Part shown: piece by piece, positions 1 to 64,000 of the stretch | Position numbering within the stretch: the stretch's first letter is position 1 | Layout of the letters: every line of letters starts with the position of its first letter | Source of the DNA: Apiotrichum sp. Y4204 | Taxonomy: Eukaryota > Basidiomycota > Tremellomycetes > Trichosporonales > Trichosporonaceae | Direction of reading: 5' to 3' | Length of the DNA stretch: 64,000 bases | NCBI GenBank assembly: GCA_025531455.1 | Contig: JAMYHL010000048.1 | Coordinates: forward strand, 62,001 to 126,000 | The notes under the pieces: model-generated | What the model was told of the DNA's origin: nothing | The model's database searches: none | What the model saw: the letters and a program-made list of their open reading frames with translations, nothing else | Program-made: the position numbers and the translations under genes

Positions 1-633
1 AGACCACCTCGGCAGGGATGAGAGTTGTGTCGACTACGAAGAGTGCGACGAAAAAGCCAAAACTGTCAACCGAGTCTTTTACGGGAAGCATCCCCGTCGC
101 GTAGCCCACGGCCAGGAGGAGGTAGAGCGCGGCAAACAGCGCTGTGGCCATCATCGCGCCGGCGACCCAGCCTTTGTACAGCCCTGCCCAGCCCTCTAGG
201 CGGTGTACGCGGCGCAACGTGCCAAACAGACTCGTCAAGCGCGGACCGAGGCTGATGTCAGCAGATTGTAAGCGTGTGAGGTATGTGGCGCCGGATTGCT
301 CGATTGCGATCTGCGATCTGCGATCTTCGCCGCCGTCGATTATGGGTCATTGATATTGATACTTGACGTTTGACGCACCGCCGCCACGCGCCACACCATT
401 CCAAGCTGGCCAAGCTTCACAACTCACTACACACGGCTCCCGTCCAGCCCGACACCAATGGGCGCATAGTGCGCGCGCCAGCGCACCATCGCGCCTGTAA
501 ACGGCTGCGCGACGGCGATGCCGAACGGGAGGATGATGAGGGTGACGATAAAGCCGAAGAGGAACGTCCAGCCTGTGATGGGGAGCTCGCCCGGGGTCGG
601 GGTTGGTGCTGGTGCTGGTGTTGCGGCCGCCAT
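1..633 (-). CDS. Mitochondrial-carrier-like membrane protein, 5' part only
   Basis: Two exons on the minus strand, 428-633 and 251 down to the window edge. The 176-nt intron has a GTGAGT donor at 427 and an acatcAG acceptor ending at 252, and joining keeps the frame (SRV-YLGPR). The N-terminus is Ala/Pro-rich, followed by a hydrophobic segment (about residues 20-45) with QPFTGAMVRWRAHY, then EGWAGLYKGWVAG and a second hydrophobic stretch. A Pro-Phe turn followed by basic residues and then EGxxGLYKG resembles the repeat signature of the mitochondrial solute carrier family, although the acidic residue usual after the Pro is missing. The rest of the protein lies outside the window, so substrate and full length are unknown. 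The start is the first in-frame ATG after a pyrimidine-rich leader. Family assignment is tentative. Confidence 0.6.
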
Positions 634-1429
634 TGTGGTTAGTGTGTGGGTTCAGGAAAAGGGGAATACTTATGAGAATGGGCCGTCTTATATCATTTAT
701 GTGTGCGTAGCCGGCTCCGTTGATTCTCCGGTGGCGATCGCAATGCTGGTGGCTCGATGCTCGCTGCTACTGTACCTCCAGGGCAAGGGGGTGGCTAAAG
801 CTGTGCTCTGTGCTCGTTCGTTGCCAATCCTGCCGAGCATGTCAACCATCTTGCGGCCACAGGTGTCCTTACTTCGTAGCCAGAAGCGGTCATGTGCGGG
901 GCACAGCGTGCCTGTGACAGGTGAGTTTAGAGCGGCGTTTCCGATGGAGACATCAAGTCAGGTCCCCTATGGATAACTGTCCGCACACATGCCACTTCGG
1001 GGTGTGCTCGAATGCCTCAGTCTCCGTGATGACGAGGGAGCTAGGGAGAGAGTCTTGGCACACCTGCGCTCGGAGTACCGGAGTGCTTCCAGTCTGACGA
1101 GAAGCGGAGCGTTTCGCGTCTTCGCGTCCTTGCAGGTTGTATAAGTGTGGGCCGCGTCCGGTGAAAACTCGGCGATTTAATATTCAGTTTGATTCGGGAT
1201 TCGAACCCCAGATGTTGGGGCGAGAAGGTGTCTAGGAGAAATTCTCTTAATTCAGGCCTCTTGAGCCCACAGGCAAATACCATAAAAACACGCCACTTAC
1301 ACGTGGGATCCCACTCTCCCACGGGGCACATCCGCCACTCGCCACTAACAACACCCAGCCAGAAAAAAGTTCAACAACTAACCGACCGCACCAGATCTCG
1401 ACCTCCACACCACCCACCAGGTCCCAGAA
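634..1429. other. Intergenic region, divergent promoters
   Basis: This 796-nt gap separates the carrier-like gene (-) from MAK5 (+), so it should hold both promoters. No protein-coding frame with the base usage of its neighbours is visible. The only structured element I see is a tRNA-like box B on the minus strand near 1197-1207, listed separately. Confidence 0.6.
1181..1275 (-). other. tRNA-like relic with a perfect box B
   Basis: On the minus strand, 1207-1197 reads GGTTCGAATCC, an exact RNA polymerase III box B and the T-loop of a tRNA. Upstream at the expected distance lies a box-A-like GGGCTCAAGAGG, followed by CCTGAATTAAGA, which recalls a leucine anticodon arm. I could not pair a 7-bp acceptor stem and the T-stem has a mismatch, so it does not fold as a working tRNA by eye. 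It may be a tRNA pseudogene, a diverged tRNA with an intron, or chance. Confidence 0.2.
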
Positions 1430-4059
1430 ATGTCCGACCCAACGACGACGAAAACGAAGACGAAGGCGACAAAGGCGAAGAGCGCGAAGAAGCTGCTTTC
1501 GGAGACGCAGAAGCGCGTGCACAAGGCGAATGCTGCGCGGGCGCGTCTCGCCAAGAAGCGCAGTGGGAAGGATGAGGAAGTGAAGAAGGCTAAGGGCGGG
1601 AAGGCGACGAAATCCAGACCCACGAGCTCGGAGGGAAAGGCCCCGAGGCGGATCCGCGCGGACGCACTGCCGTGGAAAGCGGTGAACACGTCCACCCTGC
1701 CCGGTATGGATGGCGGGGGCGGGATGATGATGCTCGAGGAGCTTGATGGTGTTGGCGTCGAGTGGGAGGATGATGGGCAGGGAAGGAAGACGGCGCGGTT
1801 TGTGGTGAGTGTTTTGTGATGAGGTTGGCAGAGGCTTACGTTGCTCAGGCTCGGGATACTGAGGAGGCGGCTGAGGAGGAGAAGGAGGAGGAGAAGGATG
1901 ACCAGGACGAGGACCAGGAGGAAGAGGTGGAGGATGCCGCAGAGGACGACTCCGATTCCGACTCCGAAGCGCTCCCAACATTCGCAGGCATGGACGCTGC
2001 AGACCTCGACGACGCAGACGATGAGCAGACCGTCGACGCCGAGCCATACTTTGATGGTACGTGGTACGCACATTCTGAACTGACCACGCAGACCGCAAGC
2101 TCCCGGAGTGGAAGGGCGTGGGTGTTCACAACACACTGAAGCGGGGCATGGCCGCGCTGCAGTTCAAGAATCCGACCGAGATTCAGCGCCGTGCTGTGCC
2201 CTTCGCCCTGGAGGGCCGTGACGTCGTCGGCGTCGCCGAAACTGTGAGCTGTCAAGGATTTCGATCCAGCTTGCCTCACTAACACCCAGGGATCAGGAAA
2301 GACGCTGGCGTACTCGCTCCCGATCCTCTCGTGGCTTCTCCGCCAGCCGGCGCCCAAGGCGGGCGTACACCGCCCGCTTGCGGCGCTCGTGCTCTGCCCG
2401 ACCCGTGAACTCGCGATTCAGGTAAACGACCACCTGCTCAAGGTCGTCGCCGCTGCGCTCCCCGAGGGCGAGAAGAAGGCAAAGGTGCCGCGCATCTCTA
2501 TCGGAAGCATTGTCGGCGGTCTCTCGGCACAAAAGCAGAAACGCATCCTCGAGCGCGGGTGTGACATTCTCGTCGCTACCCCTGGCCGACTGTGGGACCT
2601 CATGAAGATGGACGACACGCTTGCTGCGTCGGTACGCGCGCTGCGCTTCCTCGTGATTGACGAGGCGGACCGCATGATCGAGACGGGACATTTCGCCGAG
2701 CTGGAGAACATTGTTGGCCTGACGCAGCGCCACCTCGCGCCGGCGACGGAGGACGACGAGGATCCGATTTTCGCACAGGCCGCCACTCAGCTTACGGAAA
2801 CTGCCGCGCGGGAGGACATGCAGACGTTTGTCTTCTCCGCGACCCTCTCCAAGGACCTGCAGGTGAACCTCAAGAAGCGGCGGCGCGCCCCGCGCAAAGC
2901 CAAGTCGTCGACGCTCGAGGATCTCGTCGACCGCCTCGACTTCCGCGACGAGGCTCCCGAGGTCATCGACCTGAGTCCCGAGGGCGGCCTTGTTGCGACC
3001 CTCCGCGAGGCGATGGTCGAATGCGTTCCCTCCGACAAGGACTTGTACCTTTACTACTTCCTCCTGCGGTATCCCGGCCGGTCCCTGGTATTCACGACGT
3101 CGATTGACGGTATCCGCCGCCTGATCCCGCTGTTTGAGACCCTCAACGTGCCCGTCTGGCCGCTCCACTCGCAGCTGCAGCAGAAACAGCGCCTGAAGAA
3201 CCTCGAGCGCTTCAAGACTGCATCCAACGGCGTCCTCATCGCCACAGACGTCGCCGCCCGTGGTCTCGACATTCCGCACGTAGACCACGTCATTCACTTC
3301 AACCTTCCCCGCACGGCCGACAACTACGTGCACCGCTCGGGACGTACGGCGCGTGCGCAGAACCCCGGATTCGCCCTCCAACTCGTTTCGCCAGAGGACC
3401 GCGGCGTGCAGCGCGCGCTCCTCAAGAGCCTGGGACGCAGTGCCCCGCCGCCCGATCTCGAGATTGATGCCGGCTTCCTCCCAAAACTCAAGGAACGCAT
3501 TGCCGTCGCCCGGGATATCGAAAAGGCAATGCACAATACCAAAAAGGAAAACCACGACCGCAACTGGCTAAAGGAGGCGGCCGAGGCGATGGATATCGAC
3601 ATTGACCCGGACATGTTCTCGGACGAGGAGCACGACCCTGATCTGCCGTACGCCGCGAAAAAGGGTGCGGCAGGCTCGCGGGCGCGTAATGCGGCCAAGG
3701 TCCCGCAGCTCAAGGCCAAGCTTGCGCACCTCCTCGCCCAGCCGCTCCTCGCGCGCGGGGTTAGCGCGCGGTACCCCACGTCTGGGAGCCGCGTCGTCGT
3801 GCACGATATGGTGCAGGGCACCGCGCACAGTAATATGCTCGGCGCGGACGTGGGCGCAGCGTACGAGATGGTCGACGTGCAGGCGTTGAAGCGCAAGCGG
3901 CCGAAGTGCGAGGGGAATAAGGGCGCGCCGCCGGCAAAGGCCGCCAAGGGCAAGAAGGACGAGAAGGAGAGGGCACGGTCACAGGGCAAGGGCGGCAAGT
4001 CCCAGGGCGGCGCGAATGGCAAGGCTGCAAAGGGTGGCAAGGCCGGGAAGCGTGCATAG
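1430..4059 (+). CDS. MAK5: ATP-dependent RNA helicase Mak5 (DDX24 family)
   Basis: Four exons, 1430-1804, 1849-2056, 2092-2243 and 2290-4059, give an 834-residue protein. The introns are 44, 35 and 46 nt. The N-terminus is Lys-rich and then acidic, as in Mak5, and includes LPWKAV and the [11 protein letters not shown] segment. All DEAD-box motifs are present: Walker [29 protein letters not shown] in [13 protein letters not shown] in VFSATLS, then in the second RecA domain [12 protein letters not shown] and [10 protein letters not shown] long basic tail (GKGGKSQGG and similar) ends the protein. Known role of the family: nucleolar helicase needed for maturation of 60S pre-ribosomes. One intron falls inside the Walker A motif (AET-GSGKT). 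The start is the only ATG giving the conserved N-terminus. Confidence 0.93.
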
Positions 4060-4283
4060 AGGTTTGGCTGTATTTAATGCATTGCGTACATGGGAATCGG
4101 GGTATCTACAGTATATGTCACTAGGACAGATATCTACTGTAAGATATCTACACGTAGGTGTCTACCTGAGTACTGATCTATTCTGCTCAATCTTGTCGTC
4201 GTTTGTGGATTGCCCCACCCTGATTGTGAAGCTCAGACCTTCTCCAGCTGCAGGATGGTAGAAACACTCGGACCGCTGGCCCT

Positions 4284-5688
4284 TCATGCTTCCTGGGTCA
4301 TCTCAACGTCGTCGCCTTTCTCCTCATCCCCATCTCCCTTCTTAACCCCAGCTCCACCTTTCTCCATTTTCTCATCCTCTTCACCCTCCTCCTCCACCTT
4401 CAGACCAAGCATCGTCCTCACCCTGGTCATCTCCGCCGCTGCCTCCACAGTAAAGTGGCTCTCGGGGAAGCCAAACAGCTCCATTTTGCGCACGTCGGGC
4501 GAGTCGCGCAGCAGTGATGCGCCAAAGTCGATGAGGCGCATATTTTCAAGAGCGGTCTTTATCTCAAGAGCGGTCTTCATCTCGTGTCTTTTGTGGACCA
4601 GCCAATGCTTGTACTTTGCGGAATTGTGCACGACCCCGGCTTTGTGAAGTCGGCGGTACTTTTCGACAATGATGGCTCTGGAAATCAGCCAAAGTCAACG
4701 GTAGACACTCACTTCGCCCAGTCAGGAAACCCCTTTGCCTCCTTCTCGGTCAGGGCCGTACCGGCATCTTCCATCACCGCGCAGAACACGTCCACAACAG
4801 GGTTCATTTTACATGTCGAAGCCTGGGTGCTGACATAGACACCGTACCAGGAAGGGATAACCGACCCGCAAAGGTGTGCGAGGAGGCTGTCGTACACCCA
4901 CACCTCCTTGACGCGCTCTGTCTGTTCAATCTTGTCCACTTTAAACATGGCTGTGAACTTGGCCACAACCAACTTGTTGCTGTTCCAGAGTTTTGCAGAA
5001 AAGGCGGCCCAGATTCGACCCGCCATGATGTATTGACACAGAACAATGCCTTTCAGCGGAGTGCTGGCGTAATTACGTGTGTGTCTTCCCCAAATCTCCT
5101 CCGGCTGCTCGTTGAAGCAGCGGCATTTGTAGATCCAGTCGCGAACCACTGTTGGATTCACGGGTCCTTTGAACCGGTTGTTCAGGTTGAGAACAGTTTT
5201 GAGATTCCTGTCGAACTCCCAGGGCCAGAGCCGTTCGACCACCTAAGGATTAACAGCCGTAAGGCCATGGTAATGGCAGTACGTACCAGCTCATAACGTG
5301 ACTCCCGAGGCACCGGCTTCCTTTCGTGGACGAAAACGTCGTCATCTTCCGACTCAGTCTCTGTCTGCTCGCTCTGTTGCTGACCCCAGTTAGAAAATGG
5401 CAGACTCCCAATCTCTCACCTTCCTTTTACGGGCCGTAGAAGTCGAACAACTGGAAGGAAGCGTTGGCGGAACGGCAGGCTTGAAGGGCAGATAAGGGAT
5501 AACACCCTTCGGCAGCCGCGCAGGAGGAAGGTTCCTAAAGAACTCGATGCAATCATTCCTAGGCGACTGAGGTGAGCACAAACCGATCAATATAAGCCCA
5601 CATGTTCGCACTCCTCCCCACAAATATTGTAGGGGCAGTTGGCGCTTTTCTTCCTCCTTTTGAAGTCTTCCTCGCCGGACGGTTCCAT
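4284..5688 (-). CDS. Kinase-like protein lacking the catalytic Asp (paralog A)
   Basis: Five exons on the minus strand, 5688-5602, 5566-5420, 5379-5287, 5242-4713 and 4677-4284, joined by four introns of 35-44 nt, encode 416 residues. The C-terminal half reads like a fungal protein-kinase-like fold: a hinge-like AVMEDAGTAL, then LHKAGVVHNSAKYKHWLV where a kinase catalytic loop would be, then MRLIDFGAS with an intact DFG (about residues 336-338). The catalytic-loop aspartate is replaced (H303-N-S305), so phosphotransfer is doubtful. The tail is Glu/Lys-rich and acidic. It lies divergent to a similar protein at 7887, which carries HEA at the same site. I do not recognise a named family beyond kinase-like. 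The gene model is supported by consistent phases across all four introns. Confidence 0.75.
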
Positions 5689-7886
5689 GGCTGATACTCA
5701 AGAAGACAAAGAGCGTTTGAGTAAGGCTGAGGGAATGTCAAAGAGGAGAATAACGAGAGAATGACGGGGGAAGGATTGTTTGGACCTACTGGAGTTCAGA
5801 ATGAGAATACAGAGGGACTGATGTGAGGGATGAGTGAGAGGACGAAGTAGAGGAGGGAATGGGGAAAACAAATGTGGGTTGTAGAGCGTGAGCGGTGATG
5901 AATGACAAGAGAGAGGGAGCAGAGGAGAATAACAAGAGGGGGGGAGGTGAGGGATGGAAAGAAAGTGAAAGCCTCAGCTTTGTTGGTTGCCTGTGTTTGG
6001 TGTCCATCGAGTCGCGTTTGGCTGCTTATGTGTGTGTTGTTGTGCGAGAGTGTGTGTGGGCCGTCGTTGTCTTCTGGTGTGTGGGGATGCTGGTGTCCGG
6101 CTAGGAAGAGCGCAAACAACGCACAGTGAGCAGACGGGAAACAAGAAATGACAAGAGAAAATGTGTGAGGTGAGATTCCAAGGAAGGTTGCGCAAAACTG
6201 ATGACGGTCACCTCGACCATCAGACGATCAGCTCGACCGCCCAGCACGGACAACCCCACACGGATCAACTTCAATGTGCAGTCCTCGTTACCCTCGAGCA
6301 ACCGATTCGTCGGCAATGCAGTGAATCTCTGGACAATCTTCTGCATGCATACGCTCACCTCATCTGCAGCTCTTTTTCAATTTTATCTCCTGACAATGCA
6401 GCAACAACGAGGCAAGGGGAACGCCAGAAGGCACAAAGCCTACAATGACGGCCGGGTGCGCGTCTGCCGCGCCACGCCCGATCACCCGGCCAGGGGCAAA
6501 GTCGGACCCCCCAATCACCCGATGATTTCTGACCTTTTCCGATGCATGTATTACGCTTCGTAAAATCATTTTGAGAGCGCGGATGAGTGTGCAGATGAGT
6601 CCCAAATATGTGTGCATACGACGGTACCAGTTGTAGAGAGGGATGTTGACGGGGTGTATCGTCACTGTGGACGCGGTATGGTCCCCCACGACGTCATTTG
6701 TGCCCTAGTCGATTTGCCACCCGAACGCGCGCAGACTGCCTTGACTCGCGTCGTCGCTGCCCACGAGATCTCCAGAAGCTAGAAGATCATTCATCACCAA
6801 TAAGGCTTGGCATGCCCGTGGGATGACTGGGTTCTGATCGTTCTGACAGTCCTTTTGGGAATTTCTGATCGACGCCAGTGCGCCCCCCTGCGTCCCCCCG
6901 GCCCCCCGTGGATCGTCCAGATCAGACGCGCAGACGATCCTCTGCCGCCGGCGCGAGGACAAGAGTACGTGTCCAAGCTTCCCACGAGGATCTGCGGCGA
7001 TCAACAAATGCAAATCATCAACCATCCCCTAAAATTGCCTTCAGATGCCTATCAGGCGTTTGAGCGCGTTTGAGACGCTCCCTCTCTCGCTCTTGCTTGG
7101 GCTTCGGGCCTTGCCGGGCCAGACCTTCTCTGCATTCTCTGATCTCTAGCCATCCTCTGATCTGCCGCCACCGCCACAGAGCTACAGAGCGCCCAGTGCA
7201 TCCTTGGCGTCCATGCGCCTCTCACCCGTGCCCCATGCCTCTCACCCGTGCACGTCGATCCTCCATTCTAAATTTGCGATCGTCACTGCCAGAATGGTGC
7301 ACCGCGTCTGATTTTTTTTTCCCTTCTGGCGCTTGCACCATCGGACGGGGTTGAGGTGTGACTAGCTGGACTCGAGGGAAGGCAAAGCTGATGCGATTGT
7401 CCCTTTGCTTGCGTGTGTGATGTGTCAGAGTATCAAAAGTCATTCTCGAGTGCATTATTCACTCATCCACCATCTTGTCTCTCTCTCTCGCTTCTGTCAC
7501 TTGTCACTGCTTCTCGTTCAACGGCTCTCCTTGTCGTCCGACTCCTCTCTCTGTCGTTTTTTTCTTGTTCATTCTCCTTTTAATCTGACCCTCCCTCGTC
7601 TCCTTCTTTCTCTCATTCTCTCACTCTCCTCTTCACTCACTCACCTTCCAAAGCACTCTCGCTACCACACCCACATTGCCGTCTTGCTTGTCCTCCTCGA
7701 CACACATCACCTTGTCACCCTCGTCCTCCACTCATCCCACTCTGTCCTTCCCCAAACTTCCTCTCAACACTCGCTATCCCAAACACACTGTCGCTATCTG
7801 TTGACCGGGTGTTTACTTCTTCACTATCCACCCCTCTCTACCTCGCTTGTTTTATCAACCGTCTTCCTCATTCAGCTATCCTTAAC
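5689..7886. other. Long divergent intergenic region with pyrimidine-rich leaders
   Basis: This 2.2 kb region separates the two kinase-like genes. Next to each start codon the coding-sense strand is strongly pyrimidine-rich: 5689-5990 is CT-rich on the minus strand and about 7440-7880 is CT-rich on the plus strand, as expected for long fungal 5' leaders. Open frames here are short and biased by the CT tracts, and I see no gene I can support. A T8 run lies at about 7313-7320. Confidence 0.6.
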
Positions 7887-10283
7887 ATGTCCGACCCAGA
7901 GAACTATCGCGTACTTCATGAAGTCTTGTCCAATCATCGGCTCCCGCCTTGCAGCGACTTTAAAGAGGACTCATCAGTCAAACCCCGTCAGTACGACGAG
8001 GTTCTCCCTGCAACCTTGTTTCGTTACTCGTCCGAACTGCTGGTTCAGCTCGACAAGCGCCTTGCAGAAGTTTCCAACGTGTTTGCTCCGAATAGGGATT
8101 CCGCCGCAAATCTTCCAGGCCCAAGCAAAGCCGACACGGAGCGGTTCCAGAAAAAGTTTGCTAAATTCTCCGACGTTGAGCACCTTGAGCTCGCGATCAG
8201 CAACAACTGGCTGCCCAAAACGCCCACCGAATACATGGTCAAGTACATCCTTCTCCCTCTGAACGAAATCCTTCGCGTTCACCTTCTTCCTACGGGCCTG
8301 CAGCTTTTCTGGCGCCTCAGCACCAACAAAAGGCACCCTGCACGTGCCGAGCTTGTACATGCGCCTGCAAATCACCCGGCGGAGGTACTTGCTCTGGTGG
8401 AGATTGAATCTCCCGTTACGCTCGAGGACTGCGCAATGCGCATGTTTAGCGACTCACTCCGTCACAACTTGATCAAGATTGACAATGAGGGCAAGGTGGT
8501 AGTCAACACACCGCTCCCTCCCAAGCATCGCTCATACACCTGCAAGGTCATTGGTAGGGTGAGTGCATGTTTGTCCTGGTCGTGTTTTGTGTGCGCAACT
8601 TACACACAGCTCCTTGCCGACATGTTTGCGCTTGGCATTCCGGTCTCCATCATTACCAACTGCCGCCGGTTCATGTTGATCAACAATCCCCGCCACAGTC
8701 TCGGTGGCGATGTGTCTGTCGAATTTTCCGACTTGATCACCGACCAGAACACTCCTGGAGACAAGTTGTCCGAGTCTCCAATGGGACTCTTTTTGAGCTG
8801 TACCGTATTTGCTCTTTGCCGGAGGGGCCTCTCCCTTCGTTCAAGCTACACCCAATTGGTGTTTGCGACAACTTCCAGCGTGTTGCGGAATTTGTTGACA
8901 GACAACTTTGGAAGTAAGTGAAAACCGAAACTTGAAGATTCTGGTGGCGCAACCCCTTCGATTGACTGACACTTCGCAGAGGCTGACAAGCGTAAGAGCC
9001 GCGAGATGAGCCTGAAACGCAACGCCATGTATGATCATGGGATGGAACCAATGCAGGTGCGTGCACTTTCACAGGTGACGAGCCTAGTCTCAGATAGAGC
9101 TAACCGCAGCTTGGACGTTCGTCGTTCACGTTCGCCCTTAGCCCCCAGTTCGAAGGGCACATTAGCCCCGAAACTCGGAACGCTATCTCAAGGATGACCA
9201 AGGCGTTTTATGGTCCAACCCATGTTGCGCATGATGTTGCGCATGGGGCGCGTAACCTTCCAACCCTGAAGTGCGAAACTTCCTACGAGGAGTGGTTCAC
9301 GCCCAAGCTGGATCTCGCCGAGTTTCGAGGACGGGGAAGCTTGTGGAATGCCTTCAGCGTTCGTTTCGCGTGGCTTCCAGAGACAACCGCGGACATTGTG
9401 GTCAAGTTCTGTGACTTGACGGTTTTCCCAGAGGAGTCGATTGAGGAGTCGACTGAATACACCCGCGCCGAAGCTAAGAAAGCGCTGGACACCGAAATCT
9501 CCTTTTACGCGGGCCCCCTCATTGACCTGCAGGGCACCGTCGTGCCTCGCTTCTTTGGCCTTTTGGGCAGTCAGCAGAGTGACAACCATCAGTGCTGGGC
9601 CGCGTTGTTCGAGGACGCTGGAGGATTGCTCTCACCTTCGAAGGGCCACCATGTTGCTACTCGGTAAGCTACCGGATTGTATGGTATTGGAACTGACTTC
9701 CAGATCCGAGATTCGCAGGCTGTACAGTCTTTTACACGATGCGGGGGTCATTCACGAGGCTGTGGCCTGGCGCCACATTCTCTGTGCTCGTGACGGCAGC
9801 CTTCGGCTGATTAGCTTTGACCGCGCAACTCTTCGTCAGAAAGAAACCGCGGCGGAGTGGGCGAAAAAGTGTGAAGAGGAACGCAAGAAGCTGGACGTCC
9901 TGCTGAGTGAGAGTCCTGCCCCTCCCAAGAACGATACCGAAAGTGACATGGCGTTTACCAGGGTGGAGTCTCCCCACCATGAGGAACTCAACCTGGGCGC
10001 ATCGCACTCCCGCTCGAACTCCCTTTCATCGTTCGCAGAGGCGCCAGGCACCGCACGCCTCAATCCTACAGGCTCCGCCCTTACAGCTCCCAACAGTTTT
10101 ACCTGGTGTGTCACTCCACCCGAAATGCCCTCGCACCCTGGCACTCCGGTAAATGTCATGAATCTCACCCCCATGACGCCGCCGGATGCGAATCCCCCCC
10201 GCATTCGTCTCCAGCGGAGCTTTGAGAACAGTCTCCACCGCGTCTCTCGGGTTTTCCGCCGCTCCACCCCCGAGGAGGAGTAA
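7887..10283 (+). CDS. Kinase-like protein with degenerate active site (paralog B)
   Basis: Five exons, 7887-8558, 8610-8913, 8980-9056, 9110-9663 and 9704-10283, encode 728 residues. The part from about residue 520 resembles a protein kinase C-lobe: hinge-like ALFEDAGGLL, then LHDAGVIHEAVAWRHIL in place of the catalytic loop, then LRLISFDRA in place of DFG. Both the catalytic Asp (HEA, residues 553-555) and the DFG Asp (SFD) are lost, which suggests a pseudokinase. The C-terminal 150 residues are Ser/Pro-rich and likely disordered. Intron 1 (51 nt) is in frame and stopless. In exon 2 another frame is also open, but only the chosen frame keeps phase into exons 3 and 4. Same local motif layout as the protein at 4284-5688. 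Function unknown. Confidence 0.75.
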
Positions 10284-11106
10284 GCGCCTTTCACAGTGTT
10301 CCTCACATATGTTGATCACCTCGTCCATCTACTTCGAGGCGCCGGTAGCGCCAACTATAATGTTCATTTCTATAATTACGCGTGGTGCGATCTTTGTCCG
10401 ACGCTGTCATTCGCCCGCTTTCGTCCCACCGTTTATCTTTGTCACCACTCAAAATCACGCTTGACGCCTTTCGTACCGATTCGCGGCTAATATGTACACG
10501 GGCCGCACCGTGATACCCAGGCAGGTGGCCTACATTGTTTTCGATATTTCGATAAGCTTTGCGCCGCCCATCACCCACATTCCTTTTTCAGCTCGGTTTG
10601 TTCTCTGTCTCTGTCTTCATCTTAGCAGATGGCACAATGCGTAGCCGGTACATATACATGCGGTACTAGTCATGCCCAATGCCACTCTTTTATTTTACTG
10701 GCTGCAATTGCATGTTCGGGAGTTGTGCCCGAGGTGAGACCACACCAATGTCTGCAAAAAATGCTTGTGTGTGGGATGAGACAATAACATGATGCGACAA
10801 GAAAAACACCTGCTTGTATGGAAGTGAGCTGCAATAAACTGATGAGCGTGATGAGGCTATACAACTTCCTTTGCTATCCGCCAGCATGGCAAAATGTTGT
10901 CGAGGACGAGGGCGTAGGCTGCACAGTTCCCACACCACTCCCTCCCGCTCACCTCTGGCGATATAAATATAAACCCCCTCTTTCGCACACTCTCTTCCTC
11001 CAACTCCATCATCCCTCGCACATCCATCAAACCATCCAAGCCAGTGCTCGTACCTCGTCGCACCTCGACACGCACTATCCCCGAAATCGACAGCGACCCC
11101 AACACG
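10284..11106. other. Intergenic region
   Basis: This 823-nt stretch holds the 3' end of the kinase-like gene and the promoter of the small gene at 11107. It includes a TATA box at 10962. No other gene is visible on either strand. Confidence 0.6.
10962..10969 (+). promoter_or_regulatory. TATA box of the small gene at 11107
   Basis: TATAAATA sits inside GATATAAATATAAACC, followed after about 20-30 nt by a CT-rich stretch typical of fungal transcription starts, 138 nt before the ATG. It is one of the clearest TATA boxes in the window. Confidence 0.5.
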
Positions 11107-11426
11107 ATGGAGGACAAAAAGCCAAACCCTCACACCTCGAAGGACGTCCACGACGAGAAACCAAAGCCAGCCCCCAAATCCGAGACTCGTCGCGCTCGCG
11201 TATTCACCCCCGAGATCCGCGCGCTCGCCGTCGAGTGGGTCTGCGACAAGATCAAGGACGAGCACCTCGCCGAGCTGGGGTCGTATGTATGTGGGGGAGA
11301 ATGAGTGTGTGCTAATGACAGTTGGCGGGGATGGGCCACGATGTGCCCCATAAGAGCATTTACAAGCAGTTTGTTGCTGGTGGTGGGCTGAGGAAGCGGC
11401 TTGTCGCTGCTGTTGAGGGAGAATGA
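11107..11426 (+). CDS. Small uncharacterised protein, 94 residues
   Basis: Two exons, 11107-11286 and 11322-11426, joined by a 35-nt intron with donor GTATGT, branch site GCTAATGAC and acceptor ACAG. The product starts with a charged, Lys/Pro-rich 30-residue segment, followed by FTPEIRALAVEWVCDKIKDE and, after the splice, MGHDVPHKSIYKQF and a basic GGGLRKRLV. The second half could form helices. No signal peptide or membrane segment is visible and I do not recognise the family. The strong TATA box, textbook intron and conserved phase argue that it is a real gene. Confidence 0.65.
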
Positions 11427-11870
11427 GGAGGATAGGGTTGATACTGTAGGAGGCTTGGGGCATGCAGGCTTGCGGTCTTCTCGGGTTCTCATGCTCCCAT
11501 GCTCTCTCGTTCTTGCCTTCTCGCGTTCTCGTTTTCTCAGTCTCACGCTCACTGATCTCTGTCCTCATGTCCTCATGCCCTCATGTCCTTTCTCATGTGA
11601 ATGTGGCACTCACAATTCCGAACGCCACTCGCACGCGCCACACACCGCCTCGGCCCGGAACATGATTTATCCGAGATTCATCCGCCCCACACGCGGACCG
11701 GTGACAACCGTGCGTGGACCGCGGACCGTGGACTGGCAACCGAGTCATGAGGGGGCGGAGCGGAGGCCAAAAAACTCGGCAACCAACACCCACTCCCAAC
11801 TACAAAGAGTATCAACTTGCCCTCGTCATTGTCACTCCCACTCCATCCACTCCCTCTGCACTCTATCACG
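11427..11870. other. Intergenic region
   Basis: This 444-nt gap before FSF1 holds its promoter. I see no gene and no clear TATA box. Directly before the ATG the sequence is rich in CACTCC-like pyrimidine runs. Confidence 0.55.
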
Positions 11871-13273
11871 ATGGCCGACCTCCGCACGGACGCCGCGCAC
11901 CCCGGGCTGTACAACCTCTGTATGTTGAGTTGCGAGCTGGGCACGACTGACGAGCAGCGGTGCCCAAGTACGACTTGAACACGTACAGTGAGTGACGAGG
12001 GTGGGACCCCGATGGGACCCCACCGTATTGGACCAGCCAGACAGCCAGGCCGCCTATCTATGCGCATGGAAATCTCCGCGACCCTCACTGCTCCCCGCTC
12101 ATCTTCTCTAACACACAGCCGGCCGCCTCAAATACTTCTACTCGACGACGTCGCCGCTCACGCTGCTCGCATCCCGCTCAGAGCTCGCTGCCGCCGAGGA
12201 GGATGTCGTGCGCTACGGCAAGGCCATCAAGGCTGCGGGAGACAACGGCGTCTGGGTCGGCAGGGAGGAGGCTGAGCGCTTTGACCGCGCGACGCAGTGT
12301 GAGTGCCCTTCGCTGATGATGGTCTGCGGGACTGCTGCTGATGCTGCCTCTCCTCCTGGATATGCTCTTCCGGATATGCTTCTCTCGCCGCACTTTGCAC
12401 TTCTTCAGTGGTCAACTCGTCGATTCACCCGGACACCGGCGAGCCGGTCACGCTCCCCTTCCGCATGTCCGCGTTCGTCCCCACCAACCTCATCATCTGC
12501 GCCGGTATGCTCATGCCGAACCCGTCGATGAAGAGCATTGTGTTCTGGCAGTTCTGTAACCAGACCTTGAACGTGAGTGGGGGTGCTGCTGGACATCTTA
12601 TAGGAAAAGCAGCAACTGACGACAGGTCGCGGTCAACTACTCGAACGCGAACAAGTCGATCGAGATGAGCACGCAGGAGCTGGCGACGGCGTACAGCGCC
12701 GCGACGGCGACATCCGTCTTCCTCGCGGTCTCGCTCACGCGCCTCGTCCCGCGCCTGCGCATCTCCCCCGCAGCCAAGAACATTCTCGCGCGCCTCGTCC
12801 CCTTTGTGTCCGTCGCGTCGGCCGGTGTCGTCAACATCTCGTGTATCCGGTGGAAGGAGATGCGCGACGGCGTCGACGTCTTCCAGACCCGTAAGGACGC
12901 GCAGGGCCACGAAGAGAAGATTCCCCTCGGCAAGAGCGAGAAGGCCGGCCAGATGGCCGTCATGCAGTCCGCCGCGTCGCGTGTCTTCACCAACGTGTAA
13001 GCTTAGACCCCTGGTTTCGAGCTGACATCCAGGCCCACACTCATCATCCCGCCCATGGTCATGACGCTGCTCGAGCGCCGGGGGACATTTGTCGGCCCGC
13101 GCGGACACATGCTCTCCAACCTCACGCAGCTCACGCTCATCGGCCTCTCCCTCGGCCTCTTCCTGCCCCCCGCCATCGCCTACTTCCCGCAGCGCGCCAA
13201 GACCTCGGGCGAGACTCTCGGCGGCAAGTTCAAGGACATCAAGGGCCCGATCTACTTTAACAAGGGTCTCTAG
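11871..13273 (+). CDS. FSF1: Sideroflexin, mitochondrial serine transporter
   Basis: Six exons, 11871-11919, 11958-11987, 12119-12298, 12409-12572, 12626-12996 and 13033-13273, encode 344 residues, the normal size of the family. Recognisable sideroflexin blocks in order: PKYDLNTYTGRLKYF near the N-terminus, VNSSIHPDTGEPVTLPFRMS, FVPTNLIICAGMLMPNPS, FWQFCNQTLN, several hydrophobic membrane segments and a C-terminal LTQLTLIGLSLGLFLPPA. Family members sit in the inner mitochondrial membrane, and mammalian SFXN1 carries serine into mitochondria for one-carbon metabolism. Exon 2 is only 30 nt long. All junction phases agree. The start Met is the first in-frame ATG. Confidence 0.95.
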
Positions 13274-13439
13274 AGTAGAAATAGATATACAGGTTGTAGA
13301 CCGGTTTGCAAGACGAGTTGCGCAACAACCCCCACCCCCGCGGCGCTCGCTAATCTCGCCACACTCATGCCATGCATTTTGGGCTACCTGCGACTAATCC
13401 TTTTTTGTTCTTCCACGCTCCTGCTGTTGCTATGAGGGA

Positions 13440-14686
13440 TTAGACGATGGTACGGAAGCGCTCGTAGATGCGCAGGAGGTCGGACTGGGGTTAGTATTCC
13501 TGCTGGTGTGATGGGACTGGAATGTGGGCCGCGGTTTGTCTGCCCTCTGGAAGATCCACCGCCAGTAGCTCCATCCAACGGTCCTAGCGGCGCGCCTACT
13601 CACAGTGCATCCCATGGCGGTCACGTCGGCACCGGCGCCGGCGCCCTGGATAATGAGGGGACGGGGCGAGTAGCGCTTGGTGGTGAACGAGATGATGTTG
13701 TCCGAGCCCTTGAGGGCAGTCGCGAACGCGTGGTCCTTGTCGTACTTGCCAAGCTTGCACTCGACCTTGCCCTCCTTGAGGTCAATGACGCCGACGTAGC
13801 GCACAACCTTGCCCTCCTTGGCGGCCTCGTCGCGGAGGTTGGCGAAGAACTCGTCGCCCTCGGCCAGGCGCGCGAGGTAGTCCTCCTTGCTGGTCGCATT
13901 CTCGAGCACGGGGGGAACGAGCGACTGGGTGGGGACGGAGGCGGCGCCCTCGGGGAGAGCGGGGGTGCCGGGGATAAGACGGGAGAGGATGGTGAGCTTG
14001 CGCGCGACGTCGGTGCCGCTCAGATCGTCGCGGGGGTCAGGCTCGGTGTAGCCGAGGTCCTTGGCGACCTTGACGACCTCGGAGAAGGAGACGGTGCTGC
14101 CCTCGGGCTTGGAGTACTCGTTGAAAATGTACGACAGGGTTCCGGAGAAGACGCCCTCAATCTTCTCAATCTCGTCGCCGGTGCCGACGAGGTCCTTGAG
14201 GGTCGAGAGAATGGGGAGACCGGCGCCGACGGTCGACTCGCCGTACACGAGCGCACGGGTGTTGGGGAAGGATACGGCGTTGATCTGGTCGTAGAGGTCC
14301 TGCGAGCTCGAGAAACCCTTCTTGTTCGGGGTGACGAGGCTGACGCCCATGCCGAGGATGGTGGGGTACAGGGCGGGGATGGCGTCCGAGCCGGTCGAGT
14401 CGATAAGGACACCAGGCGCGTCGGGGTGCTCTGCAAGAACCGAAATCACCGACGAGACATCAAGCGGCTGGCCGTGCTGCTCGAGGATCGGGAGGAAGTT
14501 GCTCTCTGTCAGCGGCGCGGCAGGGAGGGGGAGGGAGAGCGAGAGCTTGCTGTTGGCGATGAGCACGAGGTTGAACTTTGAGCTCAGGGGCGGCGAGAGC
14601 AGCTGCTGGAGGATGGCCTTGCCGACGCCGCCGAGGCCGATCAGCGCGACGGGGACGGGGCGGAGCGTGGGGGGAGCAGAGGACAT
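13440..14686 (-). CDS. HOM6: Homoserine dehydrogenase
   Basis: Two exons on the minus strand, 14686-13604 and 13484-13440, encode 375 residues, close to the fungal Hom6 length. The enzyme reduces aspartate semialdehyde to homoserine on the route to threonine and methionine. The NAD(P)-binding motif is GLGGVGKA near residue 18. The conserved STVGAGLP, GVFSGTLSYIFNE and EPDPRDDLSGTDVARK blocks follow. There is no C-terminal ACT domain, as usual in fungi. The 119-nt intron splits off a last exon of 15 codons ending in YERFRTIV. HOM6 shares a 363-nt divergent promoter with NUP133 that holds two CACGTG boxes, compatible with Cbf1-type control of sulphur and amino-acid genes (inference). Confidence 0.95.
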
Positions 14687-15049
14687 GATTGGAGTTTGGT
14701 TTTGAGGGAGAGAGATGAGGGGAAAGAGAGAGGAAAAGAAACGCGTCAATGTCGAGATCGAGATTGAGATAAAGACGGCGTGCCGCGAGCCAAGAAAGCG
14801 GGCGGGAATTGGAAAAAGCCGGCGAGTCCGAGTTTTATGAGCACGCACGCTCAGAGAGTGATTAGGATTTCAATAAGAAAAGTCTTGCTACATTTTACAC
14901 GTGGCCATTACTGTTACTTTCTAATGTCATCTTTAGCGATCACGTGACTTCCTCTGCACAAAGTCGGTGCACATCCATCAGCGAACACAACACAAAAGAG
15001 ACACAAGCTCTTAGCTCACACCACCTCTCACCCATCCACCATCCACAGC
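14687..15049. promoter_or_regulatory. Divergent HOM6/NUP133 promoter with two CACGTG boxes
   Basis: CACGTG occurs at 14898-14903 and at 14941-14946, the second within GATCACGTGAC. That matches the Cbf1/CDEI-type consensus RTCACRTG known from ascomycetes. The two sites are 43 nt apart, on the HOM6 side of the middle of the gap. Factor assignment is by analogy only. Confidence 0.4.
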
Positions 15050-18000
15050 ATGTTCAACACGCCCTCACGCGCCACCCCGCGGCGCGGTCTGCGTGGCCGC
15101 GACTCCCTCGCAAGGACAAGCATCTACGGCGGCGTCGGCGGCGGTGCCGAGCCGGTGCGTTCGCGGCTGGGGAGTGTCCGTGATGCCTCGCCGGCAAGCG
15201 ACAGCGGGACGGTGACGCGGAGTGCGCGCACGCCGCGCTCAGCCACAGTTGACGAGTGGGACTCGCGCGCGACATGGTCCCGCGACGAACGGCACACCGT
15301 CACTTCTGCCGGGCCGCTTCCTTTTGAAGTATTGGATCTCGTCGCCGGCTCGGATTTCATCGTCAATAGCGTCGGGGGCCATATCGACCCCGCGAGCGGG
15401 TTCGCGCTCGTTGCCTCTCCCTCGCGCTGCGTTGCGTGGAACTATGCGAAGCGTACCCACGGATCACCGACAGTGTACAACTTTGAGGCACCGTACCCTA
15501 CCCGCAGTACGGGAAACAACCCATCGCTCGCGGCAGTGCCCCCTGCGCTGTCGGCGTTTATTGGCGCCGGATCAGAGCCGGGCCTCATCCTCGTCTCGGC
15601 GACGGGAGAGATCCGCTTTTGGGAGAGCGTGAACCACGGCCTGGTCGATCCCCAGTTCCAGCGCTGCAGCTCTCTGCAGCTCACTCTTGGCGACGACTTT
15701 GCGGAGCGCCTCGTGCGGATCGACGACACCACCGCCGTGCTCACCACCACGGCGTCGACGGCGTGGCGCATCACCATTGCGCCTGTCGGCGGGCGCGTCG
15801 TCCCCACCGCAGTCCCGTTTACGCGGAACAACGGCATGTTCTCCCGCGCGTCCCCGACCATCTTCTCCAACTCGGCCGAACGCGCCGGCATCGTCGCGGT
15901 CGCGCCCGCCACGAACGGAGTGTACCTCCTCGGCCGCCACACGCTTCAGAAATGGGCGATCGGCCCGGACGGTAATGCGCGGATTGTGCACGAGTACGAC
16001 CTCCGCAGCAGCATTGGCGCGTCGCTGCTCGACGACCCGCGCGCGTTCCAGAACGGCAGCCTGCAGGTAGATCTTGCTGACCTCGTTGCCATTGGGTGAG
16101 TGTGTGGAGCTAGTGTAAGCTGACCTCAGCCCCGACCACCTGGCCGCCTTTGTCTCGTACAGTGTTCAGGACGACTCGTATGCCCCGCAGCGCACTCACA
16201 ACTCGCACAAGATTGTGTGCTTTGAGAGCAACGCGCAGACCAACGTCGTCACGATACAGAACATTGTGGATCTGTCGTATGTGGCGCACGCCGATCCGCG
16301 CATGCTGGATATTCCGCGTCTTTACATTCCGGCCGGAAGCCAGACGGCCTTTGTGCGTTTCGCGGACGCGATCGTCATGTCGTCGCTCGTCTCGTCGCAG
16401 CCATACGAGGACACGATCTCGCTCAAAGACAGTGCGATGAATGCGTTCATCGCCGTAGGATCGCCGCGCACCCCGCAGGCAGGCTCCGCCTCCCTCGTCG
16501 CCATGTCGGCGGTTGGCGGCATCATGAACATCGAGGTCAACCAGGGCGTCGTCAAGGCCAAGCCGCTGTCCTCTCTGGCCGCCGCGACTGCCCGCATCAA
16601 GTCCAAGATTGAGCAGGCCGTCTTCTTCGGAGATCGCACTGAAAACCCGCTCTCTTTTGATCTCCCCGCAGGATTCAAGGGCGACCTGGCCGAGGCCGCT
16701 GAAGCGGTGTCTACCGAGATCGTCGCCTCTTCCTCGCCGTACATGCCCCACATTTCGGAGATACGCCCGCAGCTCCAGGACCGCCAGGCGCGCCTCCGCG
16801 AGCTCATGGTCTACATCCACAGGAACGGCGGCCTCTCCCTCCTCCCCGAGGGCGCGCGCCGACGTCTCTGCGCGCACGCCGAAAAGGTCAAATCCGCGAC
16901 CGAGCTCTGGGACTACCAGAACCGCCTTATGGAGTGAGTTGTGTACCGCGGAGAATAACTCGCAGAAACTGATTGCAGCCAACTACACTCGCACTCGCCC
17001 AAGAGCCTGCTCTCCGACTCGATCGAGACACTCATGCGAAGCCTGGATTCCGGGTCCGACGAGGATGTTGTCCGCGCCTTCTTCCGCCGCCAGGTGCTCC
17101 ACATCGACCGCCTTCTCGAGACAGTGTACACCACTTTCCAGACCGCCGTTTCTGCTGCTGCTGCCGGAGCTGACCTCTCGGACTGGGTGCTCGAGGCCAA
17201 CCGCATCTTTATAACCGCGCTTCGCGCTGCTGTTCTTCTGCGCGAGGCGGACGCAGCCACCTACCAGGTCGACAGGGAGCACCCCATGGTCGAGCTGTGG
17301 ACGGCGAGCGACGGGATCATCTCCGACCTTGACAGCCTGTACGGCACAACACAGCGGCTCATCAAGGACCGGACCCGGAAGTACGGTTCGGTCGTTGACG
17401 AACCACCATCAGCGCACGCTTCGGGTCCCTCTGCCGCCGCGCAGAAGGACCAGGCAGTGCTCAAGCAGCAGATGGCGTTACTCGCCGCATCCCTCTGCTT
17501 GAACATGGAGGACAAGCTCCGCACCTCTGCCACGTGAGTACTCCCCGCGAATGGCGCAGCTTACGAACAAAGAAGGCAGATGAACACGGGTACGGACCCT
17601 GCCGACGGATTATCCCTCGAACAGCGCTGGGAGGAGATGAAGCCGCGCATCATCCGGCCCCTAGGTGAGCGCCGTGGAACGCAATCCCGCTTTGGCTTGC
17701 TTACACCGCAGTTGACATTGACCGCGTCGAGGAGGCGTACGACCTCGCAGAGCACCACCGCGACTACCCGACGCTCGTGTACCTGTGCATGAACCCCGCG
17801 AGCTCGCAGGGCCCCGCACGGATAGAGGCGTACATCGAGCGCTTTGGCCAGGAGTTTGCATTCGTGCTCTACCAGTGGTACATTGACCAGGGTGGGTTAA
17901 AGTGATGTTGAACCCGCTGATATCCAGACAAGCTTCACGCCCTGTTGACCCAGGACGAGGTGTACGGCGACCTGCTCACCGCGTTCTTTGACAAGTACCC

Positions 18001-18969
18001 GCACCCAGAGCTGTCGTGGATGCACGACATTGCGTGTAAGCGCTATGGCGGCGCGGCCACCGCGCTCGTCACTGTCGATGCGCGCACGCCAGGCTTGTCC
18101 GAGAAACATGTGAGTCCAGGATGGGCTGCGTTTATTTGTCTCAAGCTCACACACAGCTCATAAGCAGCATCGCCAAGCTGTCGGCCGTGGTCGACATGAA
18201 GGCGTACGGCGCGACGTCTGCGCGCACCACGCGCCTGAACGACATTGACGAGACGCTCGACCTGATCAACACGGAGGAGGCGCTCGCCGAGTCGATTCGC
18301 GCCGCCGCCCCGACAAAGGACTACCCGCGCGTTCCGTCCGCAAAGGGGTATGTGGCAGAGCACGGCGTCCCAGAGCTCAAGTCGCGGCCGGCTTTCAAAC
18401 GCCAGGTCGTTGATCAGGTGTCAGCACTCCTCGACGGGAAGGCGCTCGACATCGAGTCGCTCGTCGACGTCCTGACTCTCACGGCGGCGGGCGACGCCGC
18501 GACAGCCATCGAGCGCCTCTGCCCCGCCGACCTCTTCACGGGACGCAAGCAGGTCGCCCTCCTCTCCATCTGGCGGCGGGTATACACTGCCGACGACTGG
18601 GAGGACATTGCCAAGACGGCCGGGCGGAGCGAGCAGGCTCAGCGGCGCCTCGTCGAGGCCTCGGCGGCGTGCCGCACCCTGCGCGCACTCAAGGGCACGA
18701 GCGTGACACCAAACTTCATCCTGCCGCCCTCCGAGGCAGTCGCGCCGCCGCTGCTATCCGAACTCGCGGCGCGGTATCCGTCCATGAGCGGCGCGGAGCT
18801 CGATGCCCTCATGGCAGACCACCAGGCGGAGATTGGGCGCCTGACGCAGCTCCTCGGCGAGCCTGCCAAGCTTGATGAGCGCGTGCGGGGGATCATGCGC
18901 ATGGTGCAGCGGGGCGACGCGGAGGACGCCGAGGGCGCCGAGGATGCGGACGGAGACGTGGACATGTAG
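15050..18969 (+). CDS. NUP133: Nucleoporin Nup133
   Basis: Seven exons, 15050-16095, 16130-16933, 16979-17533, 17573-17664, 17712-17891, 17928-18109 and 18157-18969, encode 1223 residues, the usual Nup133 size. The first 90 residues are basic and disordered. An N-terminal propeller-like region follows, and then a helical C-terminal part with LEQRWEEMKPRIIRPLVD, LAEHHRDYPTLVYLC, RIEAYIERFGQEFAFVLYQW and HPELSWMHDIACKRYGGAA, which together are characteristic of the Nup133 C-terminus. It is a subunit of the Y-shaped (Nup84/Nup107) scaffold of the nuclear pore. The acceptor of exon 4 (ACAAAG at 17567-17572) is less canonical than the others but is the only one that keeps frame. The C-terminal end is acidic. 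Confidence 0.9.
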
Positions 18970-19083
18970 AGTCCTAATTCATACGGTCAAAGTAGAAGCG
19001 AACATGCATTGTGTAGACTACATCTAACCGGGATCTAACGACACAGGGAGATTGCGTAAAAGATGGGACGCGATGGGGAAAGC

Positions 19084-21374
19084 CTAGGCTGGGATCTTGA
19101 CGCGCCACGCGGACATGGGCAGAGCTGGAGATGTTAGATGGGTTTCCGCTGCCAAATCTGAATCTAACTCACACTGGAGGCGCTTGATGGTCGGGAGAAT
19201 GTGGATGACGAGCAGCGTCGCCGCGAGGGTAACGCAGATTGCGTCCATGACATAGTATCCGTCGCGGGTAATGAGGCACTGGCCCTTTGCGGCGGCACAC
19301 ATAGCCTTGCCCTGTTCAGAGGTACACTCTGTGCCTGTCGAGCTGCAGTGCGAGACGGTGAGAATGTCGACGGCGCGCAGGATGAGCGGCTTGGGCCACG
19401 TCCCGCCGAGGTTTGAGACTGTGTTCAGGAGGGTCATGTACGTGCCGCCGATGAGGGGATCCGCAATCTGCGTGTGGAACGCCGTGATCCCGACAAACTG
19501 CACCGTGTTCGTCAGGCTCGTCATGAGCGTCGTGGCGATCACGAGCGCAAAGTAGCTGCTGCTAATCTTGCCCGAGGGGAACGCCCAGACCACCGTGGCG
19601 GCAATAGTGGCCATGACGAGGCGGGCCCAGAACGCGCCGACCCACACGCGGAGCACGCCGGCTGCTGCCGCCGCGCGTGTCGAGGTTGCAGAGAGCGGGT
19701 GCCGGCCCTCATCGGCTGCGGGGGCCGGACGCGACCATTTGGCGGCAAGCCAGCCGACGACCATCTGTGCGGGGAAATCGAGGAGGACGGCGACCGCCAA
19801 ATCCTCTTTCGACAACCCCTTTTCGAGAAGCTTGAGCTGCGTGACGGATTCGTTCACCTGGAAACCGAATTTCGAGATGAGGAGGATGAAGAGGAAAGAC
19901 TGGATGTCTGTTGTTAGCTTGATTCGTCGCGAGGACCCACTCTTCAGGCGCACAATGCTCCACATGACCTTGTACACCTTTGCGACGTCGAGGTCGGGGT
20001 CGTCGGCACTGACGGGATCCTCTTGCTTGAAGAAGATGAGCCAGATGGTGACGACAATGTACATTACGCCCCAGAAGCGGATGTACGGCCCGAGCTGGAC
20101 TAGTGGCAGGTCGCCGGGAGTCGAGCGGAAGTACTTGTTTGTAAAGTCGACAGAGTTGAGGGCGAGGAAGACGGTAAAGGACAGCGCGGTGCCGATGCCG
20201 AGGCCAATCGTCTGCGCCGTCGAGGCGTAGCTCAGGTTCGGCGGCGAGAGGAGTGTCAGCGCCCAGCCGTCCACGGCGATATCCTGCGTCGCGGCCGCAA
20301 AGATGAGGGATCCAAAGATCATGGTGATGAACCGAATGTCGATTGTGGGCTGTAACTTAGTAGCTGTATCTCGGTTGCGTCGCAGCTACTCACCGCAGCT
20401 AGCCACCCCTCAACTCTTCCGCCAATGATCCACAACGCGACGCCGACGACAGCTTGCACCGGCACAATCCAGCTCTTACGGCGCCCCCACTCCGGGACGA
20501 ACCACGAGTCAACAATCGGGGACCAGAAAAGCTTGAGCGAGTAGGGCCATGTGCTGAGTGCAAACACCGCGAGGGCAGAGTAGGAGAGGTGAGGTTTGAG
20601 GAGGAAGGGGAGGGTGCCAAATGTGAGACCGAGGGGGATGCCCTGAAGGAGGTAGAGGACGACGAGGAGCGCGAATGCCTGCTGATCGCGTTTCGACTTG
20701 AGGCCGGCGCCAGCTGTCCTCTCCTCGTCCGTCTCGAGCTGGAGCTTCTCGTACTGTACGCCGTCCTTCTCCTTGTCCTTTGTCCGCGGGCGACGGGGGG
20801 TATTCGTCCCTGCTGTACCCGTGTCAACGACGGACGACGAGCCGTGCGGCGGTGACGGCTCGCGGCGGAGCAACAGGCCCTTCTCCTCGAGATCCCCGAT
20901 GTCTTCAATATTCCGCCCGCGCATCCCCATCTTCCCGGAGAGCATCGCGTCGTGGGGCTCTTGCACAGAGTCCTCGGGTTCAGAGTCAGAGTCGGGTGGA
21001 TCGACCGCTAGGAGGTGGGGTGTGACGAGCGCGCTCGTTGGGGACGACGCGCGCGTGTCGGTCGTGGACGGGCTGAAGCCGGGATCAGCGGGGGGGACGG
21101 AGAGGACGCGCCGCCGGAGCTGGCGTTCGGGGGTGAATGCGGTGCGGGCACGGGTCGAGCGCGCGGGCAGTGTATATGGCGAGATGGGTGTGGATGCCGA
21201 TGGTGGTGTTGGAGAAGGAGTAGATGTGGATGTGGATGGGGATGCGGATGCATGTGCTGCAGCACGCGTGGTGTCTGTTGGGCTTGATTTTGGGTGTTTG
21301 GTAGTGGATCCAGTAGTGGAGGTGGCGGCGACTTTGTCCGGTGCCGCAACGGGACCGCGCTGCCCTGATGCCAT
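19084..21374 (-). CDS. Acetyl-CoA transporter, SLC33/AT-1 family
   Basis: Four exons on the minus strand, 21374-20394, 20349-19941, 19907-19173 and 19124-19084, encode about 721 residues. The first 225 residues are Ser/Thr/Pro-rich, charged and probably cytosolic. The conserved part begins at ALLVVLYLLQGIPLGLTFG and continues with PYSLKLFWSPIVDSW, GSLIFAAATQDIAVDGWAL, WLIFFKQEDPV and NIQSFLFILLISKFGFQ. These are hallmark segments of SLC33A1-type proteins, which bring acetyl-CoA into the endoplasmic reticulum/Golgi lumen. The 33-nt intron 19908-19940 is inferred because removing it restores the conserved NIQSF block. It and the 48-nt last intron are in frame without stops. The N-terminal extension is longer than in animal members. 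Confidence 0.88.
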
Positions 21375-22641
21375 TTCGAGAACACGGAACGAAGGGGGGA
21401 GAGAGGAACGGGGGATCTCGATAAAGTAGAAAGAAACAAGTACGTGTGTGTGCGAGTGCTGTGCCTGCACGTAAGAAGAAAAGTTGTGTGCAGAGTTGCA
21501 GAGATCAGAGAGATCGAGAGAAGGAGAGTGTATTAAATACACGGGCAATGCAGAAAAAGAGCACCGTGATCTGAAAGGTCAAAGGTGAACTCTTGAAGCT
21601 CAAAGCGATGAAGAGAAGTACCTCGATACCTCCAGGGGCTTGCCACTGCATGCACTGCACGCGCTAGGGGGTGGCAACAAACGTGATACCCAGTCCTGTG
21701 TAACAGAGCAGTTAAAAGAGGAGGTTTGTCAGCACAGATGAGGATGCTGACTAGTCATTTTAGAGAAAGTGCAATGTTTTGTTGCATGGCAGCGCGTCAT
21801 AGCCAAAAAAACACGGTGCATCTCATTCATTCATTTCATTTTCCAGTCGCCGGCCGGCAGAGAGAAAAGAGAGGGAACAAGGGCAGAGTCGACAGGACAT
21901 TACCTCTATTTTATTGTTGTTGTTGTTCCAGAGACATGGTGACAAGTCGGAGGAATGCTAAAAGAGCATCGTGATCCCCTGCCCCGTTTCGGATGAGACT
22001 GCCAGCGCGACATCTCGTCGCTTGTCGTCGTGGCATCTCCCTCTCATCACTATCTCGAAACGTCATTCCACCCATTCACCACTGTTGAACTGTTGTTGTT
22101 GTCGTCGTCGTCGCTGCTGCCGCCACCGGCTCCGGAGACCGAAGAGGGCCAAGAGGGATTGAGACCCTGAATAATTCCTGGATAATCCTGATTCCCCCCG
22201 AGCCGGGGAAGAGGATGACGATCCAAGTCGACGTGGAAGGGGGAGAGGTTCTTGAAGACGGCGCAAATCCCGCGCATCCTGCTGATCCTGGTCTCTGATC
22301 CCCCTGTTGATCCTGTTTGGATCTGCAAGCCCAAAAACGTGCAATCGGATCTAGCACACCAGGGGCCACAGAAGAGAGGAGGAGGTTGTACGCCTATTCC
22401 TCTGTCAAATAGTTATCTTATCTCTCCACACACCTATCTGCCAAGCTTTTTATAGGCACTCAGCCTGCAGGCCCCATTTCCCGAATCGACCTCCACTTTC
22501 CTGACAAGAAGGTTAGTCGTCGGCGTGGCATACCTTTTCTCGTCAACAGCTCTCCTACCCCAGCTCCACAAAAGTCTTCAGTCTTCAAGCAAGCGAAGAC
22601 ACGTATCCCATCTCCTCTCCACTCTCCACACCACCACCAGC
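21375..22641. other. Intergenic region between divergent genes
   Basis: This 1267-nt gap lies between the acetyl-CoA transporter (-) and SEC53 (+). A short TTG/GTT-rich run is at about 21912-21927 and a similar GTTGTTGTCGTCGTCG run at 22091-22112. No gene with the coding style of the neighbours is visible. Confidence 0.55.
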
Positions 22642-24126
22642 ATGACCGGCACGACCTTCCCCTCGGGCGTCAAGCCCTTCTCGGAGCGCAAGCGCCCGCA
22701 GACGATCTGCCTCTTCGACGTCGACGGCACGCTCTCCCCGGCCCGCCAGGTCGCGACCGCCGAGATGATCAACACGCTCCACAAGCTCCGCGACGTCACG
22801 GCCATTGCGTTTGTCGGCGGCTCGGACCTCAGCAAGATCAAGGAGCAGCTCGAGGTTGCCGGTGATGGTGAGTCCTGGCGGCTGGGTTGTGGTGTTGGAA
22901 GGCTTGGTGTAGTGTGCACGAGCACCGGGCCGCAGGAGGCTATGAGCACCCTTAACGCGATGCCGGGGTCGCGGTTGTCGCGGTGCGCGCGTTGTGGTAT
23001 CTGTGCGTCGGCGGTGAGCGCTGTGCAGTGCACATCCGCTGCCCTTTGTGTGTAGCACCACTGTGGCACTGTACCCGATCGCGTCCTGTGTCGATCACGC
23101 ACATTGTAGGCCGATTATGCTCCACGCTCCATTCCACACCGCACTGCACCCCGTATCGGATCCATATCTCTCCACGCGAGCTGGCGCGCCTCTCAGGAGG
23201 TAGCGGGACAGACGCGCCCTGCGCGCAGTCACTAAGACACAGGACAGCGTTGGAACCTGATCGAGTGGACGGGCGAGTATGCCGTGGATTCCTCTCCAGC
23301 TCTTGCTAAGCAGGGCTCCTAGCTCAGCTGAGCCTGTCTCATCCAGCTGACTAGACCTCACCTCCCATTGACGTCCTCCTCTGACGCCAGTGTTCAACAA
23401 CTTCGACTACTGCTTCGCGGAGAACGGCCTGACCGCGTACAAGCTCGGCAAGCAGCTCCCCGAGGTGAGCTTCATCAAGCACGTCGGCGAGGAGAACTAC
23501 AAGAAGCTCGTCAACTACATCCTCCGCTACCTCTCGGAGGTCGACGTCCCCGTTAAGCGGTGAGTGCGGATCGGAGGGATTGTGTGGGGTGTCGTCCTCG
23601 TTGGATCAACCCCACTGCCCTTTACAGACCTCGCTGACCGCAGCGGCACCTTTGTCGAGTTCCGCAAGGGTATGATCAACGTCTCCCCGATCGGCCGTAA
23701 CGCCTCTGTCGAGGAGCGCAACGAGTTTGAAAAGTTTGACAAGCAGGCCGGCGTGCGCGCCAAGATGGTCGAGGCGCTCCGCAAGGAGTTTGCCGACCTC
23801 GGCCTGACGTACTCTATCGGCGGGCAGATTTCGTTCGACGTCTTCCCCGAGGGATGGGACAAGACGTATGCGCTTGGCCGTCTCGAGGGCGAGGGCTTTA
23901 CCGAGTTCCACTTCTTTGGCGACAAGGTGGGTACAGAAGGCATGGAGAGGGGATAGACATGGAGCAAGGGGAGGTCGGAATTGTTGAATCTCCTACTCAC
24001 TCGCAGTGCTACAAAGGCGGCAACGACTACGAGATCTACAACGACCCGCGCACCATCGGTCACGAGGTGCAGAGCCCCACCGACACGATCCGCATCCTCA
24101 ACGAGCTCTTCCTCAAGGACAACTAG
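22642..24126 (+). CDS. SEC53: Phosphomannomutase
   Basis: Four exons, 22642-22867, 23391-23559, 23644-23926 and 24007-24126, encode 265 residues, close to yeast Sec53. The enzyme converts mannose-6-phosphate to mannose-1-phosphate for GDP-mannose, dolichol-linked glycans and GPI anchors in the cytosol. It is a HAD-superfamily enzyme with the nucleophile motif [11 protein letters not shown] (Asp26), [21 protein letters not shown], and the C-terminal [21 protein letters not shown]. The first intron is 523 nt, about ten times the local norm, while the other two are 84 and 80 nt. The start is the ATG giving the conserved [12 protein letters not shown] at residue 15. Confidence 0.95.
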
Positions 24127-24254
24127 ACAGATACAACGAGCCAGACACTATGTAGGACGGACAATCATGTAATACGCTGGCATTAAAGGACCTGTTGATG
24201 GACAAGGGCACTGACTTGCATATCTCATAAATACATCTGACCTTATATCTGCCT

Positions 24255-26619
24255 CTAAACTTCCGAGACACCAAGTGCGACCTCGACCTCGTCCCGCCCG
24301 CGGCGGAGAAGCGTCTCGGCAAACTCATACCCCTCCTTTTTATCCAGCACGCGGTCCGCGACCTCGGCGTATGCCTCGGAGATACGCCGCAGCGCTGTGC
24401 GGTGGATACCCTCCGCGAGGCGCGGGTTGGCAAGCAGCGCGAGCCGCGGCGAGGTGAGCGGGTCGTGGGCGGTGAGAAAGGTTGTAAACTGGGTAAGCGC
24501 AGCGGTGAGGTCCTTTGCCGTTGCGCCGGGCACACGGGAGAGGGGTGTCTGCGCGTTAGCAAACGGATGAAACTGCCTGCCATCAGTTGTACTCACATCC
24601 GGGGGACGCGAGTGTATCGCGCGCATGACGGGTGCAAGCCCACACTGCTCGAGGAGCTTTCCGTGGTGTTCAAAGGTCATGCTTTCCACGTGTGTGCCGA
24701 TCTGGTCCTTGAGGAGGGCAACGCGCGGGGCGGTGAAGGGGTACGCCTCGAGCGTGTGCTGGAGGTACTCGAGACAGTTTACAAGGAACACGTCGCGGTC
24801 CCACGTGCCCGTCGCCGTCTTGCGGAGATCAGCCATGCGCTGGCACATCTCCACCGCGGGATCGACCGCCGCGTCGAGGAGGCGCGCAAAGTCCGTCTCG
24901 CGCTCCTCCGGGTCGACGAGGGACGTGTCGTACACTGCGATGATCTCTCGCAGGACCTGGCTCGCGTCGCGCAGCGCCAGCGGTGGAGAGAGAGTTGCGT
25001 CTGGCGGGTGCAGGAAGCGCAGGAGCGAGCGGCCCTGCGCCTGCAGTGTCTCGAAAAAGGCGGCATTCGCAAAGTCGTACAGTCTGGCGTCAGCGGATGG
25101 CGAACGGAACATAGGAGAGAATTCACTCACTCCTGGAGTGTCTTTGACAGCGTGGCGTCCACACCAATAGTCTTGCGCATGGTGACAAGGTAAAACTGGA
25201 CGAGATTCACAATCTTATAGGTCATGATGATGCCCTCCTGGCTCTTGATCGTCTGCTCGATGCGGAGCTTGAGCGGGCGGCCCAGCCCTTCGAGATTACG
25301 GTCGAGGACCTCGGCGACGCGCTGCTCGTCGCTACTCTTCTCCGCGCTCCGCTCCTCGCCGACCATGCGCCGCTCCCGGATCCCAAACATGCTGTCGAGG
25401 AGCTCGTGCTCGCTCGCAGTCGCCTGGTGCACCCACGCAAGCATGTCGCCGACGTACCGCGTCGGATCGTGCGCGTGAATCTCGATTGGGCGCGGGAGAC
25501 CGTTTGGTCCGCCCCGCGTCAGTGCGTCCAGAAACGCCGTGAGCACCGCGGCGCTGCGCGTCGTGCTCATCACATCCAACGCTTCAGAGAGCTGTTGCGG
25601 GCGCGCAGCGCCCAGCCGCCGCACCGCGTCCCGCAGCACGGGACTGACATCAATCTGGTCCCGCGTCATCTGCCGGAACTGGAACTCGAGCCACCGGTGG
25701 ATCTTGGCGTATCCCGCCTCGAGCTGGGTGCCCGTCGCCGCCATAATGTCCATTCTGGGGTGAGTGGACTGGTTGGAAAACTTGCCCTTGTCCGTGATCG
25801 CTGGCTCTGCACTCACCCTGCCTGCGCTTCGTCGCCTTCGAGGAGGGCGCGCGAGTCGCGCCTGATGCCCTCGACGCGGTCGAGCGTGGCGAACAGCCGC
25901 GCGTCGAGGTCCAGCGCACTTGCGTTCAGCACTTCCTCTTCTTCGGCCGACAGCGTAAATCGCGCGAGGAAGAGCTTTACCAGCGTTGTCCGCAGTTGCG
26001 CTGATGACCTGAGAATGAGTCTAGTGCGAGGTACAATACCCACCGCTGGGAGCGCAGGCCGTCGGCACGCTCAAGAAGGTACTTTGTCCCGCTGTTCGCC
26101 TGGTCCAGCTCTGCCTGCACTGCGTCACAGCGCGACTGCATCTCGAGCATGTGTTCGCGGAGAACGTCGAGTTTCTGGGGTTAGACAAAGGAGGAAAAAG
26201 GAGAGAGGGGAGCCACAGTGACGTGTTCCCGCTGTATGTACCCCCTCTCTCCATAATCTTCAACCCACCTTATCCACCTCCCCGAACGCCTCGAGGAAAC
26301 GCTGGCTACCACCAGCAAGTCTCGCCTCGACATCGCGCTTGAGGTTCTTGCGCGCCATCGCCGCGCTCTGCCCCCTCAGCGTCCGCCGTACGGGGACCAG
26401 CTCGTCCCCGTCTCCCTCGTCCTCCTCATCCTTGTCCTTTTCCCGTTCCTTCCCCTTCCGCGACGCGTACATGCTGCTCGCGATCTCGAGGGCCTCGCGC
26501 GACGCGCGGTCGTCAAACGTCGTCCCGATCGCCTTGTAGATGCGCAGGCTGATCGGGTTGTTCCGCGAGGCGGCGGGGACCGCCGGCCCGCTCGGAGTCA
26601 CCGGCGAGGCGGTCGTCAT
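24255..26619 (-). CDS. COG6: Conserved oligomeric Golgi complex subunit 6
   Basis: Six exons on the minus strand, 26619-26269, 26174-26044, 26008-25817, 25754-25131, 25083-24597 and 24548-24255, encode 692 residues. The N-terminus has NPISLRIYKAIGTTFDD, the signature opening of Cog6, followed by an acidic linker and a coiled-coil-rich region (KLDVLREHMLEMQSRCDAVQ). The middle and C-terminal helical parts include LDSMFGIRERRMVGEERS and a long run of helical repeats to the end. Cog6 belongs to lobe B of the COG tether, which holds retrograde vesicles at the Golgi. The last intron (24549-24596, 48 nt) is in frame and stopless, so retention would add 16 residues. All phases agree. Confidence 0.9.
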
Positions 26620-27346
26620 TTCCAGGGGTGGGGAATGTGCTCGTTCGATGTTCTAGAGGTGGTGTGGACTGTGTGCGAGAGCTCGACATTTACGCATTGG
26701 ATACTGACCTCATCGTGGTCGTGGATCGTGGAGGTGGCATTGTGCCAGAGTCATTTGTGTGATTTCATCGCGTGAGACTCGCACTGATTACACGCGAGTT
26801 TACCCCCGACGCCAACACCCGTCATGGCCGCGTCGTCGTTGTCGTCGTTGTCGGCTGTGCCAGCCACCTATGGGGTGTGAGTGCCCGCCCACTCTGGCCG
26901 ACTGCACTGTGTGTCACAGTCGATATCCATCCATCTCCGTCCACCCTCGATCACCACCACATCAACACTCCGCTCGCCATCGCCGAGCACCCATCCCCCA
27001 CACTCTCTCTTCTTGACAACCTTCTCCACACGCACACATTTATTTCCCCCTTCACATCCAATTCCACACCCACTTTCGCATTCGCATCCTGCACCCCAGC
27101 CCCGCAGTTTTCACCACCACCAACACTCACGCGACCGCCCGAACCGCTGACATCGAGCCGCTCCTCCCACACTCACGACATCGCACACCCGCGCACACCC
27201 CGCATCGCTTTTCAACTGTCCAGCGCGCACTCGCGACTTGCACACTCGTTTTTTTTTTTCCTCTTATCTGCGATCTTCAGTCGCCAGTTTTCTGACTTCT
27301 TCTTTATCCTCTTGTCTCACCCCGCTTTCCCCACCTCCCTGCCACT
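26620..27346. other. Intergenic region between COG6 and PIS1
   Basis: This 727-nt divergent promoter region becomes strongly C-rich on the plus strand from about 26930 to 27340, typical of a fungal 5' leader. A T10 tract sits at 27250-27259. No additional gene is apparent. Confidence 0.55.
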
Positions 27347-28796
27347 ATGCCGCCCAAGACACGCTCCCAAGTCTCCGAAGCAGCTGCATCCTCGGTGCGC
27401 GAGCCAAATAGCGAGGGTATCCGCCAGCGGCCGCGCGAGGGCTCGCGGAGCAGGACTATCGACGACGTGTATGATGCCAAGTAGTGAGTCGCACATGCAG
27501 CGAGCAGGCGTCGGGCGTCGGTCAGGGGAGGAGATGCGTATGCGGAGCGCTCTGTGCAGATCGAGTTTCGGGTGCAAGCTGTGCTCTGCGATCAGATAGA
27601 GTTATTTCTGCTCCGTCCATCGACCCTATCCTCGGCGCCCGGCGGCCGAATTCCGCCACTGATGGAATACTGACATCCCAGTGCTGTTGACCTCGCGTGA
27701 GTTGCTAGTTGGAACGGGACGCAACGCGGGGTGATGACGCTGTCGCTCGCGCTGCCACCATCGCCGAGAGCTGAGAGTTCATGTGCTGACACCGACTTTT
27801 GCATCATGTAGGACTGTCACGTGAGTGTGCTGGATGACCATAGGCCGTCGTCTAACCCACAGCGTCGACGAGAATGTGTTCCTCTTCATCCCCAACCTGA
27901 TCGGGTACGCGCGCGTCGTGCTCGCCGGCGCATCCCTCTACTACATGCCCCGGTATCCGGTGCTGTGCACGCTGCTGTACGGCCTCAGCTCTCTCCTGGA
28001 CGCAGTAGACGGGCAGGCGGCGCGTTACTTTAAGCAGTCGTCCAGATTCGGCGCTGTCCTCGACATGGTCACGGATCGGTGCACGACCGCCTGCCTGCTC
28101 TGCTTCCTCGCCAGCGCCGAGTGCTACCGCCACATTGCCATCATCTTCCAGTTCCTCATCGCGCTCGACTTTTCGAGCCACTACATCCACATGTACTCGT
28201 GAGTGGCAAGGCGCGCGGATCGCTAGAGTCGTGAGGAGCAACGCGAAGCGGGGGCCAAGACGTCCTGTGTTTCCTCTCCTACTGCTTCGCTCTCCAGCGG
28301 ACGCTTGATCTTGCCTCTGTTCCCTCTAACCCCAGCTCGCTCGTCACTGGCGCGTCGTCGCACAAGAAGATTACGTCCGACGTCTCCCGCATCCTGTACT
28401 ACTACTACAACGACAAGTTGACCCTCTTCATCTTCTGCTTCTGCAACGAGCTCTTCTTTGTGTGTCTCTACCTGAACGCGTACGTCAGCAAGCCGATCTC
28501 GCCCGTCTGGCTCCCCAGCGTCGTGGCCCGCATTGCGCCGCGCTTCACCGTCCTGGCAGCGACCCTCACGTGGCCGCAGCTCATCGGCGTGCTCAACTTC
28601 CCCATCTGTTTTGGCAAGCAGGTCATCAACGTCGTCCAATTCTGGAAGGCGAGCAAGATTGTGGGTAACTGTGTTTAGCAAGTGCTCACGACAGCTCGTC
28701 GGCATCGACCTCCAGGAGCGCCAGCGCGAGCGCGAGCGGGCGGCGCGCGCCCAGGCCCTTGTGGATGCGCCGCCCCAGGCTGTCGTGGACCTGTAA
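27347..28796 (+). CDS. PIS1: Phosphatidylinositol synthase (CDP-DAG inositol phosphatidyltransferase)
   Basis: Six exons, 27347-27483, 27682-27696, 27812-27820, 27863-28198, 28336-28660 and 28695-28796, encode 307 residues. Exons 2 and 3 are 15 and 9 nt. They are required to join DDVYDAKYAVDLATVT to VDENVFLFIPNLIGYAR in frame. The CDP-alcohol phosphotransferase motif is complete: DG-QA-AR, eight residues, G-AVL-D-MVT-D within LDAVDGQAARYF and FGAVLDMVTDR. Four or so hydrophobic segments follow, then an Arg/Glu-rich tail. The enzyme makes phosphatidylinositol from CDP-diacylglycerol and inositol in the endoplasmic reticulum. The N-terminal 45 residues are an extension relative to yeast Pis1. 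Confidence 0.92.
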
Positions 28797-29107
28797 TCTG
28801 ACTCCACACCGTCCGAAGCGCCACTCTGGCTCGGTAGTGGCAGCAGATAACTTGATTTTCTAGGCAAGTGGAGGCGGAGGGAGATCAAGCAGGTGGTAGA
28901 TGTGGACGTGATCGACGAGGCGGTAGACGTGGACGTAGACGTAGCGGAGAGTTGCGCGGCGGACATGCGTTGTGGCGCATACGCGCACAGCAGGCCATGA
29001 ATAATGTATAGATTCCATTTGCGAGCGTGAAGCGCCGAGCAGGAAGGTGCAAGCTGTGTCAGAAGGTGCAACCTGACCATACACAAAATACATAATACAC
29101 CATATTT
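28797..29107. other. Convergent 3' ends of PIS1 and SNU23
   Basis: This 311-nt gap carries only 3' untranslated sequence of two converging genes as far as I can see. A purine-rich imperfect run (GTAGACGTGGACGTAGACGTAG) lies at 28922-28943. Confidence 0.5.
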
Positions 29108-30066
29108 CTATCGCTTCTTGCCCCCAAAGCCACTAAAGCCCATCATGCTCTCGATGCCGCCCATCTCCTCGCTCGCCGCCTCGACCGCACCCTTATCGCT
29201 ATTATCCAAAACCCCCGCCTGTCCCAATTTCCTCGCCTCGCGCCCTTCCTCACGCTTACGCCGCCGCTCGGCCCTCCTCGCCTCGCGCTTGGCCGCGTCC
29301 GCGCCGCGCACAGCCGCGATCCGGCGGTCAAAATCGTAATTCTTGGCATCGACCTTTGTCTTTGACGCCTCGCGCAGCTCGGCGATCCGCTTGCGGACTT
29401 GCTCGACTGTGCTCCGCGCGACGCGCGTCGACTGCCCGAGCTTGGTCAGGTGGAACCGCGAGTTCAGGTGGTCGAGGTACGAGAGCGAGTCCTTGAGCGT
29501 GCGGTTACACAGCTCGCACTGGGAGAGTTAGTGGAGGGGGCGGGGAGAGATGCCCAGCGAGCGACGCCCAACAAGCGGCACCCGGCGAGCAATGCCAGGG
29601 ATCCTCGAGGCCCTCGCATTTGATCTCCCACGAGACTCACATAAAACCCCGGCCCGCGCGGGCCCTTGCCCCCCGGCGTAGAGGACACGAGCATCGTCTT
29701 TCCGAGATCCTTGTCGAGCCCAAGGTCGCCGTGCTGCTGCGCCATGGCGGTCGGTTTCGGCCCGCTGTCGACGGGGCGGTATGATCGGCCTGCAGGAGTC
29801 AGCTTCCGAGCTTTTGGTCGGTCGACGCTCGTGGCCTGCAGATCGCCACACTCTCTAGTCTCTCACTCCGAATCCCCTCCCCTCCCCCCTCCCCTCACTT
29901 CCCTCCCCTCCACGCTCCGCGACTCACCCTCCTTATGCGCCTCCTCCCTCCGCCGCGCATGTTCCGCGCCTGCGCGGTCCTTGTCCCGCGCGCGCTCCGC
30001 GTATTCACCCTTATCCCAGCGGTCCTGCGATTAGATTCGGGATATATGCCGGGGTCTCACGCTCAT
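29108..30066 (-). CDS. SNU23: U4/U6.U5 tri-snRNP protein Snu23 (ZMAT2)
   Basis: Four exons on the minus strand, 30066-30061, 30024-29928, 29789-29641 and 29518-29108, encode 220 residues. The first coding exon is only ATG-AGC. Splicing it to the second gives MSDRWDKGEYAERA, matching the RKWDKDEY-type opening of the family. LDKDLGKTMLVSSTP and a U1-type C2H2 zinc finger follow, CELC, twelve residues, H-LNSRF-H (CELCNRTLKDSLSYLDHLN), then STRVARSTVEQVRKR and a basic tail. Snu23 is a spliceosome component that helps activate the B complex. The acceptor before GRSYRPVDSG is chosen because it alone keeps the frame into the conserved segment. Confidence 0.9.
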
Positions 30067-30927
30067 GTTTGCTTCTTTGCGGTGGGGAGTAGAGTTGCAA
30101 AGCTAGAGTTTTGGATGTCTTGATGTCTTGGAGATCGAGTGTTGTTCGTGTGGCGACACTGCGGCGGGAGCAAATTGATGTGTGGCGACTCACTCCGTCA
30201 ACTTCACGCTGTGCCGATGTACTGAAGTAAATAAACCCCGGCCTGCCACTCTTCCATTGCGCATCTCTACACATCTCTCCTGTCCTTCTCCCGACGTCTG
30301 TGTATGTGCGCGAGGAGCTATAGTATAGCATGCCACCAGTGCGTGGTTTCATTAATTTATTAGATTTCACGGGGCCACTTGGCTGAACTGGATCACCTGG
30401 CGCCCCGAGGAGCTTTCACAATGTTATTCTTGTTTGGCTTGTTGGGGGCAGTCACGAGAACGCCGCCTCTGGCCTCTGGGAAGCTGTCAGGAGAGAGAAG
30501 GCCTGAAGTGATTGATGTCTTCGGTCGTACGCACTCAGCTGCGCACCCCGCAGCTGCGCTTCTTGGCTGCGCGTCGATCGCTCCCGCGGCACAGCTCATT
30601 GCCCTCGCACTTCACAACCCCCGCAGGGCTCGTTCCACTCACCAACCTGCGGCTCAGCACTAACACGTTCCGATACATAGTGGGACAGATTACGAAAAGA
30701 CGGCGCGAACTATGGTTCGAGGTACAAGGCAGGGGGATGGACTATGGACTGGGGCAATGGACGGGATGGGGATGGACTGATAGATGGCAGCGGCGGAAGC
30801 TCTAGGCCGTACTCGGGAGGCGCTGGGCCGGTGACAAGATGGCATGCTCGTGGTTTTGGGTCTGGTGCTGGTCTGGGTCGTTTTTGGGTTGTATTGTTCG
30901 TCATGCGTGTTCGTGTATGTACGCTTC
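30067..30927. other. Intergenic region between RSP5 and SNU23
   Basis: This 861-nt gap contains the 3' end of RSP5 and the promoter of SNU23, both minus strand. AT-rich patches near 30226-30237 and 30350-30368 could be promoter elements. No gene is supported. Confidence 0.5.
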
Positions 30928-33923
30928 TTACTCGACCAGGAAACCACCGCCCTCGTCGACACTGGTTGTCAGCAAATGTCTTAACATGATTGGTCAGCTA
31001 CTACTCACGCGAGAGTGAGCTTCTGCTCCAGGGTGTCGTAGCTCTTGTAGGCCGGGAGGTCGATACGGTTGAAGCAGGTGTGCGACTTTGGCAGCTGCGT
31101 GATCTCTCCCGCCTTCTCAATGGTGAAGCGACGCGGGCCGTCCGAGCCCTGCAGGTCCTTGAAACCGTTGACAGGGATACGGGATGTGCCGGTGGTGAAC
31201 TGGAGGAGACGGGCCTTGCGCTCCGCAGGCCAGCTGCGCACAATCTTCCAGAACCACTCGACTACCTCGTCCGACGGGTTGTAGCCGCGGTAATCGGTGT
31301 GCTTCTGCCAGTCGTCGACGTCAATCTCCGACATACCACCAATGAGCAGCTCGAGCTCGCGCTCGTCAAACACCGAGATGAGCTCCTGCGGGATCAACTC
31401 GTTGAAGCCCGACATGAATGCCTCAAACTGTTCGGAAACACGGCGCGAGATGCGGTACTCGGTGACGAGGTCGACATAGTCCTTCTTGTTCTCCTCGGTG
31501 ACATCAATGTTCTGGCCGTTCTCCTTGAGGTCGACAGTGACGACCTCACCAAAGTGCTCCTCGGTGATCGAAAAGGTGTCCTCTATGATGTCGGTAATGT
31601 CGTTCTCCAGCATCCACGTAAGACCGCGGTGGAGCGCAGAGTCGACCGACTCGAGGTCGGTGAGGGTAATCTTCTTCTTGAGGATCATCTTGTAGAAGGA
31701 AGAAATAAAGTACGCATCAAGGAAGCGACGGTGGAAGATGCCAAGACCAACGACACGGCCGATAAACTTGAAGTAGTTGAGGTGCTCGGGGTTGACGCCC
31801 GAGTTGGGGTTGATTTGGAGCGTGTAGTTGTCGTGCGCCGAGTACTCGAACAAGCAGTAGAAGGGGTTGAACATTTCGTGCGACAGCAGGAAGAAGAATT
31901 CACGCGACAGACCTCCGTAGTCGAGACCCTCTTCACCCTCAAACTTGACCATGAGACGCTTTTTGAGGTCGTTGGGCGACTGGCGCATAATCTCCGTGTA
32001 CGAGCCCTCAAAGATGTTGTCACGCGAGACCTTGATGTGGCACTGGCCAGTGTTGGAGCGGAGCGCAGGCTGCGAACGGAAGTAGATGAGCTTGCGGCGG
32101 AAGTCGCGCTTGTACTGGGGCACATTCTGGTCGAGCGACGACGGGAGACGGGGGTCGTCCCACGTGGTGGTTTTCGTGTTGTGGTCGACAAAGTACACAC
32201 GCGCTGTTGAAGTAAGACGCATCTCCCAGCCCGAAGGAAGAGGACCAAGCTGAGACACCGTCTGCGGCTGCACCGTCATGCCCGGCTGGTTGGGGGCAAT
32301 GACGCGTAGCAGCTGCTGGCGGCGAGGATCGACCCAAGTGGTCGTCCGTGTGTTGTGGTCCACAAAGTAGGGACGGCCTTCGGGCGTAAAGCGTTGCTCC
32401 CAACCAGATGGCAGGGGGCCGGTACCCACGGTGGTGGCCTGGTTGGTAGGGATGGCCTGGTTGGGCGTCTCGGTGCCAGTCTCAAGCATGTCGTCCGCCA
32501 GGGCACGCTGGGCGTGGCGTGCGCGCGCCTCGCCCGTGGAGTTGGCCTGGACATTGGCATTGGAGGACTGGTCCGTGCTCGGACGGTTCCAAGTGGTGGT
32601 GCGCGTGTTGTGGTCCACATAGTACTGGCGGCCAAGGTGGTCGATACGGCGCTCCCAGCCATTGGGAAGAGGCCCGTGCTGGTCGGTGTGGGAATCAAAG
32701 TTGGTGTTGCTCATCTGGTTGACGTTTGCCGCTGTTGATGCGGCCGTGGCCGTGACAGCGGGGATGTTGTTGCTGCTGTTGTTGTTGGGTGCCTGCGGCA
32801 TGGTGGATGCAGAGGAGGGGTTTATGGGGGAAGCGGCAGCAGTGGTGCTGGCGGTTGCGGTGGATGGTTGAACAACAGGAGAATCACGGTTTGATGTCGC
32901 AGACGAGATGCCCTGTGAAATGCTTTGTGCTGGGCTTTCAGGTTCCGGCGTGTCCGCATTGGTGGCGCGCAGGGCGGCACTAGATGTGTTTACGGATACA
33001 CCAGAGCCATTCGCCGCAGGTGCGATCATGGCATTATTGCCAGGGCCAGGGTTGGTAATAGGCGAGTTGGTCTGTGTGGACAGGTAGATGATGAGCTTGC
33101 CGTTCACAGTGACGTTCTCCGTTCCGCGCCGCAGGTCGCGGGTGAGCATCTCTGAGGCGATGTGAGTCGACTACAGGCGGATGGGAAGCACAGAACACAC
33201 GATCCGTCGTCGGGGCACAGACCCGAACGAGGTACGAGGTTATTGTACTGTTTCACTACGTACCTTGGCCGCCGAGTTCGAGATCGAGGACATCAGACAC
33301 CTTGATGTTGATGACGCCCAGGAAGCCCTGGTCCTGCTGCGTGTGAGCACAGCCATGCTGCGATTATAAACGCACCTTCCTCTTAAACTTGCGCTGGTCA
33401 AAGATCTGGACCGCTACCACGCTCGAGTCTTTTACGGTGCTGAGAATCAGTGACCGGTCACAGCTCTCAATCTCACATGTCAAAGTTCTCATTCCAGTAG
33501 GGGTTGAGGGTGCGCTTGATGACCGAGGTGGTGTGGATCTGCTCGCCGTCGACGCTCACTATCGCGAACGGGTCAGGGAGGCGGAGGATGTCGCGCTTGA
33601 TGAGCGAGTCGGCCGCGACGACTACATGAGCAATACGGAAGCGAGTGGCAAACGATGGCAAACGACGGCGGAGCGGATATCATGTCGGCGAGCGGGAGGA
33701 ACACGAAACGTGGCAGGGGAGAGGTACAAGGGGGGGGACATGGGCAGCGAGAAGCAGAAAATTGGTGGTGCAGCAGTGATCGGGAGCAGGGAGGAGCGCG
33801 TCAGCACAAGAATGGAGGCAGGGGATTGAGCCGGAGCCGAGCCGGCGATGGTGGCAGCGGCAGCCGAAGCGGAGACGTACTGGTGATGCGGATCTTGCGC
33901 GAACTGTTCGGCGACGGCGTCAT
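30928..33923 (-). CDS. RSP5: HECT E3 ubiquitin ligase Rsp5 (NEDD4 family)
   Basis: Six exons on the minus strand, 33923-33881, 33621-33477, 33439-33376, 33333-33264, 33151-31009 and 30961-30928, encode about 832 residues. A C2 domain comes first ([53 protein letters not shown]). It is followed by a Ser/Asn/Thr-rich linker and three WW domains starting [20 protein letters not shown] and [10 protein letters not shown]. The HECT domain fills the last 360 residues, with the catalytic Cys in [14 protein letters not shown] (about residue 800) and the terminal acidic end [10 protein letters not shown]. The family ubiquitinates membrane transporters and other PY-motif clients. A CAGCAG tandem acceptor at 33333/33336 may add one Gln. 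Intron 1 is 259 nt. Confidence 0.95.
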
Positions 33924-36105
33924 GGGATGCGTGGCGGGCAGGGCGGACACGAGGGGAAATTACAATGGGTGGAGCGATTATGGATTATGCGGAGCGGCGG
34001 AGACAAGACGGGCGGGGTAAAATGGGTGAAAACGGCGGACAATTAAGACACAGTCGAAGAGCGCAGAAGAAATAAGCAGCACGGAACGCCGGCGATCACC
34101 AAGGTCGCGGTCGCGGACGATACGTTGATGCGTCGTGGTAAGGTGCGAAGCGGTGCGGCGAGTCGAGGATGGGACGGAATGGGGTGGGAACGGGAATTCG
34201 AATTGGTGCATCGGTTTCGGGATGGCGGAGGCAGTGAGGGGATGCGGTGGGAGGCGTGCGCCGGTGCATCGGATGCAGGGACGGAGTAGAACAGCATTCG
34301 GCAGAAGACACGGAAGACACAGGAAGGAATCACAGAAGGGAGAGACGTTGGTCAGCATCGCACTCGCACACGACAGAGCAACAAGCTTGGACATACAGTG
34401 TGGCTCCGCGGGTCTGCAGCGTGAGAGCGGACATGGCGCGGGCGTATCGGAACGACGGGGGGTTTGTGATGAGCGAGGCCGCCGTAGCGGAGGGGAAGGA
34501 GCGTCCAACGGCGGGCGAGGCGGGCGGTGGCCGTGTACGTGGCGGAAGGGGGGGGGTGGGAGGCTGTGTTGTTGGTGGTGGTGGTGGTGGTGTCGAGCTC
34601 GTGCGAGATGGATTCGACGACGAGGTGGATGGTGAGGACGAGAGAGAGACTGGAATTGATTGTGTGACTGACTGCAGAAGGGGATGACTCAGATTGAGTG
34701 GGTTTGCAGAGCTGGGGGTGAGGTGACTGTGCGAGGGACAGAGGGGAAAGGCAGGCAGGAGGGCAGGAGGAGAGCACGAGGGGGAGGAAGGCGAGGAGCG
34801 GGGCTGCTGCTAGCTGGCAGAGGAGGAGAGGGTGCAGATCGCACAGAGCGAGCTGGAGCAGCTGCAAGGCACAGCACACAGAGTGGACAGACTCGGAGCC
34901 GGGAAGGGGAGGGCACAAGCCGAGAGGGCCAAATCAGCAAACCGGCCAGACCCAGGCAGTAGGAGCGGGGCCAAATGGAGGTGGACAATATGGTCTGCTT
35001 GTTATGCCGGATTTCGGCCGGTGCTGCTTTGTAATGCAATTAATGAATGATGTAAAATACAAAATACTCGTTGCCTCCGCATTTCTAATCATCTTTTGCA
35101 AGTCTCTCTAATCAGCCTCATTCCCTATAACTAGCTAAATCACCAGTCCACCATTACCCCTCCGGCTCGCTGCTCGGCTTTTATCCCTCATGCACCTCGT
35201 GATGCTGCACCCGCTCCCCCTCTCCCTGGCCCAGCGCGGCCCAGCAGCGCCGCGTGTGTTCCATTTCTGGCCCTCACCCTTACTGCTCCGTCCGCCGACG
35301 TCACTCTGACGCCAGTGGTGGCCCCGTGGATCACACCACTCTAATATTCTAATGCGAGCCGCAGGACGCAGGACGGAGCCTCCGAGCATGCTCCACGATA
35401 ATCGGTCCACGATAATCGGTCCACGATCCAAGAGCGACGATCCACGCCGCAGCTGCTGGCTGGCGCGGGGCCGGGTGGTGTATCATTTGGACGGGTTATT
35501 CCAGCTCGATTTAGACAGCTGGGCCATCCCCTGGCCCGCTGGCCCCGCTGTTCGGGAGTCTTGTCCGTCCGGATGGCACATCTGGCACAGTAGATCTCTG
35601 AGGCACTGGACACCCGTCGCCGTCATCCCGCTGCCTGGCCTGCTTGCTGTTCGCCTGCTTGCTGCTTGCGAGACAGACTGCGCAGTCCGATCGTCCGATT
35701 GGGAAAGCCGGCAGGTGAATCCAGCCACTACTTTCAGATCTTCAGAATTTCAGGCCTGGCGCGATCACATACGGCGACGATCATCCAGCTTCCAGCTTCC
35801 AGATTCCCGTTCGTGCATCTTGCCTGCATGCATACACGAGTACCATCGGTCATCGACACCATCGCCATCTGTCGCTTGGCCACTGGCCACTGCCTGCTTG
35901 CCCAAACTGAGATACGACACGAAACGCCCAAGGGGCAGCGGGAGGGCCGCGAGGGCAGCAAGGCCCGCACAGGGGATCGACATAGGTACATGGACTAATG
36001 GGGAAACAGACACGGAGAGTCCAACATGCAACCAGACTTGTACAAAAGAACTAGCAACTCCTACTTATAAGAACTTCCCTTAATTCCCCCGCTCACTTCC
36101 TCAGC
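33924..36105. other. Long intergenic region upstream of RSP5
   Basis: This 2.2 kb region lies between the MIF2 stop and the RSP5 start. Its right-to-left strand is pyrimidine-rich over about 34000-34920, fitting a long RSP5 5' leader. A GGT repeat lies at about 34573-34592 and a 14-nt direct repeat at 35393. Open frames exist on the plus strand at 35352-36083 but show no domain and no splice structure, so I do not call a gene. Confidence 0.5.
35393..35428. repeat. 14-nt direct repeat (CCACGATAATCGGT)
   Basis: Two perfect tandem copies at 35393-35406 and 35407-35420 are followed by a partial third (CCACGATC). Each unit contains the inverted ACGATAATCGGT-like core, so it could also form small hairpins or be a paired protein site. 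Confidence 0.8.
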
Positions 36106-39100
36106 TCAGGTAGACGGACGCGATGGACGTGACTTGCGGGGGCGGCCTCGCGGCTTCTTGGCCGCTGGCGTCTCCGCAGGCACATGCACGCCGACGTCGG
36201 ACCCTCCACCAGACCTCCGCTTGCCGAGACGCTGCTTCTTGGTGGTCGGCGGCGGTGTCGGTTGATGCTCACTCGCCTCTTCGTCGTCGCTCTCTTCCTC
36301 GTTAGCCATCCTCTCGTCGTCAGACATTTCCCCACTCGACGACTCGTCGTGGCGCAGCATGCGGCCCTGCGTGAAAAACAGCTTCGCCTCCTGGTTGGGC
36401 AAAATGTTCTCGATCTGATACGTGTTTTCTGTTGGTGTCAGACGGAGAAAAAAGAGCGCAAAATGGAGCAACAAAAACGGTCCGAAAACAAGGGGCCGGT
36501 ACCTGTCAGCCACCCGATTCGGAAATCGGACAATTCGGCACTCGGCGCAGCCAGCTGAACGTCCCGTCCACAGGTTTGGAGGTGCCGAGATGCGAATTGC
36601 AACACTTACGCCTTGGAATGAGAAACGAGCCTCCTTTCGCGACAATGGACGAGGTGGCGTGGATTGTGACTTTGACGGCACCTTCAATAACGTAGAAGAC
36701 CTGAGAGTCAGTCTTAACCAGCGCCGATGGCGGAGGCGCCAGCACTCACGTAGGCGTTGTCGGAGGCTTCCTTGGACGGCTTGTCGCCGCCAACGGGGAT
36801 ATCCACATGGCCAACGGCGAGGAACCTGCCCTCGCCCATGCACTTTTGGTACCGGAAGTTGCCGATCTGGACGGGCTTGGGTTTGATGTCCTCGGCCTTC
36901 ATAATCGTGACTGCCATTAGCACAGGAAGCCGACTGTGACGCCGCGGTACTCACCACGTCGCACTTCCTTGTCCTCGTTGTACGCCTTGACGATGTTCAT
37001 ACTTTTCGTATCCGCATCGAGGCCCGTCACGAGGTCCTCCTCCTCCTCGCGCGGCGGCGTCGGCGGATACGCCGTCTGGCGCTTCCTGTTGAACGTCCGC
37101 TTGGGCTTCTTTTCCTGCGGCGGCATGTGCACCACCTGGTCGACGATCGGCCCACTCCGCCCAGGGACGTACTGGACGCGCTCCCCCTCCCAATACCGCA
37201 GCGGGCGGAAATGGACACGTCCGCTCGCGGTCACAAAGTCGCCGTGGTACGACCTCTCCTTCGCGGCTGATTGTCAGTCGTGGACATACTTGTGTCACTC
37301 ACGGAGCTCAGAGAGGCGCTTGGGCATGACCTTGACGTTGTCCTTGCCGCTCTCCGGGGTCGGAGGTGCATCATAGGCCATGCTGTCGTCCCCCACCTCC
37401 ATGTCATCCGTCTCGCGCTTCTTCCGGCCCTTGCCCTTTCCCTTGCCTTTGCCCTTGCCCCGCGCCCCCTTTACAGGTTCGTCCGGCTCCACGTCGTCGA
37501 TATCACTTTCGTTCTCCACGACCATGGTGTCGTTTTCGGGGTCGCTCGCGCTGTGGTCGACCTCGTCGTCGCTCGAGTCGGTGGATATGTTGTCAGGCTG
37601 GAACGAGTCGAGCGCATCGCCGCCGAAACTCGAGCCACTGTCGCTGCCGCTACTGCTCTTGTCGTCGTCAAAGTCAGTGTCGTCGTCATGGTACAGCGGC
37701 GGTGGGCGCTTGGGCTTGGATCCAGCGTTTTCCCGCGGCCTCGCTTCCGGTTCCTCCTCCACATCGTCGTCGCCAATGTTATCAATATCGTGGTATTCTT
37801 GCTCCGGCTCTTCGTCGTTGTCTTCTTCCTCGCCGTACTGGGGGTTATACGGCTCGGGGTCCGGTGCATCATCGAATTCCACATCGCCCCCGTCGTTGAG
37901 CTCCGCTTCCTCATCACCCCCGTAGTCGAGTTCTTGTTCGTCGAACCCTGAGTCTTCCCGGCCTTCGACAGAAATTTCCACTCTCTCCTCAGTCACCTCA
38001 AGCATCATATCGCTGCCAGTGTAATCGGCCTCGTCGTCCAGGTCAGCGGGCGGGAGGACGGACCTGTTCGAAACGCGGCTCCTCCGCGAGCTGCGCGACG
38101 GGGAGGGAATGGAGTCAAAGTCGAGACTCGGAGACGGCGGGGGTAACTGGCTGCGCTTGGGGAGGGGAACCGAGGGCGGCGGGTCTGCAGTCAGAAATGT
38201 ATTTTCACCAGCTGCAAAAGACAGGTGGCCAGCTGGATACTCACTTGGAGAGCTCTGGTAGAACGGTGCCGGGGGCGTCGAGGCGCCTTCATCGTCAAGA
38301 AACTCGTCATGCTCCAGGGGGTCGTCCTCGGGGATATCCATGTCGTCGTCCAAGTCAAGACGGCTCATCCGGCGGCGCGTTTCGACACTTGGTCCCGCAG
38401 AGGCACGCTTGAGCCGCGCCGTGGGTGTGGAGATGCTCTTGTCATAGTCCGCCTCGGCGACGGGCGACGATCCCAGGACGGAGTCTGAGTTGAAGAACGC
38501 GTTTGCATCCTCGAATCCGTCCTCGTCGCGAGGAACATCGACAGGCATCGGCTTGCCGGTGCGCCTGTGTTTGGGGTCGGGGGTAGAGCCGGGGGTAGCG
38601 AGACGGTTTGGAAAGCGCGTTTGGCGAGACATGGCCATATGTGAATGAGTTGAGATTAGAGAGAAGATGATACCACAGTGGAGCGTGCGAAAGACCAAGT
38701 GGCGAGTTGAGGTCGATGGAATGCGGACGATGTGCGCCCCAACGATGGACACAGACGGAAAGGCGAGGCAGACGGGGAATCAACAGAACGGCCAGCCGAA
38801 ACAAAATCAGTCGCGATAGACGAGACACGCGGTGATGGCAGAGAGCGGGGCACAGCCAGACGAAGATGAAATAAAGACGAGGACAAAGCGGGGAGAGAGC
38901 ATCAGCACCGGCCCACTCAGAGTTCACACCACTCACGAGCCGACCTCCTTCGGGCGCGCATTGAAGGGGAGATAGTCGTTCTTCCTGCGCGGCGTCCCTG
39001 CGCGGGGGGTGCGCGACGCCGTTCTCGCATTTGCAGCAGCGGGATTTGCGCTGGTGCTCCGCGCACGCGGGGTCGTTCCCGCCCGCGGGGTTGTCCCGCG

Positions 39101-39112
39101 GCGCGTGCTCAT
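36106..39112 (-). CDS. MIF2: Kinetochore protein Mif2 / CENP-C
   Basis: Seven exons on the minus strand, 39112-38937, 38564-38245, 38211-37303, 37266-36955, 36910-36750, 36700-36610 and 36428-36106, encode 763 residues. The N-terminal module reads NDYLPFNARPKEVGSRTGK and then RDEDGFEDANAFF, like the Mif2 N-terminal motif that binds the Mis12/MIND complex. A long acidic region follows. The CENP-C motif is at FRPLRYWEGERVQY (nucleosome binding), and the C-terminal cupin dimerisation domain covers AYVFYVIEGAVKVTIHATS to LPNQEAKLFFTQGRM. An AT-hook-like KKPRGRPRK closes the protein. The protein links CENP-A nucleosomes to the outer kinetochore. The 372-nt first intron has no AG dinucleotide for 349 nt before its acceptor. 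Confidence 0.9.
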
Positions 39113-39793
39113 CGTCGGTCGGTGTATGGCGGGAAAGAGTTGTACGCGATGATTTTGTTGTGCTCGCCGCTGCACTTGGGCCTGGTGGGCTGGGGGATTA
39201 GGAAATCAGAGAATGGTGCCGCTGGTGTTGACTTGTACAAGGTGCAAAGGTGATGGATGGGATGTAATGGGGAGACGAAAGCGAAGCAAAACAAAAGATT
39301 GTGAGAAGTCGAGGATTGTTGCTCGTTCGTGAGTACGCCAGTTGACTCACCCAGAAAGAGAGTCGCACACAGGGTGAGGGGCCTCGGCGCAGAGGCGCAG
39401 ACATTGTTTGTTGATATCAATCGCAAAGTGGCATCACGTGACTTTCTCGTGCATCCTTCCACAGTTGATCTCTCTCGCACTGCGGGCGAGATGCATGTAT
39501 GCATGCCGTGGGAGGTGGGGAACTAAACGAGTTATGCGCCTCAAAGTCGTCCTGTCCCGTGAGCTGCGAAATGGTGATGCAGAACTGCAGATCTTTAGGA
39601 CTCTGGGTCGGTGATGGCAAAAAGTTGATTTCAGCCCATGATGTTGAGACGAAGGCGACGCCCATCGTCCTCATCCTCTCCATTCTTCTGTATCCCTCAT
39701 TCTCACACCCGCATCTCACACATCTGATACTGCGCATTCGCCCCCTCATGCATAGTCTCCTACACAGCACTCCCCAATCTAACAGTGCTTCTC
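39113..39793. other. MIF2 promoter region
   Basis: This 681-nt gap lies between the PRO1 stop and the MIF2 start, both minus strand. It contains ATCACGTGAC at 39433-39442, with the CACGTG core at 39435-39440, the same 10-mer as in the HOM6/NUP133 promoter. No further gene is visible. Confidence 0.5.
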
Positions 39794-41841
39794 TCACAAC
39801 AGCGCAATGCTCTCGACCACATGCTCCGACTCGCAGTATCCCAGCACCTGCTCAATGTGCGAGCTGGCGTCAGCTTCGTTTCAACTAAACAACCCACCTT
39901 TTCATCCCCTTGATGCGTTCAATGGCCGCAGAGTTGTACTGCGCAAGGCCTTTTCCAATCTCGACCTCCTCCCACTCATCCTCACCGCCGTCCGCGACGC
40001 TCGCAAACGTGGTGGCCGTCGTCAACCGCTCGCCAAGCGCGTGCATTGCTGGAGATGACGGATCCGTACGTGCAAGCGGGTCGAGCGAGACAACAGAGGA
40101 CGAGAGTGAGAGCGCGGGGTGGATTTGCGGGGTTCCCGGCTGCGGGGCGGTGTCGGGCGACGAGTTGGTCGACGCAATGCCCTCGATCACAATCTGTGCG
40201 CGCACCCTCGCGGCGGGAGATTCTGGGAGGAGGAAGGACGTGTCTTGCAGCGACATATCTGGCGACATCCGCGCTGGAGTCACGGACGCGGATTCCGGGG
40301 ACGTAATCAACGGGGCTGGGGGGAAACGCTTTCGCCTCCGCACAATGATCCGCACAGCCTGGTGCGCGGCGAACGGCCCCTCGACGCGCACAACACCCGC
40401 TGGGAGAAGGCGACCGCCGCTCTCGCGCCGCCCGATCGCCTTGTACGCTCCTTCGTCGATGACCACGGTTCCTGCTGCGTGGAGGCCGTGCGCGATCCAC
40501 CATTTCCGGTCCTTGAGCGCGCGCTGATGCCGCAAGAAGCGCGTGCACAGCGGACCGCTATTCTCAAGCGCGGACACGTCTCCCGCGGAGCGACTCGGAC
40601 CAGGGCCATCCCGCACAATGTCGAAGATGTCGGTCACCTTCTCAGAGTTCAAAATAACGGTCGTGACGCCTGCGGCGGTCGCCAGCTCGGCGGCAATGAT
40701 CTTCGTGGACATGCCGCCCGTGCCGAGGGACGTGCCCATCGTGGATGTCGAGACTGAGGTTAGCGAGAGGAACATGAGGTGCAGAAATAATCTGACGGCC
40801 CGCCGGCAACACCAGCCGGTCACCTGCCGGGTCCTCATCCAGCTCGTGGTCACTCACCCTGTTGCCTGATCATCGAGATATCCCGCACGACGCGCACGGC
40901 CTTGGCTTCGGGATTTACGCGTGGGTTGTCGGTGTACATGCAGTCGACATCTGTCAGAAGGAAGAGGTAATCGGCGTGCACAATCGACGCCGAGATGGCC
41001 GACAGCGTGTCGTTGTCACCGAATTTGATCTCCTGCGGGTGTGAGTGGGGGAGAAGAGAGCGGGAAAACGGTAGTGCGAGCAGCTGGTGGGCGGATGGGG
41101 GAGGGCGGGGTCACCCCTCAGAGCACTGGACATGCGTGCTAGTGACCAGTGACGATTCGGACCCGCTCCGGCATCCGCATCCCATTCCACCTCCCCGATG
41201 AAATCGCAGCACGCACCGAGACGGACACCGTGTCGTTCTCGTTGACGATCGGCACAACGCCCATGTTGAGCAGCTCATTGAACGTGTTTTGTGCGTTGAG
41301 GTATCGCGTGCGCTACTGTCAGCCAAGAGCACTCCCCCACATCTCCGTACATCACTGATATCCGTCCGGGTAAGCAGGATCTGGGCGATGGGCTGGTCCA
41401 CCTGGGTGAAGAGGTTGTCCCAGAGCGCGATCAGCCGCCCCTGTCCGATGGCAGCCAGCGCCTGTTTCCTGCTGAGCCCCTTGCCGCGCTTCTTGAGCCC
41501 CATATGCCTCAGTCCGACGCCGATAGCACCCGAGCTGCACAGCACGACCTTGTGCCCGTGCGCGCGGAGCGCGACGACCGTCTCGACGACCGACGAGAGC
41601 AGCTGCAGCCGCGGCGGAAACGGGAACTTTGGCGCGACGATCGACGAGGTTCCTGCAGGCGTCAGTCATACTTTGTACTTTGGTCGTTCATCGCACCGAG
41701 CTTGATCACAATGGTCAGACTCTGCGTCTTGCGATTCGGATCGGGGCTCGGCGGGCGCGTGACCGGCTGGCTTGCGGTGCCGGACGGAAGCGGCGTCGGG
41801 ACTGGAGGCCTCATCTCGCTCGGCGTGTCTGGTGTGTCCAT
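39794..41841 (-). CDS. PRO1: Glutamate 5-kinase with PUA domain
   Basis: Six exons on the minus strand, 41841-41697, 41652-41351, 41312-41217, 41032-40858, 40753-39898 and 39863-39794, encode 547 residues. The enzyme phosphorylates glutamate with ATP, the first step of proline synthesis. The amino-acid-kinase domain shows [78 protein letters not shown] and [20 protein letters not shown], then [15 protein letters not shown]. The C-terminal PUA domain includes [13 protein letters not shown] poorly conserved insertion of about 90 residues rich in Ser/Pro lies within the C-terminal part. A TATATATATAA element sits about 40 nt upstream of the ATG. Confidence 0.93.
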
Positions 41842-42312
41842 TGTGGAGAAGGGGAGGCCAGGTGGAGGTGGGAGTGTAACTTTATATATATAACGTAGAG
41901 CTGAAAGCGTCGTATCCGAGGAAAGAATGTCTGTTCGCACACGACCGAGAGAGACCCAGAGAGACCGAGTCGAACACACAAAAGAGACAGGTACACAGAC
42001 ACATACGGAGATATGGGAACCGGTCATCCCGACCGATCCACCCGGCCGATAACAAAAAGAGAGAGCTTAAAATGACACGTCATTGATAAAGAAACCAGCA
42101 TGCATGGATGACGGTGGATGACGCCTCTGTCGCGGTCGCTCTTCCCGCGTGTGTGGACGCGGGCGCGGCTACCAAAAGATACCAACTGCCCCAAGATGAA
42201 ACCAGCAAGCCAGAGACCGCACAAATGAACATCGTCGTCGAATATCTCTGTTGTAGCGACATTACACTCCATCCTAACACTAACATCCGCGGACAATCCG
42301 TCTAATATCAAC
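41842..42312. promoter_or_regulatory. Divergent promoter PRO1 / DUF2470-like gene
   Basis: This 471-nt region separates two divergent genes. TTTATATATATAACG at 41881-41895 reads as a TATA box for PRO1 on the minus strand, about 40-50 nt before its ATG. I see no equally clear box for the plus-strand gene. Confidence 0.45.
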
Positions 42313-43447
42313 ATGAACATCAAGGGAGACAAGGAGATGTGCGTTCAGCTCGTTCATATTCTCGAGCTGACAACAGGCATGAGACGATGGAGCTGTTCAA
42401 CACACGGCCAGACTCGCTCACTGGTGGGTAACTCGTCCTGTATTAAACCCACAGTAGATATCTTTTCTCTCTCTGACATCAGCAATTGTCAAGGCCAAGA
42501 CAGACATCAAGGGCCAACTCGGCGACCTGCACATCTTTAGCATTGACGAGGACCACATGGACGTCGCGTACTACCCCCCGCCGAAGGAGGAGCGCACGAC
42601 CGTGCGCATCGACTTCAACCCGCCGCTGAGCAGCATGTACGATGCCAAGCCGCGCCTGCGCGCGTGGCGCGATGCGATTTATGCGCGCTGGAACGTGGTA
42701 CGTATACTGCAGAGGATGGAGCGTGCTGAAGAATGCGTTTATTGAGCACCGCACATACCCCATCCTCTCAAGGCACATGATGCTGATGCTAATGACAGCC
42801 CGATCGCCCGACAGTGTACTACTACACCTTCCCTCCGGCATGGCCGTACACCGTCCCTGTTGCGATCCTCGTCGCCGCCCTCCTCTTCACCCTCTACGCG
42901 CCGGGGCGCTTGGCCGACTGGTCCCGCGAGCTCGTTGCGAAGTACTGCGGCGTCGGCTTCCTCAAGTACGCGAGCTGGTTTGCCGCTGCCATGGTGAGTA
43001 ATAGGATACTATGGGAGGGGATGGTGCGCGGTTTAGGGCTAAGCCAATCGATCGTCCTTAGCCGTTGTAGTTGCCGTGATAGTGGATTGTCCACCTACCC
43101 TTTCATCCGCTCACACGCAGCACTTTGTCATTGAGCCGATCTTCCTGCTCTTCCTCACCCAGAGGCACAAGACGCCTTTCGTCCCGCGCGTAAAGTGGAT
43201 TCTCACCAACATGGCCCTCGGGTACCCCGCGCTCGACCACTTCCGGGAATGCGGTGAGTCTGAGGGGAAACGGGGGTGGCTACGTGGAAGGGCATAAGCC
43301 AGGACCCCATGTCCTCCACCTTGACTCAGCCTCACGCTGACTCCAGTCATGTACGAGCGTCTCCGCGTCATCTACCGCAACACGGACGTCGGCGAGATTC
43401 CGGCCAAGGCTCCCGACGCAGATCTCAAGGCGAAGAAGAGCGAGTAG
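42313..43447 (+). CDS. DUF2470-like membrane protein
   Basis: Six exons, 42313-42338, 42377-42423, 42483-42697, 42799-42993, 43121-43253 and 43347-43447, encode 238 residues. The soluble N-terminal part (MNIKGDKEMHETMELFNTRP to FNPPLSSMYDAKPRLRAWRD) has the layout of the DUF2470 domain of fungal membrane proteins. Two hydrophobic stretches follow, TVPVAILVAALLFTLYAPG and SWFAAAMHFVIEPIFLLFL, then a conserved-looking RHKTPFVPRVKWILTNM and a basic end. Function is not established. The domain call is by pattern and moderately sure. The exon chain keeps phase throughout, including the 26-nt first exon. Confidence 0.7.
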
Positions 43448-44377
43448 TGGGGCAGGCACGATGTATTTCTTGTCTTGATATTGAGAAGCTGGAGTTCGAT
43501 ATGCCGCGTTTCCTGGGATCTGTTTGACTGTTCTGACTTGACTGACCACTCAACGCGCTGACAAGTGTCCATTGGCAATCGAAAGGCCGGCGGCGACTCG
43601 AATGAGAAACTGTATCCTATCCAACCGGATCCGACCCGACAGAGGTTTGCGACCTGAAAACTCTCGAAATTTTGGGCTCAGAGAATAGGTAGTTGAGGTT
43701 TCACCAACTGCCCGTTCGATCCGTCAAGGGTTTGGCTGAACAGCCTGGTAGAATCGCGAATTTGGATTTTACTTTTTGCCCCCTACTCTCACTATCTCTG
43801 AATTTTCGCTGCTTCTGCTTTCTGTTATAGCCATTTTCTCGCTCGTAATATTCCTACAGTATTCTCAGCGCCGAATTTTGCTGGAGCTGGAGCAGAGTGA
43901 CGCAAGATCATGTTTTCCTCTTGAGTTGTCGAGCGGGCAAAGGGCGGTCGGTAGTGGTCTCGTAGAACCGAACGTCACATTGCGCGTGATACTCTAGTGT
44001 TTCGACCATGGTTGCGACGAGTCTCCCCTCTTCCCCATGCACCTGTTTTTTTTTTTCTCTTCTTTTGCCAATGATGTGGGACCTATTCTGAGGACAGAAG
44101 AGGAGCGAGAGGAGTCCCAGACGCGGGCAGACGTCTACCTGCCTGCAGTCTACCTGCCTGCAGCTGCCTGACAATTGCGGTGTCTCAACAGATACGGTTT
44201 GATCTCATTAAAATGCGGGGTCCCCAGATCGCAATCTCGGATCCGACTTCCAACTCGATGGGTCAAAGATCAAGATCTCTGCAGCTCGCACTTGGCGTCG
44301 CACTTCATCCCATATATATCTATATAGGAAGCCTGCATCTCTACGCCGTACCCCCACTGACACACCGAGCACTAACG
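43448..44377. other. Intergenic region upstream of the RNA-repair gene
   Basis: This 930-nt gap carries a tandem CTACCTGCCTGCAGT-type duplication at about 44137-44163 and a T-run at 44047-44057. ATATATATCTATATA at 44311-44325 lies 52-67 nt before the next ATG and is a likely TATA element. No gene is supported. Confidence 0.5.
44311..44325 (+). promoter_or_regulatory. TATA-like element of the RNA-repair gene
   Basis: ATATATATCTATATA stands out in an otherwise GC-rich stretch, 52-67 nt upstream of the ATG at 44378. Confidence 0.4.
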
Positions 44378-46892
44378 ATGCATCTCGACGCCTCATCCCT
44401 AACGCTGGGGGAGTATCGTGGCGGGCTGGCGCTCCTCGGCCCGGCCATCACCGCCGCCGTGGAGCACTTCGCCCCCAGAAACGACCTACCCTACCCCGCA
44501 CACATTACGCTTCTGAGCGCCGCGGAGCGGCGCGCCCTCGAGAAATCCGGGAAGAAAATCAACCCAGAATCAATCACTATCCCCACCGCACACGTCTACG
44601 TGCTCGGCTGCGCGGCGCGCAAGCGCGTGAGCTGGCTGGTCGTGCTGTGGAACCACGCCGACGTCTTCCGAGCCGCTCACGGCCTCGGGCGGAAAGACTA
44701 CCACATTACGCTGAGCGATACGGACGACCATGCGTGCGATAAGAGCATCGACGCGCTCCCGCTCGCGTCCAGCGACATTGTCCGCCGTGTCGCGGAGATG
44801 AGTGAGGCCGCGATCGACCACGCGTTCGTCGCATCGCGCAACGACGAGACCGTGAGATGAACCACACCCACCGCGCTGACCCTAGAAATACCTCCTCGCT
44901 ATTCGTCTTATTAACAACTATCAAGACTCGTATCGCGGGTATGCGCGCCTCGCGTCCATTTCCGAGCCGAAGATTGCGTGCCTCGCATACGCGCGCGCTG
45001 CGGCGCTCAACCCCGCCCTCCTCCCCGTTGCCGCAGCGCAGATCGGTAAGCTCCGCGACGCCGCGTCCTACGGCCCCGTCGTGACCGCCGATGAGCGGAA
45101 GTGCATCCCCTGTGCCGGACTCGAGTTTCCGTGGCCGGAGGAGCTGCACGCCCTCGTCGGCGGGCTGTGGACGCACGCTATCGCCTCGCGTGAGCGGCAG
45201 ATCTTCGGTGGCGTCGAGCTCCCCCGCTTCTTCTCGTGGCTGTATCCCGGCCGCATCGCCGCAATGTCCACTCCGCGCAACGCGGGCGACATCGACACCC
45301 TCGCCGCCATGGGGATCACGCACGTGCTGAGCCTCACCGCCGAATCGCCCCTCGACCCCGCGTGGTTTGCCTTTCGTGCCGAACACGTATTTGTCCCGGT
45401 TCCAAACTATGCCGCTCCGACGCTCGCGGAGATGGACGCGATCTTTGCGCGTGTCACCGCCGGCGGATCGTGGCTCGTGCATTGTGGCGGCGGCGTCGGG
45501 CGCGCGGGTACCGTTCTCGCATGTCTCGTTGCGATGCTCGGCTACGAAGGCGAGGAGCAGGCGGAGCCGCGGCTCGATGCGCGGACAGCGATCGCGCTCG
45601 TCCGCGCCGCCCGGCCCCGTAGCCTTGAGACGGAGGCACAGGAGCGCTTTGTCGCTACCTGGGTATCCCACAGGTGGAAGCGGCACACCGAGGTGGCGGA
45701 GCCGTACGCGCCGCTGCGCGTCGAGGGCACAGTCCGTACCCCCGACGACGTCCAGGCCGTCATGCTCGTCGGGCGGCCAGGAAGCGGCAAGTCGTGGCTT
45801 GCAGGCGCGATATCCAAGCGCCGGCCCACACAGGTGATAAGCCAGGATGAGAGCGGCTCCCGCGCGGCGTGCGAGACGCACGCGTCCCGCGTCCCCCGCA
45901 ACACACTCGCCGTGCTGGATAGATGTAATCCGACAGCTGCGGACCGGAAGCGCTGGCTCGCGCTCCTCGACCGCCCGTGCGTCGCCGTGTACTTTGACTA
46001 CAGCGCAGAGCTGTGTTCGCAGCGGATCAACACCCGCCTCGACCACCCGACCCTGCGGGCCGGCCGCGGGGCCCGCGCGCTGGAGCAGATGGACCGCGAG
46101 ATGGAGCCGCCGACACTAGGCGAGGGCTTCTCTGCCGTGCTCACCATCCCGTCCTTCCCTGCTGCGCGCGAGACCGTACGCCGCCTAGCGGCCGACCCGC
46201 CCCTGCTCAAGTTTCCGCGCACGCCGCACCTTTTCGACCTGGGCGCCGCGTCGGCCGACGACGTTGTCGCCTCGCGGGAGGCGCTGAGCGGCCACCTGAC
46301 CGTCGAGGAGAAGATTGACGGTGCAAACCTCGGCATCAGCGTAGGGTGGGACGGGGAGCTGCGCGCCCAGAATAGGAGCCACTGGGTGAGTTCGGCGGAC
46401 CACGCGCAGTTCCGTCCGCTCGGCACATGGCTCGCGACACACGACGCGCAGCTCCGCCGCCTCCTCGCCCACGACCCCCAGTTTCCAGAGCGGTATATCC
46501 TGTATGGCGAGTGGGTCGTCGCGCGGCACTCGATCCACTACTCTTCTCTGCCGTCGCGGTTTGTCGCGTTCGATCTGTACGACCGTGTGACGGATGTGTT
46601 TCTCTCGCATGCGGCGCTCGCGCGCGCCCTCCACGACACGGGTATCTGTCAGGTCCCGCTGATAGCTCGGCCCGCGACGCTGTCGCGCGCGGAGATCCTG
46701 CGCTTTCTCGAGCGAAAGAGTATGTGGAGCGACTCGTGCATCGAGGGCGTGTACATTCGCGTCGAGGACGAAGAGCGTGCCACCACGCTCAGGCGGTACA
46801 AGGTCGTCCGGGGCGACTTTATCGCTGGCAACGAGCACTGGGCGAGGGGCCCGCTCGTCCTCAATGGCATCACAAGAGGCCCAGATACGTGA
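44378..46892 (+). CDS. Four-domain RNA repair protein: 2H phosphoesterase, Cys phosphatase, polynucleotide kinase, RNA ligase
   Basis: Two exons, 44378-44851 and 44886-46892, separated by a 34-nt intron, encode 826 residues. Domain 1 (about 1-190) has paired 2H phosphoesterase motifs, PAHITLLS (His42, Thr44) and DYHITLS (His109, Thr111). Domain 2 (about 240-430) is a DUSP-like cysteine phosphatase: FSWLYPGRIAAMSTPRN and the P-loop HCGGGVGRAGT (Cys358, Arg364). The usual general-acid Asp position holds Asn332 in VPVPNYAAPT. Domain 3 (about 445-600) has Walker A GRPGSGKS (454-461), SQDESGSR and LDRCNPTAADRKRW, typical of polynucleotide kinases. Domain 4 has ligase motif I EKIDGAN (Lys634), YGEWV, FVAFDLYD, CIEGVYIR and YKVVR, as in Rnl2-type RNA ligases. 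Together these could trim, phosphorylate and seal broken RNA. The role in the cell is inferred. Confidence 0.9.
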
Positions 46893-49266
46893 AGCGGATC
46901 GAGAGCGGAAATCGATGTGGCACCGCACATGTCAAGTACTAGCTGGACCTGACGGAGGCACGGCTGTTCCTTGTTGCGTTCCTCGGCGTCGTCGACGACG
47001 ACGGCGCCCCCTCACCGGAACTCGTACTGGAATCCCCCCGGCTCCGGAGGTACACAACAACGTCAACAGCGCCGGTAAAGTGACCTCGGAGAACAGCTAC
47101 GACAAGTCTACGCCAGCGCTATGCAGTTCCCCAGCCACAGTTCTCAATCTCCGGGATGTTCTACTTTGTTCTTGTTGTTTAGCCCATTTTTCCTGTTAAT
47201 TATCACTTCTGATTAATGGACAACTCTAACCCCCTCGCATACCAAACTCAATCTTGCCCCATCATGGTCACCAGGGCGCGGACCTGTCATTCAACTACTA
47301 AACGCATCGCCCAGTCCGGAGGAATGTCTCGCCGAGTTAACAACCGACGTGGATCTCGGCGACGCATTTCCTATCGACCCACTGACGGTAACTCCAAAAC
47401 AATAGGATCCTCTCGGATGTACCGATGGCGGCGAATAGAGCGGGTACAATCTGCAGCCGTTCAATCTGCAGCTCGGCGCATGCGACCCGCGACAGTACTA
47501 CACATGTCGATCACCAGGTGCACCATTCAAGTCTTCCAGTCCGATGCGACGCTGCCGCTCCCGATCTGAGTTCAGGAAGCTCCAGACTCGAGGGGACGCG
47601 AGGCTCTGACGGCGAGGCCTGGAGTTCCGAGGATCAATTCCCAGCGCCGCGGGGAGGAAGGTGACAACCCGTACCAGACACTGGAAATGACAAAACGGCT
47701 GGGTGAAGGGGACCGGGAGCGACCCAGCACTGCGGGAGGTGGCGCCGGCGTCACGCCAGCCCCGAGTAGTCTGCGCGTGAAGCTTGTTTGCAGCAGCTGC
47801 GAACCTTATTGCCGCGAGACGAAGGAGACTTTGCTTGTGGATCGGTGGAGACCCTTTGCTACAAGAGGATCGATGTGTTGCCAGTGCGAGCGGGAGTCTA
47901 TGAGATCCTTGAAGTTGACTTGCTGGAGGGACACCGGACGGTGCATTGGCGCACAACGCGTCCTGAGTCGGGGTAGGTCGACCACTGTGGATCTCCCCGC
48001 TGTCCTGTCGAGGCACTCCATGGTGGACGGGTGCAAAGCTCCGAGATGCCCTCCTTGGTGACAAATTCACGAGTCACGGTGCAGACAAGGTTTAGTGCGT
48101 TTGTTAGGGTTTGGGTTGGGTGCGTTCCAGAGCGCTGGGTGGTGGCATGGATAATGGCTCCGTGAGGGAGATGGGGTCGGTGAGAGAGGATGCTGTGTGA
48201 GTTGTTGCCAGGACCGTGAGTCTGCGCAAGGACTCGATCGTTATGCCGGCAACGGGCCAACTGATGTGCCCGTCTTGTGCCAGTCCAGGCAACAGTTACT
48301 GGGCCCAAATTTGGTGGTCAGCGTGGCCGTTGCGGCATGCACAGTGCGATCCAATGCAGTGAGATGCGGTGAGTGACACAACAACACGACTGCTAGTCGA
48401 AGACAGGCACTTGCGCAGCGGTACGGTCTGGCAGTATGCACTGGTGTCGTTACCGTTCATTATCACCGTCTGTGCGCCACATCTTGAAACGGACCCATCA
48501 GACGTCAGGAGTTTGCGGAGTCGGCAAGTGGCCTCTTTCTCGTATGTAGGTGTCGTGAACCCCCTCACGGCACGAAACCTTTTACGACGGAAGCGACGGA
48601 ACGCACAGGGGATGGCAGGGATAGAGGTCTGGATCGGTGTCACTGCAGTGAGATGACCGAGGTGGAGCTGGCCAGAGCCAAGTTTTAATTGCGAAACTCG
48701 TGTGGGACGTAACCCCGACTATAATCAGCTCAGGCGCTCAGGGGGGGTTTTTTTTTTTTTTTCTTTTTTTTCCTTCTTTTTTTTTTCTGTTTAGGAATAC
48801 CACGGTAATTATAAGCAGGGGCTCATGTGGTGGCCAGGAGTGCCCAACACGTAGATCAGTAGAAGATGACCGCCCAAAAGGGTGTGCCCCGATGCAGCTG
48901 ACGGCATGGAAATGAGCTGGGTGACATCTGTCGTGCCCAATGTGGATGGCATCGACCCTCCGACAGCTCAGGACTGCTGGACCGCAGCCCCTCGGCGAGG
49001 CCGAGGGGGCGATTGCTTCAACTCGTAACAGGCACGGTCGCAACAGGCCCACACTGGCCAGCAACAGGTCCAGCATGTACGAGAGTACTACAACTCTATT
49101 CTCGAACAGGAGTGCATGGATGCCTGCCATCTGGAGGTATTTTTGTGAGGAGCATGAGTAGACGACCTGGAGACGGAGACCGACAAGTCTGTCGAGCTTG
49201 TTCTATAATAGCAGCGACGCACAATCGGGGGATCTCTCCTCCGACCATTCCACTCCACCATCACCC
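46893..49266. other. Gene-poor region
   Basis: This 2.4 kb stretch follows the RNA-repair gene. Open frames of up to 190 codons occur on both strands, but none has splice structure, a recognisable motif or neighbour-like codon use. A G7 run runs into a T-rich tract at 48741-48786. I see nothing else. Confidence 0.5.
48741..48786. repeat. G7 followed by poly(T)-rich tract
   Basis: Seven G are followed directly by about 39 nt that are T except for a few C. It may be a poly(A) relic of a minus-strand retro-insertion, a nucleosome-free element or a replication-slippage tract. No flanking target-site duplication was recognised by eye. Confidence 0.8.
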
Positions 49267-51273
49267 ATGCAGCAGCCACAACAGAACAGTCCGCACCGCC
49301 CAAGACCCAGCGGTGCCGCCGGCAGCGCCCCGCGCAAGCCCGACATCTCCGCCAACGCCGCCGCTAGCAGTAGCAGCAGCAGCAGCAGACCGAGAGTGTG
49401 CATCAGCACGAGTCCGCCCCCGGCCCCGCCGCGCCGCCCGAGTTCGCCACTTCCCCGTCCCCCGCGGCCATCCTGGCGCACGCCGCACGAGGCGCCACAG
49501 GTGCCCCCGCTTCCGCCCGCGTCGCCATTGACGATCCCGACAGTCGGATCCGACGCCGACAGCGAGGAGAGCGCCTACGTCACGGCGCAGAGCACGCAGA
49601 GCACGCGGAGCACGCGGAGTACAGCCAGCCTCAGCGTGGCGAGCATGGCAAGCATGGGAAGCGACGAGTGTATGCCGAGTGGTGGGCACACGCGTAGTCT
49701 GAGTCTCGGCCCGGCGCGGGGACGCGCCGCAAAGTCCCGCCTACGCGCCGCCGGCGAGTTCAACCTCGCTGACCTCCGCCGCGCATGTCCGTCCCCTTCG
49801 GGACTGCGATACTCCCACCCTCCCCCGCCGCCGCTCTCCGCGTCCAGCTCGCCGTCATCCGCGTCCTCCAACACCGCCACGCCGGCAGACCCCGCGGCGC
49901 ACCCCGCCGTCCTTCCCTCCCCGCCACGCCCGCCGAGCCCGCCCGGAGGTCTCCCCTGGTTTGCGCAGGGATACCAGCAGAAGATGTCCAGCACGGGCCC
50001 GCTGCCGCCGCGGGAGGCGGACGGGAGTAAAAGTGAAGTGATCGGACTGCCGTGGTTCGCGCAGGGATACCAGGGGGCGCTGGCGAACTCGACTGTCGAT
50101 CCAGCGCCGGCCGGGGCGTCCCCACCGCCGTGGCTCGCGGAGGCGGCGGAAGCGGCACAGAAGTTGGCTGAGTCCGAGACCCCGCCCGTGAAGCACACGG
50201 TTCAGGGCGACGGCCCAACAGGGGAGCCCACGGGCGAGGCAAAGGACGATCCGCGCGACCTGCCGTGGTTTGCGGAGGGGTACCAGCAGAGCATGCAGAA
50301 GCCACCGGGGCGGCGGCGAACGCTCAAGAAGCCGGCCAAGACCGCGACGGGGCTGCATCTCGAGCTGGAGGAAACGAGTGAGTGTGGGACGAGTGGAGTC
50401 ATGATGACCATATGGATAGCTGCCTTTTGGAGTTTGCTGGAGAGAACGGGGCCCAAAAGCTCTGGGAAAGAGTCTCCCTCACTACACAAGTTCCCAGCTC
50501 ACACCAGAATATGTTCCCGTCGAGGAAGGCCGGCAGTCCGGCCGCGAACGCATCTTTGACGCGAACAAGACTCTGTGCGAACGGACCGGCCACGACATTT
50601 TTGCCCGCGCGCGCCCGCGCGACATATTCTCGCCAGTTGGATGGGGGTGAGTGCGAGTGTTAGATGGTGACAAGGCGAGGAATACCGGATGGCGAGTGGC
50701 ACTGCCACAGGTGTGCAGCATTCCCCGGCGTCGCGCCATGGTCATTCAGATGTTGACTCCAGTGCGACGGGCGCCAAGTGTCGTCGGTGCGGCGGGCATT
50801 TCAAGGGCGCCCCGATGCCCCGCGCGCCGCCCGAGTTCATCCCGGAGGAGCCGCCAATCGAGGTCTGGACGCCGGTCTCGCCCGTGTCGATTGTCTCGAG
50901 TGCGTCGTCGACCAGGTCGCCCCGCGCCCTCTCGAGCTTTCCGGCGGGATCGGGGACGATGAAGAGCACCATGTCTGGTTCGTCGCGCGAATCGCGTACG
51001 TCCAGGTCGTCTCGGGCATCACATGCGTCGCGGGCATCGCACGTGTCGCATATCTCCCACGGATCGCACGCATCACAGGCATCACAGGCATCGCACGCGT
51101 CGCATACCTCATCGTACACCTCGCACGATTCGGGCGAATCGGCATTGACGCACACCTCTGGGCTCGAGGCGTCACCAGGCGGGCGGGGCCCGCCACCGGC
51201 GCCGTCGTCGTCGTCGCGTCTGGCGGGCGTGTTCAAGGTCGGACGGCGACGGGCGCCACTCGCCAGTATGTGA
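49267..51273 (+). CDS. Disordered protein with repeated LPWFA(Q/E)GYQ motifs
   Basis: Three exons, 49267-50377, 50508-50646 and 50763-51273, encode 586 residues. The N-terminal half is Pro/Ser-rich. The motif GLPWFAQGYQ occurs twice, PPWLAE once and DLPWFAEGYQ once, between about residues 235 and 345. Exon 2 encodes an ordered-looking YVPVEEGRQSGRERIFD and RTGHDIFARARPRDIFSP. Exon 3 opens with AKCRRCGGHFKG, a possible half zinc site, and then an array of SHxS repeats (ASHASRASHVSHISHGSHAS). Junctions were chosen because only ACACCAG at 50507 and GACTCCAG at 50762 keep the good coding frame, and other acceptors remain possible. I do not recognise the family. The repeats could be short linear motifs that bind a partner several times. 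Confidence 0.65.
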
Positions 51274-52324
51274 GAACAGAAGCAAAGAACAGGAATAGAA
51301 GTTACAACCTCGTGCGCTCTCCAACTGTCGCAATGCCACATTGTCGCATTGTCGAACTCTCGAACGTGGTGACGGGCCGAGTAGACGCCAGGAGATGGAA
51401 CGCGAAGGGGAGGACGCATAGATTCTATTGTGCCTCGAGGGTACAGTACAGATAACGACGACGTATCCAGACGACGAGAACTCCGACACGACCGGATGTC
51501 TGCCGCACGAACCTCGCCTGGGGCCTGGCGGCGCCGCATGACAAGGGCCAGCACGCTGCGACCTCGAGTCCTCGACATTGGTTGGCTGCGTGCTGTGAAG
51601 AATCTGATATTCAGGAGCTGGACAGACGTAAAACAGGCATTATTGTTTGTAAAACCACGATACAATCCGCACAATTGCACACTGCCATCCACAATGGGTG
51701 GCGCGGTGGCTGGGTCGTGGCCACGCACGGGGCCGCTAATAATAACTAAACGTGCTGACAGAGCTACTGACACTCCCTACTGAGATACTACCACCAAGAG
51801 AGGCGGTCACGATCCAGTTTCAGAGCTAGAGCATTGACCGCTGTCCGACCTTATTATTCTCAAGTCGCCGGGTCGCGGGTCGCCAGTTGCCAGTCGCCGA
51901 GGACGATTGCCGAACGTGCGACGAGGCGAAGGGGCGTCACCGGATCATCCTTTATCCTTTCTCCTCTCACACGTTCCCTCGGGCCCTGCAACTCACACAT
52001 TCCTTCGTGCCCGCTCGTCCCTCTGGTCCGTGGCATCATATTCCTCAGAACAATGTCTCGTTCCTCCGTATCCACTTTTCGCCCTTATCCCCGCGCTGTA
52101 TCTTTCCCGCGGATACCCCGCACACCACCCCGCGCTGACCCCAGAGTACCCCGCATCCAATCGCTTCCGTTAGCGAAGCGCCACGAGTGCCCAAGGGCGT
52201 CCACATGTCCAATGTGCGCATGTGCAAGACATTCAATTGTGCCACGAGCCTCGAGAATTATTATACCTTATCATGTGTTTGTGCTTGTGCTCGTGCGCGG
52301 TTCTGGTTCTTGCCTCTCTCACCG

Positions 52325-52391
52325 TCTGATTCTGATTCTGATTCTCTATCCTGATCACTGATCCTGATTTTGATTCCGATTCTGATTCTGA
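52325..52391. repeat. Degenerate TCTGAT hexamer array
   Basis: About ten copies of TCTGAT and close variants (CCTGAT, TTTGAT, TCCGAT) in 67 nt. Confidence 0.75.
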
Positions 52392-54070
52392 GCTTGGGTC
52401 GTGCACCGGTACGTACAGTACGTCCAGCTGACTGTGGCGCTGTTGTCTGAGTCTCTGTTCCTCGGTGTCTAGATCTCCACGGCGGCGCCGGGTCGGCTCC
52501 ACCGTGAAAGAGGAGAGACGCCGGCCCTTCCACCCACCGGGCACCTGGCGGTGGCACCCCGGCCACCCGCGCGCCAGCTGTCGCCTCGTCGCCTGGAGAT
52601 TCTTGCGTGCATGATGACCAGGGAGCAAGCAGCAAAGGCAGCAGCAGCCCTATTCCAGCTTACCGAGCTTCGCCCCCGCGTTTTCCTGCTTTGAATTCGG
52701 AGGATCGGAGGCATAGAGTGATCAACACGCGTGGCAGGACTGAATGGCGGCATTTGGCGGCGAGGAGTGTAAAACAATCGTGAGCGTCCCAACACAAACC
52801 ACATACCCCAGGCATCTGCGCATCTGCCGTCCTATCTGTATCCGAGTATCAACGTGTGTTCGCAGTTGCGAGACAATTCGGCCCTTTGCTGTGGATCTGT
52901 GGAGCCCTATGAATTCTAGAGTGGACGCTTTGAACGCCGTCAGATACCGAGTACGGCGTGGCATGCCTCGCCTGGCGCCACGAGCCTCGCTCAGGTCCAC
53001 ATGTCCTTTGTAGTTGCCGTGTTACGAATGGCGGACGGCGAGATACATCCAGATGATGTGCTCTGGTGTGCGATTGTATATTGTGGCTCTCGGCCAACCG
53101 CCACACAACGATCAGCGGACTCGAGCGGAGGCGCAGATCCGCTCGCCCACAGGTGCCGGAGCAATGCTACTCCGTCGCAACTCCGATGGCTCTTGAGGCC
53201 ATCTCCGATCTTCGTAAGCTCGGGGGCTACAGGCGACTGGCCACAGCCGGCGCGTCTGAGATATCAGAGATCCAGATCTGCGACATCCCCACATCCCCAC
53301 ACGGCGCGTCGCCAGTCCGCGTCCCGCGCCGCCGTACCGCTTCTGGTCTTCTAGGCTTCTGGGCTTCTGGATCTGGGGATCCGGGACCGGGGCCTTATGG
53401 GGCCAAAGGGAGCCGCGATCGGCGTTGGAAGCTACCGCGGTAAAATCGCGTGTTCATAACATACTACTGGGATCCTGGGAGCTGGAAGCTCAGAAGTGAT
53501 CCTACTGCCTGTACTCTGCCTTGTATCGTGCCATTTTGTCGTTTTCTGTGGGGATGTTGCGCAATGTTGGGTTAGTTTCTTTTGGTGTGGGAACCAGGCC
53601 AGGGATGCCGGCGGAACGTCCCTGACGGCGCGTGTCGATATCGGCATTCACTCCTGTATGCTTGAATCCTTGCAATCGCGGTGCAGTGCGGCTTTGTGCT
53701 TCGCTTTTTTTGTGCGCGTCGTGCGTGCACATGTGCAGCTGCCTCGATAGCTTCTGCTTCTGAACCGCGTATACGCGTACCACCGTCCACGCTGTCACCG
53801 GGGCATAAACTGGATCTGGACCTGGCGACCAATGTGGGCCTTGTGCTTCTATCTTGTATCTCTGGTGCACCGTGCGCGCGCAAAGAATACAAATCCTCCG
53901 CGGGAGAGGGGATGTAAGCATTAAAATTTCAACGGCGTAATACAAATACCTTGGCTGTTGGCTGAGAACCGTGCGCCACGGCGCCACCCCCACCGCCCAC
54001 CAAGACACGAGGCGACGCGGCGCTCGAGGCGAAGATCGTCGGCGCGTGGCGCACTGCTGGCGGGTGGGGT

Positions 54071-54088
54071 GGGGGGGGGGGGGGGGGG
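54071..54088. repeat. Poly(G) tract, 18 G
   Basis: An uninterrupted run of 18 G lies beside a G-rich flank (GGGTGGGGT). It can form a G-quadruplex and its length may be uncertain in the assembly. Confidence 0.85.
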
Positions 54089-55653
54089 TGCCCGCCAGAG
54101 GCCAGTAGCATACGGCAGGAGTTGGCGCTCAGTGCGCTGCCGGGAACGCCGCAGAATGGAGGCAGGGCGGGGCTCATTGATCATTGTGGTGAAGAATCTA
54201 CGACGTGTATTGCGTGCCGTACAGTGTGTTTCAGTGTTTCAGGCTGGGCAATGCGGGGTGGCCTGTGGGCGTGGGAAAAAAGAAAGGAAACGATCGGGGA
54301 GGAATTCTGCGTATATTCTACGCGGCAGTGACTTGTAGAAGCACGCAAGTACTCCCCGGGAGTGCGCACGCGCTCACGCTGTAGGGAAACATTGCATGAC
54401 TCCTTGGACCAGAGGTCGCGTTGGTGCTGTTCGTCTATCTCTCCTGGGCTTCTGGTCTATTCACCGCGGTAGTCACTACTACTAAAAAAGAATGCATTTA
54501 GACCACACTAGCCCCGCATGCCCCGCCGCCTCCAATGATCTCCAGAGGACGGGTTCGCGATATGGTGGCACACTCCGACTGGTCCACAGCAGTTGCCGCC
54601 TCGTCAATCCCCGGAGTAAGGACAAATACACACACCAGTAGGATGGGCACAGGAAATCAGGAGCGGGGGCCTGGCCAGGCGGCAAAACAATGGGCCAAGA
54701 AGTCGGGAGGCGGCATGGCTTTCCGTGGCGGGAATGTGGTGGCAGCGAGCCAGTAGTAGGTGGCGTCGATGATGGGGTTGGAGATGACGGCGCGGCGTCG
54801 ACCGCAACCCATGACTCAGGCCTGGAGGCTGTGGTGCTCCTGGGTGAATCCTCGATCGTGCCGACCATAGGCCAGGTCACTGACCAGCTGGACTAGGTCA
54901 CCATGCACGCGGCGCCTGTGGTTTGCCGGTCGCGTGGTGGCCCAGGGTCGGCCACTGCCGCCTCTGCTGCACGGCCGAGTTTGGTTTTGGAACTGTGCGT
55001 GTACCTGAGCCCATTGCCCGGCGAACATGAATCTCAAGCCGCAGCCGCGGCAAGAAGCGCAGAAGCGCAGAAGCTGTCCCCGCATCGATTTCCCCGGGCC
55101 CGCGGCATCTGCCCACTACCACACCGCGCGGCCGCCTCCCCTGGTGCCTCCTCGTCCCTGCGTTCCTTCATCCAGGCCGGGGATCCTGGACAAGCCGGCG
55201 GCCAGTGCGCGTTGCGGCATCCGGGGCCAATAGGCGCTGGCCGTTGTACAAGGAAAAAATGCAGAATGCAGGATGTATCGCAGGGCTGGAGGAGCGTGCT
55301 ACAAGGGGGGATCGACATGGCGTCCTTTTTGTATGGCCTATTTATTCCTGGTGACTGCGGTTGCTGCAATACAAATCGGGGTAGTTGCTGTCTCACAACG
55401 AGTTTGTATTGTTGTGCATCGAGTGGAGACGTATGCGACAGTCACTCATCTTATTGTCATTGTGTTGTCAGACACACAGACCGCCGATGTTTATAATCGT
55501 GGAGCGCAAAGAGGAGTGGTTTCGGGCGCCGATTGAGATCCTCGCGCGCTGATCGTTTGGGTGCGCACGGCCCCAAGTAATGATCTTCCCCCTCTCTGTG
55601 CTTCCATGCCTCGGTGCTTCTGAGTGCCGGATCAACGGAACAGAATCCAAGAA

Positions 55654-55692
55654 CAGCAAGCAGCAAGCAGCAAGCAGCAAGTAGCAAGTAGC
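55654..55692. repeat. Heptamer AGCAAGC/AGCAAGT array
   Basis: Five tandem copies of a 7-nt unit, with the last two changed from C to T. Confidence 0.8.
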
Positions 55693-57822
55693 ATTCCCAG
55701 GATACCCAGGTTCAGCGAGATGAAACCGCAAGATCCCATGCGCAGTTACATAGTACACGACGTGACGCGACAAGTTTAGTCTCGGTATCTTACACGCAGC
55801 CTACTGGCCACAAGGCTTTCTCGGTCTCGCCAAAAACGGCCGTTCCCAACATCTGGGACGCGGCGCATCAGCACGATCACTCGCCCGTTGGGGGTGGCCG
55901 ATGCCGAAAGACAAAGTGTAAATTTTTGGATTTTCGTTTGCAGCTCTCGCTCCTTCGTTTTGCCCCATTATTTGGGTGTGGGTGTGCTGGTGGTGCTGGG
56001 TGGCGGCCTTGGCCGGTCAGTGTCTGGAAGGACGTGTGCCAGCCTGACGCCACTGGTATCAGCGGCACTGGGCCCAGATTTGCCTTGATGAGACCTTGCA
56101 GAGGCGGAAAGGAGGAGGAGCGGAGACACCCATATCTGGCTGTAATGCTCGCTCTCCCTGAGCTGTTGCAGCCGCAACCCAGCCCTTGCGCCTTCTTGAG
56201 CAGAACGGCAAGAGTGCGGCAGTGGCTGCGCGGCCGAAGTCTTTGGGGAGTGGAATGACGCCGGCAGGGCCCGGATTACCCTGGGCTGTACTGGCTGACG
56301 CATCACGGCTCTACTGGCCTGCTGGGTGAAGAAGAAAACCTGCAGCTCTGCCCAATTGACACTTACGCACGCCGCCTCTCTCCTCTCTAGCCTCTGGGCC
56401 TCTGGGCCTGCTCTCTCTGTATGCAGAACACAGGGGCACAAGCGGGGGTGGGAATGCCGCTATGTGTGATGCATGTCGTAATGCACACACTGCGCCCAAC
56501 AGATTTGCTGCATTTGCTGGGCACCACCAGCACCACCAGCAGCAAGCAGACCAGCGCCCGCAGTCCGGGGCCTGTGGTTCCTGTAGAACATGAAATGATG
56601 TGATGCACAATGCCGCACTACTGCTCATCTGCCTTGTACTGTACTTCTGTCTTTTTCTGTTCACCGTCGCCGCTAGCTCTCTCCCTTGCCCCCCCCAGTA
56701 TCCCAGTCCCGATTAACCCCCCATTGTTCTTGCCCTCTCGTGCCCGTCTTGTACCACCCCCCCATCTCGCTCGTATCCTCTGTCCGCCGTCCGCTGTATC
56801 TTCCTACCCCCTGCCCCCCCCCCACTTCCCCATCCGCTGTCGCCACGATTCCAGATCCGAGACCGATCAGCGATTCAGAGACAACTCAATCGCCAGGTCG
56901 CAAGCCGTAGTCGCCATACCACCCCAGGACCTCACCGATCCTCGTCGTTGTCTCGCAAACTTTTCTCGATTTCCCAGCTCTTCTCACGGTTCTTTGCTGC
57001 GGGAACACGAGCTACACACTAGACCCCACACTGGTCGGTAGACAGCACTCTAGCAAACGCCTCGAGGCAGCGGGAATAAGCCCCGCTCGTCCACACTTGA
57101 TTCTCCGCACGACACATTCTCTATCGCGATCACCATCACCGACATCCCGCGCCCTGCTGTTCACTCTTCTCTCTCCATCACGCCCGTCCAACAGGCACTC
57201 TACAGGCTTGGCCCCAGTCAACCAGCCCCCCAACGCGTTTCTACATTCCTGCCCATAAGGACCATCACGCTTCGAGAGCGCGCCGGTATCCCATCAGTTG
57301 GCCCCTTGAATGACCTCGTGACCAAGCCAGCCGTCTTCTCCTCTACCTCGCCGCCGCCTCCCAGCGCCTCTCCGGGTTTCATTTGCATATCCCCTCTCAC
57401 ACATCCTTCTGCATTCTTGGATCTTGGGAAAACAAGCGGTACGTACTGTTTGCGGAAGGACGGCAGGCGTCCGGCCCCCATCACGCCCAGCAAAGAACCC
57501 AGAGGGCGTGCACCCCCCGCACTCACCTGACTCTTGGGCGCGCCTTGCCTTGCCTACCCCCCCACTCGCCCCCTCCCTTTCATCCTCATTTAACTGCATA
57601 CCTCGTCCTGTCTGTTGGGCCTCGTCCTGGACGAAGCTCGTAGTCACGGCATCCTTTCATTCCACAACTGTGCTCCCAAACACTTGGTATATAGCATACC
57701 GTGCTGGGCACTTTGTGGTCCGACTCCCCATCCTTCTATTCCCACGGCGTTCTCGTCGCTGGTCTATCCTTGTCCACACCTCTACCTCTCCCCGCCACAA
57801 CCCACGAGGTCCCCTTGCTAAC

Positions 57823-60800
57823 ATGCCGTATGCAGCCCCCGACCCGTCGCCGTCTCTTGTGCCACCACCGTTCTTCACGGCCTACCCCACTCCGCCTCCC
57901 TCCCCCCTCTCCGGCCTGTGTACGCTCGAGGCCGTCTTCTGGTCCGAGTCTGTCGCCACGACGCAAGCCTCCGCACCTCGCTCGGCGGATCCCCTCCTCG
58001 CCGCTGTCGAGTCGCTTCCGCCGCGAGTGAACCGCTCAAAGTTCCAATCGCAGCCCCCACCACACCGTCCCAGTGCGCTACGCCTTTGTCGTCCACGGGG
58101 CATCCTTGCGGTTCTAGGTGGTGTGCGCGTTCTCAGCATCAACACGACCAGTGTCCTCGACAGAATGCCCTACGCAGCAGTCAAGATCGGTGCGTCGGCT
58201 GATACCGACGTAGTCGACGCCCTCCTCGCGTCAGAGAAGCGGGAGCAGCGCGCTGCGGCCCTCATCGCCAAGCAGACATCAGACGATTCTCCATCATCCC
58301 AGCACGCCGCCGCCATCGCCGCGGAGGCCGTCCGTATCGGTACCGGTGTTCTCTCCCTTCGCAGGGCCCAGTCCGAGTCTACAGTTCACCAGCTTTCCTC
58401 GTCCAAAACAATGGTTCCCACCGTCGCGTTGCCCACCGTTTCTGAATCAGCGAACTCTTCATCCTCCATCCTGATCCAGCCCCCGACCCCAGTTGAACAG
58501 CCGGTGCCGGCACCTGGCCCTTCCACCCCACCAGGTCGCTCACTACCTACGTCGCCTTCTGCCGACCCTTCCACCCCGACCAGCAGCACCAGCCGCACCC
58601 CCCGTCCGCCTCCGCGCCTCACGTCGCGCTCCCCGCGCAGTGGCAGTGTTACCCCTAATGTCCTCCCCGAGGTTCGCTCTCCCCGCCGCACCACCGAGAC
58701 CCTCCAGACCCGTCGGTCACGTCGCCCGCGTCTATTCGGCTTCACCGGTCTTGTTGATGATGCCTCTTCCACCACCAGCTCGGCTGCCAGCTCCCCCAAG
58801 GGCCCGCTCTCGCCGACAGAGTCGACAACGCAGATGCTTCCCCGTCGCTCTCCCTCCCGCACGCGGAGTGAGACCTCGCTGGCAAACCTCCCTCTACTCT
58901 CTGCCACTGTCGTTGCCCCTCGCTCGGCGAGCCATCCGCAGCCAATGGTCATCCCAACTGCCACTGCCACTGTTCCAACTGCCACATCCCCATTGATCCA
59001 CATCTCCCCCACACACACGGCCGCTCCGTTCCGCGAAACCGGCCTCAAGCTCGACCTCGGTAACATTGTGCCTCAGCCCAACCCGGACCTCCCCCTCAAC
59101 GCTGGCATCGTCCATTCCCCGTTCCACAGCGTTATTAAGAAGAAGAGCGGCGAGATTGTAAAGTCGGCGCTCAAGTACAGCGGACCACTTCTCGAGAACG
59201 GCACTCCTCGCGAAGAGAAGCCGAACCGTTTTGCCGGCTCGCGCTCCTGTCCCACGACGCCGAGCTGCCCCAAATATGTTCACTTCGACGCCCAGCTCGA
59301 GCGCATCAAACTCTTCCTTCAGGACCAGAAGCCCCAGGTCGTCTCGCTCCAAGGCTCGCCGACTGATATGAGCGAGGACGAGGACGAGCCGGAGAAGAAA
59401 CTTACTGTTCGCCTCCCTAACTTCCCCACGTCGCTAGACTACGACTCGAACCTCTTCATCGAGTCGCTGTACCTTAACGAGGATCGGGATGCGCTCCGCG
59501 GAATGGTCCGCGTGAAGAACTTTTCGTTCGAGAAATGGGTTGCCGTGCGCTTCACCTTTGACTGGTGGCAGACCACTTCCGAGGTCACGGCCACATACAA
59601 GGAGAGCATCCGTGGCGGCGCCTACGACCGCTTCCAGTTTACTATCAAGCTTCACGACCTCCTTGACCGTATCGAGGAGAAGTCGCTCTTCCTCTGTGTG
59701 CGATACAACACCGACGGCCAGGAGTTCTGGGACTCGAACGGCAACTCCAACTACACGGTCTTGTTTGAGCGCAAGGCTGAGGAGACCCGCAAGTTTGTTC
59801 CCAAGCGCTCGCGCGGCTCTCCGGCTCCGGGTATGGGCCGCTCGGTCAACCGCAATGGTAGTCCCTGGAGCGTCAAGGGCGCCGACGCCGACCGTATGGC
59901 CGACCTGCGCGCCAAGCTCAACCGCCTCACTGCCGAGGACAACGAGCTCAGCAAGCCGCTTGCTTCCGTCAAGCGCTCGCCTCGTCCTACCCATCTTCGC
60001 CTGCCTACCAACGACGGTATGAGCTCGCTCTCCGGCCGTTACGACTTTGGCTCCGCCCTCAAGTCGTCGCCCCAGCCCGCGAAGCGAGAGTTCTCCGGCT
60101 TCTACTCGCCTCGTCCTGGCTTTGGCCTTCCGGTGTCCCCCAACGGCACTGGGTCGCCTAACGGTCTGTCGCCCAACCCCGGGTCGCCCTTCCCGCCGTC
60201 TCCCCTGCCTGGTCCTCCATCGCCGCTTCCCCCGGCACTCACCTTTGCGAGCACCAACAGCTCGTCGACAGTGTCTCTCGATTCAGTGGCCGCTACGCCT
60301 GCCGACTCGCCTTCGCTGCTCCTCAGCCGCGAGCTCGACGATGTAACCCCCTCGGACACTACCGACTCGCCCAACTCGTCGGCGTCATCTACCGTCTCCC
60401 CTTCGCCGAGCGACTCGCCCATGTCCCCTACCAGCGTTTTCCCCTGGTCGCCCCACAGCGGCAAGGACCGCAGCGCTGATGACATGAGCCTCGCGAGCTA
60501 CTCGAGCTTTATCGAGCAGTTCTGCTGGGCTGGCGGTGAAGACTTCCGTCCCGGGGTTCGCCGTATCCACTCGACCTCGTCGTTGGACCACCTCAGCACC
60601 ACCTCGTTTGACCTCGCGTCCCCACCGGACATGCTCACCCCGCGTGCGTACACTCCCACACCGACGCACGGCCTCAGCCGAAGCGCAAGCACGAATGGTA
60701 CCGCGTCGACGATCTCTGGCACCAGCACGAGTACTGCTTCGGTGACCACCCCCAACGGAACGCGCCGCGCCTCGCCTCCTACTCGTGAGGATCTCGAGCA

Positions 60801-60924
60801 CGTCGACAACGCAATCCGCTCCCTCTCCAATTCTCTTGCCAGCACAGCCGTCTCTGGTAGCCCTCACACTACTCCGCCCCATACGCCTATGATGCGTCCT
60901 TCGGGCTCTGTCCTCGCTCTCTAG
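57823..60924 (+). CDS. Protein phosphatase 1 targeting subunit with CBM21 domain (Gac1-like)
   Basis: A single open frame encodes 1033 residues from the ATG at 57823. The N-terminal half is Ser/Pro/Thr-rich. The PP1-docking RVxF-type motif is KYVHFDAQLE (Val486, Phe488). It is followed at about residues 540-660 by a CBM21 carbohydrate-binding domain: FIESLYLNEDRDALRGMVRV, KNFSFEKWVAVRFTFDWW, and LFLCVRYNTDGQEFWDSNGN. The C-terminal 350 residues are Ser/Pro-rich and disordered. Known role of the family: bringing the Glc7/PP1 phosphatase to glycogen to activate glycogen synthase. The start is unsure: MPYAA occurs both at 57823 and, in frame, at 58165 (MPYAAVKIGAS), and the segment between looks less conserved. 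The long leader upstream could contain an intron. Confidence 0.88.
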   Translation: MPYAAPDPSPSLVPPPFFTAYPTPPPSPLSGLCTLEAVFWSESVATTQASAPRSADPLLAAVESLPPRVNRSKFQSQPPPHRPSALRLCRPRGILAVLGGVRVLSINTTSVLDRMPYAAVKIGASADTDVVDALLASEKREQRAAALIAKQTSDDSPSSQHAAAIAAEAVRIGTGVLSLRRAQSESTVHQLSSSKTMVPTVALPTVSESANSSSSILIQPPTPVEQPVPAPGPSTPPGRSLPTSPSADPSTPTSSTSRTPRPPPRLTSRSPRSGSVTPNVLPEVRSPRRTTETLQTRRSRRPRLFGFTGLVDDASSTTSSAASSPKGPLSPTESTTQMLPRRSPSRTRSETSLANLPLLSATVVAPRSASHPQPMVIPTATATVPTATSPLIHISPTHTAAPFRETGLKLDLGNIVPQPNPDLPLNAGIVHSPFHSVIKKKSGEIVKSALKYSGPLLENGTPREEKPNRFAGSRSCPTTPSCPKYVHFDAQLERIKLFLQDQKPQVVSLQGSPTDMSEDEDEPEKKLTVRLPNFPTSLDYDSNLFIESLYLNEDRDALRGMVRVKNFSFEKWVAVRFTFDWWQTTSEVTATYKESIRGGAYDRFQFTIKLHDLLDRIEEKSLFLCVRYNTDGQEFWDSNGNSNYTVLFERKAEETRKFVPKRSRGSPAPGMGRSVNRNGSPWSVKGADADRMADLRAKLNRLTAEDNELSKPLASVKRSPRPTHLRLPTNDGMSSLSGRYDFGSALKSSPQPAKREFSGFYSPRPGFGLPVSPNGTGSPNGLSPNPGSPFPPSPLPGPPSPLPPALTFASTNSSSTVSLDSVAATPADSPSLLLSRELDDVTPSDTTDSPNSSASSTVSPSPSDSPMSPTSVFPWSPHSGKDRSADDMSLASYSSFIEQFCWAGGEDFRPGVRRIHSTSSLDHLSTTSFDLASPPDMLTPRAYTPTPTHGLSRSASTNGTASTISGTSTSTASVTTPNGTRRASPPTREDLEHVDNAIRSLSNSLASTAVSGSPHTTPPHTPMMRPSGSVLAL

Positions 60925-62033
60925 CCGCGAACGACCCCTACAATTGAATCGATTAAAACTGGTGTCTGACACCATGTCCGGACACTATAGACTCTTTTCC
61001 AAACGCGCCGACGCGTCGTATACCGATACCACCGTTATCGTTACCGTCCCCCCCTATTCCCATCCCCGTCGTACCACCACCTCGCATTGCGTTGTATCAA
61101 TATCACCAACCCTACCCCCTGCTAGCATTCATTGGATTCCGGTTGTTCTCATCTCATTATGCGCTATTAGTATAGAACCGTGCTTTGCTCGATGCATTGG
61201 CATAGGCCGTGGACACTGGTGCAGAGCAATTCAGGCGGGACAGATCGGGACAGGAGGTGCACAAAGTCGCTAATCCAGAAGCCTATGGGCTTTTAGCTTC
61301 GTGGGAATCATCAATGATGAGTGATGAGTGAATGGGTGGGCAAGCGCCATGTCCGCAAGATCCTCACTCGGGACCGGGCAATTGGGTACACCCATAGAGC
61401 TGCCGAGAATACGGTGGACGGTGAGCGACGGCAGTCAACGAACCGAAGGCGAATTGCGGCCGGAATACAGATCGGGTCCAGGTAGCAATGCGACGCCCAT
61501 GGCTGCCGACAGGGAGAATGGCACCAGCCCACCGTCTAGGGGGAGATACGCATAATGCAAACCGGAAGATGGACGGTGGGTGATGGACGACGAGCAGCGT
61601 GGAACGCAGTTTGTAGTGTCGCAGTGGTATGGATAGATGTAGATACGTAGATATGTAGACGTTGGTATTAGTGTAGCGCTCGCCGCGTCCGGGGCACCAC
61701 GGCCCATGCCACGACTGCCTTCTGGGCATCACGATCGCGTGGGAAGGAACTGGACAGTTGAAAACATTGCGCAGTGTGGGGAGCGCAGCCAGACGCGCAG
61801 CGCGTCGATAGTACAGGAACAATGGCGAACGCGATCGGGCCAGCACTGTGCGCTGTACGCTGCGCGCTGCGTGCTGCGTGCTGCGGGTCGGGTGCTGCGC
61901 AGACTGCGCGATAATAGTGCGCTCTATAACGGAATACCAAGATCCAAAAGGCTACTGACAGGGACAGTTGGGATCTCGGCGACACTCTGGAGCTCTGGAA
62001 CTCTGAATCTCTGGAGCTCTGAAGCACTTTCAA

Positions 62034-62110
62034 ACTCCGAACCTCGAACCTCGAACCTCGAACCTCCGACCTCCAACCTCCAACCTCCAACCTCCAACCT
62101 CCAACCTCGA
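62034..62110. repeat. Heptamer ACCTCSA minisatellite
   Basis: About ten tandem copies of a 7-nt unit, first ACCTCGA and then ACCTCCA, with one ACCTCCG between the two blocks. Confidence 0.85.
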
Positions 62111-62435
62111 GGCCGGACCCCGAACCTGGGCGCGAACCCGCGTCCCGCGCGTCCTGAGACAGAGGCCCACAAACCCCCGCTGATGGCTGCTGGACGCGAG
62201 ACGGACACTATGTGATCGTGTGTACGTGTGATGCATGGCGCATGATGCTTATGACGCGATACACACATGGCGTACTGCGCGTAATGCGCTCCTGCATACT
62301 GATATGCTGCACACTACGTGTCGTGCTCTTGGGACCGCAGCTGGACTGCGGCGTATAAGTGTAAGGGACGCGCGCAACGGGGGGACTGATGCGGTGGTGC
62401 CCGCTCCAGAACGCGCCGCGTCGGGCCCCGCGCCG

Positions 62436-62464
62436 CCGTACCTCCGTACCTCCGTACCTCCGTG
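62436..62464. repeat. 8-nt CGTACCTC tandem repeat
   Basis: Three tandem copies of CGTACCTC followed by a partial CGT. Confidence 0.8.
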
Positions 62465-62509
62465 TGGCGCCGCGCCCGCCTGGCCAGCTGGCTGGCGCAG
62501 GCGCTGGCA

Positions 62510-62541
62510 GACTACGCAGACTACGCAGACTACGCAGACTT
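62510..62541. repeat. 9-nt GACTACGCA tandem repeat
   Basis: Three tandem copies of GACTACGCA followed by GACTT. Confidence 0.85.
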
Positions 62542-62966
62542 CGGGGCTGCGGGAGTGGGTTTGCCTGAACAGCAGTTCCAGTCCCAGTTCCAGTGTGTGC
62601 TCCGTGTCGCGCTACATCTCGCTGTGTCTCGCCCATCAGCGCATCAGCTGCATGATGTATCATGCATGCATCACATTCCTGCTTCCTTTGTCTATGAATG
62701 AACAATGAACAATCGAGATGCAGCGCGATGAATGATACAAACACCCAGACTGAGACAGCGCGAAGCTTGTAATCAGATCTCCTAGTGGCCCCTAAATATC
62801 GGACACTTTTGTGCTTCTAATGCGCACTACAAATGGGGGATTAGCGGACACGTCACACACACACAGGGGAAGGAAGCAAAAAGGGGGCCGGGGGTTGGCG
62901 TCACAGATCGCAGATCTTGTCTTGGATCTAGTGAAGAGTTGGCACCTTTCGTGTTGTCAGCGCGAA

Positions 62967-62985
62967 GGGGGGGGGGGGGGGGGGG
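62967..62985. repeat. Poly(G) tract, 19 G
   Basis: An uninterrupted run of 19 G between GCGAA and TATGC. It is a possible quadruplex, and its exact length may be unreliable. Confidence 0.85.
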
Positions 62986-64000
62986 TATGCACACAGCGCG
63001 CACGCATGGATCAGTAGCGAGCGTGCTTGCTCTGTTCGCGAATAGACAGATAGCTCATTGATCTACACTATTTGATTCAACAGTGGTGATGTGGTTGTTC
63101 CATGATCCGCCCTCCACTTCTTTACTCTTCTCCCCTCTCTCCGCCCTCCCTTGTTCGCTCCCCTTTTGCCTCAGCCCTGAAAGTGAGACTCGCGAGCCTG
63201 GTCCCGCCCTTCTCCGCCAGTGCGCTGTGGCGTCGTCGCTCCTCTCCGCCTGCCTGCCTGCCTGGCTGCCAGTTATCGCGCCCATTTTTGAAGTGTCAGC
63301 AGAGAGTGTGTTGCATATACAGTTTGTGTGTGCTGGCTAGCGCTGGCGGCAGCTGGCTGTGTGCGCGCGTGTGTGGTGTGGTGTGCTGTCACTTTGTGTC
63401 GTCTGCCGTCGTCCACCCACCCACCACTCACCACTCACACTCAACCTCACCTCGACTTGCTCGTTCTCTCTCCGTCCTCGCTCGTCCTACTCTTTTGCCT
63501 CTGCTCACTCCTCTCTCTCTCATTTCTCGCTTTGGGCATTTTCTTTTCTCGTCTTCCTTCCCTTCCCTTCCCTCTTCCTTGTCTTCCCTCCCCATTTTTC
63601 CTTCCTCCCTCTCCCTACCTCCGTCGCCGTGTCCGTCGCCGGTCACCGTCTTCACCATCGCGTAGCCGGCCGTCGCCATCGACATTGACATCGGCATCGA
63701 CGTTCCCTAGTAGTACTCTCCTCCCTACTACTCCCTCTATAATCGTCCCTAGAAGTATCCCACACGACTATTCGACGACAAAGATCCCTCCATCTCTACT
63801 CACCACCCCTTTTCCCCCTTGCCGCGCCGCCAGCACTGCACGATCCGAATCCACACGCTCTCACCCCCACCCACTTTCTGCTCTCTCTCTCCCTTGTATT
63901 CGCACTGTCAAGACGCACGCACATTTCCTCTTTCCTCCCTTTGTCACTGCATCTTCAGGTCGCGCTCGTTCTCTCTCTCCCTCTTTCTCTGATATCTGAT

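What the first reader, a model, noticed from the sequence alone, without database searches (positions are those of the whole stretch)
44378..46892. A complete RNA heal-and-seal set fused in one fungal protein
The sequence shows, in one 826-residue frame, two H-x-T motifs of a 2H phosphoesterase, a Cys-x5-Arg phosphatase loop, a polynucleotide-kinase P-loop with the D-x-x-NP block, and ligase motifs I, III, IIIa, IV and V. Fungal tRNA ligase Trl1 is known to be ordered ligase-kinase-CPDase and has no phosphatase. Here the order is CPDase-like, phosphatase, kinase, ligase, and the ligase looks Rnl2-like. I infer a separate RNA repair route, perhaps one that leaves no 2'-phosphate or that acts after nuclease damage.
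Basis: partly seen in the sequence, partly recalled or inferred. Interest (0 to 1): 0.88.

Follow-up and report, generated by a model that had tools for sequence, protein, structure and literature searches.

The report
Four-in-one fungal RNA repair enzyme
A fungal gene predicted to encode a single protein with all four enzyme parts needed to clean up and rejoin broken RNA belongs to a family already named in a public database, and its phosphatase-like part has two normally conserved catalytic residues replaced, so that step likely works in an unusual, slower way.

Summary
Two exons (44378-44851, 44886-46892), split by a predicted 34-nt intron also present in a second genomic copy, give 826 residues with 2H phosphoesterase, Cys-x5-Arg phosphatase, polynucleotide-kinase and Rnl2-type ligase domains: a spliced protein, not one open frame. 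The architecture is not new: Pfam models named "Swiss Army Knife" (2H-SAK, PTP-SAK) match over cut-off, and one search found 545 relatives (120 listed; those named are fungi and one moss, plus one bdelloid rotifer in a second search). The genome also holds two Trl1 and two Tpt1 loci, so this is an extra route, not a replacement. Both genomic copies are open and under purifying selection (dN/dS 0.17). None of 29 bacterial relatives has that Ala, though one standalone relative does. Papers on VHZ and PRL phosphatases suggest a slow, Glu-dependent, phosphocysteine-accumulating step. Most likely function, inferred and untested: scarless repair of ribonuclease-cut RNA, without Tpt1. New member of a known kind.

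The parts
44378..44851 (+). Exon 1 (158 codons): N-terminal 2H phosphoesterase domain, residues 1-158
   Evidence: Pfam 2H-SAK PF22547 3.6e-13, residues 36-118; AlphaFold model of 44378-44830 pLDDT 92.8; intron boundary shared with the C145 copy
44501..44509 (+). 2H motif 1, H42-I-T44
   Evidence: H in 122 of 129 rows that have a letter there
44702..44710 (+). 2H motif 2, H109-I-T111
   Evidence: H in 124 of 133 rows that have a letter there
44852..44885 (+). Predicted 34-nt intron, GTGAGA...CTGAC...TAG
   Evidence: GT, CTGAC and AG kept in the homeologous copy; junction aligns without a gap to P0003
44886..46892 (+). Exon 2 (668 codons and stop): helical linker, phosphatase, kinase, ligase
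   Evidence: AlphaFold model pLDDT 92.3, pTM 0.89
44886..45065 (+). Helical linker with four helices; TPR-like by eye only, no Pfam match
   Evidence: helices 2-11, 16-25, 28-41, 43-55 of the exon-2 model; no Pfam family there at E <= 1
45222..45653 (+). Cys-based phosphatase domain (PTP-SAK), VHZ/DUSP23 fold
45405..45407 (+). N332, at the place of the general-acid Asp (VHZ D65)
   Evidence: phmmer alignment to DUSP23; Asn in 162 of 164 rows with a letter
45480..45506 (+). P-loop H357-C358-x5-R364-A365; the usual Ser/Thr is Ala
   Evidence: Cys 165 of 165, Arg 165 of 165, Ala 164 of 165
45627..45629 (+). E406 of the Q-loop, aligned with VHZ E134; candidate sole acid/base
   Evidence: 166 of 166 rows; alignment; VHZ role from PMC9038691 passage
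45759..46169 (+). Polynucleotide-kinase domain: P-loop G454-S461 (45771-45794), D479, D503-RCN, R542
   Evidence: Pfam AAA_33 2.6e-11; PDB 9d8a phmmer 6.8e-19, profile 6.2e-32, Foldseek 1e-9
46296..46808 (+). Rnl2-type RNA ligase core: K634 (46311-46313), R655, E700, F720-D721, E778, R795-x-K797
   Evidence: Pfam RNA_ligase 2.2e-29; Foldseek Naegleria RNA ligase 6vt0 5.9e-7 and T4 Rnl2 2hvr 9.3e-7; conservation

Best explanation
This gene is predicted to encode one 826-residue protein that carries, in this order, 2H phosphoesterase, Cys-based phosphatase, polynucleotide-kinase and Rnl2-type RNA-ligase domains, and it likely repairs RNA cut by ribonucleases by healing both ends and then sealing them without leaving a 2'-phosphate. 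Steps, all inferred from domain kinship: (1) the 2H domain opens the 2',3'-cyclic phosphate to a monoester; (2) the phosphatase takes that phosphate onto Cys358, leaving a 2',3'-diol; (3) the kinase phosphorylates the 5'-OH with NTP; (4) the ligase is adenylated on Lys634, activates the 5'-phosphate and joins it to the 3'-OH. Because the phosphate is removed before sealing, Tpt1 would not be needed, unlike the Trl1 route, which the same genome also has. Shown here: the domains, their order, the expected catalytic residues of the 2H, kinase and ligase in this copy, purifying selection between the two genomic copies, coexistence with Trl1 and Tpt1. Also shown: the phosphatase keeps Cys, Arg and a Q-loop Glu but has Asn for the general-acid Asp and Ala for the P-loop Ser/Thr in nearly every homologue examined. 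Inferred: Glu406 is the acid/base and the phosphocysteine is long-lived, so step 2 is slow or once-per-repair.
For: Four Pfam domains over cut-off and in all 55 homologues of alignment A3, a set I picked as full-length. PTP, kinase and ligase parts matched by fold to VHZ, to Mucorales and mammalian 5'-OH kinases, and to Naegleria and T4 Rnl2 ligases. Kinase K460, D479 and R542 and ligase K634 and R655 in 166 of 166 rows; ligase E778 and K797 in 163 of 163 with a letter. dN/dS between the two genomic copies 0.17 overall, 0.04 PTP, 0.10 kinase, 0.17 ligase, 0.31 2H. Two Trl1 and two Tpt1 loci and no other PF09414 ligase found in the genome. Q-loop Glu 166 of 166; in VHZ Glu134 is the primary general acid and Asp65 subservient (PMC9038691 passage). 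In PRLs Ala in the P-loop makes phosphocysteine persist, and without both Asp and Ser/Thr it is stable for weeks (PMC12192612 passages).
Confidence: 0.66

Rival explanations
1. The Cys-x5-Arg domain is a near-dead phosphatase kept as a phosphate-end sensor or RNA clamp: it binds the 2'- or 3'-phosphate (or carries a stable phosphocysteine) and gates the ligase, while another enzyme removes the phosphate.
For: General-acid Asp replaced in 162 of 164 and P-loop Ser/Thr in 164 of 165 rows; PRLs with such an Ala act as pseudo-phosphatases and hold phosphocysteine (PMC12192612 passages).
Against: Cys and Arg are kept in 165 of 165 and Q-loop Glu in 166 of 166; the PTP has the lowest dN/dS of the four domains (0.04); a separate phosphatase would make the fusion pointless (inference).
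Confidence: 0.18
2. It is a backup or variant tRNA-splicing and HAC1-type ligase, doing the same job as Trl1 on the same substrates.
For: Same end chemistry and present beside Trl1 in this genome.
Against: The spread, with one named moss and one named bdelloid in the family, does not look like a housekeeping splicing enzyme; Trl1 and Tpt1 are both present in two loci, so the splicing route is already served.
Confidence: 0.1
3. The phosphatase acts on 5'-triphosphate or cap-related ends or on protein, so the protein joins 5'-processed transcripts rather than nuclease-cut RNA.
For: Cys-based RNA 5'-triphosphatases exist (recalled); the closest human relative of known structure, DUSP23, is called a dual-specificity protein phosphatase.
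Against: A 5'-OH kinase and a 2H domain in the same chain point to 5'-OH and cyclic-phosphate ends; the general DSPc model, which as I recall also covers such triphosphatases, reaches only E 0.049, under its cut-off.
Confidence: 0.05

Closest known systems
Swiss Army Knife (SAK) proteins: Pfam PF22547 2H-SAK and PF22784 PTP-SAK
   Same: Both SAK models over cut-off, with kinase and ligase behind them, as in the 55 homologues scanned.
   Different: No architectural difference seen. The Asn and Ala in the phosphatase are shared by nearly all homologues examined; my paper searches found no paper on SAK proteins in the held library, so whether this is already reported is open.
Fungal tRNA ligase Trl1
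   Same: Also joins cyclic-phosphate and 5'-OH ends by CPDase, kinase and ligase in one chain (established knowledge).
   Different: Order ligase-kinase-CPDase, ligase family PF09511, no phosphatase; leaves a 2'-phosphate for Tpt1 (established knowledge). This genome has both.
T4 RNA ligase 2 and Naegleria gruberi RNA ligase
   Same: Nucleotidyltransferase fold and motifs I to V.
   Different: Here the core is fused behind three healing domains and the chain ends soon after motif V, with no room for a full C-terminal domain (inference from length).
VHZ (DUSP23) phosphatase
   Different: DUSP23 has an Asp in the acid loop and Thr after the P-loop Arg; here they are Asn and Ala.
PRL (PTP4A) phosphatases
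   Same: Ala after the P-loop Arg, tied to slow phosphocysteine hydrolysis (passages).
   Different: PRLs keep the acid-loop Asp; this protein does not, but has a Q-loop Glu kept in 166 of 166 rows.
Mucorales kinases 9d8a and 9drz, mammalian PNKP, bacterial Pnkp kinase
   Same: Kinase fold with P-loop; the 9d8a and 9drz alignments also share the QD and DRCN blocks.
   Different: As far as I know none is fused to a 2H, PTP and Rnl2-type ligase in this order.

Membership tests
Swiss Army Knife (SAK) RNA-repair proteins | 2H-SAK domain | tested here: met
   PF22547 50.3 bits against a cut-off of 27
Swiss Army Knife (SAK) RNA-repair proteins | PTP-SAK phosphatase domain | tested here: met
   PF22784 165.8 bits against a cut-off of 27
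Swiss Army Knife (SAK) RNA-repair proteins | P-loop kinase then RNA_ligase at the C-terminus | tested here: met
   PF13671 residues 292-409 and PF09414 residues 471-641 of exon 2
Swiss Army Knife (SAK) RNA-repair proteins | RNA end-healing and sealing activity | not testable with these tools
   needs assays
Fungal Trl1 tRNA ligase | PF09511 ligase, PF08303 kinase, PF08302 CPDase in that order | tested here: not met
   none of the three listed for this protein at E <= 1; the genome's Trl1 loci lie elsewhere
Rnl2 family of RNA ligases | motifs I, Ia, III, IIIa, IV, V and PF09414 | tested here: met
   motif V reads R-x-K; motif names recalled
Rnl2 family of RNA ligases | nick or end sealing with 3'-OH and 5'-phosphate | not testable with these tools
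   needs assays
Canonical Cys-based PTP/DSP (VHZ type) | H-C-x5-R nucleophile loop and fold | tested here: met
Canonical Cys-based PTP/DSP (VHZ type) | general-acid Asp in the acid loop | tested here: not met
   N332 in the window; Asn in 162 of 164 rows with a letter
Canonical Cys-based PTP/DSP (VHZ type) | Ser or Thr after the P-loop Arg | tested here: not met
   A365 in the window; Ala in 164 of 165; T 17, S 6, G 6, A 0 of 29 bacterial relatives with a readable loop; Ala also in standalone P0174
PRL (PTP4A) | Ala after the P-loop Arg | tested here: met
PRL (PTP4A) | acid-loop Asp that hydrolyses phosphocysteine | tested here: not met
   Asn332
2H superfamily | two H-x-T/S motifs | tested here: met
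   H42-I-T44 and H109-I-T111
2H superfamily | 2H fold by structure comparison | tested here: inconclusive

The most novel reading that the evidence does not exclude
The repair protein's phosphatase is a natural double-loss enzyme that captures the RNA end's phosphate as a long-lived phosphocysteine, cleared only through the Q-loop Glu406 or handed to another acceptor, so that phosphate capture acts as a once-per-repair switch that licenses kinase and ligase on the same chain; the whole kit then spread sideways from fungi into mosses and bdelloid rotifers as protection against RNA-cutting toxins.
Probability: 0.17. Interest if true: 0.8.

Novelty: new member of a known kind. Interest (0 to 1): 0.52.

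Why it matters
A single polypeptide that could heal and seal RNA without a 2'-phosphate scar, kept beside the normal tRNA-splicing ligase, would mean that many mushrooms and yeasts own a dedicated RNA damage-repair route that baker's yeast is not known to have (recalled, not tested here). The replacement of two textbook phosphatase residues in nearly every homologue examined, with one Glu strictly kept, makes a sharp and cheap test of how Cys-based phosphatases can work on RNA ends. A moss homologue on a 16-Mb contig and a bdelloid homologue, both with the checked catalytic residues in place, raise the question whether the kit is among the acquired RNA ligases that bdelloids induce under fungal attack (PMC11258130, passages). 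Against that link, the passages say that the top BLAST matches of the induced ligases are bacterial or phage, and they do not name this family.

Tried and rejected
Single open frame: rejected, exons lie in two frames. Trl1 variant or replacement: rejected, two separate Trl1 loci. Pseudogene: rejected, both copies open, dN/dS 0.17. That set is ranked by its best match, nearly always the ligase, so a bacterial fusion elsewhere is not excluded; L067 was listed by tblastn as covering residues 296-660, which my kinase profile did not confirm. TPR linker: no Pfam support at E <= 1, left as a by-eye note. Antisense frame 44706-46046 (446 aa): taken as a by-product of GC-rich codons (GC3 0.81), not tested further. 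Searching the PTP domain alone gave 8 proteins: seven are 55-61% identical and carry the same Asn and Ala, likely SAK pieces; the eighth, P0174, is a 184-residue standalone relative (35% identical) that also has Ala after the P-loop Arg, so the Ala is not confined to SAK proteins. The wider control was then built from bacterial genomes. PDB sequence search with the ligase alone found nothing credible; fold search did. Papers: ten searches, of which I saw listings only, and passages of the eight papers opened; none of what I saw described an experiment on a SAK protein. Burroughs & Aravind 2016 and Kuznetsov & Hengge 2013 are not held, so what I say of the first is recalled, and of the second comes from passages of other papers.

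Full report
Gene model. Between them lies a 34-nt stretch with GT and AG ends and a CTGAC branch-like site. Evidence that it is an intron: the homeologous copy on contig C145 matches over 2,515 bases without a gap (2409 identical) and keeps GT, CTGAC and AG while other bases of the stretch vary, and the joined protein aligns without a gap to Vanrija pseudolonga P0003 at the junction. No transcript was seen, so the intron is predicted.

Genome setting. The genome (48.9 Mb, 182 contigs) carries two SAK copies 96% identical in protein, two loci with Trl1 domains in the order ligase, kinase, CPDase on contigs C36 and C105 (the kinase matches are partial, 55 of 168 positions on C36), and two Tpt1 loci. 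The only PF09414 ligases found are the two SAK copies. The tree puts the window protein with two Vanrija species (100/98), so the host is likely a Trichosporonales yeast with a doubled or hybrid genome (inference). dN/dS between the copies is 0.17; by domain 0.31 (2H), 0.43 (linker, few changes), 0.04 (PTP), 0.10 (kinase), 0.17 (ligase). Both copies are therefore likely functional.

Family. A search of 5.8 billion proteins gave 545 relatives, of which 120 were listed, and a second from the moss protein gave 419, 120 listed. Of the listed proteins that bear organism names, all are fungi (Basidiomycota and some Ascomycota, by my knowledge of the names) except the moss Ceratodon purpureus (P0043, on a contig of 16 Mb) and the bdelloid Adineta ricciae (P0141); many listed proteins bear none. 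In a tree of 51 chosen rows the moss protein sits in a nine-row clade (100/100; eight rows unnamed), Adineta with one unnamed row (100/100) beside 13 mostly Agaricomycetes rows, and Kwoniella, a tremellomycete, inside those rows (99/97), away from the other tremellomycetes. The tree is rooted at the midpoint, so directions of transfer are not shown; the pattern suggests sideways spread.

Active sites. Over 166 sequences (window, C145 copy, 164 homologues from the two listings, short ones included): kinase K460, D479 and R542 166 of 166, D503 165 of 166; ligase K634 and R655 166 of 166, E700 164 of 164, D721 163 of 164, E778, R795 and K797 163 of 163. 2H H42 is His in 122 of 129 with a letter, H109 in 124 of 133; three rows (P0122, P0145, P0150) lost both, so that step is dispensable in places. 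In the phosphatase C358 and R364 are 165 of 165. But the position of the general-acid Asp (VHZ D65 in the phmmer alignment) is Asn in 162 of 164 (Asp in 2), and the Ser/Thr after the P-loop Arg is Ala in 164 of 165 (Thr in 1); both changes together stand in 161 of 164. The Q-loop Glu that aligns with VHZ E134 is 166 of 166.

Controls. From 28 bacterial genomes that carry a related ligase, 16 had PTP-SAK matches, and 30 of the 34 matches were fetched and read: the letter after C-x5-R is T 17, S 6, G 6, unreadable 1, Ala 0. By my reading of the printed acid loops Asp stands at the general-acid position in 23 of 29 with letters; the other six, all but L112 and L113 low-scoring, show K, S, A, N, H and A. 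Some of these loci are near copies of one another, and all are distant relatives. Against a SAK-only signature: one standalone relative, P0174, has Ala after the Arg with an Asp-containing acid loop, and PRLs have the Ala too. So the Ala occurs elsewhere; the Asn plus Ala pair was seen only in SAK proteins and their likely pieces. An ordinary phosphatase hit in the same genome (L009) reads HCKAGKSRS with an Asp in the acid loop.

What this means. In VHZ, Glu134 is the primary general acid and Asp65 is subservient (PMC9038691, passage); in related archaeal-type enzymes the Q-loop Glu is a suggested backup, and kcat falls from 4.7 to 0.01 (TkPTP) and from 8.6 to 0.12 per second (ShufPTP) in Asp-to-Asn variants (PMC12848742, passages). 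PRLs carry the same Ala, which makes phosphocysteine persist over an hour, and without both Asp and Ser/Thr it lasts weeks (PMC12192612, passages; see also PMC6192704, passage). SAK proteins combine both changes with a kept Glu. I infer that Glu406 does the acid/base work and that the phosphocysteine turns over slowly. A PTP that binds highly charged ends may not tolerate an Asp there, as argued for an inositol-pyrophosphate phosphatase (PMC9038691, passage).

Function. The set of activities fits ends left by metal-independent ribonucleases: 2',3'-cyclic phosphate and 5'-OH. Removing the phosphate before an Rnl2-type ligase acts gives a plain 3'-5' bond. This is inferred. The fungus also keeps Trl1 and Tpt1, so SAK likely serves damaged RNA rather than tRNA splicing. 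In bdelloids, acquired RNA ligases are among the genes most induced by a fungal pathogen, and the authors suggest defence against ribotoxins; the same ligases were not enriched in the desiccation response, and their top BLAST matches are bacterial or phage (PMC11258130, passages). Acquired RNA ligases also rise after radiation (PMC10809525, passages). Neither paper, in the passages seen, says that SAK proteins are among them.

Verdict. I rate it a new member of a known kind with a testable twist.

Noticed in passing
window:40874-50402 and G000:C145:176500-186000 (L016): The whole locus has a second copy on another contig, 91% identical over about 9.7 kb of alignment; Trl1 and Tpt1 also come in two loci, so the genome looks doubled or hybrid.
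   Followed up: partly
P0043 (Ceratodon purpureus) and its clade P0036-P0038, P0040, P0041, P0045, P0049, P0053: A moss homologue on a 16-Mb contig with the checked catalytic residues in place, in a nine-row clade; possible old transfer between fungi and mosses.
   Followed up: partly
P0141 (Adineta ricciae): A bdelloid rotifer homologue with the checked catalytic residues in place, beside mostly Agaricomycetes proteins in the tree.
   Followed up: partly
P0122, P0145, P0150: Homologues that lost both 2H histidines while the phosphatase, kinase and ligase lysines and cysteine stay.
   Followed up: partly
P0073 (Kwoniella dejecticola): A tremellomycete protein that groups inside Agaricomycetes rows, away from other tremellomycetes; possible transfer between fungi.
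   Followed up: no
P0174: A 184-residue standalone phosphatase relative from an unnamed contig with Ala after the P-loop Arg.
   Followed up: no
window:44886-45065: Helical linker between the 2H and phosphatase domains that looks TPR-like by eye; no profile match.
   Followed up: partly
window:44706-46046 (-): A 446-codon antisense open frame over the gene, probably a by-product of GC-rich third positions.
   Followed up: no
window:2389-4059 (+), 13430-14848 (-), 15050-16099 (+), 19084-21548 (-), 31005-33149 (-), 57424-60924 (+): Other long frames by Pfam (10 of the 16 frames of 330 aa or more were scanned): DEAD-box helicase, homoserine dehydrogenase, Nup133-like nucleoporin, acetyl-CoA transporter in two frames, HECT ubiquitin ligase with WW domains, CBM21 protein. 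No link to this gene was seen.
   Followed up: no
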